From: Synechococcus elongatus PCC 11801
Lineage (GTDB): Bacteria; Cyanobacteriota; Cyanobacteriia; Synechococcales; Synechococcaceae
Length of the DNA stretch: 64,000 nucleotides
Assembly (NCBI RefSeq): GCF_003846445.2
Contig: NZ_CP030139.2
Span: 930,001-994,000 of the forward strand
Direction of reading: 5' to 3'
This document shows, one piece after another, positions 1 through 64,000 of the stretch. Below the pieces are notes generated by a model. That model was not told where the DNA came from. It made no database searches and saw only the letters and a list, made by a program, of their open reading frames with translations. Made by a program: the position numbers and the translations under genes. Each line of letters begins with the position of its first letter. Within the stretch, counting starts at the first letter, position 1.

Positions 1-1
1 G

Positions 2-739
2 GATCCTGATAAGGAAGAGGATTTTAGCCGCTATTTAGCAGATAGAATCACTTACAAGCTACCTTGGGGAATCAATGGTTTCCTAAGTATTTTGGCATTC
101 AAATTAGGAAGAGAATATACTGATTTGCCAGTTATATGGCAGCATCTTCCATCCATGGTAAAGTTCGGCGTTAATAGTATCTTTAGTTGCTGGGCTAGCA
201 GCCTCGGTATCACCTCAAGAAACTCAGCATTACAAATAGGCCAAGCATACTTATCTGAAAACCCTTTTCAAACTCTTGACTATAGTGACTTTGTTCGATG
301 GTTTGTAAACTTACCCAATGACTATATTTTTAGTGAGATAAGTGTTTCGAATTTTGAGTATTCCAGTATGTTTAAGATTCGAAATGGAATCGTTTTTGGC
401 AATGAAAGTCTGCAATGCTTGCGTGAAGAGATACAGGAAATTGAATCTCCAGTAAGAGAAATTTCATACGTGGATAGTCGGGTGACTGTAGCAGCAAAAG
501 TAAGAGAAGGAGATGTCTTGGAACTGAATTTAGAACCTGATAATCCTTACGATCCCACTGCTGTTAGCGTTTCCTTTGACGGGGAACAAATTGGCTATGT
601 ACAACGCGACAAGGCAATCATTATTTCAAGAGAACTGCAGCTTGGCAAGCAAGTAACGGCTCGTGCGACTCGGGTTAGATTTATTGATGATCAAGCTAAT
701 CAAGATCCTTTAATAGATATGCAAATCATGATTGAGTGA
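2..739 (+). CDS. HIRAN-domain protein, C-terminal part (possible helicase tail)
   Basis: The frame is open from the window edge, so the true start lies upstream and only about 245 residues are visible. The last ~95 residues form a HIRAN domain: the segment LNLEPDNPYDPTAVSVSF is followed by a glycine and the IGYVQRD strand typical of the family. HIRAN domains bind ssDNA 3' ends and sit on helicases and repair enzymes. The preceding ~120 residues (PSMVKFGVNSIFSCWASSLG) resemble the tail of large bacterial superfamily II helicases; that is inference, since no helicase motif lies inside the window. HIP1 octamers are absent here, unlike in the core genes further on. The gene ends just before an attC-like structure. 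Confidence 0.7.
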   Translation, partial: DPDKEEDFSRYLADRITYKLPWGINGFLSILAFKLGREYTDLPVIWQHLPSMVKFGVNSIFSCWASSLGITSRNSALQIGQAYLSENPFQTLDYSDFVRWFVNLPNDYIFSEISVSNFEYSSMFKIRNGIVFGNESLQCLREEIQEIESPVREISYVDSRVTVAAKVREGDVLELNLEPDNPYDPTAVSVSFDGEQIGYVQRDKAIIISRELQLGKQVTARATRVRFIDDQANQDPLIDMQIMIE

Positions 740-791
740 AAAAGGGCATTCCATCTCTCAGCAGTTACATGCTAGATAATCGGTGTGATAA

Positions 792-879
792 CAGCTAACA
801 CCGCGTTGGTGCGGACGGGAAAGAGGTTATTGGTAGATGTTCAATGTTGTCTGCCGCCGCACAACTACACAGTTAGCTG
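792..879. repeat. attC-like imperfect palindrome
   Basis: The outer arms CAGCTAAC (792-799) and GTTAGCTG (872-879) are perfectly complementary. The inner arms 806-818 and 854-864 pair as TTG/CAA, TGCGG/CCGCA and CGG/CCG. Two bases, G809 and A815, are left unpaired on the same strand. Outer AAC/GTT boxes, unpaired spacers, an inner stem and same-side extrahelical bases are the hallmarks of folded integron attC sites. The length of 88 bp fits the usual range. The outer boxes do not match the RYYYAAC/GTTRRRY consensus exactly, and no integron integrase is in the window, so this may be a relic or a look-alike. Confidence 0.45.
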
Positions 880-1036
880 GCTCCGCAGAGAGCCTTTCCA
901 CTTATCCTTTGAGGTTGTCGGTCAGCCCGAAAGCACCCTGCAACAACTCTGCCAATATGGCAACCGCTTAGTGCGGCAACATGCCCAAGACAATTTGGTG
1001 AGCCGTGGCCTTGCTGTCTAACAGCATCCCAACCAA

Positions 1037-1071
1037 CAACAGTTCTTGGCAACACAAGCTAGGAACTGTTG
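1037..1071. repeat. strong 14-bp hairpin
   Basis: CAACAGTTC (1037-1045) is perfectly complementary to GAACTGTTG (1063-1071). The pairing continues inward for five more pairs (1046-1050 with 1058-1062, two of them G-T), leaving the 7-base loop AACACAA. No T-run follows on either strand, so it does not look like an intrinsic terminator. Its role is unknown. Confidence 0.6.
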
Positions 1072-1130
1072 AATGACCTTCGGCGCTGGTGCGATCGGCC
1101 TGCAATTCGCAGTTATTCAATTCCTGAAAG

Positions 1131-1172
1131 ATGGAGCTAAGGGGGATTCGAACCCCTGGCCTTACGGGTGCG
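1131..1172 (-). pseudogene. tRNA/tmRNA 3'-end remnant
   Basis: Read on the minus strand, the segment has a T-arm with the loop TTCGAAT between runs of G and C, then TTAGCTCCA like the 3' acceptor strand of a tRNA-like molecule. A matching 5' acceptor strand (GGAGCTA or the tmRNA-style GGGGCTAA) does not occur at tRNA distance, so only the 3' ~40 nt are present. Such 3' ends are typical attachment sites left by integrating elements. The AGCTCC ending is commonest in tmRNA; the exact parent cannot be named. Confidence 0.45.
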
Positions 1173-1455
1173 ATCCGCGAAACCCAAGGCATTGACGTTA
1201 ATCGGCAGGTGGCTTTCACGACTAATCGGAACAATCAATAACCATTGCCGCATTAACAGCAAGTTGCGAGCGGGCGGGCGATCGATGTCAGTTGAGTCTC
1301 TAACTGAATCAGAGTTTAGTTGGCTGCTCGGATCCGCCTTGGCCTGAAATGACCGTCATGCGCTACCTAGAAGCTGAGCATCCGATCGAGTCGGTGGGCA
1401 AAAACCCGCGGGCTATGTTTAGCTGGCTGAAGAAGTAGCCTACTGCCGGACGGTC

Positions 1456-2787
1456 GTGGCGATCGTCGCCTATTACGCTTTGAACCCGATTTGGGAAACG
1501 CTGGTCGCCCCCGAGACTTGGCCAGAGTCCCCCGATCGGGTTTTTTGCGACCTGTTGCCCGCCCCCGATCGCCCGCAATTACAACAGCTTTTGACTGAAT
1601 TGCAGCCGGGTGATCGCCTTTGGCTTCGGCAACTCCACGATCTGGGCGATCGCCTCGATGCCTTGTTGCCCGTCCTGCAGAACTGCCAAAAGCAGTCAGT
1701 GCAAGTGCAGATCCTTGGACTGGAAGAGCCGCTGCCACTCGATTCCGCTGCAGGACTCGACTTGCTGCCGCTCTGGGCCGAAGTACAGCGATCGCAGCAA
1801 CGCGATCGACTCAAAGCCGGACATGCCAAAAATCGTCTGCAAGCTCTACCGCCACCGGGACCGGCTCCCTTTGGCTACCGACGCGGCAAAGAGCGCTATG
1901 CGATTGATCGGGCAGCCGCAGCCTTGGTACGGGATGGAGTTGCACATTTCCTGATCTACGGTTCGCTGCGAGGAGCTGCTCGCTACGTAACGCAAAAACA
2001 TCAGCGGGCGATCGCCATCACAACCGTGCGCCGTTGGCTGAGCCATCCGGTCTATCGCGGTGATTTGGTCTACGGCAGTGGGGCGATCGTGGCCGACACC
2101 CATCCAGCCTTGGTATCGCGGGAAGAAGCCGCGCAGATCGATCGCATTCTGCGGCGCAATCGACGGCTACCACCCAAAACTGCGAGTGCGCCTCGTTGCC
2201 TGGCCGGACTCGTGCAATGCCAAACCTGTCAGGCGCATCTCGTTGTTGGCAGCACCAAACCCCACCGTAGCGATCGCGAATATCTCTACCTGCGATCGCC
2301 TGCAGCTTGTCATCAAACTCCCCGTTGCAGTGCGATCGCCTACGACACTTGCCTACAGACAGTGATCCAAACCATCTGCCAGCAATTACCGATCGCAGTC
2401 GCTGCCCTTGAACAACCCGATCAACATCCCGCTAAAACTACGATCGCCAGCCGCCAAGCGGAACTGCAGCGGATTCTGAGTGTTGAACTGCCAGATTTAG
2501 AAGCGCGGGGCATCCTCGATGCGGAAACGGCTGCGATCCGGCGGCTGCAGATTCAAACGGAACTGGTGCAACTGCGCGATCGCCAAGCTCAGCTCTCACC
2601 CGTCAACCTATCGGAATTGGTGCAGGCGGTGGCCATTCCCCAGTTCTGGCAGGATTTGTCGGAGGTGGAGCGGCGCTTTTTCTTTCGGGAATTTATCCGC
2701 GAAATTCAACTCGAACGGCGATCGCGACAGGATTGGTCGCTACAGTTGCAACTGGTGTTTAGCCCACCGGAGCGATCGCATGAATGA
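1456..2787 (+). CDS. large serine recombinase-like protein, catalytic residues lost
   Basis: A 443-residue protein with the layout of large serine recombinases: a resolvase-like N-terminal domain (1-95), a recombinase domain (~125-235, with FGYRRGKERY and VRRWLSHPVYRGDLVYG), a zinc ribbon (~250-290, CQTC plus two later Cys) and a C-terminal coiled coil (~320-380). The N-terminus reads AYYALNP where active enzymes carry the nucleophilic serine. The helix that should read R-L-D-R-L-G-R reads RQLHDLGD, so catalytic arginines are missing too. It is probably not a strand-exchange enzyme but may still bind DNA. GTG was chosen as start; an in-frame stop lies at 1420. It overlaps the next gene by 8 bases. 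HIP1 octamers inside suggest long residence. Confidence 0.8.
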   Translation: MAIVAYYALNPIWETLVAPETWPESPDRVFCDLLPAPDRPQLQQLLTELQPGDRLWLRQLHDLGDRLDALLPVLQNCQKQSVQVQILGLEEPLPLDSAAGLDLLPLWAEVQRSQQRDRLKAGHAKNRLQALPPPGPAPFGYRRGKERYAIDRAAAALVRDGVAHFLIYGSLRGAARYVTQKHQRAIAITTVRRWLSHPVYRGDLVYGSGAIVADTHPALVSREEAAQIDRILRRNRRLPPKTASAPRCLAGLVQCQTCQAHLVVGSTKPHRSDREYLYLRSPAACHQTPRCSAIAYDTCLQTVIQTICQQLPIAVAALEQPDQHPAKTTIASRQAELQRILSVELPDLEARGILDAETAAIRRLQIQTELVQLRDRQAQLSPVNLSELVQAVAIPQFWQDLSEVERRFFFREFIREIQLERRSRQDWSLQLQLVFSPPERSHE

Positions 2788-3052
2788 ACTGACCCACTCG
2801 ATCGGCGCGATCGCTGCTTTCTGCACGACCATCAGTTTTCTGCCACAAGTTCTCAAAATTCTCAAAACCGGCGATACCCGCGCTATCTCACTGCCAATGT
2901 ATGCACTATTCGTGGCTGGAGTGGGCTGCTGGCTGACCTACGGCTGGCTACGCAGCGACTGGCCAATCATTGCAGCCAATCTCACCACCGGCTTGCTGAG
3001 TGGTACTGTCTTGCTGCTGAAACTGCGATCGCTGCGCACCAAACCGCGCTAG
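2780..3052 (+). CDS. SemiSWEET-family sugar transporter
   Basis: A 90-residue membrane protein with three predicted transmembrane helices and the PQ-loop signature early on (TISFLPQVLKILKTGDTRAI), as in bacterial SemiSWEETs. These three-helix proteins dimerise to move sugars across the inner membrane. The start ATG lies inside the end of the recombinase-like gene, so the two are probably translationally coupled. The substrate cannot be read from sequence. It is convergent with the lyase gene, and the ~80-bp spacer holds two interleaved inverted repeats. Confidence 0.85.
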   Translation: MNELTHSIGAIAAFCTTISFLPQVLKILKTGDTRAISLPMYALFVAGVGCWLTYGWLRSDWPIIAANLTTGLLSGTVLLLKLRSLRTKPR

Positions 3053-3130
3053 GGAATTACTTTAGTCCAACGCTCACCATCTGGCTGGCATGGATGCAAT
3101 GCTTGCTGCCCCTAGCGTTCGCTCTCAGGA

Positions 3131-3691
3131 CTAACCATCTGTTTTTTGCTCGACGCCAAATCCAACGAGTGCGAGGGTATCCAGCGGCTGATCATCGCGA
3201 GTCGGGCGAACGTAGTTGAGGATGCGGCGCACCCTCAGACGGGGGTTGACCAAGGTAATCGAATCAACAGAAACGATACGCGTGTAGTGCGTGGTCATCA
3301 GCAGTTCGCGACTCTCAGGATTGAAGCGAAACGCTGAGACAATGGGGCGGGCTTCCTCATAGGCGCGATCGCGCAGGTAGTCGCCCACCAGCCAACCGTC
3401 TTCCGTACCTCGCGGCACAAACAGCATATTCAGCTCTTGGCTGACCTCTTCGCCATGTTCTGAGACGGTATGAAAGCCCAAGCAAAAGCCCGGTAGCTGC
3501 TCCAAGGCTTGCTCGGTTTCCATGATGTTGACAGCCAAGACTTGAGCTTTGGTCTCGGCGGAGAGCGATCGCACCGCAAATTCCGTATGCGATCGTTCCA
3601 CTTCTTGGCGAGTCAAATAGTGGTAGGTGCGTTCAGTACTCCAACCGCCAATACAGCAGTCAAAAAAGTGATGAAAAGCTTCAAGACTCAT
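3131..3691 (-). CDS. CpcS/CpeS-family phycobiliprotein lyase
   Basis: This 186-residue protein matches S-type lyases, small lipocalin-like beta-barrels that attach phycocyanobilin to cysteines of phycobiliproteins (typically Cys-82/84 of allophycocyanin and phycocyanin beta). Family features are the N-terminal FFDCCIGGWSTERTYHYL, a central GFCLGFHTVSEHG-type strand and the C-terminal RRILNYVRP. The CpcS or CpcU subtype cannot be settled. Its start overlaps the stop of cpmA by 4 bases (ATGA), so it is the last gene of the operon ispF - binding lipoprotein - cpmA - lyase. It acts in phycobilisome assembly in the cytoplasm. Confidence 0.85.
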   Translation of the reverse strand: MSLEAFHHFFDCCIGGWSTERTYHYLTRQEVERSHTEFAVRSLSAETKAQVLAVNIMETEQALEQLPGFCLGFHTVSEHGEEVSQELNMLFVPRGTEDGWLVGDYLRDRAYEEARPIVSAFRFNPESRELLMTTHYTRIVSVDSITLVNPRLRVRRILNYVRPTRDDQPLDTLALVGFGVEQKTDG

Positions 3692-4476
3692 AGGTTGTCG
3701 CTTCCTCCCCAGCGATGCAGGCGGCGGAGGATCCGCCCAGCCAATTGAGCGGCTCCGAATCCATTGTCAATATTGACCACACCCATGCCAGGGGCACAAC
3801 TATTCAGCATCGACAGCAGTGCCGCCAAGCCTTGGAAGCTCGCACCGTAGCCTACGCTGGTGGGCACAGCGATGATGGGGCAGGCGACTAGACCAGCAAT
3901 CACACTGGGCAGCGCCCCTTCCATCCCTGCCACCACAATCAGCACATCTGCCTGATCCAGGCGCGATCGCTCGGCCAAGAGGCGATGCAGGCCAGCCACC
4001 CCCACGTCACGAATGCGATCGACACGAAAGCCCCAGAGTTCTGCAATGACGGCGGCTTCTTCAGCGACAGGCAGATCCGAGGTACCTGCACAGACGACCC
4101 CCAAGCGACCCGGTTGGGGTTGGGGAGGCTGGGGTTGGAGGGCGGCGATCCGGGCGATCGGATCGTAAGTGAGGCCAGGTAATTGGGCTTGCAGACGGGG
4201 CACCCGATCGGGCTCAATACGCGTGGCGATCGCGGCTTGATTACGAGCGGCGTAGGCACGGAACAGCGTCAGAATCTGCTCAGTTGTCTTGTCCTGACCC
4301 CAGATCACTTCGGGAAACCCGGTGCGCAACTGGCGATGGTGATCGATGCGGGCAAAGTCACCGATCGCTTCCGTATCGAGATAACGCAGTTGGTCAAGGG
4401 CTTGCTGAGGGGCGATCGCACCTGCTGCGACTTCTTCCAGCAGTCTTTGCAGGGCTTGCGAATCAATCATCGTCAT
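3688..4476 (-). CDS. cpmA: circadian phase modifier CpmA (LarB/PurE-like)
   Basis: A 262-residue protein whose C-terminal two-thirds is a PurE-type (AIR carboxylase-like) domain: GVVCAGTSDLPVAEEAA, then VAGMEGALPSVIAGLVACP and SVGYGASFQG. It belongs to the PurE-related/LarB family, whose LarB members make the carboxylated pyridinium precursor of the nickel-pincer cofactor. In Synechococcus elongatus the homologue CpmA was described as a circadian phase modifier acting on an output pathway. No larC or larE is in this window. The start ATG sits inside the 3' end of the binding-lipoprotein gene (14-base overlap), and the stop overlaps the lyase start, so expression is operonic. Confidence 0.85.
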   Translation of the reverse strand: MTMIDSQALQRLLEEVAAGAIAPQQALDQLRYLDTEAIGDFARIDHHRQLRTGFPEVIWGQDKTTEQILTLFRAYAARNQAAIATRIEPDRVPRLQAQLPGLTYDPIARIAALQPQPPQPQPGRLGVVCAGTSDLPVAEEAAVIAELWGFRVDRIRDVGVAGLHRLLAERSRLDQADVLIVVAGMEGALPSVIAGLVACPIIAVPTSVGYGASFQGLAALLSMLNSCAPGMGVVNIDNGFGAAQLAGRILRRLHRWGGSDNL

Positions 4477-6205
4477 TCACTGAGACGTATTCCGTATTCC
4501 ACAGTGCGCCACCCAGCTCCGAGAATTGAATCGGAGTAATCGTGTTGCGGACAGCTGCAATCTGTTGGCGGTTGACGAGATAGATAAAGGGTAAATACTG
4601 CTGGGCTAGTCGCTGTGCCTGACCATAAATTTCCTTGCGGCGATCGTCATCAATTTCCTGAGCTGCAGCGACAAATAGTTGATAAATTTCAGCTTCCCAA
4701 GGTGCAACTTGACGCCCTTCGATCGAGGCTTGGCTCGCGCTGGGTTGCTGATTAAAGAGATGCAGACTGCCTTCAGGATTCCAGACATTGGCGCCGCTGT
4801 TGGGTTCAATGTTGCTAGTCAACCCGAGGATTAACCCCTCCCAGTCCAGCTGATTACTGATCCGGTCGATCACACTACTGAAGGCGATCGGTGTGAAGTC
4901 AACCTGAATCCCGAGGCGGGCAAGGTCGCCTTTGATCCGTGCTCCCATTGCAACGCGCACCGGATTCTCGGCATTGGTCAGCAAGGTGAAGCGAACAGGA
5001 TTACCTTGGCGATCGCGCAGCTGTCCTTCGGCATCTTTTTGGAATCCGGCTTCTGTCAGCAGTTGTTCCGCCTTTGCTTGGTTGAAGTTGTAAACAGGTA
5101 AGCCCTCCTCAGGACTGAGATAAAAGGGACTCTGGGGGATGATTAAAGAGTTAACAACCACGCCCAAACCGCGATAGGCCGTATCGACGATCGCGGAGCG
5201 ATCGATAGCGTAGGCGATCGCTTGCCGGAAGCGAACGTCATTGAACCAAGCCGATTTAATTGGATCGACGAGTGGCTTTCCATTGCGCCGGCCTTGGTTA
5301 AGGTTAAACGTCAGATAAACAGTCAGCGGTTCCGGGCCCCCGCTGTAGATGGTGAAATCGCCGCGCTGTTCTTCCCGTTTCAGTAGCGAGAAATCACCGG
5401 GTTGAATGGGTTCTAAAACGTCTAAGTCGCCCGAGCGGAACTGCAGCAGCTGTGTATCGGCATTCTCAACAATCTGCCAGACAAGGCGATCAAGTTTGGG
5501 CAGTGGGCTCCCATCGCGATCGCGCTGATAGAAATAGGGATTACGTTCAAAAATGATCCGCTGGCCGGGTTGGTAACGCTGCAGCCGAAACGGTCCATTG
5601 ACAATAATTTTCTGGGGATTCGTCTCAGTCCCCCACGTGCTCAAAAAGGCAGGATTACCCTGACTATCCATTTGCTCCAGCGAAGCGGCGAGAGCATGCT
5701 TGGGCAAAATTGGCAGTGCCATGTTGCGCAGCAGCGGTGCAAACGGCTGAGGCGTCTGAATCACCACTTGGCGATCGCCCACTGCCGTGACGGTTGGTAA
5801 ATCCTGGTCAATCCGCAGGATATCGCGCGCGCCCGTTGGCACCTTGGGGTTGAAGTAGATGCGGTTGTAGGTGAAGTCGACATCGGCTGCCGTCAATGGC
5901 TGGCCATCAGACCAGCGCAGATCGGGGCGCAATTGAAACGTGATCTGGCGGCGATCGGGGCTAATGTCCCAAGACTCAGCCAAGCCCGGCTCCAGGCTCC
6001 CGTCGAAGCCATTGACATGAACTAAGCCTTCGTAGAGCAGCCCAAAGACGTTAGGCGACTCTTCATTGAGCGCGTAGTTAAACGTTTTGGGGTCAAAGCG
6101 GACGCTAGCGATCAACTGCTGACGCGGCGATGAACTCGCACTGCTACAGGCGACCAGCAGCACTGCTGCCAGCAAGACTGCCAACCAGCGACGGATCCTA
6201 GTCAC
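4463..6205 (-). CDS. peptide/nickel-type ABC substrate-binding lipoprotein (SBP family 5)
   Basis: A 580-residue solute-binding protein. The N-terminus has a basic stretch, a hydrophobic core and the lipobox LVAC, so it is exported and lipid-anchored. The SBP_bac_5 signature is clear: [57 protein letters not shown]. Family members bind peptides, nickel or other small ligands for Dpp/Opp-type importers; no permease or ATPase gene is next to it. I chose GTG at 6205 because it overlaps the ispF stop by 8 bases and gives a 20-residue lipoprotein signal. ATG at 6226 is the alternative. Longer starts would run deep into ispF. Confidence 0.85.
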
Positions 6206-6680
6206 GCACCAACAGCGCCACGGCATAGGCACAGATCCCCTCTTCTCGCCCCGTGGGCCCCAGTTTTTCGTTGGTGGTCGCCTTGATCCCAATTTGATCG
6301 GGCTCAAGCCCAAGCACGCTTGCTAGGCGATCGCGCATCGCGGCAATGTGGGGCTTCAGCTTTGGCTGCTCGGCCACTACCACTGAATCAAGGTTGCCAA
6401 TACTCCAACCGCGATCGCGGATCAGCTGATGCACTTGGGCTAGCAACTGAAGGCTGTCTGCGCCTTTCCACTGCGGGTCGGTGGGAGGGAAGTAGTGACC
6501 GATATCGCCCAGACTCAAGGCGCCGAGCATCGCATCCATGATCGCGTGGGTCAGCACATCGGCATCACTGTGCCCATCCAAGCCGAGAGAATGCTCTAGT
6601 TGAATGCCCCCAAGGATGAGGGGACGACCTTCCACCAAGCGATGGATGTCGTAGCCATTACCAATGCGAAAGCGACTCAT
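6198..6680 (-). CDS. ispF: 2-C-methyl-D-erythritol 2,4-cyclodiphosphate synthase
   Basis: IspF closes CDP-methylerythritol 2-phosphate to the cyclic diphosphate in the MEP isoprenoid pathway, which feeds carotenoids, phytol and quinones in cyanobacteria. The 160-residue length is standard. The metal-binding motif GYDIHRL lies at the N-terminus, followed by [15 protein letters not shown] and the C-terminal substrate loop [20 protein letters not shown]. It leads a minus-strand operon, and its stop overlaps the start of the lipoprotein gene. Confidence 0.96.
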
Positions 6681-6880
6681 AGCACTGCAGCAGGATGCGG
6701 CTCGATCCTATCAGTCTTGCTGAGTTTCATCACCTGAATCCCAATCTTCGTTGCCAGTTCAGTTCTTTGTACAGCGTTCAGCATACTCACGAGCGGCTAT
6801 CTGCTTTGACTGAAACTCCATCAAAAAAGGATCCACCAAAGCTTGAGATACTGAGGGATGAAATCATCACTAGCTCCTGA

Positions 6881-7546
6881 CTAGATTCGCTGGCCAATTT
6901 TGATGAGATTGCCATCAGGATCGATGATATAAAACTCTCTCATTCCCCACGGTTTATCTTCTAGCGAACTAATTCGAGGAATACCTGTCTTAGGAAGTTC
7001 TAATTGCTTAAACTCTTGAAACAGTGCATCTACCTGTTCAACTCTCCAGTAGCAAGCTAGATTCGACTGAGAAGGTTCCAACATCGCTTCGACGGCAAGG
7101 TGAATTTCAATATAATTGCGTCTAAGGATGACATAGTCAGTGAACCGATTTATTGAGTCATTCGCTATAAATCCTAGTCTTTGATAGAAATCAATACTCC
7201 GTTGCAAGTCTTGCGAAAGAAAAATAGGAATGATCATTTCTGATTGCATGAGCAGAATCTCCCATTGATTCAGTATGTTTTGCCAAGCATTATAATCGCC
7301 AAAGAAATTAAGCTGAGTTGATAAGTAATTAGCATTTTTATCATCAACAAGAGAGAAAATATTTCTTAATTGCCTCCTAGCTTGCGAAAGAGTTTCAATC
7401 TCTGCTGTATTAAGCCAAGCTTCAGCACATTGCTGACTAAACTCAAAGGCATCTAAACCACAACAAGCAGCTAAACAGTGAATCTCACAGAATCTGAGTA
7501 ACGACCAAAGTGGTTTTGGGATAATAACTTCTACTACTTCGTTCAT
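6881..7546 (-). CDS. DUF6331-like plus VOC-fold fusion protein
   Basis: A 221-residue protein with two parts. Residues 1-105 (PLWSLLRFCEIHCLAACCGLDAFEF) resemble small bacterial proteins with a CCGLDAF motif (DUF6331-like). Residues ~107-221 form a VOC/glyoxalase-bleomycin-resistance-type domain: MIIPIFLSQDLQRSIDFYQR, EIHLAVE, and the closing REFYIIDPDGNLIKIGQ. VOC domains bind metals or sequester small molecules; the ligand here is unknown. The second part has its own Met at the junction, so an internal start is possible. The gene is AT-rich without HIP1 sites. A methyltransferase gene lies 9 bases upstream on the same strand. Confidence 0.7.
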   Translation of the reverse strand: MNEVVEVIIPKPLWSLLRFCEIHCLAACCGLDAFEFSQQCAEAWLNTAEIETLSQARRQLRNIFSLVDDKNANYLSTQLNFFGDYNAWQNILNQWEILLMQSEMIIPIFLSQDLQRSIDFYQRLGFIANDSINRFTDYVILRRNYIEIHLAVEAMLEPSQSNLACYWRVEQVDALFQEFKQLELPKTGIPRISSLEDKPWGMREFYIIDPDGNLIKIGQRI

Positions 7547-7555
7547 TGTTATCGA

Positions 7556-8329
7556 TTAGCTGCGATGAGCAAGGTAAACATGTGTTTTATAGACGATGCG
7601 AACGAAACCTTGAGGGCTGGCATAATGATCGTAAAATTCTGTTAATTTTACGATTAACTGATGGAGGCCTTCGCCAGATTGAGGAATACTTCCTTGACTC
7701 CGAGCAAGTCCTATCAGATCCTCTAAGTCAAGAAGTTGCTCAGTTGCAAAGTAAAATCGCTCTAATTGCTGAAAATAGGGCAAAGTAATGCCGTGCCAAA
7801 ATAACTGATAGCGAAATTTGTCCAGCTGCTTTCGCAGAGAAAAATTTTGTTCTGGCTTAAGATATTGATCAGTTGTATTAGCAGCTTGATAGAGATGTTT
7901 TGTATAGGCCTGAGAAGCAATATCTTGTTGATCCCAGAAGTTCCAAACTAAGGCAAGTCGACCATTGGGTTTAAGAATACGTCTAAACTCCTGCAAAGAC
8001 TTTATAAAGTCAAACCAGTGAAATGCTTGAAATGCTGTGACTAAATCAACCGAAGCAGTTTCCAGAGGAATATTTTCAGCTGATCCCTCTATATACTTCA
8101 CGCCATCATAAGTAGGTGCTCCTCTGCGCATGTCAGCACCTGGCTCTATGGCAATAACCTGAGCACCTTGATCTGCGAGTTGGCGAGACCCAATACCAGT
8201 GCCAGCACCGATATCGGCCACTACAAGAGAATCGACTGGTAGTCCATCTAGTATTTTCGCAATCGCCTGATCTGGATATCTTGCGCGGTAATGATCGTAG
8301 CCTTCATAGTATGGGAATGAGGCTGACAT
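7556..8329 (-). CDS. class I SAM-dependent methyltransferase
   Basis: A 257-residue Rossmann-fold methyltransferase. Motif I is VADIGAGTGIGSRQLADQG (~36-54), the acidic end of the next strand is VIAIEPGADM, and motif IV is TAFQAFHWFDF, as in the methyltransferase 11/Ubi-type group. The N-terminal YYEGYDHYRARYPDQ is typical of small-molecule methyltransferases of this family. The substrate is not predictable. It is the first gene of a two-gene minus-strand unit with the VOC fusion protein, and diverges from the YdcF-like gene at 8462. Base composition is AT-rich with no HIP1, which hints at acquisition. Confidence 0.85.
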   Translation of the reverse strand: MSASFPYYEGYDHYRARYPDQAIAKILDGLPVDSLVVADIGAGTGIGSRQLADQGAQVIAIEPGADMRRGAPTYDGVKYIEGSAENIPLETASVDLVTAFQAFHWFDFIKSLQEFRRILKPNGRLALVWNFWDQQDIASQAYTKHLYQAANTTDQYLKPEQNFSLRKQLDKFRYQLFWHGITLPYFQQLERFYFATEQLLDLEDLIGLARSQGSIPQSGEGLHQLIVKLTEFYDHYASPQGFVRIVYKTHVYLAHRS

Positions 8330-8461
8330 CGCTTATATGTGAGTTTTGTACCCACAGTTTTAGGCTACAGACTTCTTGGTTGTCAATTATTGTGACATCT
8401 CCTTATTTTGAGGCTATCAATCTAATAACAATTAAACACTCTTGAGGCTTCACACTTAAAC

Positions 8462-9076
8462 ATGAAATACACGGCATTAATTTTTATTCTTTTAATCATA
8501 CTTGTATTTACATTGATCAACTTAGTCTCCCTAATCTTTTTTAGAGTACCAACAAGCAATACAAGTCGTACAGCTTTTGATGTCATTATTGTCCTTGGAA
8601 GCCCAGCTGATTCAGATGGGGGCCCCAGTGAGGTAATGAAGCAGAGGGTAATTGAAGGAGTAAAACGTTTTTATCAAGGGCAGGCAAAGCATATTTTATT
8701 TACAGGGAGTGCAGTCTACAGTGAATTCATCGAGGCCGATGTGATGTCAGAATTTGCACACTCTCTAGGAGTGCCGAAAGATGCCATTTTAACTGACACA
8801 AAATCGAAAAATACTTATCAAAACATATTTAACTCAATTAGTGTAATGCGTGATCAAAATTGGCTCTCGGCACTAGTTATTACATCTCCCTCTCATATTC
8901 AAAGGACGTCTTTTATCTTATCTACTTATGATATTGAATATCGAGTTATTGGAAACCATATACCACCAAAGATTTGGGCATGGGAATTAATTTTAGGGCA
9001 GTGGGAGAAGTATATAATTACACGACTATTTTTTAGCGGATATTCACAAACTTACGGCCTTAGAAAAGGAGAATAA
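8462..9076 (+). CDS. YdcF/ElyC-family (DUF218) membrane protein
   Basis: A 204-residue protein with one N-terminal transmembrane helix (LIFILLIILVFTLINLVSLI) and a DUF218 domain outside the membrane: FDVIIVLGSPAD, ILFTGSAVYSEFIEADVM, SKNTYQNI and ALVITSPSHIQRTSFI. These match the conserved order D-x-IIVLG, TGG/TGS, S-x-NT-x-EN and T-S-x-x-H-x-R-R of the SanA/ElyC/YdcF family, members of which affect envelope integrity. The biochemical function is unproven. The codon use is AT-rich, with no HIP1, like the neighbouring genes. Confidence 0.8.
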   Translation: MKYTALIFILLIILVFTLINLVSLIFFRVPTSNTSRTAFDVIIVLGSPADSDGGPSEVMKQRVIEGVKRFYQGQAKHILFTGSAVYSEFIEADVMSEFAHSLGVPKDAILTDTKSKNTYQNIFNSISVMRDQNWLSALVITSPSHIQRTSFILSTYDIEYRVIGNHIPPKIWAWELILGQWEKYIITRLFFSGYSQTYGLRKGE

Positions 9077-9211
9077 ATGATTAATAACCAATACTGTTTA
9101 AAGGCGATTATCTTTCTAACTTCACGCCATTAATAGTAGAAATAAAGAAAAAATTTTCTCCGGTAAATTTGAGAGATTATAGCGAGTTAATGACTAGATT
9201 AATAGATAGAT

Positions 9212-9523
9212 TTATGCAGACCATCGCTGCTTTGAAGCAGAGAGCAATGATTGCCATTCACTGAAAGGCAGCTCCTTCATGTCCCAGTGACAAAAAGATT
9301 CCATTTCGACTGGAGTTGGTCCTTGTTTCTGTAATTCTTTGGGTAGGTAGTCCTCCTCGGGGTCTGCGATCGCCGGTTTGGTCAGTTGAGAGTGTGTGGC
9401 TGGATCCCTGGGCAACCAAACGAGGGAGTTAAGCACCACGAAGATCACGAGACTCAGACCCAGTTGAAACGCCCAGTCTTGGCTTGGGAGTAGTGCGAGG
9501 GTCGGCAGAAAGACGCAGGTCAT
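9212..9523 (-). CDS. hypothetical membrane protein with EEDYLP tail
   Basis: A 103-residue protein if the ATG at 9523 is used; a TTG at 9559 would add 12 residues. There is one hydrophobic helix (WAFQLGLSLVIFVVLNSLVW) followed by a soluble tail. Tail residues ~52-95 contain EEDYLPKELQKQGPTPVEME, then an aromatic SEWQSLL ending. A second copy of this tail, without a start codon, exists at 55751-55936 on the same strand, so the family is duplicated in this genome. The function is unknown. One HIP1 site lies inside the gene. Confidence 0.55.
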   Translation of the reverse strand: MTCVFLPTLALLPSQDWAFQLGLSLVIFVVLNSLVWLPRDPATHSQLTKPAIADPEEDYLPKELQKQGPTPVEMESFCHWDMKELPFSEWQSLLSASKQRWSA

Positions 9524-9839
9524 AGCAGTTGGTTCGGTCGCGATAGCACTAGTTTCCAACTCCCGGATCTTTTTGGCTGGATTTCAGTGCGAATGTCAAA
9601 ATGAAATCTCTAACATTCTCTCTATCTCCAATCATCTCAACCTCATAGACAGCTAATTGCTATCCGAGAACAGATAGCCTAAAAAGAGTTGTTTAGATTC
9701 GAGTTCTTGGCAATTCGGCGGGATATCTTGGCACCTCGTCAAACCAATGTATCGTCATAATTACTGATGTAATAGCTAGGCTTTTAAAAAAACCACGAAG
9801 CAGCCTAATTAATACTGAGAATCTTTTAATTAATGGATT
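9524..9839. other. AT-rich intergenic stretch
   Basis: No gene is seen. A small hairpin (GCTATC ... GATAGC, around 9658-9678) has no T-run on either strand. The bases resemble the surrounding HIP1-poor segment. Confidence 0.4.
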
Positions 9840-10439
9840 TCATCGAACCGTAAGATTAATTATTTCATCTGGCTGCCGATCTTTGCTCAACTGCAGACTC
9901 TTAACTGACACTACTCCTCCTTCTTCATAGCGTACATCAAAGGAGTAACCATATACAGTTGAGCCTTCCGGCAAAATAATCTTATCGGATTCACTTATGA
10001 TGCAAGAGGTTTTATCTACTTCAAATAAGCTGGCCTTGCAAGCTCGTATAGCACTGGTTGGATGGTCATACCAAGTTCTATTCCCCCAAAATTTATTCAT
10101 AATATTAGTTGAATGAAGGATGCTGACCGAGTTGCCGTTGTCAACTGTTAGTCGAAACCATTCCTCTCGATCTGCATCACCAGGAGAGAAGATGCTATTT
10201 TGCAAAGCATTACCAACCGCTGCATCCCTAATCCTGACCTTGAAGACTAACCTTTTATTTTGAAAGGCTTTAAGAAGTTCCTTCTGAGCCTCTAGCTCTT
10301 TTTTGAGTTTTGCTTCTTCTGCTTGCTGCTGTTGTTGTACTTGTCGCTGATATGTCTCACAGGCCAATGATCTAGGTGCTTTGAGGCAGACTTCAGAACC
10401 TTGAACGAGACTTGCTGCTAGCAATATAGCTTCAAGCAT
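9840..10439 (-). CDS. hypothetical secreted protein with coiled coil
   Basis: A 199-residue protein I do not recognise. The N-terminus (MLEAILLAASLVQGSEVC) is hydrophobic and may be a signal peptide. Two cysteines follow at ~18 and ~27, then a charged coiled coil with a QQQQQ run (~33-60). The C-terminal ~135 residues look like a beta-rich domain with two further cysteines (IRACKA, KTSCIIS), consistent with periplasmic disulfides. There are no HIP1 sites. It stands alone between two intergenic gaps, in the AT-rich accessory stretch. Confidence 0.5.
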   Translation of the reverse strand: MLEAILLAASLVQGSEVCLKAPRSLACETYQRQVQQQQQAEEAKLKKELEAQKELLKAFQNKRLVFKVRIRDAAVGNALQNSIFSPGDADREEWFRLTVDNGNSVSILHSTNIMNKFWGNRTWYDHPTSAIRACKASLFEVDKTSCIISESDKIILPEGSTVYGYSFDVRYEEGGVVSVKSLQLSKDRQPDEIINLTVR

Positions 10440-10540
10440 TAGAATGATCCAAAACCTAGTGATTAAATTTTATCATTGCTAGTTTAAATTTTGTTGATCA
10501 TAAAGAGGCTTTTGTAGACTTTATAACTTTTATAGGAAAT

Positions 10541-12052
10541 TTAAGTCCAAGATGCTTGCCAGTGAGCCGCTTGGTCGCGAATTGCTGCCCGATCGCTGTC
10601 TGGCATTTTTTGGAGCTGTTTGAGAATTAAGCCTATGCGCCCTTGAGCCTGAAGCTTTTGCTCATGGCGATCGAGAAAATCCCAGTACAGCGCATTGAAC
10701 GGACAAGCGCGATCGCCCAATCGTTGTTTGGGGTCATAGCGACAACTCTGACAGTAATTGCTCATTCGATTGATGTAGTTAGCTGACGCTGCATAGGGTT
10801 TTGAGGCCAACTTCCCGCCATCGGCAAAGAGGCCCATGCCCAGCACATTCGTCTCCATCACCCAGTCATAGGCATCGAGGTGAGTGGCTTGAAACCACTC
10901 TTTGACTTGCCAAGGATCGAGTCCAGCAATCAGGGCAAAGTTGGCGAGAATCATCAACCGCTGAATGTGATGGCTATAGCCAATCGCTTCAATCTGCTGA
11001 AAACACTGTTGGAGGCAATGGAGATCAGTTTTTCCGGTCCAAAAGAATTCAGGCAGTGAGCGATCGTGCTCAAACCAATTTGATTGCGGATAGGTGTCAG
11101 GAAAATAGTGATGGAGTCCGTGCATATACTCTCGCCAGCCCAGAATCTGGCGAATAAAGCCTTCGACGCTGGCGATCGGAGCTTGGTTGTCATAGAAAGC
11201 CTGTTCAGCTCGGTGAATCACCTCCAGCGGATGCAGCAGTCCTAAATTCAGTACTGGCGCAATCAAGCTATGCCACATTGTTGCTTGGCCGCTGACCATG
11301 GCGTCTTGATAGGGGCCAAAGGTTTTGAGCTTAACGGTTAAAAACTGATCCAAGGCTTCCAATGCCTGCGATCGCGTCACTGGCCAATGAAAAGGCTCCA
11401 GTGTTCCATAAAGCGGCAACTCCAGCGATCGCACAGTTTCAATGACTGTTTGCGTGATCGAATCTGGCAAAAATTGAGCGGCTGGTGGTGGCTGCAGCCC
11501 ACTTTTAGGAGGCTTGCGATTCTCCGGATCAAAGTTCCATTGCCCCCCAACCGGTTCTTGATCTTCGGTCAGTAAGACTTGCCAGCGTTTGCGGCCTTCG
11601 CGATAGAAATTCTCAAGCCGCAGCTGTCTATAGGGCTTGGCCCAGGCTGTGAATTCAGTCGTGGACCAAAGAAACTGACGGTTTGGTAGCCAATGCAATT
11701 TGGCAGGTAATGCGAGGCCGCTGACAATCGCGTGAAACGAGCGATCGGCAGGTTCCATCACCTGCAGTTCCGTAATCTGATACTGCTGGCACCACTCAGA
11801 GACTGCCCTGGCGAAGCTGGGTGCTTGCTCAAGGTAATCCACTGTCCAGCCCTGCGATCGCAGATCTGCTGCAAAGTGACGCATGGCAGACCACACTAAG
11901 ACCAGCTTTTGCCGGTGATAGGGTCGCTGTTGAACATGCTCTAGGGATTCAACCAGCAGAATCCGAGCTTGACCTCGGTCGACAGATTCCGGATTGAGCG
12001 CCGGATGTTGCAGCGTCAGCTGATCGCCCAGAATCCAAATGCCGACTGTCAT
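10541..12052 (-). CDS. iron-sulfur photolyase/cryptochrome-like protein (FeS-BCP family)
   Basis: A 503-residue member of the bacterial photolyase-related family that includes the (6-4) photolyase PhrB and CryB. It opens with MTVGIWILGDQLTLQHPAL, the usual start of that family. The C-terminal half carries the cysteines that hold a [4Fe-4S] cluster: one in the DLHC segment (~330), YCQSC (~435) and RACPF (~453). FAD-binding positions lie between. Likely roles are UV lesion repair or blue-light sensing; sequence alone does not decide. It is followed on the same strand by no close gene, while lnt lies 38 bases upstream. Confidence 0.88.
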   Translation of the reverse strand: MTVGIWILGDQLTLQHPALNPESVDRGQARILLVESLEHVQQRPYHRQKLVLVWSAMRHFAADLRSQGWTVDYLEQAPSFARAVSEWCQQYQITELQVMEPADRSFHAIVSGLALPAKLHWLPNRQFLWSTTEFTAWAKPYRQLRLENFYREGRKRWQVLLTEDQEPVGGQWNFDPENRKPPKSGLQPPPAAQFLPDSITQTVIETVRSLELPLYGTLEPFHWPVTRSQALEALDQFLTVKLKTFGPYQDAMVSGQATMWHSLIAPVLNLGLLHPLEVIHRAEQAFYDNQAPIASVEGFIRQILGWREYMHGLHHYFPDTYPQSNWFEHDRSLPEFFWTGKTDLHCLQQCFQQIEAIGYSHHIQRLMILANFALIAGLDPWQVKEWFQATHLDAYDWVMETNVLGMGLFADGGKLASKPYAASANYINRMSNYCQSCRYDPKQRLGDRACPFNALYWDFLDRHEQKLQAQGRIGLILKQLQKMPDSDRAAIRDQAAHWQASWT

Positions 12053-12090
12053 TCTGCGATCGCCTATCCCTGCGCGTTTCTCTCTGCAAT

Positions 12091-13656
12091 CTACAGGGTT
12101 TGTTTAAGCCAGCGCCGCCGCCACCCCAGCCAAATAACAGTGCTGGCCAACAGAATCGGAGTCACACTGTCACCCCAGCGCACATAGGGTGTTTGGCTCG
12201 ATCGCTGGGCCATGCGAACGGCTTGGGTCATAAAGATTCGAGGTTGCGATCGCCACTGCACTTGTCCCAAAGGATTGATCAGGGCGGAGTAGCCCGTGTT
12301 CGTGACCTGCACCACCCAGCGATCGGTTTCTGCAGCCCGTAACGCCGCCAGCGCCAGATGTTGATTCATCAACTGCTCGCTGTAGGGATCGAGGTTGGCA
12401 GCCGACAAAATCCACGTGGCACCGCGCTGCACCTGCGATCGCAGCACCTCAGGAAAGACCAGCTCATAACAAATTGATGCGGCGACCTGTCCAACAGGGG
12501 TTTGAAAGCGTTGATCCAAACGACCTGCCTGCATTCCCAGCTGAATCGGGGACAAACGTTGCAACCAGCGGCCAAACCAACGTTCGCCCGGGATGTATTC
12601 CCCCAGCGGCACGAGGCGAACTTTGTCATAGCGACCCGCGATCGCGCCACCTGGTTCTAGTGCCAACAAACTCTGCCGGTAGCGATCGCCCTGCGGGAGA
12701 TAAGTCCCCAACAGCAAGGGCGGTGACTCAGGTGCAAGCCAGCGCGCCCAAGGCGATTGTTCAGCTTGCCAGAGGGTAGGGTCAGACCCTTCAGGGGTGA
12801 TCACGGCATCCACACCCGCCTCAGTCAGTTGTTGATAGCCCTGACGGTAGCGTTGCCGCGACAGCAGGATGCCCTCGGGGCCTGTTTTGATCCGGGTTGG
12901 CACGTTGCCTTGAATCAAGCCGATCGTCAGGGCTGGCCCATCAGCGGCACGAAGCTGCCCCAGCCCCCAGCCCGCTAGTTCGGCACAGCACCAAAGTGCG
13001 ATCGCCCCGGCTAGCAGCGATCGCCGCCGACTAAGACTCGCCCAAGCCAGCAGACCATTCACCGCCACAATCAGTAGGGTCAATCCCTCTGCACCACTCA
13101 GTTCTGCCAGGGGCAGCAGCCAAGTATTCGCTGGACTTTGACTGAGCGCTAAGGGCGACCAGTAGAGCGGTGACTGTTGCCAGAGCCAGTCCACCAAGCC
13201 CCATAAACCAATCCCGCCCACCAGTCGTAGGCCACAGTGCTGGGGTAACCGCTGCACGGCCCACACCCAAACCCGTACTTGGATCAAACCCCAAGCGGTG
13301 ATGATCAGCCAGCAGCCCCAAGCGATTGCCACGCTTGTTCCCCAGCTCAGACCCATCCACGTCAGCGGATGCAGGCCGGTGATCCAAATCAGGGTTGGCC
13401 CTTGAAAGGCGGCCGCCCAGAGCCAAGCTTGTTGTCGGGCGCGATCGCCTTGCCCCGGCTGCAACAGCGATCGCCAGAGGGGAATCAAGGCTACCCACGC
13501 CAATGGCCACAGTCCCAAAGGAGGCATGGCGGCAGCCATCGCCAGACCAGCGAGCAACGTCAGCCCCCAAACCCGCCAAGGCAGAGCAGTAGCTACTCGA
13601 CTGGCGATCGGTCGCACGGGTGGCAGCAGTTTGGGCAAAGCGTGTAGCAATTTCAA
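12091..13656 (-). CDS. lnt: apolipoprotein N-acyltransferase
   Basis: Lnt adds the third acyl chain to lipoprotein N-terminal cysteines in the inner membrane. The first ~220 residues contain the multi-helix membrane part. The periplasmic nitrilase-like domain follows, with the catalytic triad visible as Glu in VITPEGSDPTLW, Lys in RYDKVRLVPLGEYIPGE and Cys in SICYELVFPE. The 521-residue length is normal. The start is TTG at 13656; it could lie slightly further in. It is convergent with nothing nearby and divergent from the glycosyltransferase fusion at 13832. Confidence 0.93.
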   Translation of the reverse strand: MKLLHALPKLLPPVRPIASRVATALPWRVWGLTLLAGLAMAAAMPPLGLWPLAWVALIPLWRSLLQPGQGDRARQQAWLWAAAFQGPTLIWITGLHPLTWMGLSWGTSVAIAWGCWLIITAWGLIQVRVWVWAVQRLPQHCGLRLVGGIGLWGLVDWLWQQSPLYWSPLALSQSPANTWLLPLAELSGAEGLTLLIVAVNGLLAWASLSRRRSLLAGAIALWCCAELAGWGLGQLRAADGPALTIGLIQGNVPTRIKTGPEGILLSRQRYRQGYQQLTEAGVDAVITPEGSDPTLWQAEQSPWARWLAPESPPLLLGTYLPQGDRYRQSLLALEPGGAIAGRYDKVRLVPLGEYIPGERWFGRWLQRLSPIQLGMQAGRLDQRFQTPVGQVAASICYELVFPEVLRSQVQRGATWILSAANLDPYSEQLMNQHLALAALRAAETDRWVVQVTNTGYSALINPLGQVQWRSQPRIFMTQAVRMAQRSSQTPYVRWGDSVTPILLASTVIWLGWRRRWLKQTL

Positions 13657-13831
13657 GCCAACGACTCAAACGATACGGCGATTTCAACCCAAGGGCGCGA
13701 TCGCCCACAGGCAGAGAGTTTGGCCACTGTAGACTGGCACAGATCGGTCTGGACAGTTTGTGCTCACCCTGACGGCGGCACTGTCTGCGCCTACCGTGCC
13801 GTGAACTGTAGCCGCACATTCCAGCAACCCT

Positions 13832-15103
13832 ATGAGTCAGCGCCTGATTCTCTTTAGTCGCTATCCCACAGCGGGGCGATCGAAGACGCGGCTGATTCCG
13901 GCACTCGGCCCTGAGGGAGCGGCTGATCTACAGCGCCAGTTGACGGAGTGGACGGTGTTTACGGCCCATCGCTGGCAGGCGCGATCGCCCCAGACCGAAG
14001 TGCTGATCGCTACCAGCGGTGGTACGCCTGAAGACTGGCAGCAATGGCTGGGAGCAGTTGAGGTGCAGCCACAAGCCGAGGGTGATTTGGGCGATCGCCT
14101 CCATCAGGCATTTCAGGCAGCTCAACAAGCAGGTAAAAACCGAACCGTAATCATTGGCTGCGATTGCCCCAGCATTACCCCCGACCATTTGACGGCTGCG
14201 TTTCAGGCACTGGAAACCGCTGATGTGGTGCTCGGCCCCGCCACTGATGGCGGCTATTGGCTGATTGGTCTGCGCCAGCCTCAGGCTCGACTCTTCCAGG
14301 ACATTGATTGGGGCAGCGATCGCGTTTTGGCGCAAACCCTACAAGCCGCTCAAGCGGCTGATCTCCAAGTCGCACAGCTCGAACCCCTCTCCGATCTTGA
14401 TCGCCCCGAAGATCTTGACCTCTGGCAACCCCAGCCGCAGCTGTCGGTGATCATCACCACACTCAATGAAGCAGCAAACCTGCCCCATACCTTGGCCTCG
14501 ATCGGGGATGCTCCCGTGGAAACTTTGGTTGTGGATGGTGGCAGTCAAGACGAAACAGTTGCGATCGCCAAAACTTGGGGAGCTAAGGTCATTCCCAGTC
14601 CTGCTGGACGGGGACGCCAATTCAACCAAGGAGTTGCTGCTGCCCACGGCAGCCTTTTGCTGTTTCTGCACGGCGATACCCGCCTGCCGCCTCAGTTTTT
14701 CAATCACGTCGTGCAAACACTGCAATCCCCGAAAGTCGTTGCAGGAGCGTTTCAGTTACAGATCGATAGTACTGACTGGCGCCTGCGCTGGGTCGAGCGG
14801 GGCGTGCGCTGGCGGAGCCGCTGGCTTCAGCAACCCTACGGCGATCAAGCCTTGTTTCTCCGCCGCGAACGCTGGCGTGCGATCGGGGGCTTTAGTACCG
14901 GACCGTTGCTAGAGGACTATCGACTGGTACGGCAACTGCGTCGCCAAGGACGAATTGCGATCGCACCGGCTGCCGTAACGACCTCTGCCCGCCGTTGGCA
15001 AAAACGGGGGGTGCTACAAACGACATTACTCAATCAATTGATCTTGCTCGGCCACCACTGTGGACTCAGCGATCAAAGACTGGCGAACTGGTACCACCAC
15101 TAG
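13832..15103 (+). CDS. TIGR04282/TIGR04283 glycosyltransferase fusion
   Basis: Two glycosyltransferase-like domains in one 423-residue chain. Residues 1-205 match the DUF2064/TIGR04282 family: LILFSRYPTAGRSKTRLIP, GCDCPSITPDHL, LGPATDGGYWLIGL. Residues ~207-423 match the GT2-like TIGR04283 family: LSVIITTLNEAANLPHTLAS, VVDGGSQDET, FLHGDTRLP and a YGDQALFLRR motif. The two are usually separate genes found beside radical SAM or arsenosugar genes. Here they are fused and sit convergent with a B12-radical SAM gene. The donor and acceptor sugars are unknown; an arsenosugar role is only a possibility. Confidence 0.88.
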   Translation: MSQRLILFSRYPTAGRSKTRLIPALGPEGAADLQRQLTEWTVFTAHRWQARSPQTEVLIATSGGTPEDWQQWLGAVEVQPQAEGDLGDRLHQAFQAAQQAGKNRTVIIGCDCPSITPDHLTAAFQALETADVVLGPATDGGYWLIGLRQPQARLFQDIDWGSDRVLAQTLQAAQAADLQVAQLEPLSDLDRPEDLDLWQPQPQLSVIITTLNEAANLPHTLASIGDAPVETLVVDGGSQDETVAIAKTWGAKVIPSPAGRGRQFNQGVAAAHGSLLLFLHGDTRLPPQFFNHVVQTLQSPKVVAGAFQLQIDSTDWRLRWVERGVRWRSRWLQQPYGDQALFLRRERWRAIGGFSTGPLLEDYRLVRQLRRQGRIAIAPAAVTTSARRWQKRGVLQTTLLNQLILLGHHCGLSDQRLANWYHH

Positions 15104-15127
15104 AGATGTGGTCAGGCCACTGGGAGA

Positions 15128-16696
15128 TTAGGCTGCGATCGCCGTTTCTGGAGCTTGGCGTTCTGCCTGTTCGAGATAGGCCTGGAGTTGCGCTTCAATT
15201 TGGGCGCGGACGATCTCGCGGTACTCCATGAAGTGTTCGTTGTGGGCGCAAACAGCAATGTACTGTTCGGCCACAGCCGGATTGCGCCGCAGAATGCTGA
15301 ACAGGTGATGCCAGAACAGCCAGCGGGTTTTGCGAACCACCCCTTGACGCCAGCAGACCAAGAGCAACGCGCGCACAACGACCCACTCAGGCCACTGAAA
15401 CTTGGGTTGCACGCGAGGAGCGCCCAGCTTGAGGAAGTAGCGATAGACCCGATTTAGGTATTGCACCGGCTCGTAGAGCTGGCGGAAAGCATCAACGTAT
15501 TCGCGGGCAATGTCTTCGACCGGACGGGTCGGTACAAAGTTCATCAACGTCGTCTGGTTGATGTTGGCGTCGGGTAGCCGCAGGCGGCCTTCTTTTTCCA
15601 ACCGATGCCAGAGCGCTGTATTCGGGAGCGCCTGAAGCATGGCAAAGGTGGTCGTGGGAATACCCGTCACTTCAGCAAAATCGACGATGCGCTGACCCGC
15701 ACCGGGTTTCTCCCCATCGAAGCCGATGATGAAGCCAGCAATCACCCGTAGGCCCGATCGCGTCACCTTATCGATCGACTCCAGCAGCGGCGATCGCGTG
15801 TTTTGAAACTTTTTGGTCAACTGCAAACTGTCGGTGTCCGGCGTCTCAATGCCCATGAACACCGCTGCAAAGTTGCAGTCGAGCATCAGATCGATCAACT
15901 CATCGTCATCGGCCAAATCGAGGGAAGCTTCTGTATCAAAGCGGAAGGGATAGCCTCGCTCGGCCTGCCAAACCTTCAACTCCTGCAAGAGCCGTTTGAC
16001 ATTGCGTTTGTTGCCGATGAAGTTGTCATCGACCATAAAAACACCGCCACGCCAGCCAAGGTCGTAGAGCGCCTGCAGCTCGGCTAACAGTTGTTGTGGC
16101 TCCTTGGTGCGGGGTTTACGGCCGTAGAGAACGATAATGTCGCAGAACTCGCATTGGAAGGGGCAGCCCCGCGAGAATTGCACCGACATGGAGTCGTAGG
16201 CACTGCGTTCCAGCAGGTCGTAGCGCGGAATTGGTGTGGTGGTGACATCCGGTTTTTCGCCATTGGAGCTAAAGCGCCCCTGCGTCTCGCCCCGTTCTAG
16301 GGCCTCGACAAACATCGGCAGCGTAATTTCGCCCTCGTCCAGGATCAAAAAGTCAACGCCAGCCGCTTCCATTTCCTCAGGCACTGAGGTGGGGTAGGGG
16401 CCACCGACAGCAACGCGCTTGCCATGCTGCTTCGCAAGGGCAATCTGATCGACCATGTCCTCTTTCTGGACGATCATGGCGGACAAAATCACGATGTCCG
16501 CCCAAGCCCACTCCTCTTCGGTAACGGCGCGGATATTGCGATCCACCAATTTAAATTCCCACTCTTGCGGCAGGATGGCGGCGACAGTCACCAACCCCAG
16601 CGGCGGTAACAACACTTTCCGATTGACGAGTTCCAGGATTTTTTCGTAGGACCAGAACGTTTTGGGAAAGCGAGGATAAATCAGTAAAGCGCGCAT
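15128..16696 (-). CDS. B12-binding radical SAM protein (DUF4070)
   Basis: A 522-residue protein: an N-terminal cobalamin-binding-like domain (1-150, with DIVILSAMIVQKEDM), then a radical SAM core with the cluster motif CPFQCEFC (~190) and a C-terminal DUF4070 region (~380-480). The family includes methylases acting on unreactive carbons, for example the hopanoid methylase HpnP, but nothing here allows a specific substrate. No hopanoid gene is in the window. Cobalamin dependence fits with the cob operon further on. The start ATG at 16696 precedes a canonical MRALLIYPRFP N-terminus. Confidence 0.88.
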   Translation of the reverse strand: MRALLIYPRFPKTFWSYEKILELVNRKVLLPPLGLVTVAAILPQEWEFKLVDRNIRAVTEEEWAWADIVILSAMIVQKEDMVDQIALAKQHGKRVAVGGPYPTSVPEEMEAAGVDFLILDEGEITLPMFVEALERGETQGRFSSNGEKPDVTTTPIPRYDLLERSAYDSMSVQFSRGCPFQCEFCDIIVLYGRKPRTKEPQQLLAELQALYDLGWRGGVFMVDDNFIGNKRNVKRLLQELKVWQAERGYPFRFDTEASLDLADDDELIDLMLDCNFAAVFMGIETPDTDSLQLTKKFQNTRSPLLESIDKVTRSGLRVIAGFIIGFDGEKPGAGQRIVDFAEVTGIPTTTFAMLQALPNTALWHRLEKEGRLRLPDANINQTTLMNFVPTRPVEDIAREYVDAFRQLYEPVQYLNRVYRYFLKLGAPRVQPKFQWPEWVVVRALLLVCWRQGVVRKTRWLFWHHLFSILRRNPAVAEQYIAVCAHNEHFMEYREIVRAQIEAQLQAYLEQAERQAPETAIAA

Positions 16697-16880
16697 GGTA
16701 GCAGATGGGCGGGGTGCCCTTAGTCTTTCACAACTTTTGGAAAAGTGTTGACTCCGCTGTCAGTCATCCATCTGGCTGCGATCGCGTCTGGGTGTTCGCT
16801 AGAGCACAGATAGCCTGTCTAGCCACACCCCTTGGCAAACCTGTGTTAATGATCAAACTCAAGCACTTCACCGAGAACTC

Positions 16881-16973
16881 ATGTCAGCGGAAAAGCCTTG
16901 TCAGCACTGCGGTCGCACCAGTAGCAATGGCAAAAAATGCAAGGGAAAGTGTGTCGGTGACAGTGACTATTAG
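16881..16973 (+). CDS. 30-residue Cys-rich (zinc-ribbon-like) small protein
   Basis: ATG to TAG encodes 30 residues beginning MSAEKPCQHCGRTSSNGKKC. The four cysteines are spaced C-x2-C-x9-C-x3-C, and the peptide ends in VGDSDY. The spacing suggests one small metal-binding knuckle. Lysines and glycines dominate the rest, as in tiny nucleic-acid- or ribosome-associated zinc proteins. Codon choice is ordinary for this genome. There is only a weak Shine-Dalgarno match. Its reality rests on the motif; conservation in other cyanobacteria would settle it. Confidence 0.5.
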   Translation: MSAEKPCQHCGRTSSNGKKCKGKCVGDSDY

Positions 16974-17177
16974 ATCTGGATCCTCGCCATTAGGAAGCAA
17001 CCGCTAGTTCTGCGATCGCAACCCCTTCGTAATGACGTCAAATGACACTGCCTTGATCTCAACTAAAGACTTTAATCTTTTCTTTGGTTTCTAAGGATTA
17101 CAGGTAGTTGCAATGGGACGTTGCGGCTTGCTAGCCCGTGAGTTCCTGCTATCCACCCATGAGACGCCGTGAAGCCA

Positions 17178-17212
17178 GGGCAGGCAAACTGCCCAAGCTC
17201 TGACAAACAGAG
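17178..17212 (+). other. tandem perfect hairpins in U32 gene leader
   Basis: GGGCAG-GCAAA-CTGCCC is followed after three bases by CTCTG-ACAAA-CAGAG. Both loops are five bases and end in AAA. The pair lies upstream of the U32-family gene and could be a leader or small RNA structure. No T-run follows. No known riboswitch class was recognised. Confidence 0.35.
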
Positions 17213-17265
17213 GCACAGGTTAGGCTGAAAAGGCTCTTGGCGATCGCCCGTTCCCCCTTGCACCT

Positions 17266-19737
17266 ATGGCTGCTGCTTCACTGTCCTGCCCAGAATTGTT
17301 GGCACCTGCGGGCGACTGGGACTGTCTGCAAGCTGCGATTGAAAATGGGGCGGATGCAGTTTATTTCGGCCTCGATCGCTTTAATGCGCGGATGCGAGCC
17401 CACAACTTTACTGAGGCGGATCTGCCGGAAGTGGTGGCGACGCTGCACCAACGCGGGCTCAAAGCCTATGTCACTCTCAATACCCTGATCTTTCCGCAGG
17501 AGCTCCCTGCTGCTGAGCAATACCTGCGATCGATCATCAGTGCCGGTGTCGATGCGGCGATCGTGCAGGACGTGGGCTTGTGTCAGCTGATTCGCCATCT
17601 GTCACCGACGTTCCCGATCCATGCCTCGACCCAGATGACGATCAGCAGTGCGGCTGGGGTTGCGTTTGCCCACGATCTGGGCTGCCAGCTAGTCGTTCTG
17701 GCCCGGGAAAACTCCCTTGCGGAAATCCAGAAAATTCGACAGCAAACGGCGGCCCTCAACAAAGTCTTACCGCTGGAAGTGTTCGTGCATGGGGCACTCT
17801 GTGTGGCCTATAGCGGCGCTTGCCTCACCTCCGAAGCCTTGGGCGGGCGATCGGCCAATCGGGGCGAATGTGCCCAAGCCTGCCGCATGAGCTATGACCT
17901 GATTGCTGATGGCGAAACGGTCGATCTGGGCGATCGCCAGTACTTGCTCAGTCCCCAAGACTTGATGGGGATTGAACTGTTGCCGGAGCTGATCGCCGCT
18001 GGCGTCTGCAGTCTCAAAATTGAAGGCCGGCTCAAGGCACCGGAGTATGTCGCCAGTGTCACCCGCCGTTACCGTGAGGCAATCGATCGCGCTTGGTTAG
18101 GCCAGAGCACGGTGCTCGACCCGAGCGATCGCTACGAGTTGGAGATGGCCTTTTCGCGGGGGCTGTCCTCCGGTTGGTTACAGGGCATCGATAACCAAGC
18201 CCTGGTCCAAGGTCGCTATGCCAAAAAACGAGGCGTTGCTCTGGGCACCGTTCTAGCGGTCGATCGCCGGGGTATTCAAGTGGAGCCGCTAGCCCCGATT
18301 CAGGCCGGAGATGGCCTGCTGATCGAAACGGATCGGGGCGATCGCGGCGGGCGGGTCTATCAGGTGGAGCCGATCGCTGGTCAACGCCTGCGCCTTTGTT
18401 TCAGCCGCGAGTTTGATCTGCGAGCGGTGCAAGTCGGCGATCGCCTCTGGAAAACCAGCGATCCGTCCCTTGAAAAAGAATTGCGCCAAAGTTTTAGTGC
18501 AGAGCAGCCTCGCTGGAAGCAGCCGGTGGATCTGACGGTGCAAGGTGCGATCAAACAGCCCTTGACCGTGATTGCTTGCGATCGCCAAGGCCATCAAGTC
18601 ACGGTGCAATCTGAACAGCTCTTGCAGGCAGCGACTCAGCATCCCCTCGATCGCGATCGCCTGGCCGCCCAATTGGGACGGCTGGGAAACACCGCCTTTG
18701 AGTTAGGGTCCCTCGAAAATCAGCTACCGGATGGCCTAATTCTGCCGATCAGTGAACTGAATCGCCTGCGGCGGCAGTGGGTGAGTGCGTTAGAAACGCA
18801 GCGATCGCAGCCGAGTCATTGGCCGCTGAATGCCACAGCCCGTTTGAGTAGCCTCTTACCTCAACGGCCGGCGACCCAACCGCGATCGCCAGAACTGACG
18901 GTACTGGTACGCAATCTGCCGCAGCTGCAAGCCGCGATCGCTACCCAAGCAACGCGACTCTACTGCGAGTTTGAAGATCCGCGCCGCTACCGCGAAGCAG
19001 TCCAAGTCTTCCGGCAAGCGCAGCGATCGGAACAAACCATTTGGCTAGCCCCGCCGCGCATCTACAAGCCAGGCGAGACTTGGATTTTGGAGCAGGTGCG
19101 ACGAGCAGAACCGGACGGCTATCTGGTTCGCAACTACGATCACCTCGCTGCTTTTCAAGGCGATCGCTGTGTGGGCGATTTCTCCCTGAATGTGGCCAAT
19201 CCTCTGACTGCAGCTCATTGGGTGGAACAGACCGGGCTGGAGTGGCTGACGGCTTCCTACGACCTCAATGCTCAACAACTATTGGATTTATTGGCGCAGA
19301 CGCCGCCCGATTGGCTGGAAGTGACGATTCACCAGCACATGCCGCTGTTCCACATGGAGCACTGCGTGTTTTGTGCCTTCCTCAGCGACGGCCATGATTT
19401 CCGCGACTGTGGTCGCCCCTGCGAACAGCAAGAAGTGCGGCTGCGCGATCGCGTTGGTGTAGAACATATCCTCAAGGCTGACGCGGGCTGCCGCAACACG
19501 CTTTACAACGGCACGGCGCAAACGGGGGCAGAATTTGTCCCTGCGCTGCAAAGCCAAGGGCTGTTCCGCTTCCGGATCGATTGTCTAGAGGAGTCGCCAG
19601 CTCAGGTCACGCAACTCTGCGATCGCTATTGGCAACTTTTGCAAGGGCAATGCAGCGGCGAACAACTCTGGCGTGAGCTGAAGTTGATGCGTCAGCTAGG
19701 GGTGACTCGCGGCACCCTCACGACTGTGACCCGCTAA
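17266..19737 (+). CDS. U32-family protein (RlhA/YrrO-like), DUF3656 C-terminus
   Basis: An 823-residue U32 'peptidase' family protein. The N-terminus is diagnostic (CPELLAPAGDWDCLQAA, then ADAVYFG), as is the cysteine-rich signature VHGALCVAYSGACLTS and GECAQACR around residues 165-205. The E. coli member RlhA is needed for hydroxylation of 23S rRNA C2501, and other relatives hydroxylate tRNA or ubiquinone. rRNA modification is therefore a better guess than proteolysis. The long C-terminal half contains DUF3656-like and second U32-like regions with further cysteines (HCVFCAF, CGRPCEQ). The full-length bacterial family is ~650-850 residues. The gene is rich in HIP1 sites. Confidence 0.88.
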   Translation: MAAASLSCPELLAPAGDWDCLQAAIENGADAVYFGLDRFNARMRAHNFTEADLPEVVATLHQRGLKAYVTLNTLIFPQELPAAEQYLRSIISAGVDAAIVQDVGLCQLIRHLSPTFPIHASTQMTISSAAGVAFAHDLGCQLVVLARENSLAEIQKIRQQTAALNKVLPLEVFVHGALCVAYSGACLTSEALGGRSANRGECAQACRMSYDLIADGETVDLGDRQYLLSPQDLMGIELLPELIAAGVCSLKIEGRLKAPEYVASVTRRYREAIDRAWLGQSTVLDPSDRYELEMAFSRGLSSGWLQGIDNQALVQGRYAKKRGVALGTVLAVDRRGIQVEPLAPIQAGDGLLIETDRGDRGGRVYQVEPIAGQRLRLCFSREFDLRAVQVGDRLWKTSDPSLEKELRQSFSAEQPRWKQPVDLTVQGAIKQPLTVIACDRQGHQVTVQSEQLLQAATQHPLDRDRLAAQLGRLGNTAFELGSLENQLPDGLILPISELNRLRRQWVSALETQRSQPSHWPLNATARLSSLLPQRPATQPRSPELTVLVRNLPQLQAAIATQATRLYCEFEDPRRYREAVQVFRQAQRSEQTIWLAPPRIYKPGETWILEQVRRAEPDGYLVRNYDHLAAFQGDRCVGDFSLNVANPLTAAHWVEQTGLEWLTASYDLNAQQLLDLLAQTPPDWLEVTIHQHMPLFHMEHCVFCAFLSDGHDFRDCGRPCEQQEVRLRDRVGVEHILKADAGCRNTLYNGTAQTGAEFVPALQSQGLFRFRIDCLEESPAQVTQLCDRYWQLLQGQCSGEQLWRELKLMRQLGVTRGTLTTVTR

Positions 19738-19824
19738 CCCTGGACTAACGTGCCTTGACAGAGGAAAACCCACCCGCTTTTCTCAGGGAGTGAAATATCG
19801 TTGCTCTCTCGCTCTAGGCTGCCC

Positions 19825-20517
19825 ATGCCTCCTGAACCTCGCCTTGCAGGTCGCCGGCTCCGGCGCCAATGGGTCAAGCGAAATCTGCTCAGTATGCTTG
19901 CCGGACTCTTGATTGGGAGTGCTTGGAGAGTTGGCAGTCTTCTCGTTCGGGGATCCTTTGTTCCTTTTGGGTTGCTGTTGCTGTACTTAGGTGTTTGTCA
20001 GTACGGTCTCGGCGGGATCCTCTGTCTGGCACTCGGCGTGATTTTGGAGAGTGCTCTCCTGTTTGGGGGGATCGTGGGATGGGCGCAACAAAAGCTACTC
20101 CGAGGCTGGATTACTAGCCCCAAAATTTGGATCGGCAGCGCCATTCTCGGTTGGGGCGTTTTCACCGTCGCGATCTTCAATTTCCTCGTCTCGTTGTCCT
20201 ATTCACCCGGTGGCGCGATCGCCAGTGGTTTGATCGCGATCGCGGCGGGGAGTGGCATGGGCTATGGGCAATCTCGGCAGTTGGGTCGGGCGATCGCTGA
20301 GTCCGATCGCTGGTTTCACTTGCACGTTGCCATGAGTGTTGTTTCGGTAATTGCAATCAGCGCAACTGAATTGCTCGGTCGTCCGCTAGGACTCAGCTTT
20401 TTAGGATCAAACCTCCTGATCATCCTCGCGGTCCCGATTTATACGCTGCTGACGGGTTCCCTACTGGCTGAATTAACAGCTCAGACTGAAGCTGCTGTGC
20501 TGGATTCAGCGGGATAA
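19825..20517 (+). CDS. hypothetical multi-spanning membrane protein
   Basis: A 230-residue protein with a basic N-terminus (RLAGRRLRRQWVKR) and about six hydrophobic helices in three pairs. I recognise no domain. ATG at 19825 is chosen over a TTG at 19801. It follows the U32 gene by ~90 bases on the same strand, though no functional link is evident. It converges with ribE with only 25 bases between the stops. Confidence 0.65.
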   Translation: MPPEPRLAGRRLRRQWVKRNLLSMLAGLLIGSAWRVGSLLVRGSFVPFGLLLLYLGVCQYGLGGILCLALGVILESALLFGGIVGWAQQKLLRGWITSPKIWIGSAILGWGVFTVAIFNFLVSLSYSPGGAIASGLIAIAAGSGMGYGQSRQLGRAIAESDRWFHLHVAMSVVSVIAISATELLGRPLGLSFLGSNLLIILAVPIYTLLTGSLLAELTAQTEAAVLDSAG

Positions 20518-20542
20518 GGACAGACCTTCGCCTGACACCAGT

Positions 20543-21202
20543 TCAGACATAGCCATGCTCTGTCAAGAACTCCAGACTGATGTCTGATTGAGAGGTAGCC
20601 TGACCGGAATGACGCAGGAGCCGTTCCACATACTTGCCGAGAATGTCGCCCTCAAGGTTGACGCGATCGCCCGCTTGCAAGCGGCTCAGGGTTGTCTCTT
20701 GGTAGGTGTGGGGAATCACTGCCACCGTGAACCAATGCCCGTCGCGATCGCAGTCAGCGATCGTCAAACTAATGCCGTTGACAGCGATACTGCCCTTTTC
20801 GACGAGGTAACGCTGCAGTGAACCGGCAGGCACCCCAAATTTGAGCAGCCAAGATTGCTCGGTCGCCTCAGCACTGATCAGCCAGCCCACGCCATCAACG
20901 TGACCGGTGACAAAGTGACCACCGACTTTACCGCCAGCGCGCAAAGAGCTTTCCAGATTGACTCGAGCGCCCGGTGGCAGATCCCCAAGCGTCGAGCGTT
21001 GCAGCGTTTCTGGGGACACATCCGCCAAAAAGCCATTGCCAAGACATTGGGTTGCCGTCAGGCAAATGCCATCGACGGCAATGCTGTCACCGATCGCCAG
21101 ATCCTGCAGAATCGCTTGGATATCGCCGGCCACACAGTGAATTCGGACTGCGCCGTCTAGAACTGTTAGTTCTCCCAGCGCCTGCACTAGACCCGTAAAC
21201 AT
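20543..21202 (-). CDS. ribE: riboflavin synthase, alpha chain
   Basis: RibE dismutates two 6,7-dimethyl-8-ribityllumazines to riboflavin. The 219-residue protein shows the internal duplication of the family: MFTGLVQALG...GDSIAVDGICLTAT in the first barrel and GWLISA...GSIAVNGISLTIAD in the second, with HFVTGHVDGVG between them. ATG at 21202 gives the conserved MFTGLV start; an upstream TTG would add 47 unrelated residues. It acts in cytosolic flavin synthesis. No other rib gene is adjacent. Confidence 0.95.
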   Translation of the reverse strand: MFTGLVQALGELTVLDGAVRIHCVAGDIQAILQDLAIGDSIAVDGICLTATQCLGNGFLADVSPETLQRSTLGDLPPGARVNLESSLRAGGKVGGHFVTGHVDGVGWLISAEATEQSWLLKFGVPAGSLQRYLVEKGSIAVNGISLTIADCDRDGHWFTVAVIPHTYQETTLSRLQAGDRVNLEGDILGKYVERLLRHSGQATSQSDISLEFLTEHGYV

Positions 21203-21380
21203 GGCAATTTCCGCACGCCACCCTTGATCTTCACTTGAACGAGAACCCTTTAGGCCAGCGGTCGTCTCATCTCTTGACCTTTTTCTATCTCGGCGCCTAT
21301 GGCCTTGAGTGCTGTCCAATGTTCTGAGCAGGAGATTACCCAAAGGCCATCTCCTTTTGAGTAGTCAGCACTGCCAGAAT

Positions 21381-24218
21381 CTAGTCAGTCTCTGATGGAG
21401 CGATCGCAGTAGGCTCTGCTGCTAGGTTAGGTTCTGGGAAAAGCTGTTTCAGACTTTCCACGAGGCTGGGGGTCATCACGATGCGATCTTGATAAGCCGC
21501 AATAACGCGGGTCAAAGCTGGCAAGCTATTGCGCGAAGCTTCAAGATAGAGCGGCTCAACGTAGAGCAGCGATTGCTCGATGGGAATCACCAAAAGATTG
21601 CCTTCTGCCGCCCGAGATCCTTCCCGATTCCACAGCGTGATTTGCTCAGAGATGCGGGGGTCTTGGTTAATGCGAGCAGTAATCTGCTCAGGACCAAAAA
21701 TCAGCCGTTGTCGCGGAAACTCGTAGAGCAAAAGACGACCGTACTGATCACCATCCGATCGCCCTGCCAGCCAAGCAATCATGTTGTTGCGACCCAAGGG
21801 CGTAAAGGGCGTCAGAATCAGGAACTCTTCGCCCTCAGCAGTCGGTAGACGAGTAATTAAGTAATAGGGCTGAACCGTTGCCGTTTCGCCAGCGTAGATT
21901 TCGAGGGGATAGGCCCACTGGTCATCGCGGTTATAGAAAACTTGCGGATCGAGGACGTGGTAGGTCAGCAGCTGCGACGATTGAGCTTTGAAGAGGTCAG
22001 TGGGATAGCGTAAGTGCGATCGCAAGATCGGCGCCATGGCATCCAACGGCTGGAACAGGGTTGGGAACAGCCGCGACCAAGTCCGGATTAAGGGATCGCT
22101 GGGGTCAACAATGTAGAACTTGGCGCTGCCGTTGTAGGCATCGATCACCACTTTGACGGAATTGCGGATGTAGTTGAAAGGCTGTTCTCCCGGGTCAGCA
22201 TAGGGGTAGCGATCGCTGACGGTGTAGGCATCCAAAATCCAAAACAGTGAGCTTTGCCCAAGCCCCGCCGTCGCAGCGCTCTCGGAGTTGACCGTGACCA
22301 GATAGGGTTCAGCGTCATAGCGGAGAAATGGGGCGATCGCTCGCACTCGGTCTTTAATTTGTCGCCGGAAGAGCACTCGCGTCTGGGCCGTCAGGTCACC
22401 GGAAAACGGCAAGCGCCAATCGCGCAGATAGAGGGCAAAGAGCAAACGCTGAGCGTAGTTTCCCAGCTGAACTCCCCCACTGCCGTCGTAGACGTTGTAG
22501 GCATTGTCATTGCCGCTGGGATAGTCCAACTCTTGGGTACGGCTGGGAGTAAAGACATAGTTGCGAGTGAGCTGGCCGTAGTAAATCCGAGGATTCTCGA
22601 CGGAGATAGCTGCTTTGACAGCCTCGGCACTAATCCCTAGGCTGGCATCGCCGTTAATGCGCGTATTCGCTCCGATGTCCTTGACAAAGTAATGCGGCAA
22701 GCCATCAGGGGCGCTGCTATTGACGGGACTGAGGGTAAAGCCATAGCCATGGGTGTAGATCAGATGCTCATTGACCCAGGTTTTAGCGGCAGCAGGGATG
22801 GCGGTGTAGTCCAGCTCTCGGGCTGCAATAATCACCTGCTGCAGGGCTTTGCCAAAACTGGTCTGGAGTAGATAGCGATCGATTTGTGCTGTCGGGAAGC
22901 TGTAGTAAAGGCGGATTTGCTGGAGTTGACGGTTACTTTGCAGCAGCGGCCGCGTATCCCAAAGCCGGATATTCTGCACCGTTTCTCGATTGGCACGGAG
23001 CACCGCACGGTTCAGGCTGGGCTGAGGGTCGAAGGTTTGGGTCTCAATTTGGTCAAGACCAAAGGCGCGACGGGTAAAGACGATCGCCTGTTTGAGATAG
23101 GGCAGTTCTCGGGCCAGCTCATTGGGCTGCACCACCAATTGCTGCACGATCGCGGGCAAGGTCACCCAAATCAGGACACTGGCGATCGCGCCCAGTTGTA
23201 GGTTGCGAATCCAGCGGCTGGACAGCAGACCACGCCGAGTTTTCCAGAACAGTGCGATCGCCGCGATGCCAAAGAGCGCCATCCAAATTCGTAGCAGGGG
23301 CAGTTTGATCCAGCGATCGGTAAAGCCAATGCCGTAGACTGCGCCTAATTCAGAGAACAGCAACTCGCGCTGTGCCAGCCAGCAATGCCCAATTAGAAAT
23401 AGAGCGATCGCGACCGTTAACCGTACGAGATGCCGTTGCTGGGTCGGAGCAAAGCCACGAAACTCCGCATTGCTAACGCTGTGATTCGCTAAGTAGTAGA
23501 TGGCAAGAACGGCACAAAAGCTGAAAGCCAGCGCAATCCAGAGATCGAACTGCAAGACCTCCAGTGCGGGTAAGCGGAATAGATAGAACGCCAAATCTTG
23601 CTGAAAGATGGGATCGCGATCGCTGACACTTTCAGCCGCCAAGGCAGGCCAGATCCGCAGCCATTCCCGTGAGGTAAACAGGGCGATCGCCAAGCTCGTG
23701 ATAGTAGATAGGCCAATCAGAATCGGCCAAGGCCGCCAAAGAAACAACACGAGACTACCGAGGCCAATCACCAGCCCCCAGCCAAGGGGCCACGTCCGTT
23801 CTGTGATCAGCGGTGACTGCAGCCAATCCAGTGTCAGGATTTTTGGCAAGAGCGGTAAAGCCCCGCCATCCTGACAGGTCCAAGCGGCAATCACAGCTTG
23901 AGTGGTGAGGGCCAGCAGTGCCAGCCAGAGCAGGCTCAAGACGGTAAGGAGCCCAGTCAATTGCAGCCGGGGTGCTGAGCGATCGGGCAAAGTTGCTTGC
24001 AGTCGGGCGGCCCAGCGCAAATTGCCGCCAATCCAAGCAGCGATCGCCAGCCCAGCCACGCTAAACAACAAGACTTGAACGCCTAGTCGTCGTAAGAAAA
24101 CCGTGGGAATTCCCAGCTCGGCAAACCATAGGGTTTCGACGTGGATGCGTGTTAGCATCCCCAACCCCAGCAAGATCGCTGCGATCGCAATTCCCCAGCG
24201 GCTCCAGTGGCGAGGCAT
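21381..24218 (-). CDS. UPF0182 family large membrane protein
   Basis: A 945-residue member of UPF0182 (COG1615), found in cyanobacteria and actinobacteria. The first ~330 residues hold about seven transmembrane helices, with IWVTLPAIVQQLVVQPNELAR at the end of the last. The rest is a large soluble, probably extracytoplasmic, domain with the family blocks ASNLRLWDTRPL-like (here NIRLWDTRPL) and YTHGYGFTLSPVN. The function is unknown in all organisms. It diverges from thrC; the spacer contains a symmetric hairpin. No frameshift is seen and the length is typical. Confidence 0.88.
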   Translation of the reverse strand: MPRHWSRWGIAIAAILLGLGMLTRIHVETLWFAELGIPTVFLRRLGVQVLLFSVAGLAIAAWIGGNLRWAARLQATLPDRSAPRLQLTGLLTVLSLLWLALLALTTQAVIAAWTCQDGGALPLLPKILTLDWLQSPLITERTWPLGWGLVIGLGSLVLFLWRPWPILIGLSTITSLAIALFTSREWLRIWPALAAESVSDRDPIFQQDLAFYLFRLPALEVLQFDLWIALAFSFCAVLAIYYLANHSVSNAEFRGFAPTQQRHLVRLTVAIALFLIGHCWLAQRELLFSELGAVYGIGFTDRWIKLPLLRIWMALFGIAAIALFWKTRRGLLSSRWIRNLQLGAIASVLIWVTLPAIVQQLVVQPNELARELPYLKQAIVFTRRAFGLDQIETQTFDPQPSLNRAVLRANRETVQNIRLWDTRPLLQSNRQLQQIRLYYSFPTAQIDRYLLQTSFGKALQQVIIAARELDYTAIPAAAKTWVNEHLIYTHGYGFTLSPVNSSAPDGLPHYFVKDIGANTRINGDASLGISAEAVKAAISVENPRIYYGQLTRNYVFTPSRTQELDYPSGNDNAYNVYDGSGGVQLGNYAQRLLFALYLRDWRLPFSGDLTAQTRVLFRRQIKDRVRAIAPFLRYDAEPYLVTVNSESAATAGLGQSSLFWILDAYTVSDRYPYADPGEQPFNYIRNSVKVVIDAYNGSAKFYIVDPSDPLIRTWSRLFPTLFQPLDAMAPILRSHLRYPTDLFKAQSSQLLTYHVLDPQVFYNRDDQWAYPLEIYAGETATVQPYYLITRLPTAEGEEFLILTPFTPLGRNNMIAWLAGRSDGDQYGRLLLYEFPRQRLIFGPEQITARINQDPRISEQITLWNREGSRAAEGNLLVIPIEQSLLYVEPLYLEASRNSLPALTRVIAAYQDRIVMTPSLVESLKQLFPEPNLAAEPTAIAPSETD

Positions 24219-24306
24219 GAACCAACCCAGTCAACGCACCGATCTTAGCCGTCGATCTGTTTCTGACCGTCTTGAAAATTGCTAGCTATCTCCAAAGTCT
24301 TCACTA

Positions 24307-24333
24307 AAACAGACTTTTTTAGTCTGTGTTTTT
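24307..24333. promoter_or_regulatory. symmetric hairpin upstream of thrC (terminator/attenuator-like)
   Basis: ACAGACT (24309-24315) and AGTCTGT (24321-24327) flank a TTTTT loop, with an A-run before and GTTTTT after. The element sits 67 bases ahead of the thrC start, between divergent genes. It resembles a short bidirectional terminator, an attenuator or an operator. No leader peptide rich in Thr or Ile codons was recognised. Confidence 0.4.
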
Positions 24334-24399
24334 GAAGGCAAATCTGTAACCGTGCTAACATCCGTGTCATCGCAGCACCCGCCGTTTCGGCAGTGACCC

Positions 24400-25692
24400 A
24401 TGACCCAAACAACACTCAACACCAGCACCGTGAAGGCACTCAAGTGTAAAGAGTGCGGTCATGAGTATGACCTGGGTGCCAAGCATGTTTGTGAGGACGT
24501 GTGTTTCGGCCCGCTGGAAGTGGTCTACGACTACGACGCCATCCGCCAACGCGTCAGTCGCGCCACCATTGAAGCGGGCCCTAATTCGATCTGGCGGTAT
24601 CGTCACTTTCTACCAGTGACCAGCGAAGACGTCATTGACGTCGGCACTGGCATGACGCCCTTGGTTGAAGCCAAACGCTTGGCTCGCCGTCTGGGTCTGA
24701 AAAAGCTTTTCATCAAAAACGACGCGGTCAACATGCCGACCTTGAGCTTCAAGGATCGGGTGGTGTCGGTGGCGCTGACTCGTGCTCGTGAGCTGGGCTT
24801 CAGCACGGTTTCCTGTGCTAGCACCGGCAACCTTGCCAATTCGACGGCGGCGATCGCAGCTCACGCAGGTCTGGACTGCTGCGTTTTCATCCCGGCTGAC
24901 CTCGAGGCCGGCAAAGTACTGGGGACGCTGATTTACAACCCGACCTTGATGGCGGTCAAAGGCAACTACGACCAAGTCAACCGCCTCTGCTCCGAAGTCG
25001 CCAATACTCACGGCTGGGGCTTCGTCAATATCAACCTGCGTCCCTACTACTCAGAAGGTTCCAAAACCTTGGGCTATGAGGTAGCAGAACAACTGGGCTG
25101 GCAACTGCCGGATCACATTGTCGCGCCGCTGGCTTCCGGTTCGTTGTTCACCAAGATCTACAAAGGCTTCCGCGAATTCGTCGACGTCGGTCTTGTCGAT
25201 GACAAAGCCGTTCGCTTCAGCGGTGCTCAAGCCGAAGGTTGTTCACCGATCGCTAAAGCCTTCCAAGAAGGTCGCGACTTCATCGCTCCTGAGAAACCGA
25301 ACACGATCGCCAAATCGATCGCGATCGGCAATCCGGCTGACGGCATCTACGCTGTCGAAATTGCCCGCAAAACCGGCGGCAACATTGAAGCGGTCAACGA
25401 CACCGAAATCATCGAAGGGATCAAGCTACTCGCTGAAACCGAAGGCATCTTCACCGAGACGGCTGGTGGCACCACCGTCGCTGTGCTCAAGAAACTGGTG
25501 GAAGCTGGCAAAATCAACCCGGATGAAACCACAGTGGTCTACATCACCGGTAACGGTCTGAAGACCCAAGAAGCAGTTCAGGGCTACATTGCCGAGCCAT
25601 TCACGATCGAGCCTAAACTTGAAAGCTTCGAGCATGCGCTAGAGCGCTCTCGGACCCTCGATCGCTTGGAATGGCAGCAAGTGCTGATCTAA
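24400..25692 (+). CDS. thrC: threonine synthase
   Basis: ThrC converts O-phosphohomoserine to threonine with PLP. In this 430-residue protein the PLP lysine lies in [15 protein letters not shown] (~120), the phosphate-binding loop is [14 protein letters not shown], and the C-terminal PLP contact is [15 protein letters not shown]. The N-terminus has a zinc-ribbon-like cluster ([18 protein letters not shown]), as in the plant/cyanobacterial-type enzymes. It is followed after 88 bases by a ubiquitin-like sulfur carrier gene, and a terminator after that suggests a two-gene unit. Confidence 0.95.
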
Positions 25693-25780
25693 GCTGCGAT
25701 CGCCTCTTATTGATACAAATGAGCGGCAGCTGCGAGGCTGCCGTTTCGCTGAGTTCCCTTCTTTGACTTCTGCAAGTTCC

Positions 25781-26056
25781 ATGGCCATCACCGTTCTGAT
25801 CCCCACGCCCCTGCAAAAATTCACCAACAACCAAGCCAGCTTGGAATGTGAAGCTAGCGATGTGAAATCGCTATTGGATGCACTGGAGCAATCCTTTCCG
25901 GGTATCAAGGCACGTCTATGCGATGAGCAAGGCCAGCTGCGCCGCTTCCTGAATGTCTACGTCAATAGCGAAGACATTCGCTTCCTCGATGGTATTCAAA
26001 CCAGCCTGGGTAATGGCGATGAAGTCAGCATTGTGCCGGCGGTAGCAGGCGGCTGA
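25781..26056 (+). CDS. MoaD/ThiS-family ubiquitin-like sulfur carrier
   Basis: A 91-residue beta-grasp protein ending in the diagnostic Gly-Gly (VPAVAGG), which is adenylated and thiocarboxylated in this family. The middle [20 protein letters not shown] and [12 protein letters not shown] match the MoaD-like branch near CysO. ATG at 25781 is used. Position directly behind thrC, with a shared downstream terminator, suggests a role as sulfide donor in amino-acid synthesis (for example homocysteine or cysteine) rather than molybdopterin. That is inference; no E1-like or JAMM protease gene is nearby. Confidence 0.85.
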
Positions 26057-26126
26057 AGCGATCGCGGGCTCACTCTCACGGCGCATGATGACAGCGTGAC
26101 AAGGGACTCTCCAGTCTCTTGACAGG

Positions 26127-26152
26127 AAAAGGGGCTCTGGCCCCTTTCTTGT
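26127..26152 (+). terminator. intrinsic terminator of the thrC - sulfur carrier unit
   Basis: AGGGGC and GCCCCT pair around a TCTG loop (stem extended by A-T pairs), followed by TTTCTTGTT. It lies 70 bases after the sulfur-carrier stop. Confidence 0.8.
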
Positions 26153-26231
26153 TAGAGACATCAGCAATGATCTGGATTGCTGACAGGAACTGAGACAATC
26201 AACTCCAGCAATGAGCGATCGGGAGAGTGAC

Positions 26232-26642
26232 ATGGATACAAACTGGATGGCTGCAGAACAGCGTCTGCAACAGTATCGGTGTCAGACTGAAGCCATTGAC
26301 TGGAGTCCTACAGAACGCCAGCAAGTGTGTGCCGACCTCCGCATCCTTGTTGCCGCCGCGGATTTTCTCACCCTGGGGATCTGTGCTGAGACCTCTGCAG
26401 CTGCTCAAGATGCCTTGGCAGTGTATTGGGATGCACTCCAGCAACCAGCGCTAGATCCTACAGACTTGCCCACGATCGCGGAGCCCTGTTTTCTCAAAGC
26501 CAATGGGCGATCGGGACGGCTGCTCTTGGATCCATATGAGGGCGACTATCGCGGTGTGCTGATTACCGTACATTCAGACCTAGCTGACGGCCCCAGCGGT
26601 ACCTATGGCCATTTCCCACTCGATCTTTTTGCAGCTGCCTAG
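26232..26642 (+). CDS. DUF1824 family protein
   Basis: A 136-residue cyanobacterial protein of the DUF1824 family, recognised from VCADLRILVAAADFLTLGIC, CFLKANGRSGRLLLDPYEG and RGVLITVHSD. No function is established. ATG at 26232 is preferred because a GGGAGAG ribosome-binding site precedes it; ATG at 26211 would add seven residues. It is soluble and acidic with no signal peptide. It converges with nadK, with 40 bases between the stops. Confidence 0.8.
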   Translation: MDTNWMAAEQRLQQYRCQTEAIDWSPTERQQVCADLRILVAAADFLTLGICAETSAAAQDALAVYWDALQQPALDPTDLPTIAEPCFLKANGRSGRLLLDPYEGDYRGVLITVHSDLADGPSGTYGHFPLDLFAAA

Positions 26643-26682
26643 CCACAGCAGTGATGACTGTGGGACTGGGTCTAATTTGGGT

Positions 26683-27603
26683 CTAATTGCGGAAGTTGTT
26701 GTTGTAGTGAATGACGGCGCCAGCCCACTGCAACTTCTCGCGCAGGATGCGATAGAAAGAGCGATCGCTGTCTAACACGATGAACTGAGCCGGCTTCTCC
26801 GCCATCCGAATATCAACCCGTTGCCCAGGCCAGATAGCTGTAGCGAGGACACCATCCATCCAGAGTTTGGTATTAGGGTCTTGGGTAGCGAGCGGCCAAA
26901 CACTGACCACCGATCGTGGCGGAATCACGATTGGGCGGCTGGACAAACTCATGGCACAAATAGGTGTGACGGCGAGGGCATCGACACCAGGATGAACAAT
27001 CGGGCCGTGAGCAGCTGCCGTGTAGCAGGTTGAACCGGTCGGCGTTGAGACGATCAGGCCGTCTCCTTGATACTGATCGATGATCTCACCATCGACCTCC
27101 ATTTCGAGGATGCAAACCGACATGCGATCAGGTGCCGCTGGTTTGACACACATATCGTTGAGCGCATAGTAGGTCTCGCCGATCGGCTCGCGATTTTCGC
27201 GGCCGCCCTCGTGCACACTTGCCGCCAGCATCATCCGCTGCTCTACGGCATAGTGATCGTTGCGAAGGCGATCCCACAGTTCCGCTTGGGGCTGAAAAAA
27301 TTCCCGCGGCTGGGTCAAAAAGCCGAGATGACCACCGACGTTGAAGGTCAAGAGCGGAATTCCTGCGTCGGAGAGGTGACGAGAGGCAGCGAGGACTGTA
27401 CCGTCCCCGCCCAAAACGATCGCCAAATCGATGGGTTCAGTCGCTGAAGCCAAAAAAACTGGGAAAGGATTGTCGCGCGCCCCACTGGGTCCGAGCATGA
27501 CGCGAATCCCTTGGCTTTCGAGGCAATGGGCGCAGTCATCTGCGGCAGCTTTGCTAGTGGGATCACCGGCTTTGTAAGCGATGATCACTTGGCGCAATTG
27601 CAC
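26683..27603 (-). CDS. nadK: NAD kinase
   Basis: NadK phosphorylates NAD to NADP, which is critical for photosynthetic electron flow. The 306-residue protein has the ATP-binding GGDGTVLAASRHL motif (~65), GGHLGFLTQP, NDMCVKP and the glycine-rich DGLIVSTPTGSTCYTAAAHG loop. GTG at 27603 is the start. Cyanobacteria often carry two NadK paralogues; this window shows one. It is followed upstream by a minus-strand cluster with tsaC and prmC, separated by ~110 bases. Confidence 0.94.
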   Translation of the reverse strand: MQLRQVIIAYKAGDPTSKAAADDCAHCLESQGIRVMLGPSGARDNPFPVFLASATEPIDLAIVLGGDGTVLAASRHLSDAGIPLLTFNVGGHLGFLTQPREFFQPQAELWDRLRNDHYAVEQRMMLAASVHEGGRENREPIGETYYALNDMCVKPAAPDRMSVCILEMEVDGEIIDQYQGDGLIVSTPTGSTCYTAAAHGPIVHPGVDALAVTPICAMSLSSRPIVIPPRSVVSVWPLATQDPNTKLWMDGVLATAIWPGQRVDIRMAEKPAQFIVLDSDRSFYRILREKLQWAGAVIHYNNNFRN

Positions 27604-27715
27604 GGGCGCGCTCTTGAACGCAGGAATAGCCTCAGCCTAGCGTTGATTGGCCGCCGACTTGAGCAAAATCGCGATCGCTTAAACTGTTGCCTCGGATTGG
27701 CAGAAAGGTCTGGGA

Positions 27716-27892
27716 TCAGCGTGGGCGATCGCCGCTGAGCAGCCAACTGAGCAGACTGGCTCCGAGGATGAGCCAGAGCAGCGGCCAGTGAAACAGCTGC
27801 TCAAAGTTCTGAATCGGAATCCAGAAAAACAACTTGACGACTGTCAGCAGTAGCCAGACCAGCGGCAAGAACAGACCGAGGGCAATCGCCAT
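27716..27892 (-). CDS. 58-residue two-helix membrane protein
   Basis: A small protein made almost entirely of two transmembrane helices: IALGLFLPLVWLLLTVVKLF, then WPLLWLILGASLLSWLL, ending in SGDRPR. Its ATG at 27892 lies four bases after the tsaC stop on the same strand, so it is probably translated from the prmC-tsaC operon. The function is unknown. A longer frame starting at 27949 would overlap tsaC and is less likely. Confidence 0.6.
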   Translation of the reverse strand: MAIALGLFLPLVWLLLTVVKLFFWIPIQNFEQLFHWPLLWLILGASLLSWLLSGDRPR

Positions 27893-27896
27893 CCGA

Positions 27897-28484
27897 TCAG
27901 CCCTCGCCGAGTCGAATGCTGCCCTGCCGCAGCACCTGCCACTGTCCATCAGGCTGCCAACGCACTACTGTCGAAGCCAGTCCTGACGGGGCAGGCCAAG
28001 GATCTTCAGCCAGAACAGCAACCTCTGGGAATTCAGCGGCGATCGCATCCGGATCGAGTAAGGCAGGCTGTCCCGAACGGTTGGCACTGGTAGTTGCCAA
28101 AGGCCCCGTCTCAGCCAAAATTTGCCGAGCGATCGCGCAATCAGGAATCCGCAGACCAATGCTGCTGCGATCGAGGGGATTGACTGCTGCCGGTAGGCGA
28201 TCGCTGGCAGGAAGAACCAGCGTCAAGGCTCCCGGCCAGTATTGGTTAGCGATCGCTTGCCATTGAACTCGCTCAACTGCGGTTCCTTGGGCAGAACTCA
28301 GCAGCTGATCGAGGTGAGCGGCCATCAAAATCAGCGGTTTTTCAGGGGGGCGTTGCTTGAGCTGATAAATTTTGGCCGCTTGCTCGGGCTGGACGGCAAG
28401 AGCGGGCAGAGTATCCGTCGGAAAGCTAATCACTTGGCCGGATTGAGCCGCTGTAATCACTTCCGCTAACGAAAAACGCGCCAT
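27897..28484 (-). CDS. tsaC: threonylcarbamoyl-AMP synthase (TsaC/YrdC)
   Basis: This Sua5/YrdC/YwlC-family enzyme makes threonylcarbamoyl-adenylate for the t6A37 tRNA modification. The 195-residue length is that of TsaC without the Sua5 extension. Diagnostic segments are SFPTDTLPALAVQP at the N-terminus, YQLKQRPPEKPL, WPGALTLVLPA and TSANRSGQPAL. ATG at 28484 is chosen because the next upstream ATG would overlap prmC. It sits directly downstream of prmC, so two translation-related genes are co-transcribed. Confidence 0.92.
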   Translation of the reverse strand: MARFSLAEVITAAQSGQVISFPTDTLPALAVQPEQAAKIYQLKQRPPEKPLILMAAHLDQLLSSAQGTAVERVQWQAIANQYWPGALTLVLPASDRLPAAVNPLDRSSIGLRIPDCAIARQILAETGPLATTSANRSGQPALLDPDAIAAEFPEVAVLAEDPWPAPSGLASTVVRWQPDGQWQVLRQGSIRLGEG

Positions 28485-28489
28485 CTTCC

Positions 28490-29374
28490 TCAAGCACTCC
28501 AAGTGGCAGAGACAAAGCGATCGCGACCCGCGAGATCGCCATGACTGTGGATCTCAGCATAGCCAGGAATGGTGGCGAGCAAAGCAGCCACAGTACTGCC
28601 CTGTCCGGCCATATGTTCGCAAAGCCACAGCCCCGGCGATCGCAGATAGTCAGGAGCAGTCTGAGCCAGTGCTTTCAGCGCATTCAATCCCTCGGGGCCC
28701 GACTCGAGAGCCAAGCGCGGTTCATGATCTCGCACTTCCGGCTCCAGCTGTTGCCATTCGTGGGTGGGAATGTAGGGCGGATTGGAGACGATCGCCTGTA
28801 GTTGGCCTCGGTAGGCCGATAACGGTTCAAACCAACTGCCGTGATACCAGCGGATGCGATCCTTACTCAAGTCGTAGCGAGCTGTATTGCACTGGGCAAT
28901 CGCCAAGGCTTCGGCACTGGCGTCCACCGCCAGAACAGTGATCTGTGGCAAGGCACGGGCTAATGCGATCGCGATCGCGCCACTGCCGGTTCCGAGATCA
29001 GCCCAGTAGCCAGTCTGCCGCTCGGGGTCAACCTGTGCCCAAGCGATCGCCAGATCGATGATCAACTCAGTTTCTGGTCGCGGGATCAGCACGGCTGGCG
29101 AGACCTGTAACTCCAGATCCCGCCAAGGGGTGTGCCCTGCCAAGTACTGCACCGGACAGCGATGCTGGATACGCTTTTGCCAGAGATCAGCGATCGCTGA
29201 TAGAGGACAACGAAGATCAAGATGATCGTCGGCAGCAGCCCAGCGTTGTCTTTCCACGCGGACTCCAGCCACCTCGCGGAGTAGCCAATCCAACTCTTGG
29301 CAATCAATCTCAGGGGCTTGTTGCTGCTGTTGCGATCGCCAAGCCAGCAAATCCTGCCATGTGGTCGTCACCAT
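28490..29374 (-). CDS. prmC: peptide chain release factor N5-glutamine methyltransferase
   Basis: PrmC methylates the GGQ glutamine of release factors RF1 and RF2. The 294-residue protein has the SAM motif WADLGTGSGAIAIALA (~122) and the catalytic NPPY motif (VSNPPYIP, ~190). RCPVQYLAGHTPWRDL and VLIPRPETE are family signatures. It is first in the operon prmC - tsaC - small membrane protein. Confidence 0.95.
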   Translation of the reverse strand: MVTTTWQDLLAWRSQQQQQAPEIDCQELDWLLREVAGVRVERQRWAAADDHLDLRCPLSAIADLWQKRIQHRCPVQYLAGHTPWRDLELQVSPAVLIPRPETELIIDLAIAWAQVDPERQTGYWADLGTGSGAIAIALARALPQITVLAVDASAEALAIAQCNTARYDLSKDRIRWYHGSWFEPLSAYRGQLQAIVSNPPYIPTHEWQQLEPEVRDHEPRLALESGPEGLNALKALAQTAPDYLRSPGLWLCEHMAGQGSTVAALLATIPGYAEIHSHGDLAGRDRFVSATWSA

Positions 29375-29386
29375 CGAGAACAGCAG

Positions 29387-30283
29387 CTAATTGGCTGGGC
29401 GGGGTGCCGGGGTTGGGTTGGTAGCTCGGGGAGGAGTCGCGCCGCCGGCTGGCGGAGGAGTTGTGCCAGTGGTCGGAGTTAACTGCTTCACCAATTCTTG
29501 CAACACCGGCAAGCTACTCACAGGAGGCAACAGCTCAATCAGACTTTCGTTACTGCCCGGTTGAGCCGCTGTCAGGGTATTAATAATCGTCAGCAAATCG
29601 GTGACAGTGATCGCATACTCCCCTGCTCTGGCATTGGTATCCTGTTTTTTCAGCTTTTCCAGTTCCGCAGCTAGCGGTTCATATTCCAAGAACAGAGGAA
29701 TCCGCCGAATTGGATTGCCTTTCGCATCCTTTACGGGTTGACCCTGTTGATTGGTCATCGTGATGGACAGGGATTCGGAATAGAAAACAGGTACAAAAGC
29801 CTCGCTTTCAATTTGCTTGATCTGCTCAGGTTTGATGTTTTTATCGGCTTTATATAGCTCGATCGCTTTCGCTCGCTGTTTGGGATCTGGAATGATTTCG
29901 TAGGTCACTTTGGGATCATTGGTCTTCTTCAAGAAGTCAAGAATGAGTTCCAGTGCTTTAGGGAGCAACAGCGAACCAATTTTGGCATCTTTCCCGAGAG
30001 GCTGATTACTTTTTTGGAGCTCTGCCAGTGCAGTTTGCGCTTGCGCTTGGTTAATAAAAACAGGGAATGTTTTACTAACTTCTTTGCCCGCTTGATCTCG
30101 AGTGGTAAAGAGCAGGGGTTGCTGCTCTTTGGTGAGGATCACAAATACAGGGACGCGGCCAATCCGAGCAGCCACTTCTTGATCGGAGAGCGCGATCGCG
30201 GCTGGCGGTGCAATCAGGGGAACGGCAATGCCTCCGCCTAGGGAGATCAATAAAGCAGCAGCGCTGGTCAGAAATTTGTTCAC
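29387..30283 (-). CDS. Tic22 family protein
   Basis: A 298-residue protein with an N-terminal signal peptide (FLTSAAALLISLGGGIAVPL) and the Tic22 core: VPVFVILTKEQQPL, VFINQAQAQTALAELQ and a KVTYEIIPDPKQ block. Cyanobacterial Tic22 relatives sit in the periplasm or thylakoid lumen and have been implicated in outer-membrane biogenesis; chloroplast Tic22 is an import chaperone. The last 40 residues are a Pro/Thr/Gly-rich tail. GTG at 30283 is the start. It lies just upstream of prmC on the same strand. Confidence 0.85.
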   Translation of the reverse strand: MNKFLTSAAALLISLGGGIAVPLIAPPAAIALSDQEVAARIGRVPVFVILTKEQQPLLFTTRDQAGKEVSKTFPVFINQAQAQTALAELQKSNQPLGKDAKIGSLLLPKALELILDFLKKTNDPKVTYEIIPDPKQRAKAIELYKADKNIKPEQIKQIESEAFVPVFYSESLSITMTNQQGQPVKDAKGNPIRRIPLFLEYEPLAAELEKLKKQDTNARAGEYAITVTDLLTIINTLTAAQPGSNESLIELLPPVSSLPVLQELVKQLTPTTGTTPPPAGGATPPRATNPTPAPRPAN

Positions 30284-30446
30284 GTCAGTCCCTAGTTCAC
30301 GATGATGCTGAGTGCGTTGATGAGATTGAAGCGGGGCACAGCCGACACAACTTTACGCTGAATTTCGACTGTCTCGCTACAGACGTCTCGGCGGCAGAAG
30401 CAGTTCCAACCGGCTAGAATGCCTGCGATGTTCAGACTGATCCATC

Positions 30447-31709
30447 ATGCAGCGATCGCGGTCGGCTTGTGTTGCACTGATGTCTACAGTGCTGCTGGCC
30501 AGTTGTCAAACGCAAGTGCAATGGCCGTGGCAAGATCCCGGGGGACTCAAGCTGGGTAGCCTCCTACCACTGACGGGGGATTTGGCTCAGTATGGTCGGC
30601 CGATGCAGGACACTGCGGAATTGCTGGTGGAGACAGTCAATGCCTGCGGCGGTGTGCAGGGAAAACCAGTCCGTCTGATTGCTGCCGATGATGAAACCAA
30701 GCCCGATCGCGGCGTCGCTGCCATGACCAAATTGGCGGAAGTCGATCGCGTGGCAGGCGTTGTGGGAGCAGCAGCGAGCAATGTTTCGGATGCCGCTTTA
30801 ACTTTGGCGGTCAATAACCGCGTGGTCATGATTTCGCCTTCGAGTACCAGCCCTCGCTTTACTGAACGGGCTCGTCGGGGTGACTTTCAAGGCTACTGGT
30901 TCCGCACCGCGCCTTCAGATGCCCTCCAGGGTCCTGCGCTGGCTCAGTTAGCGCTGGATCAAGGCTGGCGATCGGTCTCAGTGATTGCCATTAATAACGA
31001 CTACGGCAACGGTTTACTGCGATCGTTTATTCCTGCGTTTGAACAAGCAGGTGGAGTTGTTTTCAACCGCGATCAGCCCGTGCTCTACACGCCGGATGCC
31101 AGTAGCTTTGACAGCGAAGTCGAGCAAGCTTTCCGCGATCGCCCCGATGCCGTGGTCTTGATTGGTTACCCCGATTCCGGTGCCCTGATTCTCAAAAGTG
31201 CCTACGAAAAAGGATTGCTGGGCAATCCAACGCAAGTCATGCTCACAGATGGTTTGAAGACGGATCAACTCGCTGAACTGGTCGGTCGCGATCCCCAGGG
31301 TCGCTACATTGTTCAAGATCTCGTGGGTGTTGCTCCCAGTTCTGGTGGGCCGGGGCGAGAAAAGTTTTTGTCGCTGTATGAGCAGCGTTTTCAGCGTGAT
31401 CCCCAAGTCTTTGATGCCAATACCTGGGATGCGGCCGCGCTGCTTGTCCTGGCCGCTGAGAAGAGCAAGTCCTTCGAGGGCGAAAAACTGAAGGAGAGTA
31501 TTGCCGCGATCGCCAATGGCCCTGGCGAACCCGTCAGTGATATCTGTCAGGCATTGGCATTGGTGCGTGCTGGCAAACCGATTAACTTTCAAGGGGCCAG
31601 TAGTGAACTGAAGCTAGATAACAACGGCGATGTCTCGGGACGCTATGACTTCTGGCAGTTTGATGAGACTGGCAAGGTCAAGATCCTAAAAACAGAGAGT
31701 TTTCAGTAG
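30447..31709 (+). CDS. branched-chain-type ABC substrate-binding lipoprotein
   Basis: A 420-residue periplasmic binding protein (peripla_BP_6, LivK-like). The N-terminus has a lipobox LLASC. The ligand-domain signatures are LKLGSLLPLTGDLAQYGRPM, VVGAASSNV-like (GVVGAAASNVSDAAL) and VMISPSSTSPRFT. Family members bind neutral amino acids, urea or similar solutes. No permease or ATPase gene lies nearby, so the partner transporter is elsewhere and the ligand is unknown. Confidence 0.87.
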   Translation: MQRSRSACVALMSTVLLASCQTQVQWPWQDPGGLKLGSLLPLTGDLAQYGRPMQDTAELLVETVNACGGVQGKPVRLIAADDETKPDRGVAAMTKLAEVDRVAGVVGAAASNVSDAALTLAVNNRVVMISPSSTSPRFTERARRGDFQGYWFRTAPSDALQGPALAQLALDQGWRSVSVIAINNDYGNGLLRSFIPAFEQAGGVVFNRDQPVLYTPDASSFDSEVEQAFRDRPDAVVLIGYPDSGALILKSAYEKGLLGNPTQVMLTDGLKTDQLAELVGRDPQGRYIVQDLVGVAPSSGGPGREKFLSLYEQRFQRDPQVFDANTWDAAALLVLAAEKSKSFEGEKLKESIAAIANGPGEPVSDICQALALVRAGKPINFQGASSELKLDNNGDVSGRYDFWQFDETGKVKILKTESFQ

Positions 31710-31837
31710 CCTTCAGCACCAGACAGTGATAGCGCGATTCTCTCAATCTGGGCGATGGGATGCTCCGAAGCTGATCGCCTATTGCCTGGGATTGCTGGGT
31801 TTTGGGTCGCGATCGAGGCACTAGACTGAGAACGAGG

Positions 31838-32545
31838 ATGGAGCAAGCTGTGAGCGACGCTGAGATTCTGTTAGTGGATGATGAGCCCGGTCTGCGCGAA
31901 GCAGTTCAAGCCTATCTGGAAGACAGTGGCTTTCGGGTACGGACGGCTGCCAATGCACAGGAGGGATGGGAGCAACTCCAGCAGGTGCGGCCAGATCTCG
32001 TCATCACCGATGTAATGATGCCTCGCGTCGATGGCTATCAGTTTTTGGCGCAGCTGCGGGGTGACGATCGCTTTAAGGCGCTGCCGGTCATTTTGCTGAC
32101 GGCCCGAGGCATGACGGGCGATCGCATTCAGGGTTATGAGGCCGGCTGCGACGACTATATTGCCAAGCCTTTTGATCCCGATGAACTCGTCGTTCGGGTT
32201 GAAAACCTACTACGTCGTCGTCGTGAAACGATCGCGGCTGTCGCGGAGACTGGCAATCCTGATCTGGCAGAAGTGGCACGTCAAGTGGCCGAAATTCGAG
32301 CCATGCTACAGCAGAAGCCACAACTGCAAACTCAACCAACTCCACTCGCGCTGGACCTGACACCGCGAGAAGAAAGTGTGTTGAAACTGGTGGCTCAAGG
32401 CCTCATGAATAAAGAGATTGCCCGTGAGCTCGATACCAGTGTTCGTAACATCGAAAAATACGTCAGTCGCTTATTTAGTAAAACAGGTACGAATAGTCGC
32501 ACGGAACTCGTCCGCTTTTCCCTTGAGCATGGTCTAGCTGATTGA
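31838..32545 (+). CDS. Ycf29-like response regulator (receiver plus LuxR HTH)
   Basis: A 235-residue two-component regulator. The receiver (~8-120) has the acidic pair in LLVDDEPG, phospho-Asp in DLVITDVMMPRVDGYQF, and Thr/Lys positions in LLTARGMT and AKPFDPDELV. The LuxR-type helix-turn-helix (~170-235) is EESVLKLVAQGLMNKEIARE followed by the SVRNIEKYVSRLFSKTGT helix. The LTARGMTGDRIQGYEAGCD block is characteristic of Ycf29, a regulator kept on some red-algal plastid genomes. ATG at 31838 is used. No histidine kinase is adjacent. Its stop overlaps the convergent GGDEF-EAL gene by 12 bases. Confidence 0.85.
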   Translation: MEQAVSDAEILLVDDEPGLREAVQAYLEDSGFRVRTAANAQEGWEQLQQVRPDLVITDVMMPRVDGYQFLAQLRGDDRFKALPVILLTARGMTGDRIQGYEAGCDDYIAKPFDPDELVVRVENLLRRRRETIAAVAETGNPDLAEVARQVAEIRAMLQQKPQLQTQPTPLALDLTPREESVLKLVAQGLMNKEIARELDTSVRNIEKYVSRLFSKTGTNSRTELVRFSLEHGLAD

Positions 32546-35278
32546 GCCAATTGATTGTGCGAGGAAAGGCTCGATTTCTGCAGCCGGTAAGGGGCGACTA
32601 AAGAAGAATCCCTGAGCATATTCACAGCCAATTTCCTTGAGGAACTGGACATGCTCTTCAGTTTCAACACCTTCCGCGATCGCCTGCATCCCGAGCCCAT
32701 GCGCCATGGCCACGATCGTTTTGACCAGTGCGCAACTCTCGGCAGAATCAGGAAGGTCACTGAGGAAGCTTTTATCCACTTTGAGCGACTGGAAAGGATA
32801 GCGTCGTAAGTAACTCAAAGCAGAATAGCCAGTGCCAAAGTCATCCAAAGCGAGCTGAATCCCTTGCTCATGTAAGGTGTAAAGCATTTGGGTGGCGCTA
32901 GCTGTGTCATCCATCAGCATTTGCTCGGTCACTTCGAGCTTGAGAGCATCCGGTCGGAAGTCATAGCGATTCAGAATCTTCAGAGTGGTTTGAACAAAGC
33001 GACTACTGCGCAGTTGACGTGGCGAAAGGTTGACTGCAACCCAGAGCGGTTGACCATATTGTTGTTGCCACTTAGCAACATCTTGGCAGGCTTGTTCGAT
33101 GACTCGATAACCTAGCGGCACAATCAGACCGGTCTCTTCAGCAATCGGAATGAAGCGATCGGGAGTGATGTTCCCCAGCTGAGGATCATGCCAACGGGAT
33201 AGGGCTTCTAGGCCAACTACACGCCCATGCTCAAGGTTGATAATGGGCTGGTAGAACACTTTAAGCTGATATTGCTCAAGTGCATGTCGCAGGTGGGTTT
33301 CTAACTGAATGCGTTCATGAGCTGCTGCATTCATCGTGGGCATGAATAGTTGGAAGTCATTGCCTCCATTGCGCTTGGCGCTATACATAGCTGTATCCGC
33401 ATTTCGCATTAAGACTTCAGGTGTGGAACCATCGTTGGGATAGCAAGCAACCCCAATACTGGCAGTGATAACGAGTTCTTCAGCCTCAATCACGATGGGC
33501 TGAGAAATTACTTGGAGGAGTTTCTGCGAGAGCTTTTCAATATGAATTCCTTCCTCAACTGAAGGGCAAATAATCAAAAATTCATCACCACCTAAGCGAG
33601 AAATAGTCATTTCTCGAGGTAGGGAATACCGAAGGCGCTGTGCCACCGCTTGCAGCAGGCGATCGCCGTAGGAGTGACCAAGCGTATCGTTGACGTTTTT
33701 AAAGCGGTCTAAGTCGAGCAGCATCACAACGACAGCGTCATTGCTGCGCTCACTCAAGGCAATCGCTTGACGAAGGCGATCAAGGGCGAGTGTGCGGTTG
33801 GGAAGATCAGTCAAGCCATCATAGTTGGCTTGGTGATCCAGCAGCTCTCGATTGCGCTTTTGCTCAGTCACATCTTCTTTAACTGCAACAAAATGAACGA
33901 TTTGACCAGCAAGATCTTTGACTGGAGAAATTGAGGTTCTTTCCCAAAAAAGCTCACCATTTTGACGACGATTGTGAAATTCACCACGCCAGATTTTTCC
34001 AGCGGTGATGGTGGCCCAAAGATTTTGGTAAAAGCCAAGGGGCATCAGACCCGACTGGAGAATGCGAGGATTCTGTCCAATCACTTCCTGCGCACTATAG
34101 CCGGTGATGGATTCAAACGCTTGATTGACATATTCAATTGAGCCTTCTCGGTCGGTAATGACAATGCTGACAGGACTTTTTTCAGTAGCCTCTTGCAGCA
34201 ATTGAAGCCTTTGCTGGGTTTGATAGAGATTAGTAACATCCGTGAGGAGAGCAAGGTAAGCTTTGGATTGCTTCCAGGGAATGGGGACTATCGAGACATC
34301 AACATGTCGTAAGCTTCTATCTGACTGAACAAGATCCAAATGGATTGTGATATTGAAAGTCAAAGGAAAGCCTAAATACTTCCCCTTTAATTCACGGTGA
34401 GATTTTCCGAATAGCTGTTCAGCGGTTGAGTTAGCATAAAGAACTTCTCCTTGTTCATCCAAGATCAGAATGCCGTTGGGATTATTTTCCAGTACGGCCT
34501 GGAAACGGGCTTCACTATCCTGAATTAGACTCAGAATATGATGTTCCTCAGTAATGTCTTTGAGGTTGCCAACAATACTGATGAGCTGCCCTTCCGAATC
34601 ATGATGCAGTAAGCAATGGCACTCTAACCAGCGATCGCCCTGTGCTGTATGAACTTGGAAATCCCCAATCCAATGCGATCGCTGATTGCCGAGCGATGTC
34701 GCAGCGGATTGCAGATCGTCGAGTGAACCACGGCAGGACTGAAGAAATGTCTCGAGTGTAAGGGTTTGATTGCTGTCTTGTCCTAACAAGACATACACCT
34801 GTGGAGCCGCAAAGAACTGATTGGCTTGTTCTCGATTCCAACTCCAATAACTCACCTTATGACTGAGTCTTTGGGCTTCTAAGAATTGGAGTTGCTGCCA
34901 ATCGGATAAGAGACTCTGGTTGAGATCCTGGCAGGATCCCGTGACCAGCAATAATGTCGATCCGGAGTCTGTGTCTGCCAGCCACTGCAGCTCTAACGTC
35001 AGGGGGATATGAACAACTTCAGTGACTAGAGCCACCCGTAAGTTTTCAACTTGAGGGGCCTGTTCAAGGCTGGGGCGATCCGTTGCTAACGCTCTCTCAA
35101 CAACCTGCTGTAACCAATTGGGAACGATGATTGCATAGGGATCACTTAGAAGGCTCAGTTGCTGCGCTGAAGGACTAGCCAGTAAGAGTTGTCCGGCAGG
35201 GGTAAACAGCCATGTCAAGGTCTCGCTCGCCGGCTGAGGACGAGAAGGCTCTAGAAAGGGCTGGAGTGGAGACGGCAT
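32534..35278 (-). CDS. PAS-GGDEF-EAL cyclic-di-GMP protein
   Basis: A 914-residue cytoplasmic signalling protein with several PAS-like domains (~130-470, e.g. ESITGYSAQEVIGQNPRILQ), a GGDEF domain (~480-640) with intact active site ISRLGGDEFLI, and an EAL domain (~660-910) with VVGLEALSRW and KVDKSFLSDL. Both c-di-GMP synthesis and degradation motifs look intact, so net activity cannot be told. The PAS input probably senses redox, oxygen or light through a cofactor; no cofactor residue is certain. There is no transmembrane helix. It is convergent and overlapping with the Ycf29-like regulator. Confidence 0.93.
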   Translation of the reverse strand: MPSPLQPFLEPSRPQPASETLTWLFTPAGQLLLASPSAQQLSLLSDPYAIIVPNWLQQVVERALATDRPSLEQAPQVENLRVALVTEVVHIPLTLELQWLADTDSGSTLLLVTGSCQDLNQSLLSDWQQLQFLEAQRLSHKVSYWSWNREQANQFFAAPQVYVLLGQDSNQTLTLETFLQSCRGSLDDLQSAATSLGNQRSHWIGDFQVHTAQGDRWLECHCLLHHDSEGQLISIVGNLKDITEEHHILSLIQDSEARFQAVLENNPNGILILDEQGEVLYANSTAEQLFGKSHRELKGKYLGFPLTFNITIHLDLVQSDRSLRHVDVSIVPIPWKQSKAYLALLTDVTNLYQTQQRLQLLQEATEKSPVSIVITDREGSIEYVNQAFESITGYSAQEVIGQNPRILQSGLMPLGFYQNLWATITAGKIWRGEFHNRRQNGELFWERTSISPVKDLAGQIVHFVAVKEDVTEQKRNRELLDHQANYDGLTDLPNRTLALDRLRQAIALSERSNDAVVVMLLDLDRFKNVNDTLGHSYGDRLLQAVAQRLRYSLPREMTISRLGGDEFLIICPSVEEGIHIEKLSQKLLQVISQPIVIEAEELVITASIGVACYPNDGSTPEVLMRNADTAMYSAKRNGGNDFQLFMPTMNAAAHERIQLETHLRHALEQYQLKVFYQPIINLEHGRVVGLEALSRWHDPQLGNITPDRFIPIAEETGLIVPLGYRVIEQACQDVAKWQQQYGQPLWVAVNLSPRQLRSSRFVQTTLKILNRYDFRPDALKLEVTEQMLMDDTASATQMLYTLHEQGIQLALDDFGTGYSALSYLRRYPFQSLKVDKSFLSDLPDSAESCALVKTIVAMAHGLGMQAIAEGVETEEHVQFLKEIGCEYAQGFFFSRPLPAAEIEPFLAQSIGSIS

Positions 35279-35348
35279 GACGAACCAGTCAAGAGAGCGC
35301 GATCGCCCACAATTGGCATTGTTGTCCTATTGTGCGCTGTGTCTCACT

Positions 35349-35381
35349 AAAAAGCCTAGAGATTTTGATCCCTAGGCTTTT
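35349..35381 (-). terminator. intrinsic terminator of heme oxygenase gene
   Basis: AAAAGCCTAG and CTAGGCTTTT are inverted around a 12-base loop, with a T-run after the stem on the minus strand. It begins 21 bases beyond the ho1 stop. Confidence 0.8.
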
Positions 35382-35401
35382 CTCCTGCATGAAAACAATG
35401 A

Positions 35402-36118
35402 TTACTCGGCTGCAGTGGCTAGCTCCGTGCTGCCACGAACAAAACGTCGAGTGAGCGAATTGAAGAACATCTTGCCGATTGCGGCCACCAAGTTGCCTTC
35501 CAGCTCTTGGAACATCGCCATGTTCATGCCAAAGGCATCGTTGGCTTCTTCCACAATCCGATCGGCAGTTGCTTCATCGACGGGCAAGGTGTCCATCGCC
35601 TGCCGATAGGTTTGTTTGAAGGCTTTTTCGTCATCGATCGCCTCGAACTCGTAGAAAGCAGTGCCAGCTCCATCGAGGTTCATGCCACGTTGAGCGATCG
35701 TTTTCAGGATTTGACCACCTGACAGGTCACCCAAGTAGCGGGTGTAAGCATGGCCAACGAGTAGCTCAGGAGCCGTGTTAGAAACTTCGCGGATACGAGC
35801 AACGTAAGCCTGGGCTGCTTTCGAAGGTTGGATTTGTTGCCGCCAATCTTCGCCGTAGTAGAAGGCGAGGTCACGCTCTAGGCTGTTCTTCCGGTTGAGT
35901 ACGGGGAAGTAGATGCCCGCGATTTTGTCGTTGTCGCGGTGGCGCTCAATCTCTTCTTCCATGGCCGAGTAGACGAAGTAGAGGTTTGCGACCAGCTTGC
36001 GGTAGGAGTTTTTCTCGACGACGCCTTTGAGGAAGCACTTCACAAAGCCCACGTTCTCGGCCATGGTGTGTGCTTTCTTGGTGCCTTCGCGCAGTTTGGT
36101 TGCTAGATTTGCGCCCAT
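35402..36118 (-). CDS. ho1: heme oxygenase (biliverdin-producing)
   Basis: A 238-residue ferredoxin-dependent heme oxygenase, which opens heme to biliverdin IX-alpha for phycocyanobilin synthesis. The proximal heme His lies in LREGTKKAHTMAEN, and the distal helix is YTRYLGDLSGGQILKTIAQ. NLYFVYSAMEEEIERH and FYYGEDW also fit cyanobacterial HO1. ATG at 36118 gives the usual MGANLATKLR start. Its product feeds the bilins that the lyase at 3131 would attach. It has its own terminator. Confidence 0.96.
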   Translation of the reverse strand: MGANLATKLREGTKKAHTMAENVGFVKCFLKGVVEKNSYRKLVANLYFVYSAMEEEIERHRDNDKIAGIYFPVLNRKNSLERDLAFYYGEDWRQQIQPSKAAQAYVARIREVSNTAPELLVGHAYTRYLGDLSGGQILKTIAQRGMNLDGAGTAFYEFEAIDDEKAFKQTYRQAMDTLPVDEATADRIVEEANDAFGMNMAMFQELEGNLVAAIGKMFFNSLTRRFVRGSTELATAAE

Positions 36119-36308
36119 GCTTATCAAGTCCAGTCCTTGTAGTACAGCGGCTCTACGCTAGGTGCAGAGCCTCGAAAAAAGGTTTTAATCGGGCTGGGCA
36201 AGATACCCGCCTAAAGGATCAAGGTAAACCGTTTTTTCTGAGCGTTGCCGTTAAGTTTCCTTACAGCGTGGCGATCCTGCCGGAATGGTTGGGGAGCAGG
36301 AGACTCGC

Positions 36309-37178
36309 ATGCGCTGTGGATTGATTGGAACGGGCTTACTAGGCGGCGCGATCGCAGAACGGTTGCTAGCGGTTGGACAACCCCTCACCGTTTGGAACCG
36401 GACGGTTGAACGCAGTCAGACTTTGGCAAACTTAGGAGCTGTGATCGCACCCACACCTGCAGCGCTGTTGGCAGAGTGCGAAGTCTGTCTGCTTTTGTTG
36501 AGTGATGCTGAAGCGATCGCTGCAACGCTGCTGACAGAGGCATCGCGATCGCAATTGGTAGGCAAGACGATTATTCAGATGGGTACGATTGCGCCGACTG
36601 AGAGCCGGGCGATCGCCGATCAAATCGCCGCAGCTGGAGGAAGTTATCTCGAAGCGCCAGTCCTTGGAAGTTTGCCGGAGGCGCGCAACGGCACCTTGAT
36701 TGTCATGGTGGGATCTGAGCCTGCTGCTTTTGAACAGTGGCGATCGCTGTTGGGTCAGCTCAGTCCTGAACCTCAATGGATTGGGCCTGTGGGGGCATCA
36801 GCCACCCTAAAGCTCGCACTTAATCAATTGATCGGCTCGCTGACGAGTGCTTTCGGGGCCAGTTTGGCGCTCATTCAGCGCAGTGGTCTGGCTGTAGAAC
36901 CCTTCATGGCAATCCTGCGCCAGAGTGCGTTGTACGCTCCAACGTTTGACAAAAAGCTGGCGCGACTGCTTAGCCACCAATACGACAATCCCAACTTCCC
37001 AACAACTCACTTAGCCAAAGATTTACGGCTATTCCAACAAACCGCTGCTGAATTAGGCATAGCCACTGACGCCGTAGAAGGGGTTGAGTCGATCGTACAA
37101 AAGGCGATCACGCAGGGCTGGGGTGATCAGGATTATTCAGCACTCTATGAAGCGATTGATTCTGATCAAAAGGATTGA
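36309..37178 (+). CDS. beta-hydroxyacid dehydrogenase family oxidoreductase
   Basis: A 289-residue NAD(P)-dependent enzyme of the 3-hydroxyisobutyrate/glyoxylate-succinic semialdehyde reductase family. The dinucleotide loop is CGLIGTGLLGGAIAERLL at the N-terminus, the substrate loop is EAPVLGSLPEARNGTLIVMV and the catalytic lysine helix is ATLKLALNQLIGS. The C-terminal AKDLRLFQQTAAELG is also conserved. Likely activity is reduction of glyoxylate or succinic semialdehyde, but the substrate is not determined. ATG at 36309 is chosen. Confidence 0.87.
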   Translation: MRCGLIGTGLLGGAIAERLLAVGQPLTVWNRTVERSQTLANLGAVIAPTPAALLAECEVCLLLLSDAEAIAATLLTEASRSQLVGKTIIQMGTIAPTESRAIADQIAAAGGSYLEAPVLGSLPEARNGTLIVMVGSEPAAFEQWRSLLGQLSPEPQWIGPVGASATLKLALNQLIGSLTSAFGASLALIQRSGLAVEPFMAILRQSALYAPTFDKKLARLLSHQYDNPNFPTTHLAKDLRLFQQTAAELGIATDAVEGVESIVQKAITQGWGDQDYSALYEAIDSDQKD

Positions 37179-37197
37179 GGAATGAGTGATCACTCAA

Positions 37198-37689
37198 TTA
37201 TCGCGGTCGTCGTTGCCGAAACCAGTCTCGAAGAAGATGTCCGCAAGGCTCTGCCAAAATGCCAGAAAGTACCGATAAATGGTGATGGGATGCTGGACTA
37301 TCAGGCAAATTCAGTAGTGACCGAATTGCACCTGCTTTAGGGTCATCCGCAGCATAAATCAGCTGACCAAGACGCGCTTGCATTATCGCGCCTGCACACA
37401 TCGGACAAGGCTCTAAGGTGACATAGAGCTGACAGTCATTAAGGCGCCAGTCTCCTAGCTGTGCAGCAGCAGCACGAATGGCTATGATTTCCGCATGGCC
37501 ACAGGGATCGCGATCGCGCTCTCGGCGATTCTGACCCGTTGCCAACAGTTCTCCATCTCGGATAATGACTGCCCCAATAGGGATCTCACCTGCTTGGCCG
37601 GCACTGGCAGCTTGTTCATAGGCAATCGTCATCCAACGATGATGATGCTCATAATCAGGGCTAGTCGCAGATGAGGGCAAAGCAATCAT
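37198..37689 (-). CDS. tadA: tRNA-specific adenosine deaminase TadA
   Basis: TadA converts A34 to inosine in tRNA-Arg(ACG). The zinc motif is complete: CGHAEIIAI, then TLEPCPMCAGAI. The 163-residue length is typical, with GEIPIGAVIIRDGELLATG before the active site. It converges with the dehydrogenase gene (18 bases between) and diverges from the bL12-like gene. Confidence 0.94.
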   Translation of the reverse strand: MIALPSSATSPDYEHHHRWMTIAYEQAASAGQAGEIPIGAVIIRDGELLATGQNRRERDRDPCGHAEIIAIRAAAAQLGDWRLNDCQLYVTLEPCPMCAGAIMQARLGQLIYAADDPKAGAIRSLLNLPDSPASHHHLSVLSGILAEPCGHLLRDWFRQRRPR

Positions 37690-37794
37690 GATTGCTAGCT
37701 ACTCGTATTGAAGAAACTTTATTGGACTGTCAGATCGCAACTTTAACGTATGGCTAGGGAAGATTGAAGGTATTCGTGAGCTAAGGCCGAAATA

Positions 37795-38244
37795 ATGACT
37801 GGATTTTTATTGGTTATAGCCCTCATCGCTATTATCATTGTCATTACAATATTCTTTAGTCGCGATCGCAATTCCGAGCGGGCAAGCAATGCCTGGGTAG
37901 CAACTTCAACATCTCTATCCGATTGGGCAACTGAGCAGGTTCGTGATTTAGTTCTCAAGAATCGAAAAATTGAAGCAATCAAACTAGTTCGCAATGAAAC
38001 AGGGATGGGGCTTCAAGAGTCACGGGAACTCGTTGAAAAAATTGTCCTTGGAAGTCCTGCACAAGACAAAAATTTAACTAGTCATGAGGAAAGCTCTGAC
38101 TGGGCAGAAAAACTCCACGAGTTAATTGATCAGAAGAAACTGCTTGAAGCGATTAAACTAGTCCGCCAAGAGTTGAACTTAAGCTTAAAGGATGCAAAAG
38201 AATACGTTGAGGAGATACAGCAGCAGCAGAATCAGACTAGTTAA
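37795..38244 (+). CDS. membrane-anchored protein with two bL12-C-like repeats
   Basis: A 149-residue protein. Residues 3-22 are one strong transmembrane helix. Two copies of a motif resembling the C-terminal domain of ribosomal protein bL12 follow: NRKIEAIKLVRNETGMGLQE at ~61-80 and KKLLEAIKLVRQELNLSLKD at ~119-138, each continuing into an S/A-(R/K)-E-(L/Y)-V-E-(K/E)-I helix. In bL12 this domain recruits translation factors. A membrane-tethered tandem version could bind a protein partner at the membrane; this is inference. The first 30 bases are AT-rich. It is convergent with cbiA, with adjacent stops. Confidence 0.75.
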   Translation: MTGFLLVIALIAIIIVITIFFSRDRNSERASNAWVATSTSLSDWATEQVRDLVLKNRKIEAIKLVRNETGMGLQESRELVEKIVLGSPAQDKNLTSHEESSDWAEKLHELIDQKKLLEAIKLVRQELNLSLKDAKEYVEEIQQQQNQTS

Positions 38245-39609
38245 TTAACGACTAGGTAAAACGATTGTTTGGCATGCTTTCAAAAAATTCTGAACGAGCC
38301 AAGGCTTTGCCCCAAAGTGGAGATGCAGATAAGAAGCATGAAGATTGGCATAACTCCAACCCTCTCCATAGTTGAGGGAGCCATCGAAGTTCTTCAGCTG
38401 GAAAAGAGGTTGGACAACCGGCTCTAGCAAGCTCGAACGATGAAATTCATGTCCCCAGACTACTTGCCCTTGCTTCAGAAGTGGACTGTTCTTTTGTGCA
38501 GTTGCTTCACGATAGCCAAGGGTTAGACGAGAGCCCATTTGAGCCGTTGCTGCGATCGCACCAACCATTGGGTAATGCTGTTTTTCAAAGTCAATTACCT
38601 GTTGGCAGAGATACATCAAACCACCACACTCTGCGTAGCAAGGCATACCTTGGGAAACTGCCTGTTGAACGGCTTGACGCGCAGATAGATTATTGCTGAG
38701 TTCAGAAGCGAATACCTCCGGAAAGCCACCTCCAAAGTACAGACCTTGAGCTTCAGTAGGGAAACAAGAATCCTGAAGCGGGCTCCACTCAATTAGTTCA
38801 GCACCTGCATCTCGTAGGATATCTAAATTATCTGCATAGTAGAAATTAAAGGCGCGATCACGGGCAATCGCAATCACGGGCTTAACAGATCTGGATTGGG
38901 TTGTAGAACTATCCGTTTGGGTCAAGAAATCAGTTGTCGCAAGAAGAGGTTCCAAACGCTCCCAGTCAAAACACTGTTGCCCCAAAACAGCAAGGCGATC
39001 GATGATGGCTTGTAGTTGAGGTAGCTCTGCTGTTGGAATCAGCCCTAGATGGCGATCGGGGATTTGGATTTCATCCTGGCGACGCAAGACACCCAAAATT
39101 GGAATCGATAGGGGTTCAAGTGCATCTGTTAGCAGTTCTAAATGGCGATCGCTTCCGACTCGATTAAGGATAATCCCAGCAATGTTTAGACGGGGATCAA
39201 AGTTCCGGTAACCGTAGGCGATCGCAGCAATTGATCGCGCTGTACTACTACAGTTCAGAACCAGAAGGATCGGGAGATTGAGAAGACGGGCAATGTGAGC
39301 AGTACTCGCAGTATCTATTTTGCCAGTTAAGCCATCAAACAACCCCATAACCCCTTCAATGAGGGCATAATCTGCTGTCTGGCTATGCTTTTGGAAACAG
39401 CGCTGAACATAGTCTTCTGAAGTCAGAACTGGATCTAAATTCCGACAATCACGACCTGTCACAAACTGATGAAACATCGGGTCAATATAGTCGGGTCCGA
39501 CCTTGAAAGACTGAACCGTAGCTTGACGTGCTTTAAGAGCAGACAGCAGCGCTAGCGTAATCGTTGTCTTACCAACGCCGCTGCGTTCACCAGCAATAAT
39601 CAGGGCCAT
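38245..39609 (-). CDS. cbiA: cobyrinic acid a,c-diamide synthase
   Basis: A 454-residue glutamine amidotransferase that amidates the a and c side chains of the corrin ring. The P-loop-like ATP site is IIAGERSGVGKTTITLAL at the N-terminus, and the GATase1 nucleophile Cys is in CYAECGGLMYLC (~330). VGPDYIDPMFHQFVTGR is a CbiA/CobB signature. It is last in the riboswitch-led cob operon, three bases after the cbiG/cobJ stop. Confidence 0.95.
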   Translation of the reverse strand: MALIIAGERSGVGKTTITLALLSALKARQATVQSFKVGPDYIDPMFHQFVTGRDCRNLDPVLTSEDYVQRCFQKHSQTADYALIEGVMGLFDGLTGKIDTASTAHIARLLNLPILLVLNCSSTARSIAAIAYGYRNFDPRLNIAGIILNRVGSDRHLELLTDALEPLSIPILGVLRRQDEIQIPDRHLGLIPTAELPQLQAIIDRLAVLGQQCFDWERLEPLLATTDFLTQTDSSTTQSRSVKPVIAIARDRAFNFYYADNLDILRDAGAELIEWSPLQDSCFPTEAQGLYFGGGFPEVFASELSNNLSARQAVQQAVSQGMPCYAECGGLMYLCQQVIDFEKQHYPMVGAIAATAQMGSRLTLGYREATAQKNSPLLKQGQVVWGHEFHRSSLLEPVVQPLFQLKNFDGSLNYGEGWSYANLHASYLHLHFGAKPWLVQNFLKACQTIVLPSR

Positions 39610-39612
39610 TCT

Positions 39613-41310
39613 TTAATAGTAGCGGGGAGTATAAATCCAGGAACGACTAGCCGCCTCAAACTGACGGGTTCTACTAGAACCGATTAAAACAACCGTATTC
39701 ATATCTACTAGATCAGCAACTAGATCAGCCAAAGCAATCACTTGCATAGATTGCTGCGGTCGCCCCAAGTTACGAGCCAGCAAAACTGGAGTTTGTGGCG
39801 ATCGCCAAGCCAACAGTAAATCTCGGGCTTTCTCGAGCTGCCAGCGTCGACTTTTGGAAACTGGATTATAGAAAGCGATCGCAAAATCAGCTTGGGCTGC
39901 TGCTGTAATACGTTCGGCAATAATCTCCCAAGGTTTGAGAATATCTGAGAGCGAAATCGTACAAAAGTCATGACCGAGCGGGGCACCAACCTGCGCTGCC
40001 GCTGCTTGCATTGCAGAAATTCCAGGGCAGATACGAATATCAAGGGTCTGCCAGTCTGGATTTTCTGCCTTCTCTAAGACTTCAAAGACAGCTGCAGCCA
40101 TTGCATAAATGCCAGGATCACCTGAAGAGATGACCGCAACTTTTCGGCCCGTAGCCGCTAAATCTAGAGCATGACGAGCGCGATCGAGCTCCACCCGATT
40201 ATCAGAGTCGTGACGTTGGGTCCGAGGCGATCGCCACGGCTCTGCCAAATTGAGATAGGTTTTATAACCAATCCAATCAGTCGCTTGCTGAAGGGCTTGC
40301 CGCGCTTGCGGTGTTAACCATTCTGCAGCACCTGGTCCCAGACCAACAATACTCAATTGTCCAGCAGCCTGACCAATCGCATCTGAATCCAAGGGTTGTT
40401 CTGCGATCGCGATAGTGATGACAGAATCCACAGCAATAATCTGTTCAGCATGAGTTAACTGTTTAGCTAGGTCACTAACAGACTGTGTTGAGGAGTTCCG
40501 CACGAGACGAATTGGCACAGAAAATTGTGTGGCGATCGTCTGAATATCTACAGACTGAGTTTGATTGACTAACAGGCCAATTAGAGCAATAGAAGCTGGG
40601 GCAATTTGATGAGCAGTGAGTTGTGTTTGAATAATGTAAGCAATATCTGAGTCGCCAGAGAAGTTTTTTAGAGCGATAAAAATTGCAACAGTTTTACTGT
40701 AATAGGTGAGTTGATAAGGATCAGGCTGTTGGAGTTGATGAGTGACTTTAATACAATGTCTCGCCTGAGCATCCAAAGAAAGTTTTGCTGTCTCTAGCCA
40801 AGTAGCAGTCCCTTCTAGTTTGACTGACTGACCACTAAGCAGATCGGCAATAAAGGTTTTAGCTGTCTCTGGAAAAGCTAACTGATAGCCATTGGGAGGG
40901 GACAAGAGCGTTGTTTGAAAACGGATCGACCCTGTCGTTGTGATTGCTGCATGGGACTTAAAAACTTGGGCAAGTTGTTGAGCCAACTGATTAGCGCCTT
41001 GTAGGCTACCCAGCAAGGGAACAACTGAACTTCCATCCTCTGCGATCGCTAGAACTGCAGGCTCCTGCCATTTATTGTTTAAGACTGCCGCCAGCGATCG
41101 AATGAGGATACCGGCAGAACAGATCCCAATAATGGTTTGACCTTGCTGAAAAAGTGTCCGAACGGTCTCTCCAAAATCACGATAGGTCTGATCAGCAGAC
41201 TGCGTCCGCTGCTGTAGTCCATAAATGATTGAGTCTGGTAAAGCTGACTGAATTCTGGCTGCAGTGATGTAACTCGTCTCACCCAGAATTACAATAGCGA
41301 TCGCAGTCAT
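39613..41310 (-). CDS. cobJ: CbiG-CobJ (CbiH) fusion, corrin ring enzymes
   Basis: A 565-residue fusion. Residues 1-~315 are CbiG: GICSAGILIRSLAAVL, and VVPLLGSLQGANQLAQQ. CbiG opens the delta-lactone of cobalt-precorrin-5A in the anaerobic route. Residues ~318-565 are the SAM-dependent C17 methyltransferase CobJ/CbiH: LSIVGLGPGAAEWLTPQARQ, VAVISSGDPGIYAMAAAVFE and AFYNPVSKSRRWQLE. Such fusions are known in cyanobacteria. Both activities look intact. The stop overlaps nothing, and its ATG overlaps the cobI stop by 4 bases. Confidence 0.92.
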   Translation of the reverse strand: MTAIAIVILGETSYITAARIQSALPDSIIYGLQQRTQSADQTYRDFGETVRTLFQQGQTIIGICSAGILIRSLAAVLNNKWQEPAVLAIAEDGSSVVPLLGSLQGANQLAQQLAQVFKSHAAITTTGSIRFQTTLLSPPNGYQLAFPETAKTFIADLLSGQSVKLEGTATWLETAKLSLDAQARHCIKVTHQLQQPDPYQLTYYSKTVAIFIALKNFSGDSDIAYIIQTQLTAHQIAPASIALIGLLVNQTQSVDIQTIATQFSVPIRLVRNSSTQSVSDLAKQLTHAEQIIAVDSVITIAIAEQPLDSDAIGQAAGQLSIVGLGPGAAEWLTPQARQALQQATDWIGYKTYLNLAEPWRSPRTQRHDSDNRVELDRARHALDLAATGRKVAVISSGDPGIYAMAAAVFEVLEKAENPDWQTLDIRICPGISAMQAAAAQVGAPLGHDFCTISLSDILKPWEIIAERITAAAQADFAIAFYNPVSKSRRWQLEKARDLLLAWRSPQTPVLLARNLGRPQQSMQVIALADLVADLVDMNTVVLIGSSRTRQFEAASRSWIYTPRYY

Positions 41311-42011
41311 CGTGGCTGAGTTTGGCTAGGAATCAGGATCAGTGCCCAGTAGGGAACAGCTTGCGGTTCAACCGTTTTGATATCGAATATCTGCTGATTC
41401 GCTTGTGTTGCTCGCTCAATATAGAGGGCTCGATCTAAAAGGTTTAAGTCAGTCAAAACTGATTTGACTTTTGCGAAATGGCGACCCAGTTTGATGATGA
41501 TGGCAGAGTCAACTTTGCTTAAGCGATCGCGTAAGGTCTCGGCATCCAGGGTAGCGGGCATGATGCTCAGGACATCATTTCGATAGGTAATGGGTGCACC
41601 TAGCATTGCTGCACTAGCAAAGGTTGAGGAAATCCCCGGAACGACCTCAGTGTGAAACTGATTCGCTAGACGATTGAAGAGGTACATGAAGGTTCCGTAG
41701 AGCATCGGATCTCCTTCACAGAGAACAGCGACATCCTGCCCGGCTGTTAAATGCTGGGCAATTTGCAAAGCGGCTTGATCATAGTAAGGCTGAGATGAGC
41801 GCTCCACACTAAAGGGCAGCGGCATCGGAATCTCAATTTGATGCGGTTGAATATAGTCAGCAACAATCGATCGCGCCAAAGCCTTACCATTTTCCAATGT
41901 TGGATAGGCAATCACAGGAACTTGCTGCAGAATGCGATAGGCCTTGAGCGTCAATAGCTCTGGATCACCGGGCCCAATACCCAGCCCATAGAGACGACCG
42001 ACTGAACTCAT
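41307..42011 (-). CDS. cobI: precorrin-2 C20-methyltransferase
   Basis: A 234-residue tetrapyrrole methylase. RLYGLGIGPGDPELLTLKA begins the chain, VLCEGDPMLYGTFMYL carries the SAM-site glycines, and VVPGISSTFASAAML is the third conserved block. It adds a methyl at C20. The start overlaps the end of cobH and the stop overlaps cobJ (ATGA in both cases), so the operon is translationally coupled. Confidence 0.95.
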   Translation of the reverse strand: MSSVGRLYGLGIGPGDPELLTLKAYRILQQVPVIAYPTLENGKALARSIVADYIQPHQIEIPMPLPFSVERSSQPYYDQAALQIAQHLTAGQDVAVLCEGDPMLYGTFMYLFNRLANQFHTEVVPGISSTFASAAMLGAPITYRNDVLSIMPATLDAETLRDRLSKVDSAIIIKLGRHFAKVKSVLTDLNLLDRALYIERATQANQQIFDIKTVEPQAVPYWALILIPSQTQPR

Positions 42012-42637
42012 AATTCACTCTCCTGAGCGATCGCATTGACTGCAGCTGCCGCGATCGCGCTTCCACCGCGCCGACCATGCAATGTCATAAAAGGAATACC
42101 ATGTGGGTATTCAGCAAGGGCTTGCTTGGATTCGATTGCACCAACAAAACCAACTGGAAAGCCAAGAATCAATGCAGGTCGTTCCGAGCTCTCATCCAGC
42201 ATTTCCAGCAACCGAAAGAGTGCTGTCGGCGCATTGCCAATCACAACCACTGACCCATTAAGCTGCGATCGCCACAGATCTAATGCAGCAGCTGACCGAG
42301 TGTTATCAATCCGCTCAGCAATTGCTGGCACTTCAGGCTCATTTAATGTGCAAATCACCGCATTTTGCGCAGGCAAACGCTTACGTGTAATACCATTTGC
42401 AACCATTTGAGAGTCACAGAGAATAGTTGCGCCGCTCTGCAAGGCCTGACGTCCTGACCTGAGTGCTGTCTCTGAAGCCTGAAAATCTTGAACAATATCA
42501 GTCATGCCACAGGCATGAATCAGCCGGACAACGACTGTTGCTAAATCTTCCGGCAGGTGACTAAGACTTGCTTCTTCTCGAATAATGCGAAAAGACTTTC
42601 GATAAATGTCAGTGCCATTTCGAATATAGTCGAACAT
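42008..42637 (-). CDS. cobH: precorrin-8X methylmutase
   Basis: CobH/CbiC moves a methyl from C11 to C12 to make hydrogenobyrinate. The 209-residue protein carries the catalytic His in VVRLIHACGMTDIV, plus ILCDSQMVANGITRKRLP and FPVGFVGAIESKQAL. ATG at 42637 is chosen because a longer frame would overlap cobG and adds unrelated residues. The spacing to the cobG stop is 19 bases. Confidence 0.94.
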   Translation of the reverse strand: MFDYIRNGTDIYRKSFRIIREEASLSHLPEDLATVVVRLIHACGMTDIVQDFQASETALRSGRQALQSGATILCDSQMVANGITRKRLPAQNAVICTLNEPEVPAIAERIDNTRSAAALDLWRSQLNGSVVVIGNAPTALFRLLEMLDESSERPALILGFPVGFVGAIESKQALAEYPHGIPFMTLHGRRGGSAIAAAAVNAIAQESEL

Positions 42638-42656
42638 GTTCTGAGTCTTAAAACTC

Positions 42657-44126
42657 CTAAACCAAGGCAGGACAGTGCAGATCAAAAGGCAGGGAGGATT
42701 GCGATCGCAGTAAAAATTGAATCAAAGACTCTGAAGTAGAGTTCCTTTGCAATTGGTAGCGTTGCAGCACCTCTGTTATGAATGAAATAACCTGTTGAAA
42801 ATCCAGGATAGGACCAAGGATTCGATCAAAACGATGATTATCGCCGAAGAAAATATTATATCGCTCACTGGTCGTCTGTTCACCAGAAGAATCGGCTGCA
42901 AGAATCGTAATCTGGGCTGGGCTTGACTGAGCACAAAACTTAGAACAAGCGCTGATGTGGATATTAACTGCTTCAGTGAGGTTCACCGTCTGATCAATCG
43001 ATTGCAACAGTTTTTTGGCAAGTGCGTGGGTCGGTGCCGCCGCTGATTTACAAACAGGTTGACCTGCACAAGCAACGATGACAGGTTGACTTGGAATTGT
43101 TTTGAAACCGATTGATTGGAATTGCGCTTCAGCCTCTAAAGCTTGATGAGCAGTTAAGTGAGGAATAATCAGACCTTGCCAGGGTGTCAAACGCAACTCT
43201 TGACAGCCCCAATCTGTCAAAACCGAAATTAATGTCTTGAGTTGAGCATGGGTTATCTGGCCTAGAAAGGGAGAAGCACCGAGATAGAAAAGATCAGACT
43301 CTTTCTGAGGTTGAATACCAAATTGTCGATAGGGCTGACTGGCTGGCAGAAGTTTCTCAGTCAGATGCAGAGATTGCTGAGACTGCTCTTGAACAGACTG
43401 CAACAATCGCTCGACACCCCAATCTTCAAGCAGCGATCGCAGGCGTACTTTTGCAGATGAGTCAGTCGATACAATCTGTTGAGTGTAATGGTGATAGATC
43501 TCAGTTAAAGCTGAAATAGTTGGGAATAATGCTTCAGGAGAAATTGCATACTGCGTATTAATCAGTTTCTTTTCACCAGCAACTTGCAACAAAAAACGAG
43601 TTTGCTGATCGTCTAGTTGAACAGCAGTCAACTGAATGTCATTCAGCCGGTGCTCCCATGACACGGGCGATCGCGAACCAATGCCAACACAACCACCACC
43701 ATCTAGACCAAAACTAAATTTGGCAGAGAGCCTCTGATATTCGGGATGCTGTTGCAAAAACTGATCGATTTGCTGAATGTAAGGCCGCGTATCTAGAATC
43801 TCTTCTGGATCAATCCCTGCGGTTGGGCTACCCATTAAATTGCGCAGATGATCAGTGTGAGGATTTACTGCTGCTAAGCCAACAGCTTGCAGTCGACTAA
43901 ACTCGGCGTCATCTAGAGCGCGCTGGATACCACGAATTTGGAGATTGGCCCGATTTGTGATTTGCAGCCGATCGCAATTCAGATCAACTAATAAATCCGC
44001 AATAACTTTCAGTTGAGACAGGTGCAGAATCCCAGCGGGAATGCGAATTCTGAGAAGAAACCCATCTTGAGCCCGGGTGCCATAGAACAGCCCCGGACAA
44101 GCATTCGCCTGTGTCAACCAACTCAT
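42657..44126 (-). CDS. cobG: precorrin-3B synthase CobG
   Basis: A 489-residue siroheme/4Fe-4S protein of the nitrite/sulfite reductase family. The N-terminal half has DRLQITNRANLQIRGI, and the cluster cysteines are VACAGQPVCKSA and ISACSKFCA. CobG is the O2-dependent monooxygenase that prepares ring contraction in the aerobic route. It is first in the operon. The ribosome-binding site AGAAGG lies in the 3' arm of a hairpin directly after the cobalamin riboswitch, which explains likely translational control. Confidence 0.9.
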   Translation of the reverse strand: MSWLTQANACPGLFYGTRAQDGFLLRIRIPAGILHLSQLKVIADLLVDLNCDRLQITNRANLQIRGIQRALDDAEFSRLQAVGLAAVNPHTDHLRNLMGSPTAGIDPEEILDTRPYIQQIDQFLQQHPEYQRLSAKFSFGLDGGGCVGIGSRSPVSWEHRLNDIQLTAVQLDDQQTRFLLQVAGEKKLINTQYAISPEALFPTISALTEIYHHYTQQIVSTDSSAKVRLRSLLEDWGVERLLQSVQEQSQQSLHLTEKLLPASQPYRQFGIQPQKESDLFYLGASPFLGQITHAQLKTLISVLTDWGCQELRLTPWQGLIIPHLTAHQALEAEAQFQSIGFKTIPSQPVIVACAGQPVCKSAAAPTHALAKKLLQSIDQTVNLTEAVNIHISACSKFCAQSSPAQITILAADSSGEQTTSERYNIFFGDNHRFDRILGPILDFQQVISFITEVLQRYQLQRNSTSESLIQFLLRSQSSLPFDLHCPALV

Positions 44127-44134
44127 TCTGATCG

Positions 44135-44157
44135 CCTTCTCTGTGCTGCGCAGAGAA
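44135..44157 (-). promoter_or_regulatory. hairpin sequestering cobG ribosome-binding site
   Basis: TTCTCTG (minus-strand 5' arm, 44157-44151) pairs with CAGAGAA (44143-44137) around a 7-base loop. The Shine-Dalgarno AGAAGG (44140-44135) is half buried in this stem, and ATG follows 8 bases on. It is a plausible translational expression platform for the riboswitch. Confidence 0.6.
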
Positions 44158-44179
44158 CCTCAGCAAATGAATGTCTTCA

Positions 44180-44375
44180 AGACACTCCTCAAGGCTGGCA
44201 TTCTGACTCCAGAAGCTTCTAGAGATCTCAGAAAAGAGAAATCACCATTATTGGCGATCGCGATATCTAGAAGTTGATTACAGTTGCGGCACAGTACCGG
44301 AATCGCACCGGACTTTCCCAATCCTTAAGCTTCAGCAGCATAGCATGGGGCTGGATCTAGCCTACTCGAGCATTA
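44180..44375 (-). promoter_or_regulatory. cobalamin riboswitch
   Basis: On the minus strand the conserved core is read in order: GGGAAAGTCCGGTGCGATTC near 44318-44299, then GTGCCGCAACTGTAA (~44290-44276), and the B12-box-like GAGTCAGAATGCCAGCC (~44209-44193). The spacing and order fit the adenosyl/methylcobalamin aptamer. It lies between cobG (minus) and cobL (plus) and regulates the cobG operon; binding of cobalamin should lower expression. Exact ends are approximate. Confidence 0.88.
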
Positions 44376-44387
44376 CTTTTTACGAAG

Positions 44388-45620
44388 ATGATAAATACCC
44401 CTTCCTCAACTCCATGGCTATCGATCGTTGGGATTGGTGAAGAGGGGTGGACTACCTTAACCCCAGTTGCTCAACAGTGCATTACCCAAGCAGAGATCCT
44501 CGTCGGCAGCGATCGCCATTTTGCTCTGATCCCTCCTGTGGCTGCACCAGAACAGTGGCGTTGGGGATCTCCCTTCTCAGCCACAATCGCTCGGATCCTA
44601 GAACGGCGTGGTCAGTCGGTCTGTGTGCTGGCCAGTGGTGACCCCATGTGCTTTGGCGTTGGCAGTCTTCTGGCGCAACGACTTCCGCTTGCTGAGCTCC
44701 AGATTTTGCCTGCTCCTTCGGCCTTCAGCTTGGCCTGTGCCCGCTTGGGCTGGGCGTTACCAGAAATTGAAACTCTGAGCCTCTGCGGTCGTGATCCGGC
44801 ACTACTGAATGCGTTGCTCTATCCCGGCGCCAAAATTTTGGCCCTCAGTGCCGATAGCTCAACCCCAGCCACAATCGCGCAACAACTTTGTCAACAGGGC
44901 TGGGGTGCCAGTCACCTCATGGTTTTGGAACATCTCGGCGGCTCTCAAGAACGCATCGTCAGCGAAGTCGCTGAGACTTGGTCCAATCCTGCAATCGCCG
45001 CTCTTAATACTGTTGCTATTGAGTGCCGAGCCAGTGATGGTGCCAGATACTTCCCGCCTCGCCTCGCCGGACTCCCCGATGCGGCCTACCACCACGATGG
45101 GCAACTGACCAAACGAGAAGTACGCGCCATCACCATGGCAGCTCTGGCCCCCTGCCCAGGACAACTTCTTTGGGATGTGGGCGCAGGCTGTGGATCGATT
45201 GGCATTGAATGGATGCGCAGCGATCGCCGTTGCCGCGCCATCGCCATCGAGCAACACCCCCAGCGGTTGCAATTCATTACCCAGAATGCGATCGCCCTAG
45301 GGACACCCAACCTACAAATCGTCGCGGGTTCAGCACCCACTGCGTTGGACGGGTTGCCACAACCCGATGCCATCTTCATTGGAGGCGGCGTCACTGTGCC
45401 CGGTGTACTGGACCGGTGTTGGCAAGCCCTCAAAGTCGGTGGCCGATTGGTCGTCAATGCTGTCACGTTGGAAAGCGAGCAGCTCCTATTGACGGAACAG
45501 CAGCGATTGGGCGGTGAACTGAGCCGCGTAGCTGTGCAGCGCGCTGAACCGATCGGTCGCTTTTTCAGCTGGAAAGCACTGGCTCCCATTACACAATGGA
45601 CGGTCATCAAAAAAGCCTAG
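44388..45620 (+). CDS. cobL: precorrin-6Y C5,15-methyltransferase (CbiE-CbiT fusion)
   Basis: A 410-residue fusion. The N-terminal half is the tetrapyrrole methylase CbiE (LSIVGIGEEGWTTLTPVAQQ, VCVLASGDPMCFGVGSLLAQ). The C-terminal half is the Rossmann methyltransferase/decarboxylase CbiT (LTKREVRAITMAALAPCPG, LLWDVGAGCGSIGIEWMRSD, PDAIFIGGGV). It methylates C5 and C15 and decarboxylates the C12 acetate. It is divergent from cobG. The stop overlaps the terminator of the sigma-factor gene. Confidence 0.95.
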   Translation: MINTPSSTPWLSIVGIGEEGWTTLTPVAQQCITQAEILVGSDRHFALIPPVAAPEQWRWGSPFSATIARILERRGQSVCVLASGDPMCFGVGSLLAQRLPLAELQILPAPSAFSLACARLGWALPEIETLSLCGRDPALLNALLYPGAKILALSADSSTPATIAQQLCQQGWGASHLMVLEHLGGSQERIVSEVAETWSNPAIAALNTVAIECRASDGARYFPPRLAGLPDAAYHHDGQLTKREVRAITMAALAPCPGQLLWDVGAGCGSIGIEWMRSDRRCRAIAIEQHPQRLQFITQNAIALGTPNLQIVAGSAPTALDGLPQPDAIFIGGGVTVPGVLDRCWQALKVGGRLVVNAVTLESEQLLLTEQQRLGGELSRVAVQRAEPIGRFFSWKALAPITQWTVIKKA

Positions 45621-45636
45621 GCGATCGCACCTAGGC
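45609..45636 (-). terminator. intrinsic terminator of sigma-factor gene
   Basis: On the minus strand GCCTAGGTGCGATCGCCTAGGC folds into a stem (with a HIP1 core in the loop) followed by TTTTTT. It overlaps the last codons of cobL, so it may act for both convergent genes. Confidence 0.75.
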
Positions 45637-45675
45637 CACAGGAACACAGGAGAACTGAAAAACGGAACGATTGGA

Positions 45676-46872
45676 CTAGTGCAGCAGCTCTAGATAGTCA
45701 CGGATCTGATTGCGTCGCCGTGGATGCCGTAGCTTTTGGAGGGCTTTGGCCTCAATTTGGCGTACACGTTCCCGAGAGAGATCCAGAACTTGTCCAATCT
45801 CTGCTAAGGAGTAAATCTGGCCATCTCTCAGACCAAAGCGCATCCGAATTACGTCACGTTCTCGATGATTCAGTTCAAGCAAAAGTCGCTGTAAATCTTG
45901 GCTGAGAGACTCCTGCGTCAGCCGTTCTTCAGGGGTAAAGTCAGTTGTCTCCAGCAAATCCCCCAACTCTGTATCTTTTTCTTTGCCAACCCTTGTCTCA
46001 AGAGAGATAGATTTCGGCACGCGTAGTAAGACTTCCCGAACTTGATCTGGGGTCATTTCGAGCTCGTGAGCAATTTCCTCTAAGTTGGCAGTTCGACCTT
46101 TGGTCTGGGCAATTTTTCGCTGTGCTTTTTTGATGCGATTCAATTTTTCTGTGACATGAACTGGAAGGCGAATAGTCCGACTCTGGGTGGCGATTGCCCG
46201 GGTAATTCCTTGGCGAATCCACCAATAGGCATAGGTACTAAACCGATAGCCTTTCGTCGGATCAAACTTCTCAACTGCCCGCTCGAGGCCTAGCGTTCCT
46301 TCCTGAACCAGATCCAGTAGCTCTAGACCTCGATTCTGATACTTTTTAGCAACAGAAACCACTAGACGCAGATTGGCTTTGATCATGTGATCTTTAGCCC
46401 GCTGACCTTCTTTGCAAATATCCTTCAACTCGTCTAGGTCAAGCTGGCAAACTTCAGCCCAACGACGAAGCCCGAGCTGTAGTGCTTGGCGTACCTCCGC
46501 AATAGGTCGGTCGACAATCTTGGCCCATGCCTCGAAGGAAGGACGATGTCCGAGTTGAGCGGTGAGGCGATCGCGGCTCTCTTGAAGATCTACATAATCT
46601 TTAAGAACACCACCTTCTTCAACAGCAGCACAATTCCGAATTGTTAATAGCTGCATATAACGCTGAACCCAGCGTGCCTCACTCACTTCTTCATCACGAC
46701 CGAGCAGGCGAACCCGACCGATATCTTGTAAGTAAAGCCGAATCAAATCAGTGGATTGTCGGCTAGAAGGAGCAGTTTCTTGGGGGTCGGAAGTTGGCGT
46801 TTCTGACAAAGCGATAGGTGCCGACGAAACTGCTTCGTATTCCGTGGTGTTGGTGAAATAGGCAGCCGTCAT
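45676..46872 (-). CDS. group 2 sigma-70 factor (RpoD-like)
   Basis: A 398-residue non-essential-type sigma factor. The N-terminus lacks the long region 1.1 of the main sigma. Region 1.2 is DLIRLYLQDIGRVRLLGRDE, regions 2.3-2.4 are YRFSTYAYWWIRQGITRAIA, and region 4.2 is YSLAEIGQVLDLSRERVRQI. A cyanobacterial group 2 factor of the SigC/RpoD2-like kind is the best fit; the exact paralogue is not named. ATG at 46872 was chosen over a TTG 75 bases upstream. A long, possibly structured gap lies upstream. Confidence 0.9.
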   Translation of the reverse strand: MTAAYFTNTTEYEAVSSAPIALSETPTSDPQETAPSSRQSTDLIRLYLQDIGRVRLLGRDEEVSEARWVQRYMQLLTIRNCAAVEEGGVLKDYVDLQESRDRLTAQLGHRPSFEAWAKIVDRPIAEVRQALQLGLRRWAEVCQLDLDELKDICKEGQRAKDHMIKANLRLVVSVAKKYQNRGLELLDLVQEGTLGLERAVEKFDPTKGYRFSTYAYWWIRQGITRAIATQSRTIRLPVHVTEKLNRIKKAQRKIAQTKGRTANLEEIAHELEMTPDQVREVLLRVPKSISLETRVGKEKDTELGDLLETTDFTPEERLTQESLSQDLQRLLLELNHRERDVIRMRFGLRDGQIYSLAEIGQVLDLSRERVRQIEAKALQKLRHPRRRNQIRDYLELLH

Positions 46873-47826
46873 GGTGAAGATCCAGTTTGTTACAGGACTC
46901 ACGCCTTGCTTCAGTGACTCCAGATTTGGCAATCCACTCAAAAGCAAGTGCTCATCTGGAAGATAGTCTCTCTATAAAAAATAAAAATGCTGCCAAAGCC
47001 CTAGCTGTCTTTAGATTTCGCCCAAAGTGTAAGCTCTCAGTAAAGCCTCGATGTTGCTTTGGTATTTATCAAGTTTTAGTCCTTAAGGCTTGAACTTTTG
47101 TATCGCCTGAAGCAGGGAAACCTTTGAAGTAAAGAACTGTCAAGAATTCTCAGTAAAAGAGGGTTAGGACTGATCAATCTTGACCGGTGGCCGATCGCGA
47201 CTCACCAACGACAGCTAGCATTCTGTCCTGCCTTCCATCGTCTTTTACCCTCTCAAGATGCGAAGGTGGTCAGTGGGTTGCCTGATATCCCTGCCCTGAG
47301 TGCACCAGCGATTTAATCAGCCTGTTCTTTTCTCAGAATTATGACTACAGCATTTAATAACCCTTACCTGCCCAAATATGTCTGTCAGGCGTTAGCTCAG
47401 TCCGCCATGACCTGAGCTAGCATCCACTCGCCTGCGATCGCAGCTCTATTGCCACCCGTAAGCCGCTGGCTATAGGCAGCAGGTATTGCCGCTGCACAGT
47501 ATCCTTTTCTCAACAGCGGCGAGTATGATGGAATCTTCCTGTAGTTTCCCCGCTTTAGGCCAAGCCTTAACAGAGCGATCTTCCAAAGGGTTGCCCTGAG
47601 GATCTTGCCGAACGTTGCTGTATGACCGATCAGCTCGTAAAATCCGTGAGCAAAATCGCTCATCAGTACTGCCTTCTAAGCATGCCCAAGGCCGAGGCGT
47701 GATGAATCAAAGGCTGATCCTACTGATACCGCTCCTCATAAAATGCTGTGCCGCGATCGGCTGTGAAGCAAGAGCAGAGTAGGCCAATGTTGTTATTTGC
47801 TGTTGTTTGGGGTTAGGAGGTTGTCG
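46873..47826. other. 954-bp non-coding gap
   Basis: No convincing protein gene is seen. The gap holds the sigma-factor promoter region and the asd leader. The most notable content is a 196-nt segment with complementary ends (47145-47340, separate entry). An 88-codon minus frame (47397-47663) has no recognisable domain. A 24-codon frame starts at 47341 and is unsupported. Confidence 0.5.
47145..47340. ncRNA. possible structured RNA with 6S-like closing stem
   Basis: AATTCT (47145-47150) pairs with AGAATT (47335-47340), AAAAG (47155-47159) with CTTTT (47327-47331), and AGGaCTGAT (47166-47174, one bulge) with ATCAGCCT (47316-47323). TGACC (47181-47185) pairs further in with GGTCA (47268-47272). 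The 196-nt length and interrupted rod shape recall 6S RNA, but no sequence motif confirms it, and the strand is undecided. Confidence 0.25.
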
Positions 47827-48864
47827 TTGTCACAGGGCTATCGTGTTGCAATCCTTGGAGCGACCGGTGCAGTTGGAACTGAGCTGCTGCAAATCCTAGA
47901 AGAACGTCATTTCCCGATCGCTGAGCTGCGGCTGTTGGCATCCCCACGATCCGCAGGTCAGACTCTGACCTTTGCAGGCGAAACGCTCACCATTCAGGAG
48001 GCGACTCCCACTGCTTTCCATGGACTAGATATTGTTCTGGCCTCTGCGGGTGGCAGCACTTCCAAGGCTTTAGCGGAAGCGATCGTGGCTGCTGGCGCTG
48101 TCATGATCGATAACTCCAGCGCCTTCCGGATGGACCCGACTGTGCCTCTTGTGGTACCGGAAGTCAATCCAGAAGCGGCAGCGCACCATCAAGGCATCAT
48201 TGCCAACCCAAACTGCACGACGATTCTGATGGCGATCGCCCTCTGGCCGTTGCAGCAGCGTCATCCGATTCGACGGATTGTGGTTTCTACCTATCAGTCC
48301 GCCAGCGGTGCTGGGGCGCGGGCCATGGCAGAAGTGCAGGAACAAAGCCGAGCCATCTTGGCCGGTCAGCCAGCTGTTGCAGAAGTCCTGCCCTATCCCT
48401 TGGCTTTCAACCTCTTCCCGCACAACTCGCCGCTGACAGAGTCGGGCTACTGCGAAGAAGAGCTGAAGATGCTCAATGAAAGCCGCAAGATTTTTGGTCT
48501 GCCTGACCTTAAGCTGACTGCGACCTGCGTACGAGTACCCGTCTTGCGCGCTCATTCAGAGGCAATCAATATCGAGTTCACGGAACCATTCTCGGTGGCC
48601 GAAGCCCGCGAAGCGATCGCAGCAGCCCCCGGAGCACGCCTCCTCGAAGATTGGGATCGGAATTACTTCCCGATGCCGATTGAGGCCAGTGGCGAAGATG
48701 ATGTTTTAGTTGGGCGCATCCGTCAGGATCTATCTGAGCCCAACGCCTTGGAGTTGTGGATCTGTGGCGATCAGATTCGCAAAGGGGCAGCCCTGAATGC
48801 AGTGCAAATCGCTGAGCTACTGGTTGACCGCCAGTGGCTGCGATCGCCGGCTCTCACTCACTAA
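47827..48864 (+). CDS. asd: aspartate-semialdehyde dehydrogenase
   Basis: Asd reduces aspartyl phosphate to the semialdehyde, the branch point to lysine, threonine and methionine. The NADP loop is RVAILGATGAVGTELL, the nucleophilic Cys lies in IIANPNCTTILM, and the active His is in VRVPVLRAHSEAI. The start is TTG at 47827, decided by a perfect AGGAGG six bases upstream; an earlier TTG at 47797 has none. The gene gives 345 residues. dapA follows after 15 bases, so the two form an operon for diaminopimelate. Confidence 0.94.
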   Translation: MSQGYRVAILGATGAVGTELLQILEERHFPIAELRLLASPRSAGQTLTFAGETLTIQEATPTAFHGLDIVLASAGGSTSKALAEAIVAAGAVMIDNSSAFRMDPTVPLVVPEVNPEAAAHHQGIIANPNCTTILMAIALWPLQQRHPIRRIVVSTYQSASGAGARAMAEVQEQSRAILAGQPAVAEVLPYPLAFNLFPHNSPLTESGYCEEELKMLNESRKIFGLPDLKLTATCVRVPVLRAHSEAINIEFTEPFSVAEAREAIAAAPGARLLEDWDRNYFPMPIEASGEDDVLVGRIRQDLSEPNALELWICGDQIRKGAALNAVQIAELLVDRQWLRSPALTH

Positions 48865-48879
48865 CGCTGGAAGCGCACG

Positions 48880-49779
48880 ATGCCACAGTCGTACCCTTTC
48901 GGTCGTGTGATCACGGCCATGATTACGCCATTTACTGCTGAAGGCCAAGTCGCTTACGACATTGCCCAATCCCTGGCGATTCATTTGGTGGATCAAGGCA
49001 GTGATGGCCTCGTGATCTGCGGCACCACCGGCGAGTCACCCACCCTCACTTGGGAGGAAGAGCACCAGCTCTTTCGGGCGGTGAAAGAAGCCGTGGGCGA
49101 TCGCGCTGTAGTGATCGCTGGTACTGGTTCCAACTGCACCCGCGAGGCGATCACCGCCACTCAAAGTGCTGCAGCCTTGGGGCTAGACGGGAGCTTGCAA
49201 GTTGTACCCTACTACAACAAGCCACCGCAGGAAGGCCTGTACGCCCACTTTCGCGCGATCGCGGAAGCCTGTCCTGACTTCCCGTTGATGCTGTATAACA
49301 TCCCCGGACGGACTGGCCAAAGCCTTCAACCCGAAACGGTTGCTAGACTAGCGACACTTCCGAATGTGGTCGCCATCAAAGCAGCGAGTGGCAATGTTGA
49401 AGAAGTCAGCGCACTGCGTCAGCTGCTGCCCGCTTCCTTTGCTATCTACTCCGGCGATGACTCGCTCACTCTGCCCATGTTGGCTGTAGGGGCTCAGGGT
49501 GTTGTCAGTGTTGCCAGCCATCTGGTTGGACCACAGTTGCAAACCCTCATTCAAGCCTTTGAAGCAGGGAATGTGGCGCAAGCGCAGCAGTTACACCAGC
49601 AGCTTTATCCGCTGTTTAAGGCGTTGTTCCTGACCACCAATCCCATCCCTGTGCGGGCAGCCCTCGAGCTTTTGGGATGGTCCATTGGCCAGCCTCGCCT
49701 CCCGCTGGTTCCTGCAAGCCCAGAAATTCGTCAAACCTTGGCGAGTTGTTTAGCGGAACTAGGTCTATACGAACCCTAG
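48880..49779 (+). CDS. dapA: 4-hydroxy-tetrahydrodipicolinate synthase
   Basis: DapA condenses aspartate semialdehyde with pyruvate in lysine/DAP synthesis. The 299-residue TIM barrel shows [23 protein letters not shown], the Tyr of [11 protein letters not shown] and the Schiff-base Lys in VVAIKAASG. It follows asd, its substrate supplier, and precedes the RNase J gene by ~50 bases. Confidence 0.96.
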
Positions 49780-49827
49780 TCCGTTCCCCAAGTTTGTCCT
49801 TTCCTTCATTTGTTGATTCTCAAGCCT

Positions 49828-51651
49828 ATGCCTTCTCCAAAACCCACAATTATTTCCAAAACCAGTGCTGCTTCTACGGCAGACCGACTGCGGATCATTC
49901 CCCTGGGCGGCCTGCATGAAATTGGTAAGAACACTTGCATCTACGAAGTCGGCGACGAAATTCTGCTGGTTGATGCTGGGTTAGCCTTCCCGACTGATGG
50001 GATGCACGGGGTGAATGTCGTGCTCCCGGATATGACCTATCTGCGCGAAAACCAGCACCGCATTAAGGCGATGGTGGTCACCCATGGTCACGAAGACCAC
50101 ATCGGCGGCATTCCCTTCCACCTGCGTCAGCTCGATATCCCGATCATCTATGGGCCACGCCTTGCCATGGCTTTGCTGGCTGGGAAGTTGGAAGAGGCCG
50201 GTGTTGTTGGCCGTGCCAATGTCAAGACCGTCCAACCCCGCGAGGTGGTGCGGATCGGCCAAAACTTCTTAGTCGAGTTCATTCGCAATACCCACTCGAT
50301 CGCTGACAGCTTTACGTTGGCGATCCGGACCCCCTTGGGTGTGGTGATTCACACCGGCGACTTTAAGTTCGACCATACACCTGTCGATGGGGAAACCTTC
50401 GACATTCAGCGTCTGGCGGACTACGGCGAACAGGGCGTGCTCTGTCTGGTCAGTGATTCAACCAACGCTGAACTCCCAGGCTTCACGCCGTCCGAGCGAT
50501 CGGTCTTCCCGAACCTCGATCGCGCCTTTTCTCAGGCTCAGGGCCGCCTGATTGTCACGACCTTTGCCTCGTCGGTGCACCGGGTCAACATGATTCTGGA
50601 ACTGGCGAAAAAACATGGCCGCAAGGTGACGGTGTTAGGGCGATCGATGCTCAACGTCATCGCCCATGCCCGCAACTTGGGTTACATCAACTGCAGCGAT
50701 GACCTGTTCCTGCCCCTGAAAGAGCTCCGGGATCATCCCGATCGCGATGTGCTGATTCTGACCACTGGCAGCCAAGGTGAGCCGTTGGCCGCGCTGACGC
50801 GGATTGCTCGAGGTGAGCATCCTCAGGTCAAGATTCGCCAAGGTGATACGGTGATCTTCTCGGCCAACCCAATTCCGGGCAACACGATCTCCGTGGTCAA
50901 TACGATCGACCAACTGATGATGCAGGGTGCCCACGTCGTTTACGGCAAAGGCGCAGGCATCCACGTTTCTGGGCACGGCTGCCAAGAAGACCAAAAGCTG
51001 ATGATTGCCCTGACCAAGCCGAAGTTCTTCGTGCCAGTGCACGGTGAGCATCGGATGTTGGTGCAGCACTGCAAAACAGCGCAGTCGATGGGCATTCCAG
51101 CCGAGAACATGATCGTGATCGATAATGGCGACACAGTTGAACTGACGCCGGAATCGATTGGCTTGGGCGATCGCGTGACAGCTGGCATCGAACTTGTTGA
51201 CACTTCACGCACCGGTTTGGTCGATGGCAAAGCCCTGAAAGAGCGCCAACAACTAGCTGAAGATGGCCTCGTAGCGCTCACCGCCTTGGTCAACAGCCAA
51301 GGGCAATTGGTCGAAGCGCCAACCATCCATCTGCGGGGGGTAGTGACTTCTGCCGATCCGCGCCGAGTCAGCGTCTGGGCACAGAAGGAAGTCGAGATGG
51401 CCCTCGACAACCGCTGGGCCGATTACTGCCGCCGCTTACCGAGTGGCGATCTAGATGTGGACTGGGTGGGTCTGCAAGCTGAAGTCGAAGTCGGAATGCA
51501 GCGCCGCCTCAAACGTGAGTTGCAATGCGTACCGATGATTCTCTGCACCTTGCAATTTGTGCCCAGCGCAGCAGCTCAACCTGTTGAAGAAGACAACCGC
51601 ATGCGCCGTCGTCGTTCCTCGGCTCCGATTAAGGTGGGCGCTAAGCTCTAG
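49828..51651 (+). CDS. rnj: ribonuclease J
   Basis: A 607-residue metallo-beta-lactamase/beta-CASP ribonuclease with 5'-3' exo- and endonuclease potential. The metal site is MVVTHGHEDHIGGIPF, followed by VIHTGDFKFDHTP, and the beta-CASP region includes GRSMLNVIAHARNLGYI and VPVHGEHRML. The C-terminus ends in a basic MRRRRSSAPIK tail. ATG at 49828 is chosen over a TTG 18 bases earlier. Conservation of asd-dapA-rnj order is plausible in cyanobacteria (inference). Confidence 0.94.
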   Translation: MPSPKPTIISKTSAASTADRLRIIPLGGLHEIGKNTCIYEVGDEILLVDAGLAFPTDGMHGVNVVLPDMTYLRENQHRIKAMVVTHGHEDHIGGIPFHLRQLDIPIIYGPRLAMALLAGKLEEAGVVGRANVKTVQPREVVRIGQNFLVEFIRNTHSIADSFTLAIRTPLGVVIHTGDFKFDHTPVDGETFDIQRLADYGEQGVLCLVSDSTNAELPGFTPSERSVFPNLDRAFSQAQGRLIVTTFASSVHRVNMILELAKKHGRKVTVLGRSMLNVIAHARNLGYINCSDDLFLPLKELRDHPDRDVLILTTGSQGEPLAALTRIARGEHPQVKIRQGDTVIFSANPIPGNTISVVNTIDQLMMQGAHVVYGKGAGIHVSGHGCQEDQKLMIALTKPKFFVPVHGEHRMLVQHCKTAQSMGIPAENMIVIDNGDTVELTPESIGLGDRVTAGIELVDTSRTGLVDGKALKERQQLAEDGLVALTALVNSQGQLVEAPTIHLRGVVTSADPRRVSVWAQKEVEMALDNRWADYCRRLPSGDLDVDWVGLQAEVEVGMQRRLKRELQCVPMILCTLQFVPSAAAQPVEEDNRMRRRRSSAPIKVGAKL

Positions 51652-51695
51652 TTCCCAAATAGCGATCGCGATCAATCAGGGTCGCTGCACAGTGA

Positions 51696-51722
51696 AGAGC
51701 CTCTGTTCTGCAGGGGCTTTTC
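51696..51722 (+). terminator. intrinsic terminator after rnj
   Basis: AGCCTCTG and CAGGGGCT pair (one G-T) around TTCTG and are followed by TTTTC, ~45 bases beyond the rnj stop. Confidence 0.7.
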
Positions 51723-51786
51723 ACAATTGGTAAGGGGTGCGATCGCGGCGCTTCAATTTTAGTTGCCGTACAAGCTCTGGGCATCG

Positions 51787-52239
51787 CTAGTCTAATCGCT
51801 GTGCAGCAGCTAGCTGCTGGGGTGCAAGGCGATCGCTCCGAACTCCTGGCTTCCCGTTCAACCAGAATTGGACACCTAGCTTCGCCAGCTCAGGATGTTG
51901 CTGACAGTAGTCCTGCCAGAACTGCTGCAGATGAAGGCCATGGGAGAGGGCGATCGCTAGCTGTGTCCAAGTTGGAGTTGTGGCAAAGCGCACGCCCAGC
52001 TGAGAGGCTAGCCTCCGACAGTGTCGATAGGAACCATAGCGCTCCTTCAGCTCCTCGACCGATAGGATCTGAAGCTCTTGAACAGCACCTAACGCCAAGG
52101 TCGGAGAGTCCAGCGCTGCCTCGGCTAGTTCAGAAAATTGAGCGGCGACTGCTGCTAGATTTGCCTCTGCCCGTATCCGCTGGCGTTCCAATGCTTCGGA
52201 CTTAGCAATCGTTTGGCGCAGCCGTTTTGCTAGGCTCAT
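51787..52239 (-). CDS. hypothetical protein, last gene of HicA-like operon
   Basis: A 150-residue unknown. The N-terminal ~45 residues are an Arg/Glu-rich helix (SLAKRLRQTIAKSEALERQR), and the rest is mixed with Trp and His (HGLHLQQFWQDYCQQHPELA). No domain is recognised. Its ATG overlaps the stop of the upstream HicA-like gene by 4 bases, so the two proteins are probably made in fixed ratio and may form a complex. There is no signal peptide or membrane helix. Confidence 0.65.
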   Translation of the reverse strand: MSLAKRLRQTIAKSEALERQRIRAEANLAAVAAQFSELAEAALDSPTLALGAVQELQILSVEELKERYGSYRHCRRLASQLGVRFATTPTWTQLAIALSHGLHLQQFWQDYCQQHPELAKLGVQFWLNGKPGVRSDRLAPQQLAAAQRLD

Positions 52240-52943
52240 GCGTCCAACTCCTTGATCTCCAAAATGTGTTGTAGCCGTCCAAGCAGCGTTTGCAGGAGCT
52301 GGTCAGTATCTCCCCCTCGGGCTTGCTGAGTCGCGGCCTGTTCAACCACTGCTTCCACTTGCTCTAAAGCAGCCAAGATCAGTTTGAGTTCTGCATCCAC
52401 CATCCGCTTCTCAGCCGTGACTCGCTGCAGATTTTTCAAAGCTGATGCTGCCTGGCGCTTGGCCTTATGTAACTGCTGTTTCGCTTCCTGTAGCTGCTGA
52501 CGAAGCTTTTTCGTCCGTTTCCCAAACCAGTGTTTGAGCGTATTATTTCGCTCTTCCAGCTCTAACAGCAGTTCTTCATAGACTTGTTGGTCTTCTTCTG
52601 CTTTCTTGAGGCGCGCCAGCTGCTCATCTTTTTGCTGCTGTAGCGCCAGTCGATCGCGATCTTGACTGATGTTCGTTAGGTGTTGCTCCAGCTCTGCTAC
52701 TTGCGATCGCAAATCTCGGATTACTTGATCTTGTCTAAGTGGATACAAGAGCTGCTTAGCTACCGCATTGGCTGTTCCCACAGGGATTCGCTTATTGTCG
52801 TTATGACCAGGAATCGGAACACAGACATAACCCGGACGAGTCGCTTTGAGTTGTTCGGATCCAGCAGGTTCAATCGACCAGCCGCATTCACGTGCAAACC
52901 GAATGATGTCCCGTCGTCGTGGGTTTCGAGGCAAGTGGGGCAT
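52236..52943 (-). CDS. HicA-fold domain plus long coiled coil
   Basis: A 235-residue protein. Residues ~8-70 match the small dsRBD-like HicA toxin fold: RDIIRFARECGWSIEPAGSE, then VCVPIPGHNDNKRIPVGTAN. The catalytic His that follows GS in active HicA RNases is Glu-Gln here, so RNase activity is doubtful and RNA binding more likely. Residues ~75-195 are an uninterrupted coiled coil rich in Glu, Gln, Arg and Lys, and the tail is LLQTLLGRLQHILEI. ATG at 52943 follows a GAGGA site. There is no HicB antitoxin gene next to it. It is the middle gene of a minus-strand trio. Confidence 0.65.
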   Translation of the reverse strand: MPHLPRNPRRRDIIRFARECGWSIEPAGSEQLKATRPGYVCVPIPGHNDNKRIPVGTANAVAKQLLYPLRQDQVIRDLRSQVAELEQHLTNISQDRDRLALQQQKDEQLARLKKAEEDQQVYEELLLELEERNNTLKHWFGKRTKKLRQQLQEAKQQLHKAKRQAASALKNLQRVTAEKRMVDAELKLILAALEQVEAVVEQAATQQARGGDTDQLLQTLLGRLQHILEIKELDA

Positions 52944-52992
52944 TGTCAAATCCTCTAATGACTCAACAGCAGGATAGAAATGGCGATCGCGG

Positions 52993-53385
52993 CTATGCAG
53001 AGAATCGATGCGAACAAGAACTTAGACTCATCGGCTCATAGTCATAGAACGGCAGGGCATTGACCCCCGCTGCTCGCGCCTTGGCATCCAGCCCCAGCAA
53101 CCACCCCACCCAACTCGTCCCGCGTTGCTGACAGTCCAGCACCACCACTTGCTCTCGCTGCGCTAACAGCTCATGCGCCAACTCCGGCAGCGATCGCCAC
53201 TCCGCATCAGCACAGCCCGCTTGCTGCGCATCTGCCCGAGCGATCGCCTCCGCCAAGTCAAGCGACAGAAACAAAAACCGCGCCTGGTCATAGCTGTAGA
53301 GAAACTGCACATGCACGCAGCGCTCTCCCTCACTACTAATTGCCGCACCGCAGACCGGACAAATCATCTGCAAAGACTCAGACAT
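52993..53385 (-). CDS. hypothetical protein with N-terminal zinc knuckle
   Basis: A 130-residue protein. It opens with ICPVCGAAISSEGERC, a C-x2-C-x10-C pattern suited to metal binding. The rest is a compact alpha/beta region (FLYSYDQARFLFLSLDLAEA, VVVLDCQQRGTSWVGWLLGL) with two or three more Cys. No family is recognised. ATG at 53385 is preferred; GTG at 53466 would extend it across the inverted repeat in the divergent spacer. It is the first gene of the trio and faces the kinase-WYL gene. Confidence 0.6.
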   Translation of the reverse strand: MSESLQMICPVCGAAISSEGERCVHVQFLYSYDQARFLFLSLDLAEAIARADAQQAGCADAEWRSLPELAHELLAQREQVVVLDCQQRGTSWVGWLLGLDAKARAAGVNALPFYDYEPMSLSSCSHRFSA

Positions 53386-53448
53386 CACAGCACCCGAATG
53401 AAAACTGGACTGAGTCTGCAGCCCGTCCCAGCGGATTAACAGCAGCTG

Positions 53449-53487
53449 GATGCGAATATCAAACACACCCCTGTTATCATTCGCATC
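53449..53487. promoter_or_regulatory. 9-bp inverted repeat in divergent spacer (candidate WYL operator)
   Basis: GATGCGAAT (53449-53457) and ATTCGCATC (53479-53487) are perfectly inverted and 21 bases apart, so the half-sites are 30 bp centre to centre, near three helical turns. The site lies between the Zn-knuckle gene and the kinase-WYL gene. WYL-type regulators are dimers that bind such split repeats, so autoregulation is a reasonable inference. Confidence 0.5.
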
Positions 53488-53551
53488 AAATGCCTGACTT
53501 TTCTCTCCGGTTCAGCCCAGACTCAGGCATCGCTTTGTATCCTTCAGTCGC

Positions 53552-55672
53552 GTGTCCTCAGATCTCTTCCTCAACCATCTCCTGATTGGCCCGCCCGCCA
53601 GCGGCAAAACCACCTTCGCCAAATCCCTCCAGCAGGAACTCGGCGCAGCGGTGATCCTCTCCACTGACCGCATCCGCGAGCAGCTCTACGGCGATGCCGC
53701 CATTCAAGGTCCCTGGGAAGAGATCGAAGCAGAACTGCAGCGCCAGATTCAGCAGGCCGTCGCAGATGGCAAAGCCATCATCTACGACGCCACCAACGTC
53801 AAACGCGCTTGGCGCATGGGCTTCCTCCAGCAAGTCAGTCCCCTCGGACTGCCGTGGATTGCCTGGGAACTCAAGACCGATCTCAACACCTGCAAAGCCT
53901 GGAATCAGCAGCGACAGCGCGTCGTCCCAGAGCGCGTCATCGAAGACTTCTATCGCTACCAACAACACCTCCGACCCACCCTCGGAGAAGGCTTTGTCGG
54001 GCTCGCCAGCTTCAATCCCACGCAAGATACCAACCCGGCAGCAGTTATCCAAGCCCAGCTCAAAAAGTGTCGGCGCAGCGGCATCAATCACGAAAATCGC
54101 TACGCCAAAACCGAGACCCATCGCTACTCCCGACTCCTCGACTTCGACCGCCTCATGCACTTGCTCGCCTTGCTCAGCCGCTATCCAGGCCTCGGGCAAC
54201 TGCGTGACCAAGACCCCGCCACCCTCGAACAGCTGCTCAAAACCAGTCCTGCCCCCGTCTTTGTCGATGCCGTCGCTGAGATTGCCGCTGTCCTCCGCGC
54301 CCAGCAGGGACCCCTCTATGGCGATGAGGCCGCGATCGCCCTCGATTTGCAATGGCTGGAAGCGGAAGGCTTCCTCGGCTCCGATGTCGTTGCCCAAGAC
54401 CTCCGCCTACCCCCGCTCACCCAGCCAGACCCACCCCTCTTCTTCCATCACTACAGCGATCGCGCTCCCTTCTCACGGCTGGTCAAAACCATTCGCTTCA
54501 TCCTCCACAATCCCCTCACCCAGGAGGAGGTTTACCAAGAGCAGCGCTCCTTTGGCCTCTCCCCTCGGCGCATTGATATCCTCGCCAGCCAACTCGAGCA
54601 AGCCGGCATCCTCTATCAGACAGAACAGGGCATGCTGCGCAAAGACATCGAGTGGGTCCTCCATCCCTACAGCATCTTCCCAGAACCCAGTCTGCGCAAA
54701 GGCTACTACCTTGGCACCGGCATCCTCAACCGCAGTCAACTGGAGCAGATCTATCAACTGGTGCAGAAGCAGGCTGATGGGCTCGATGACCCGCTGGCCA
54801 CCGAGACCTTCCGGACCCTCGAAGCACGGCTCCAGTGGGCGCGCTTTAACCCCGCCACCCTCTACCCCGTTCGCTCCATCAGTCGGGGCAGCATTGTCTC
54901 AACCGATCTCCTCAGTCGCGAATCCCTCGCCACCGCCACTGCTGGCAGTGTGGTCGAAACGGATATCCGCAATGCCCAGAAGATTCGGATTGGACGCATT
55001 GCCGGAGCAGCTCAGTTCAAACAACACGATGACCTGCGGCAGAACGAGGAAGAAATCTGGCCGCTGCAGATTGTCTTCCACAACATCGCTTGGTATCTCG
55101 CCTACGAGGTCGCTTCTGGACCAAGACAAGGACTCTTCTGCTACGAGCGCCTCGACCGTTTGTATCGCATTCAGCCCGTTGGTAAACCTCGCTCCCAGAC
55201 AGAGCAGAAGGCAGCGCTCGAGGCCATCACCACCCTCCAGCAGCATGGCTATGGCCTTTTCCTCGGTGATGCCGTTAAGCCCCAGCAAACCTTCCTGCTG
55301 CAAACCCCAGCGGCACGACTCCGCTCCATGGACACCCTCGAGCTGCGCTTCACAGAGTCCCTCTTTGCCTTCATTAGTGAAGGCACTCAGCGCTTCCCCC
55401 TCGCCCAGATGAAGATGTCTCGACCCCCAGGGCGGAAACTCGCTGCTGCTTCGCCTGAACTCCAGAAGCTCTACAGTCTCCCCAAAGCTCCTGACCCCAC
55501 CCATCCCTATCAGCTGAAGGTGAAGCTGCCCGCTTGGTCCCTCCAGGAAATCACCCTCAAAACCTGGCTCCTCGGGCTGCGCGATGGCGTCAAAGTCATG
55601 GCCCCCCATTCCCTGCGCGATGCCCTCCGCCAAGACCACCTCGCTGCTGCTGCCCTCTATGGTGATGACTAA
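53552..55672 (+). CDS. polynucleotide-kinase-like P-loop / winged-helix / WYL fusion
   Basis: A 706-residue protein. Residues ~8-170 are a P-loop kinase of the T4 PNK/zeta type: Walker A GPPASGKTTFAK, STDRIREQLYGD, IIYDATNVKRAWR (family pattern D-x-x-R-x-x-L-x-G and D-A-T-N). Residues ~300-375 look like a winged helix (FSRLVKTIRFILHNPLTQEE). Residues ~495-560 are a WYL-type ligand domain with IWPLQIVFHNIAWYLAYEVA and a final YERLDRLYRI. Separate WYL proteins regulate defence and CRISPR loci and sense nucleic-acid ligands; a fused 5'-kinase is unusual. GTG at 53552 is the start; no in-frame ATG lies close. It is divergent from the HicA-like trio. Other frames inside it are shadows. Confidence 0.75.
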   Translation: MSSDLFLNHLLIGPPASGKTTFAKSLQQELGAAVILSTDRIREQLYGDAAIQGPWEEIEAELQRQIQQAVADGKAIIYDATNVKRAWRMGFLQQVSPLGLPWIAWELKTDLNTCKAWNQQRQRVVPERVIEDFYRYQQHLRPTLGEGFVGLASFNPTQDTNPAAVIQAQLKKCRRSGINHENRYAKTETHRYSRLLDFDRLMHLLALLSRYPGLGQLRDQDPATLEQLLKTSPAPVFVDAVAEIAAVLRAQQGPLYGDEAAIALDLQWLEAEGFLGSDVVAQDLRLPPLTQPDPPLFFHHYSDRAPFSRLVKTIRFILHNPLTQEEVYQEQRSFGLSPRRIDILASQLEQAGILYQTEQGMLRKDIEWVLHPYSIFPEPSLRKGYYLGTGILNRSQLEQIYQLVQKQADGLDDPLATETFRTLEARLQWARFNPATLYPVRSISRGSIVSTDLLSRESLATATAGSVVETDIRNAQKIRIGRIAGAAQFKQHDDLRQNEEEIWPLQIVFHNIAWYLAYEVASGPRQGLFCYERLDRLYRIQPVGKPRSQTEQKAALEAITTLQQHGYGLFLGDAVKPQQTFLLQTPAARLRSMDTLELRFTESLFAFISEGTQRFPLAQMKMSRPPGRKLAAASPELQKLYSLPKAPDPTHPYQLKVKLPAWSLQEITLKTWLLGLRDGVKVMAPHSLRDALRQDHLAAAALYGDD

Positions 55673-55997
55673 CGTCCACAAAAACGCTACCCCCGCATCC
55701 CAACGGTGGCGACTTCAAGTTGCTGGTTAGTCCTCTAGGCTGGCCGAGGACTATTGATTGAGCAGTTCTTGCCAGTCCTGAAACATCTGCTCTGCACTAC
55801 TCCAGCGGCAGAGCATCTCCATATCTGCTGGCGTGGGACCTGGTTTCTGATACTCCCGTGGCAGGTAATCTTCTTCTCGATAAAGCCCGAAAATTGTGGA
55901 CTTATTGCTTGTGAAAATGACTTCTGAACAAGCAGCTTAAATTCATCAAAACATCACTCTTGGCGGGCTAAAGTAAACTCGATCAAAACATTAGATA
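55673..55997. other. 325-bp gap with a broken gene
   Basis: The only recognisable content is the tail of a paralogue of the membrane protein at 9212-9523 (separate entry, 55751-55936). The remaining bases look AT-rich and featureless. Confidence 0.5.
55751..55936 (-). pseudogene. truncated paralogue of the 9212-9523 protein
   Basis: The minus-strand frame between an in-frame TAA (55939-55937) and the TAG at 55753-55751 contains FGLYREEDYLPREYQKPGPT, then PADMEMLCRW and DWQELLNQ. This aligns with EEDYLPKELQKQGPTPVEME ... EWQSLL of the gene at 9212-9523. There is no ATG, GTG or TTG before the conserved block, and the membrane helix is missing. It is therefore most likely a gene fragment. Confidence 0.65.
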
Positions 55998-56432
55998 TTA
56001 TCTGAACACCTTTATTTTCATAGTTGCAAAGTCCGCAAGAATGAGAAATCCCGGTAGTTGTCCAGCAACTGACCCACAGGTCAATTCAACATCAGACTCA
56101 AACTGGATTGGGAAAACCTCTTGCGAAGATGATTTGCCAAGGCAGGCATAGCTCTCTGCAAACTGCTTTGGTTCCGGTGTCAGCATGCCAAACCAGAATG
56201 AAACTCGACCTTCAATCGTGAAAATAGTCTGCTGCAAGGTACTAAGACTCGAGTTGCCCTGCACGGGAGGTGTCAAATATTCTTGCATTCGCGTACCATC
56301 CACTAACAAAAAGTGCGCGCGCACAATGAACATACCATCGGTTGGATTCAGCGGTTGATTCCCCTCGTAAGGTCGAACAGTTGCTTCGTCCTGTCCTTCT
56401 TCTCCTTCTTCATCTAGGGCGAACTCCCACAC
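55998..56432 (-). CDS. hypothetical acidic protein
   Basis: A 144-residue protein starting at GTG (an in-frame TAA lies just upstream). It begins WEFALDEEGEEGQDEATVRP, then a beta-rich segment (GMFIVRAHFLLVDGTRMQEY, GRVSFWFGMLTPEPKQFAES) and ends PGFLILADFATMKIKVFR. It looks like a complete single-domain soluble protein but I do not recognise a family. It lacks HIP1 and is AT-rich. It may be an immunity-type or stress protein; this cannot be supported further. Confidence 0.55.
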   Translation of the reverse strand: MWEFALDEEGEEGQDEATVRPYEGNQPLNPTDGMFIVRAHFLLVDGTRMQEYLTPPVQGNSSLSTLQQTIFTIEGRVSFWFGMLTPEPKQFAESYACLGKSSSQEVFPIQFESDVELTCGSVAGQLPGFLILADFATMKIKVFR

Positions 56433-56948
56433 GGCATGTTAATCCAGATCATCAGCCGTGAGTTCACAAACCTGTTTTCGAATATGTAAGCGACTGATCA
56501 TTAGTCTCCAATGATTCATGGACTGAAATTTTGCCTAAAAACCAAGAGTAAGAAGATATAAAAAAATGATTAATTATCGCTTTCTAAACTTACTGTTTAG
56601 TTCAATGATTCCTAGGCATTTTAGATTTCTTTTGAAGACTAGCAGCGGTGCTAATGATGCACCTTGAATCGACTTCTTCTTCGCCCCCAACTCCGCAAGC
56701 AGGTAAGCATTGCGATCGTAGGCAGATTAGAAGACTGCTCTGGATCAATCACTCGGCAGCAGCTCTCTCTCAGAAGCTGAAGCAGGCTACCGGCATGAGA
56801 TCACTCTGCCAATCTTGATAACCCAGCTTCAAGGAATTACAGCTTTTCCATTGCAGAATCGACACATAGGCTTAAAGGAATTGGAGTCCCTGCAGATCCT
56901 GCCAGTGAGCGGATCTTGAATGAAAACAATCCAATCCCTGCCTATCCT
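56433..56948. other. 516-bp AT-rich gap
   Basis: No gene, tRNA or clear terminator is seen. One HIP1-like fragment lies at ~56716. The segment continues the accessory-looking composition of its left neighbour. Confidence 0.4.
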
Positions 56949-57266
56949 ATGTCTCGCAGTGAGCAGCTCCAACAGCTCATCCTGAGCTATTACCGAGAAG
57001 ATGCCGATCTTGCCGCTCAGTTAGCCGCCCTGCGCTACTGCCAAATCAGTCGCTTTTGGTTTGTGCTACGGATTAATTGCCCGCATGCCAGTATTGCCGA
57101 TCGCCTGGCAGCAGTTCTGCCTCAATTACGCACCCCGATCGCCGAGCTTAGGCTGGCACGCCACATCAAATTGCGATCGCCCGGCCAGCGGGCTCAACTA
57201 TTCCCTGTGCAAGTGCCCCAACTCGATTCCTCTTCGCTCAAGGGCAGCGATCGCCGCCCCGAGTAA
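56949..57266 (+). CDS. hypothetical small soluble protein
   Basis: A 105-residue protein if ATG at 56949 is used (TTG at 56916 adds 11). It starts SRSEQLQQLILSYYREDADL and has a middle RFWFVLRINCPHASIADRLA segment that resembles a beta-strand/helix domain. Codon use and HIP1 sites match core genes. No domain is recognised. It is convergent with ppk, with ~50 bases between. Confidence 0.55.
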   Translation: MSRSEQLQQLILSYYREDADLAAQLAALRYCQISRFWFVLRINCPHASIADRLAAVLPQLRTPIAELRLARHIKLRSPGQRAQLFPVQVPQLDSSSLKGSDRRPE

Positions 57267-57318
57267 TTCTGTGATCATGGGGGATTCGCAGGGTCCGCCA
57301 TCAACCCAGGGCATTGAA

Positions 57319-59466
57319 CTAGCGGATTGAAGCAGCGCGATCCATAAATTGCTGCTGAGAGCTGTTTGGGGCATCTGGATCGGCAGGTTGTCGTTGTCGA
57401 TATTCGCCAGTAGGGAGCAGCTCCCACGCCAAGCGATCATCCGCCAAGGAGAGGTCCAGAATGGTTCGCAATTCCACCGCGATCGCCTCATCCTCAATTG
57501 GGGTAATCGCTTCCACGCGGCGATCGAGGTTGCGGGTCATCCAGTCGGCACTGCCGATGAAAAACTCCTCTTGTCCATTGTTGTGGAAGCTAAAGATGCG
57601 TGAGTGTTCCAAGAAGCGGCCAATGATGCTGATCACCCGAATGCGATCGCTCAGCCCTGGGACACCAGGTCGTAGGCAGCATACCCCTCGCACAATTAAA
57701 TCGATCTCAACCCCTGCCCGCGAGGCTTCGTAGAGCTTGAGAATGATGGCGGGATCGACCAGCGAGTTCATCTTGGCGCGAATCGCAGCTGGCTGTCCGG
57801 CGATCGCCTGCTGAATTTCGCGATCGATCAGTCGAATCATCTGCCCCCGCAAACTGACAGGAGCAATCAGCAGCTTGCGATAGTCTCGCTGCTTCGAAAA
57901 ACCGGTTAGATAGTTGAACAGTTCAGAGATATCGGCTCCCAAATCTTCGCGGCAACTCAATAAGCCAAGATCAGTGTAGATTCGGGCGGTTTTGGAGTTG
58001 TAGTTACCAGTGCCAATGTGGACATAGCGGCGAATCTGGTTACGCTCTTGCCGAACAACCAGCACCACTTTGGTGTGAATCTTGAGACCCACTAAACCAT
58101 AGACTACGTGAACGCCCGATTTCTCGAGCCGCCGCGCCCAGGTGATGTTGTTTTCTTCATCAAAACGAGCCTTGAGTTCCACCAGTGCCAGCACTTGTTT
58201 GCCATGCTCGGCAGCCTGCATCAAGCTCTGCACGATCGGGGAATCTCCCGAAGTGCGGTAGAGCGTCATCTTGATGGCGAGAACATGGGGATCCGTCGCG
58301 GCTTGGGCGACAAACTGCTCGACTGAGGCCGCAAAGGAATCGTAGGGGTGATGGACCAGCAAGTCGCGGTGACGAATCACCGCAAAGATATCCTCGCTTT
58401 CCTCGCCGACTTTGGAGCGCTCTAAGTCTTCACCAACGGGAATTTGAACGCGTCGGAGCCGTCTGGGAACCACCTGATTCCAAGGCTGATCCTTGAGATC
58501 GGGTAACGGCAGAGCCACCAGAGACATCAAGTCTTCAAGACCGAGGAGGCCGGGCAGAGCATAGACATCTTGCGGGTCAAGGTCCATGCCATTCATCAGA
58601 ATTTCGAGGATTGAAGCGGGAGTTCCTGCCTCAATTTCAAGGCGGACAACAGAACCAGCTCCTAGGCGGCGCTTGCGTAGTTCCTGCTCAATCGCCAACA
58701 GCAGGTCGTCTGCTTCGTCTTCTTTGACGTCGAGATCAGCGTCGCGGGTGACGCGAAAGATAAACCAATCGATTACACTCATGCCGGGAAAGAGTGTGCC
58801 GAGGTTGTGGGCAATGACCTGTTCGATCGGCACGCCCATCCAGATGATTGGTTGCTGCGATCGCCGACGGGTCTTGGACGGCAACTCAATAAAGCGCGGC
58901 AGGATGTTTGGGACTTTGATGCGGGCAAATTGTTCTTCGCCAACACTGTCGTCTTGAATCAGCACTGCCAAATTGAGGCTGAGATTGGAGATATGGGGAA
59001 AGGGGTGAGCCGGATCGACTGCGAGCGGCGTCAGAACTGGAAAAATCTGTGCAGCAAAATACTGATCGAGATAGCGTTGCTGAGTGCGGTTGAGATCGGT
59101 GTAGTTGAGCAGATGGATCCCTTCCTCGGCTAAGAGTGGGCGCAGTTCTCGGTAAAAATGGCTGTGCTGCTGCTCCACTAACGGTCCAAGACAGGCACGG
59201 ATCCGCTCGAGCTGTTCAGCTGGGGTGAGTCCATCGGGCGATCGCTTACTGACACCTGCCTCAATTTGCTGCAAGAGGCTGGCCACCCTCACCATGAAGT
59301 ATTCATCAAGGTTGTTGCTAAAGATCCCCATGAACTTGAGGCGTTCAAGAAGAGGCGTACGGGGATCGAGAGCTTGGTGGAGGACGCGCTGATTGAAAGC
59401 CAGCCAGCTAATTTCACGATTGAAGAAATTCTCAGGCTGATTCAATTCAAGCGCAGCATCGGTCAT
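57319..59466 (-). CDS. ppk: polyphosphate kinase
   Basis: PPK1 reversibly makes polyphosphate from ATP. The 715-residue protein begins with FFNREISWLAFNQRVLHQAL and FSNNLDEYFMVRVASL. The phospho-His is in GLKIHTKVVLVV (~450), and FFIGSADWMTRNLDRRVEA is the second catalytic block. ATG at 59466 is chosen from several in-frame starts because MTDAALELNQPENFF places the conserved domain at the usual distance. The short Gln-rich C-terminal tail is not conserved. Confidence 0.96.
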   Translation of the reverse strand: MTDAALELNQPENFFNREISWLAFNQRVLHQALDPRTPLLERLKFMGIFSNNLDEYFMVRVASLLQQIEAGVSKRSPDGLTPAEQLERIRACLGPLVEQQHSHFYRELRPLLAEEGIHLLNYTDLNRTQQRYLDQYFAAQIFPVLTPLAVDPAHPFPHISNLSLNLAVLIQDDSVGEEQFARIKVPNILPRFIELPSKTRRRSQQPIIWMGVPIEQVIAHNLGTLFPGMSVIDWFIFRVTRDADLDVKEDEADDLLLAIEQELRKRRLGAGSVVRLEIEAGTPASILEILMNGMDLDPQDVYALPGLLGLEDLMSLVALPLPDLKDQPWNQVVPRRLRRVQIPVGEDLERSKVGEESEDIFAVIRHRDLLVHHPYDSFAASVEQFVAQAATDPHVLAIKMTLYRTSGDSPIVQSLMQAAEHGKQVLALVELKARFDEENNITWARRLEKSGVHVVYGLVGLKIHTKVVLVVRQERNQIRRYVHIGTGNYNSKTARIYTDLGLLSCREDLGADISELFNYLTGFSKQRDYRKLLIAPVSLRGQMIRLIDREIQQAIAGQPAAIRAKMNSLVDPAIILKLYEASRAGVEIDLIVRGVCCLRPGVPGLSDRIRVISIIGRFLEHSRIFSFHNNGQEEFFIGSADWMTRNLDRRVEAITPIEDEAIAVELRTILDLSLADDRLAWELLPTGEYRQRQPADPDAPNSSQQQFMDRAASIR

Positions 59467-59553
59467 AGCCCATCTCATCAATGAATCAGCCGCTGATCCT
59501 AGCAAGGGATGACGGCGAACACCGGCTGTTTAGAACACAGCTTCTTTACCGCA

Positions 59554-59994
59554 TCACTGAAAGAGGTGCTTGGCGCCATCGAGGGCACGGCGGACAAGCC
59601 CTCTCAGCCCTTGGACTAAACCTGGGGCGGCTTGCCGATACTCCTCCTCATCCCGACTTGCAGGAATCTGAGCCATCAAGGAGTGGATCTCATCGATCAA
59701 GTTGTGTTCGCTGCGATTGACAACCCCATCGGCCATTAAAAGATTGGCGATTGTTGCCAAAGCGGCCAAGCGGGTGGGGGTACTGGTGCCCTGAAGGAAG
59801 AGAACTAACCAAGCTTCCAATTGGGGCAAGGCGATCGGCGTGTCTAGCAAAGCCAGCAGATCAGGATCCTGATCAAGCTTTTGCCGCTCCAGCAATGCCT
59901 GTAAATACTGACGCTCAGGGCGATCAAGTTCGCCGTCGACCCAAGCGGCACCAATGACGAGCTGCATCAGTAGTTTGCGCTGGGTTGCATTCAC
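59554..59994 (-). CDS. TerB-like helical protein
   Basis: A 146-residue helical protein resembling the TerB/co-chaperone DjlA N-terminal fold: LLMQLVIGAAWVDGELDRPE, an acidic helix turn, and IANLLMADGVVNRSEHNLID later. These two acidic loops are typical metal-binding loops of TerB. No tellurite genes are near, so the name is structural only. GTG at 59994 is preferred because GAGGA lies 7 bases before it; GTG at 60021 would add nine residues. It lies upstream of ppk on the same strand. Confidence 0.7.
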   Translation of the reverse strand: MNATQRKLLMQLVIGAAWVDGELDRPERQYLQALLERQKLDQDPDLLALLDTPIALPQLEAWLVLFLQGTSTPTRLAALATIANLLMADGVVNRSEHNLIDEIHSLMAQIPASRDEEEYRQAAPGLVQGLRGLVRRALDGAKHLFQ

Positions 59995-60094
59995 GGGGAA
60001 ATCCTCTTCGCCTGTTCGCACTCTAGCGGAAGAGGGGGTCGGAAGCGATGAAAATCTGCGTATAATAGCTAACGCTACCTATCTAGGCACCGCT

Positions 60095-60166
60095 GCGGGC
60101 GTAATTCAGTGGTAGAATGTCAGCTTCCCAAGCTGAACGTCGTGGGTTCGAGTCCCATCGCCCGCT
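60095..60166 (+). tRNA. tRNA-Gly (CCC)
   Basis: All arms fold: acceptor GCGGGCG/CGCCCGC, anticodon stem TCAGC/GCTGA with loop TTCCCAA (anticodon CCC), and T-arm GTGGG-TTCGAGT-CCCAT. CCA is not encoded. A TATAAT box at 60061-60066 is a good -10 element for its promoter. Confidence 0.95.
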
Positions 60167-60178
60167 TATTTTTGAGAT

Positions 60179-60206
60179 GGTTCAAGTAACAAGAAAGAAC
60201 CTTTTT
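60179..60206 (+). terminator. weak terminator after tRNA-Gly
   Basis: GGTTC (60179-60183) and GAACC (60197-60201) flank a 13-base loop and are followed by TTTTT, 13 bases beyond the tRNA. The stem is short, so the call is tentative. Confidence 0.4.
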
Positions 60207-60423
60207 CTCACCCTTCTACTGCTCAGAATAATTGCGATTGCCACGCAATGACTAATAGATAGGCGCAGCTAGGAAGCACTGAATGAGCACTGCAAGTCCT
60301 TGTTAAACGACCGGAAGACTCTGCACTCGCCACGTCGTTTCCCAACCCACTCTTGCTATCCTTTCGACTATTCCCTAAAGCACGAGAAGATTGAGCTTGC
60401 CGAGGGGTTCTTGGAGACTTGCG

Positions 60424-61455
60424 ATGACGCTGCGATCGGGCCAGTTTTGGTCTGCACTACTGCTAGCCCTCAGCTTGGGAGTCACAGCCTGCCAAGAGCC
60501 ACCACCAGCCCCGCCTCGGGCTGAGCGCCCAGACCTCAGCTTTACGGACTTTACGCTACGTCAAGCCAACCCCACCGGTAAACCAACTTGGGAGCTGCGC
60601 ACCCCTCGGATTGTCTATAACAACGACAAAAGTGCTGCACAACTGACCAAACCCCTCGGGTTTCTCTTCGATGAAACCGGCAAAGTCCTCTACGAAATTC
60701 AGGGCGATCGCGGTTCGATTGAAGGGGAGAATGCTGACGTCATTCGGATTAATGGCAATGTTGTGGCTCGGCAGATGCAGGAGCCAGGAGCCGTACTCAA
60801 GGGTGAAGAACTGGAATGGCGACCAAACCAGCAGACTTTTGATCTACGGCGCAATGTCATTGGCACCTATCGGGATGCGGTTCTCAAGGCAAATGAAGGC
60901 CGGTTTGATGTGCGTCAGCAGCAGTTGGAGCTGATCGGCCCCATAGTCGCGACCTTGAAGCAAGGGGACATTCTGTCAGAGTTAAAAACTCAATCGCCCC
61001 GCTGGCTGCTGGCTGAGAAACGCTTACTTGCACCTAATCCGCTGCAGGCAGAACGGCGCGATCGCAATCAACTGAAGGGACAAGGGCGATCGCAGCGCGG
61101 TGAACTTCTGCTTGACCCGCAGATCTTGATCTTGCAGCAGCAGGTGGAGTTGGATGCGCTCGATCCAGTGGCCCAGCTACGCGGTGATGATCTGCGCTGG
61201 AACTTGCCCCAAAACTTGGTCGACAGCCCGATCGCAGTGCAGGGATACTATCCGGCTGAGCAAACCACCGTCCGAGGCGATCGCGGTCAGGCTAACCTCA
61301 ATGCCCAACTCATTCAACTGGAAGGAAATGCTGAAAGCTTTTCAGCCAAGGATCAAGCGCGTCTTCAAGCTAACCGGCTGATCTGGAATCAGAAAACGGC
61401 TGAAGCAACCGCAATTGGGGGTGCTCGCTATCAGCGATCGCGCCTGTCGCTCTAG
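60424..61455 (+). CDS. lptC: LPS export protein LptC (cyanobacterial, lipoprotein)
   Basis: A 343-residue LptC/OstA-like protein of the LPS transport bridge between inner and outer membranes. The signal peptide ends in a lipobox VTAC. The beta-jellyroll repeats appear as LSFTDFTLRQANPTGKPTWE, ADVIRINGNVVARQ and GEELEWRPNQQTFDLRRNV, and again in the second half (GDDLRWNLPQ, VRGDRGQANLNAQLIQLEGN). It is nearly twice E. coli LptC in length, apparently because the jellyroll region is duplicated. ATG at 60424 is chosen for the lipoprotein signal. Confidence 0.85.
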   Translation: MTLRSGQFWSALLLALSLGVTACQEPPPAPPRAERPDLSFTDFTLRQANPTGKPTWELRTPRIVYNNDKSAAQLTKPLGFLFDETGKVLYEIQGDRGSIEGENADVIRINGNVVARQMQEPGAVLKGEELEWRPNQQTFDLRRNVIGTYRDAVLKANEGRFDVRQQQLELIGPIVATLKQGDILSELKTQSPRWLLAEKRLLAPNPLQAERRDRNQLKGQGRSQRGELLLDPQILILQQQVELDALDPVAQLRGDDLRWNLPQNLVDSPIAVQGYYPAEQTTVRGDRGQANLNAQLIQLEGNAESFSAKDQARLQANRLIWNQKTAEATAIGGARYQRSRLSL

Positions 61456-61544
61456 CATCGGGTCGAAGGGCTGGCCGGCAGTGAAGCTGCAATCAGAGTA
61501 GGTAGTGGCGAGCGTAGCTACTGCGTCTTACGAGGATACTGGAC

Positions 61545-61579
61545 TAAAAGAAAAGGATGATTGAGGCTTCAATCATCCT
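61545..61579 (-). terminator. intrinsic terminator of tRNA-Pro
   Basis: AGGATGATTGA (61554-61564) and TCAATCATCCT (61569-61579) form an 11-bp perfect stem with a 4-base loop. On the minus strand it is followed by TTTTCTTTT. It begins 30 bases after the tRNA-Pro 3' end. Confidence 0.85.
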
Positions 61580-61609
61580 ATCGATGAACTTGGAGTGATT
61601 CCGATGCAA

Positions 61610-61683
61610 TCGGAGCGGCGGGATTTGAACCCACGACCCCCACTACCCCAAAGTGGTGCGCTACCAAGCTGCGCTACGCCCCG
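61610..61683 (-). tRNA. tRNA-Pro (GGG)
   Basis: On the minus strand: acceptor CGGGGCG/CGCTCCG (one G-T), D-arm GCGC..GCGC, anticodon stem CCACT/AGTGG with loop TTGGGGT (anticodon GGG), T-arm GTGGG-TTCAAAT-CCCGC. CCA is not encoded. A strong terminator follows. Confidence 0.95.
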
Positions 61684-61750
61684 TGACAAGTTACCAATGT
61701 AGCACTGATACTGGTCACTGCCAAGAGGCATTTATCCCAAGGGTGCAGTC

Positions 61751-62074
61751 CTAAGAGGCAAGAGCAACCTCTAGCATTTGCTGCAGTTCGCCATTTTGAT
61801 ACAGCTCAATCAAGATGTCAGAACCACCAATGAACTCCCCATTGACATAGACTTGGGGGATCGTAGGCCAGTTTGAAAACTCTTTAATTCCTTGGCGAAT
61901 TTCATAATCAGCTAAGACATCAACGGTGGTGTAGGGAACACCCAGAATATTCAAGATTTGAACAACATTGTTCGAAAAGCCACACTGCGGCATTAGCTTG
62001 TTGCCTTTCATAAAGACAACAATCTTGTCACCATTAACGATGGTGGTTAGCCGTTCTTGAAGTTCAGGAGTCAT
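61751..62074 (-). CDS. grxD: monothiol CGFS glutaredoxin
   Basis: A 107-residue Grx4-type protein with the CGFS active site ([14 protein letters not shown]) that binds a [2Fe-2S] cluster with glutathione. [19 protein letters not shown] is the GSH-binding part. ATG at 62074 is chosen over one 12 bases upstream. It lies directly downstream of bolA; the two families form mixed [2Fe-2S] heterodimers, so shared iron-sulfur or iron-sensing work is expected. Confidence 0.94.
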
Positions 62075-62119
62075 TATTAATCTCAATCGTCAAAGGGGAT
62101 GAATCGCACTGATGACGGG

Positions 62120-62377
62120 CTAAGCCTGAGCTTCAGCTAGCCAGCGATCGGGGGTGTAAGTCTTCAGCGCTAAGGCGTGAATTGCTTCAGTTGACATGGC
62201 AGCTTTCACAGCGCCATAGACCAGCTGATGTTGCTGAATCAGGCTTTTCCCTGCAAAGACAGGCGAGACAACTGTCACCTGCAGGTGGTCACCTCCTCCA
62301 GTGAGATCAGTCACCATGACCTGTGCATCAGGAATTTGGGCACAGATCATGGACTCTACTTGTTCAGGCGTGACCAT
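62120..62377 (-). CDS. bolA: BolA family protein
   Basis: An 85-residue BolA-fold protein. [20 protein letters not shown] and [17 protein letters not shown] include the conserved His ligands (GGDH, HQLVY). It pairs with the CGFS glutaredoxin coded 45 bases downstream on the same strand. ATG at 62377 is preferred; ATG at 62386 adds three residues. Confidence 0.92.
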
Positions 62378-63138
62378 AGGCTGCAACTGAAAACAACTCT
62401 GTCGCTCCCTAGTCTGCCATGAGCGACTTCCTTCCTTGTCATTCGCTTGCGATGTGGTTCATCACTCAACGGCTACTTCCCCTAGGAGACTTCAATCCAT
62501 CGGGTATGTCACGCAGCCATTCACAGGGTTGGTCAATCTAGCGACGCCTGCATGCCTCATCCTGAACGTCTTCACGCGATCGCAATTGTGCTGTCTCTTC
62601 CTGATGGCAGTGATTGCTCAAGGGGATGCAGAAAGTGGAAGCCCAATCCTAGAGAGAGAATTGATAAAACTCTTGGCAGTCAATTGACTCTTCTAGATTT
62701 TCTTTGATAAGACCTCTGACAAGGCTCCAAATTTGAACTTCTGCTGTCTAAGCACTGCTATGGATTATCAAGATTTGACCCAGTGTCTAACAGTCCATTG
62801 GTTCAAATCATAGTGTTACGGAATCAGCAGTTCAGCAGTATTGAATTCATCTCTATTGAAATCGCCTCTGATTGCTGGATTTACTTTTGGCGATTTTTAG
62901 TAGATTTTCCTCAGTCAAGATTTGCACTTTTTTATTATTTCTTTGGCTTGTACCAAGTTGAGATGTTCTCAGAGATACAGACAGCACAATTGACAGATAT
63001 AAATACTAAAAAAGCATTCAAGACTGCCAAGTGTTAGATTTTGGCAGCCAAGTCCTACAATGGCTACACTCTTGAGTAACCAGCCAGAGCTTTAGGGTTG
63101 ATAATTGGTTTACAGGCGCGTGAGGCATCTTCAGCAGA
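62378..63138. other. 761-bp gap without a supported gene
   Basis: Two plus frames (62436-62687, 62783-63037) have no recognisable domain and no ribosome-binding site I trust. The right part is AT-rich and HIP1-free. It contains the promoters of bolA (left) and the HD-GYP gene (right). Confidence 0.45.
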
Positions 63139-64000
63139 ATGGACACTGAAGACCTGCAGCAAAAACTGCATGCACAAGTCGCACTGGCCGAGCGCTCAGA
63201 GCACGCTTTCTTAACCCTGAAAGCTTGTAACGAGGCCTTGGTTCGTACTTCCAGTGAACAGGAGTTTCTGGCAGAGTTTTGTCGCCTCTGTGTGGTTGAG
63301 GCAGGGTATGCCCACGCTTTGGTGACGCTCGCCGGTCCTGATCCTCACGAAGTTCTTCAATCTTTTGCCAGCTACGGAAGCCTACAGTCCTACGTCGATA
63401 ATCTCCAAGTGACGTGGGACGATGCACCTACAGGGCAAGGACCCACCGGTCGAGCGATCAAAACAGGTCAAAGCCAATTGGCTGATTGGCGATCTCCTCA
63501 ACCCCGCCTCATGCCTTGGCAAGATCTCGCGCAGCATCATCACATTACGGCTAGTATTGCCTTGCCCATCAAGCAGAGCGATCGCGTGTTGGGGGCGCTG
63601 AATATTTACAGCACCGAACCCAATAGCTTCTCGCCAGCGGATCAAGAGTTGCTAGAGCAAGTCGCACAGCTATTGGCCTATGGACTGACCAGCCGTCAGA
63701 CTCTTGCAGCCCAAGATCGCCTCCTCGACCAAACAATTCAGGCGATTGTGAAGATGGTTGAGCTGCGCGATCCCTATACACAGGGTCATGAAAATCAAGT
63801 CGCACGGCTCGCCTACACGATCGCCCATCAGCTGCAGCTACCTGAAGATACTGCTCGTGGGATCTACGTGGCAGGGCTGCTGCACGATGTCGGTAAGTTG
63901 CGAGCCCCAGCTGAAATTCTCTCAAAGCCGGGTCGGCTTGATCCGATTGAATATGAACTGATTAAATTACACTCGCAAGCAAGCTACGACATTCTTAGAA
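63139..64000 (+). CDS. GAF - HD-GYP phosphodiesterase, N-terminal part
   Basis: The frame is open to the window end (287 codons). A coiled N-terminus leads into a GAF domain (~20-190; AIKTGQSQLADWRSP, SIALPIKQSDRVLGALNIYS). An HD domain of the HD-GYP class follows: LRDPYTQGHENQVARLA, then AGLLHDVGKLRAPAEILSKP and YELIKLHSQASYDIL. The metal-binding His and HD pair are present; the GYP motif would lie beyond the edge. HD-GYP proteins usually degrade c-di-GMP, complementing the GGDEF-EAL protein at 32534. ATG at 63139 is the start. Confidence 0.9.
   Translation, partial: MDTEDLQQKLHAQVALAERSEHAFLTLKACNEALVRTSSEQEFLAEFCRLCVVEAGYAHALVTLAGPDPHEVLQSFASYGSLQSYVDNLQVTWDDAPTGQGPTGRAIKTGQSQLADWRSPQPRLMPWQDLAQHHHITASIALPIKQSDRVLGALNIYSTEPNSFSPADQELLEQVAQLLAYGLTSRQTLAAQDRLLDQTIQAIVKMVELRDPYTQGHENQVARLAYTIAHQLQLPEDTARGIYVAGLLHDVGKLRAPAEILSKPGRLDPIEYELIKLHSQASYDILR

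Follow-up and report, generated by a model that had tools for sequence, protein, structure and literature searches.

A gene of Synechococcus elongatus PCC 11801 encodes a polynucleotide kinase (PNK)-type domain fused to a WYL transcription regulator. The reading that we consider likely is that this kinase-WYL protein is an orphaned CRISPR regulator with a PNK head, whose relatives serve a type III-B regulon and which here controls itself. The gene lies in a stretch of 64,000 nucleotides (contig NZ_CP030139.2, positions 930,001 to 994,000; the window). Coordinates of the features are given in Table 1.

Table 1. Kinase-WYL gene, its predicted domains, the candidate operator and the neighbouring genes (window positions)
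Feature	Coordinates	Strand	Description
Kinase-WYL gene	53552..55672	+	GTG start, 706 aa; domain order PNK kinase, helical/HTH, WYL, WCX
PNK-type 5'-kinase domain, aa 8-160	53573..54031	+	Homologue alignments; CthPnkp is the nearest solved relative
Helical region with predicted HTH, aa 162-370	54035..54661	+	AlphaFold2 model; DriD is the top fold match
WYL domain, aa 462-545	54935..55186	+	PADLOC match; AlphaFold2 model; fold matches
WCX-type C-terminal domain, aa 594-700	55331..55651	+	Pfam WCX score weak; consistent with the fold
Candidate operator, inverted repeat GATGCGAAT-N21-ATTCGCATC	53449..53487		Divergent promoter region of kinase-WYL and Zn-ribbon genes
Zn-ribbon/knuckle small protein, CPxCG...CxH	52993..53385	-	Shares operator region; adjoins kinase-WYL in congener too
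237-aa protein, HicA-like domain with His replaced, and coiled coil	52236..52949	-	Not a conserved neighbour of kinase-WYL
150-aa protein	51787..52239	-	Cyanobacterial gene-pair family, coiled coil plus ~140 aa

Domains and fold of the kinase-WYL protein

The first-pass annotation of this DNA had described the 706-residue protein as a fusion of a P-loop, PNK-like domain to a WYL domain, and the open reading frame, the profile matches and the AlphaFold2 model all agree with that description. In profile searches, residues 9-135 matched both AAA_33 (9.5e-27) and a PHROG polynucleotide kinase (2e-15). A profile of 40 kinase-WYL family members had the kinase domain of C. thermocellum Pnkp (CthPnkp) as its best solved relative (5e-18), with the catalytic motifs of the two aligned. 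The P-loop (GPPASGKT), the D-x-x-R acceptor motif (STDxIR; D39/R42), DxTN (DATN; D79-N82) and the lid arginines (R121/R123) are strongly conserved, being invariant or nearly so in alignments of 33 and 40 homologues. The protein carries the motifs of the Pnkp kinase domain, and 5'-kinase activity is predicted. A PADLOC Csx3 match (E 0.018) was confined to the P-loop. A phage origin of the whole protein was rejected because phage records match the kinase domain only, covering no more than 24% of the query.

In the regulator part, residues 472-696 matched, at 7.8e-12, a WYL model that PADLOC labels as CRISPR-associated, and residues 514-516 are literally W-Y-L. The Pfam score for WCX in the window protein was weak, below the cut-off; with the fold taken into account, the protein has the WYL plus WCX architecture of WYL transcription regulators. 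The AlphaFold2 model (mean pLDDT, 85; pTM, 0.61) contains two low-confidence linkers. In a fold search, its top solved match was the DriD-ssDNA-DNA complex (3.4e-9), followed by CthPnkp (6.5e-9; TM, 0.75 on target) and then PafBC. The match to CthPnkp bears out the kinase-like structure on which the annotation's reading of the P-loop domain had depended. The annotation had also placed a winged helix between kinase and WYL domain: the helical region with a predicted HTH and the long DriD alignment (~420 columns) agree with this, but there was no separate HTH profile match. Judged by sequence and model, the protein is a DriD/PafBC-type regulator (HTH, WYL ligand pocket and WCX dimerisation) with an added N-terminal PNK domain, and DNA binding is predicted.

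Relatives and their linkage to type III-B CRISPR-Cas

About 100 full-length relatives were fetched (~35-42% identity), with a patchy distribution across cyanobacteria. Their loci form two partly overlapping sets; the second, of 80 loci, came from an alignment search of genome contigs, where a single-sequence search gave none. PADLOC identified Cmr3, Cmr4, Cmr6, Cas10, Cas1 and Csx1 around these relatives. cmr or cas10 genes lay within 10 kb of kinase-WYL at 43 of 80 loci; in this and the motif counts below, loci that are related do not count as independent. The commonest layout at CRISPR-linked loci is kinase-WYL divergent from cas10, and annotated examples of III-B linkage are found on a Leptolyngbya BL0902 plasmid and on plasmid pAQ6 of PCC 7002. 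Cas10 was present in 20 of 33 genomes with kinase-WYL versus 22 of 258 others (p=3e-11); the copies across genomes are those among the matches listed, and some may have been missed. The family therefore shows the cross-taxon linkage to cas10-cmr by which III-B accessory genes are recognised. Some other copies sit behind a retron-like reverse transcriptase and its partner gene.

Profile searches of the window genome gave no match to Cas1 or Cas10, indicating that the kinase-WYL copy of the window is an orphan, without the III-B CRISPR system that an accessory gene would have in the same genome. Of the possible defence module that the annotation had suggested, a WYL regulator linked to defence, with a kinase of PNK-type fold, is upheld, and the neighbouring genes as its effector or partner are not (see below).

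A motif in promoters and CRISPR leaders of relatives

Among 65 dereplicated regions upstream of kinase-WYL, the leading 8-mers were GCGAATGA, CGAATGAC and CATTCGCA. The last occurred in 18 of the 65 regions versus 1.9% of background tiles (binomial, 2e-16), and its enrichment was still 5e-5 after homologues were thinned to 60% identity. A blind count of 6-mer inverted repeats in the upstream regions was not above shuffles; the signal is the half-site 8-mer. A position weight matrix (PWM; consensus, TTTTCATGCGAATGACGAAATTT) was trained on 22 sites preceding kinase-WYL genes, none of them from the window or from the single congener available for comparison (G291), and scanned over 875 kb at a threshold of at least 18 bits. 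Sites were found before kinase-WYL (32), cas10 (28) and cas1/cas2/csx18 (7), and at 19 other places, of which two precede csx1 and several adjoin CRISPR arrays; there were none in a single shuffled copy. Eleven of the 28 cas10 sites are not shared with kinase-WYL and are thus independent of the training. At about a dozen loci, sites in CRISPR leaders are 209-214 nt away from the edge of the array. The motif is also found at reverse-transcriptase and AlkB operons and is rare elsewhere.

The motif was present upstream of 22 of 23 cas10 genes linked to kinase-WYL versus 3 of 23 unlinked ones (p=1e-8), the latter coming partly from a different Cmr lineage. Upstream of kinase-WYL itself, it was found at 20 of 31 CRISPR-linked loci versus 8 of 23 without cmr genes within reach. 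Because of this difference, the motif could belong to the III-B CRISPR lineage instead of kinase-WYL. Some other regulator, shared by that lineage, would then act at it, and kinase-WYL would be mainly an RNA-repair kinase whose WYL part is allosteric. The motif is indeed steadier at cas10 (22/23) than at kinase-WYL (27-28/54), the kinase residues are very strongly conserved, and a stand-alone homologous kinase is found in a CRISPR locus of Synechocystis pSYSA. However, cas10 genes unlinked to kinase-WYL mostly lack the motif, the architecture of kinase-WYL is of the DriD/PafBC type, and the window genome, which has no Cas1 or Cas10 match, and the congener keep the inverted pair at kinase-WYL alone. 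We therefore regard control by a different regulator as unlikely.

The candidate operator in the window and in the congener

The two arms of the candidate operator are exact inverted copies of the core motif, a feature absent from the first-pass annotation. The pattern ATGCGAATN{18,23}ATTCGCAT has its sole match in the window genome at the kinase-WYL promoter. The counterpart in G291, ATGCGAAT-N20-ATTCGCAT, also lies at kinase-WYL and is the sole match in that genome. Between the two operators the arms are conserved and the spacer and flanks have drifted. The two kinase-WYL proteins share 64% identity, and the G291 gene is at a different chromosomal place, near a tRNA-Arg gene, so that the inverted pair has been retained at kinase-WYL in both genomes although the loci occupy different sites. 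CRISPR-linked loci show such opposed pairs too, spaced 40-42 bp apart. The window site scored 12.9 bits on the PWM, and within the 64 kb one other place scored higher (18.7) and one the same (12.9). At this score, the identity of the operator rests on its exact core, inverted geometry, position and conservation.

Two further candidates for a regulon were rejected. The second window site (9582-9604; 18.7 bits) was dropped because the pattern counts were about those of a reversed-pattern control, and those at about 22.5 kb in each of the two genomes because their counts were control-like and the two stretches are not alike. In the window genome and in G291, pattern matches in search of a genome-wide regulon were near chance, the kinase-WYL site excepted.

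This result bears on whether kinase-WYL has here been repurposed as a general nucleic-acid-damage responder, unrelated to phage defence. Its nearest folds, DriD and PafBC, are ssDNA-activated damage regulators (PMC12340889), some copies adjoin AlkB/methyltransferase genes with the motif in front, and among the 80 loci several genera have copies with no cmr genes nearby. These points fit such a role, but a damage responder with no regulon above chance in either genome seems improbable.

Proposed function and comparison with known systems

If kinase-WYL is the CRISPR regulator that we favour, in other cyanobacteria it would control a type III-B regulon through a 23-bp operator, at the promoters of cas10-cmr, csx1 and kinase-WYL itself and at the CRISPR leader. 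It would bind the motif as a dimer, by analogy with DriD-type proteins. The orphan in the window probably uses the inverted repeat at 53449-53487 to govern its own promoter and that of the divergent Zn-ribbon gene. Metal-independent RNases leave 5'-OH ends. The kinase head may recognise or phosphorylate such ends, for example those produced by ribonuclease effectors, and phosphorylation may in this way adjust or end the response. The WYL pocket may sense nucleic-acid ends or nucleotides, ends being a sensible ligand because ssDNA is the activator of DriD and PafBC (PMC12340889). A bolder version, which we hold only tentatively and think rather doubtful, is a one-protein end sensor: the PNK domain would engage 5'-OH RNA ends or linearised oligoadenylates from type III CRISPR or retron-like activity, the WYL pocket would reset transcription of cas10-cmr, csx1 and the leader, and the orphan would keep a break-sensing switch without CRISPR.

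DriD of Caulobacter and PafBC of Mycobacterium share the HTH-WYL-WCX arrangement with kinase-WYL and are the best fold matches of its regulator part. The asymmetric binding of DriD to its site (PMC12340889) is a further likeness. Kinase-WYL differs from both in its additional N-terminal PNK domain and its linkage to III-B CRISPR. CthPnkp and T4 Pnkp have the kinase fold and catalytic motifs in common with kinase-WYL, which in contrast lacks a 3'-phosphatase or ligase module and is fused to a transcription regulator.

Among proteins tied to defence loci, Sll7009 appears where PMC4012209 and PMC9122601 cite it as a WYL repressor of the subtype I-D CRISPR-Cas system of Synechocystis. By those citing passages it is, like kinase-WYL, a cyanobacterial WYL protein tied to a CRISPR-Cas locus, but the CRISPR type is another and the passages describe no kinase. 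Csx3', in which a kinase/transferase domain is joined to a Csx3 ring nuclease, is likewise a cyanobacterial III-B accessory protein (PMC7371418); its sensor has the Csx3 fold, whereas that of kinase-WYL is HTH-WYL. BrxR, which binds inverted repeats (PMC9122601), and CapW are also WYL regulators beside defence genes, but they have no kinase, use a different operator and are found predominantly in Proteobacteria.

A WYL regulator of CRISPR is thus of an already known kind; as far as could be checked, the combination of PNK fusion, III-B regulon motif and orphan survival is new. No paper describing the fusion or the motif was found among the open-access papers covered, most subscription journals lying outside these. 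To our knowledge, the on/off switching of type III CRISPR-Cas systems is poorly known. With a candidate regulator, a defined operator and a set of promoters, this control can be put to direct test, and the presence of a kinase head hints that RNA-end chemistry is connected to transcription. Orphans in genetically tractable strains of the S. elongatus type offer a simple system for studying the ligand, with no CRISPR background.

The three neighbouring genes

As the annotation had it, kinase-WYL diverges from three minus-strand genes, and all three exist. The genes for the 150-aa and HicA-like proteins overlap by 4 nt, and the Zn-ribbon gene at 52993 comes 43 nt after. The Zn-ribbon gene probably starts at 53385 rather than 53466, since the corresponding Met is where its homologue starts. 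In the 237-aa protein, residues 13-67 matched HicA_toxin (1.9e-5) with a score of 25.1 bits, just under the Pfam cut-off of 27, and the position of the catalytic His reads GSE instead of GSH. The sub-cut-off match and the replaced His agree with the annotated HicA-like domain, which is joined to a coiled coil. Neither of the two genes flanking 52236 matched HicB, so that gene 52236 has neither the catalytic His nor the HicB partner of a HicA toxin. A toxin-antitoxin role for the trio was rejected because HicB is absent, the His is lost and the arrangement is not conserved.

The annotation had joined the four genes into one conserved nucleic-acid-processing or defence module, with the trio as effector or substrate-binding partner. 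In the congener, the Zn-ribbon and 150-aa genes do still adjoin kinase-WYL, and the operator region is common to the Zn-ribbon gene and kinase-WYL. However, the HicA-coiled-coil gene of the congener lies ~1.5 Mb from kinase-WYL, beside or in front of bolA- and grx4-like genes, and the 150-aa gene comes from a different gene-pair family. From its distance and this separate family, the four-gene arrangement is a local one and not a conserved system. Trio homologues were also absent from the first set of neighbourhoods fetched around kinase-WYL relatives, a set that partly overlaps the 80 loci, so that relatives occur without the trio, the outcome that the annotation had named as evidence against its module. 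A single module is largely refuted and now highly improbable, and the partnership proposed for the trio is not supported. In 291 cyanobacterial genomes, homologues of the HicA-coiled-coil protein were found in two genomes besides that of the window, both as weak matches. The window genome has another copy of the 150-aa gene-pair family at 2.67 Mb, and its tRNA-Arg site retains a second, shorter Zn-ribbon open reading frame.

The tRNA-Arg site of the window genome carries a second copy of the Zn-ribbon gene, and the same site holds the kinase-WYL locus in the congener. The shorter copy left at this position is a sign that the locus moved between chromosomal sites.

Strong matches to the candidate operator motif, 20.7 bits in L100 and 26.4 bits in L101, lie in the gap between kinase-WYL and the methyltransferase and AlkB genes that follow it immediately 3' in both stretches. 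The 18.7-bit match in the window may be due to chance.

On cyanobacterial plasmids and contigs (L101, L102, L043, L050, L055, L106 and L142), a reverse transcriptase (RT) gene and a partner gene are located immediately 5' of kinase-WYL; this pair is a candidate RT defence operon. In L101 and L102, motif sites were found about 300 nt ahead of the RT gene.

The stand-alone kinase of pSYSA shares 48.6% identity with the kinase domain of kinase-WYL. III-B cas genes adjoin it, and an AlkB gene is nearby. A coiled-coil protein (~200 aa) and a ~140-aa protein are encoded by a conserved gene pair in cyanobacteria.

Coordinates of the features in the window and in related stretches
Feature	Location	Remark
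Second, shorter Zn-ribbon gene copy	L092:7556-7846	adjoins tRNA-Arg
Methyltransferase + AlkB	L100:12138-13662	downstream of kinase-WYL
Methyltransferase + AlkB	L101:12139-13663	downstream of kinase-WYL
Motif match, 18.7 bits	window 9582-9604	just upstream of 115-aa ORF
115-aa ORF beside this match	window 9212-9559	minus strand
RT + partner gene	L101:7981-12055	upstream of kinase-WYL
RT + partner gene	L102:7003-11043	upstream of kinase-WYL
Stand-alone kinase	L098:8986-9501	Synechocystis PCC 6803 pSYSA
Coiled-coil + ~140-aa gene pair	L094, L095, L096, L097, each ~1440-2650
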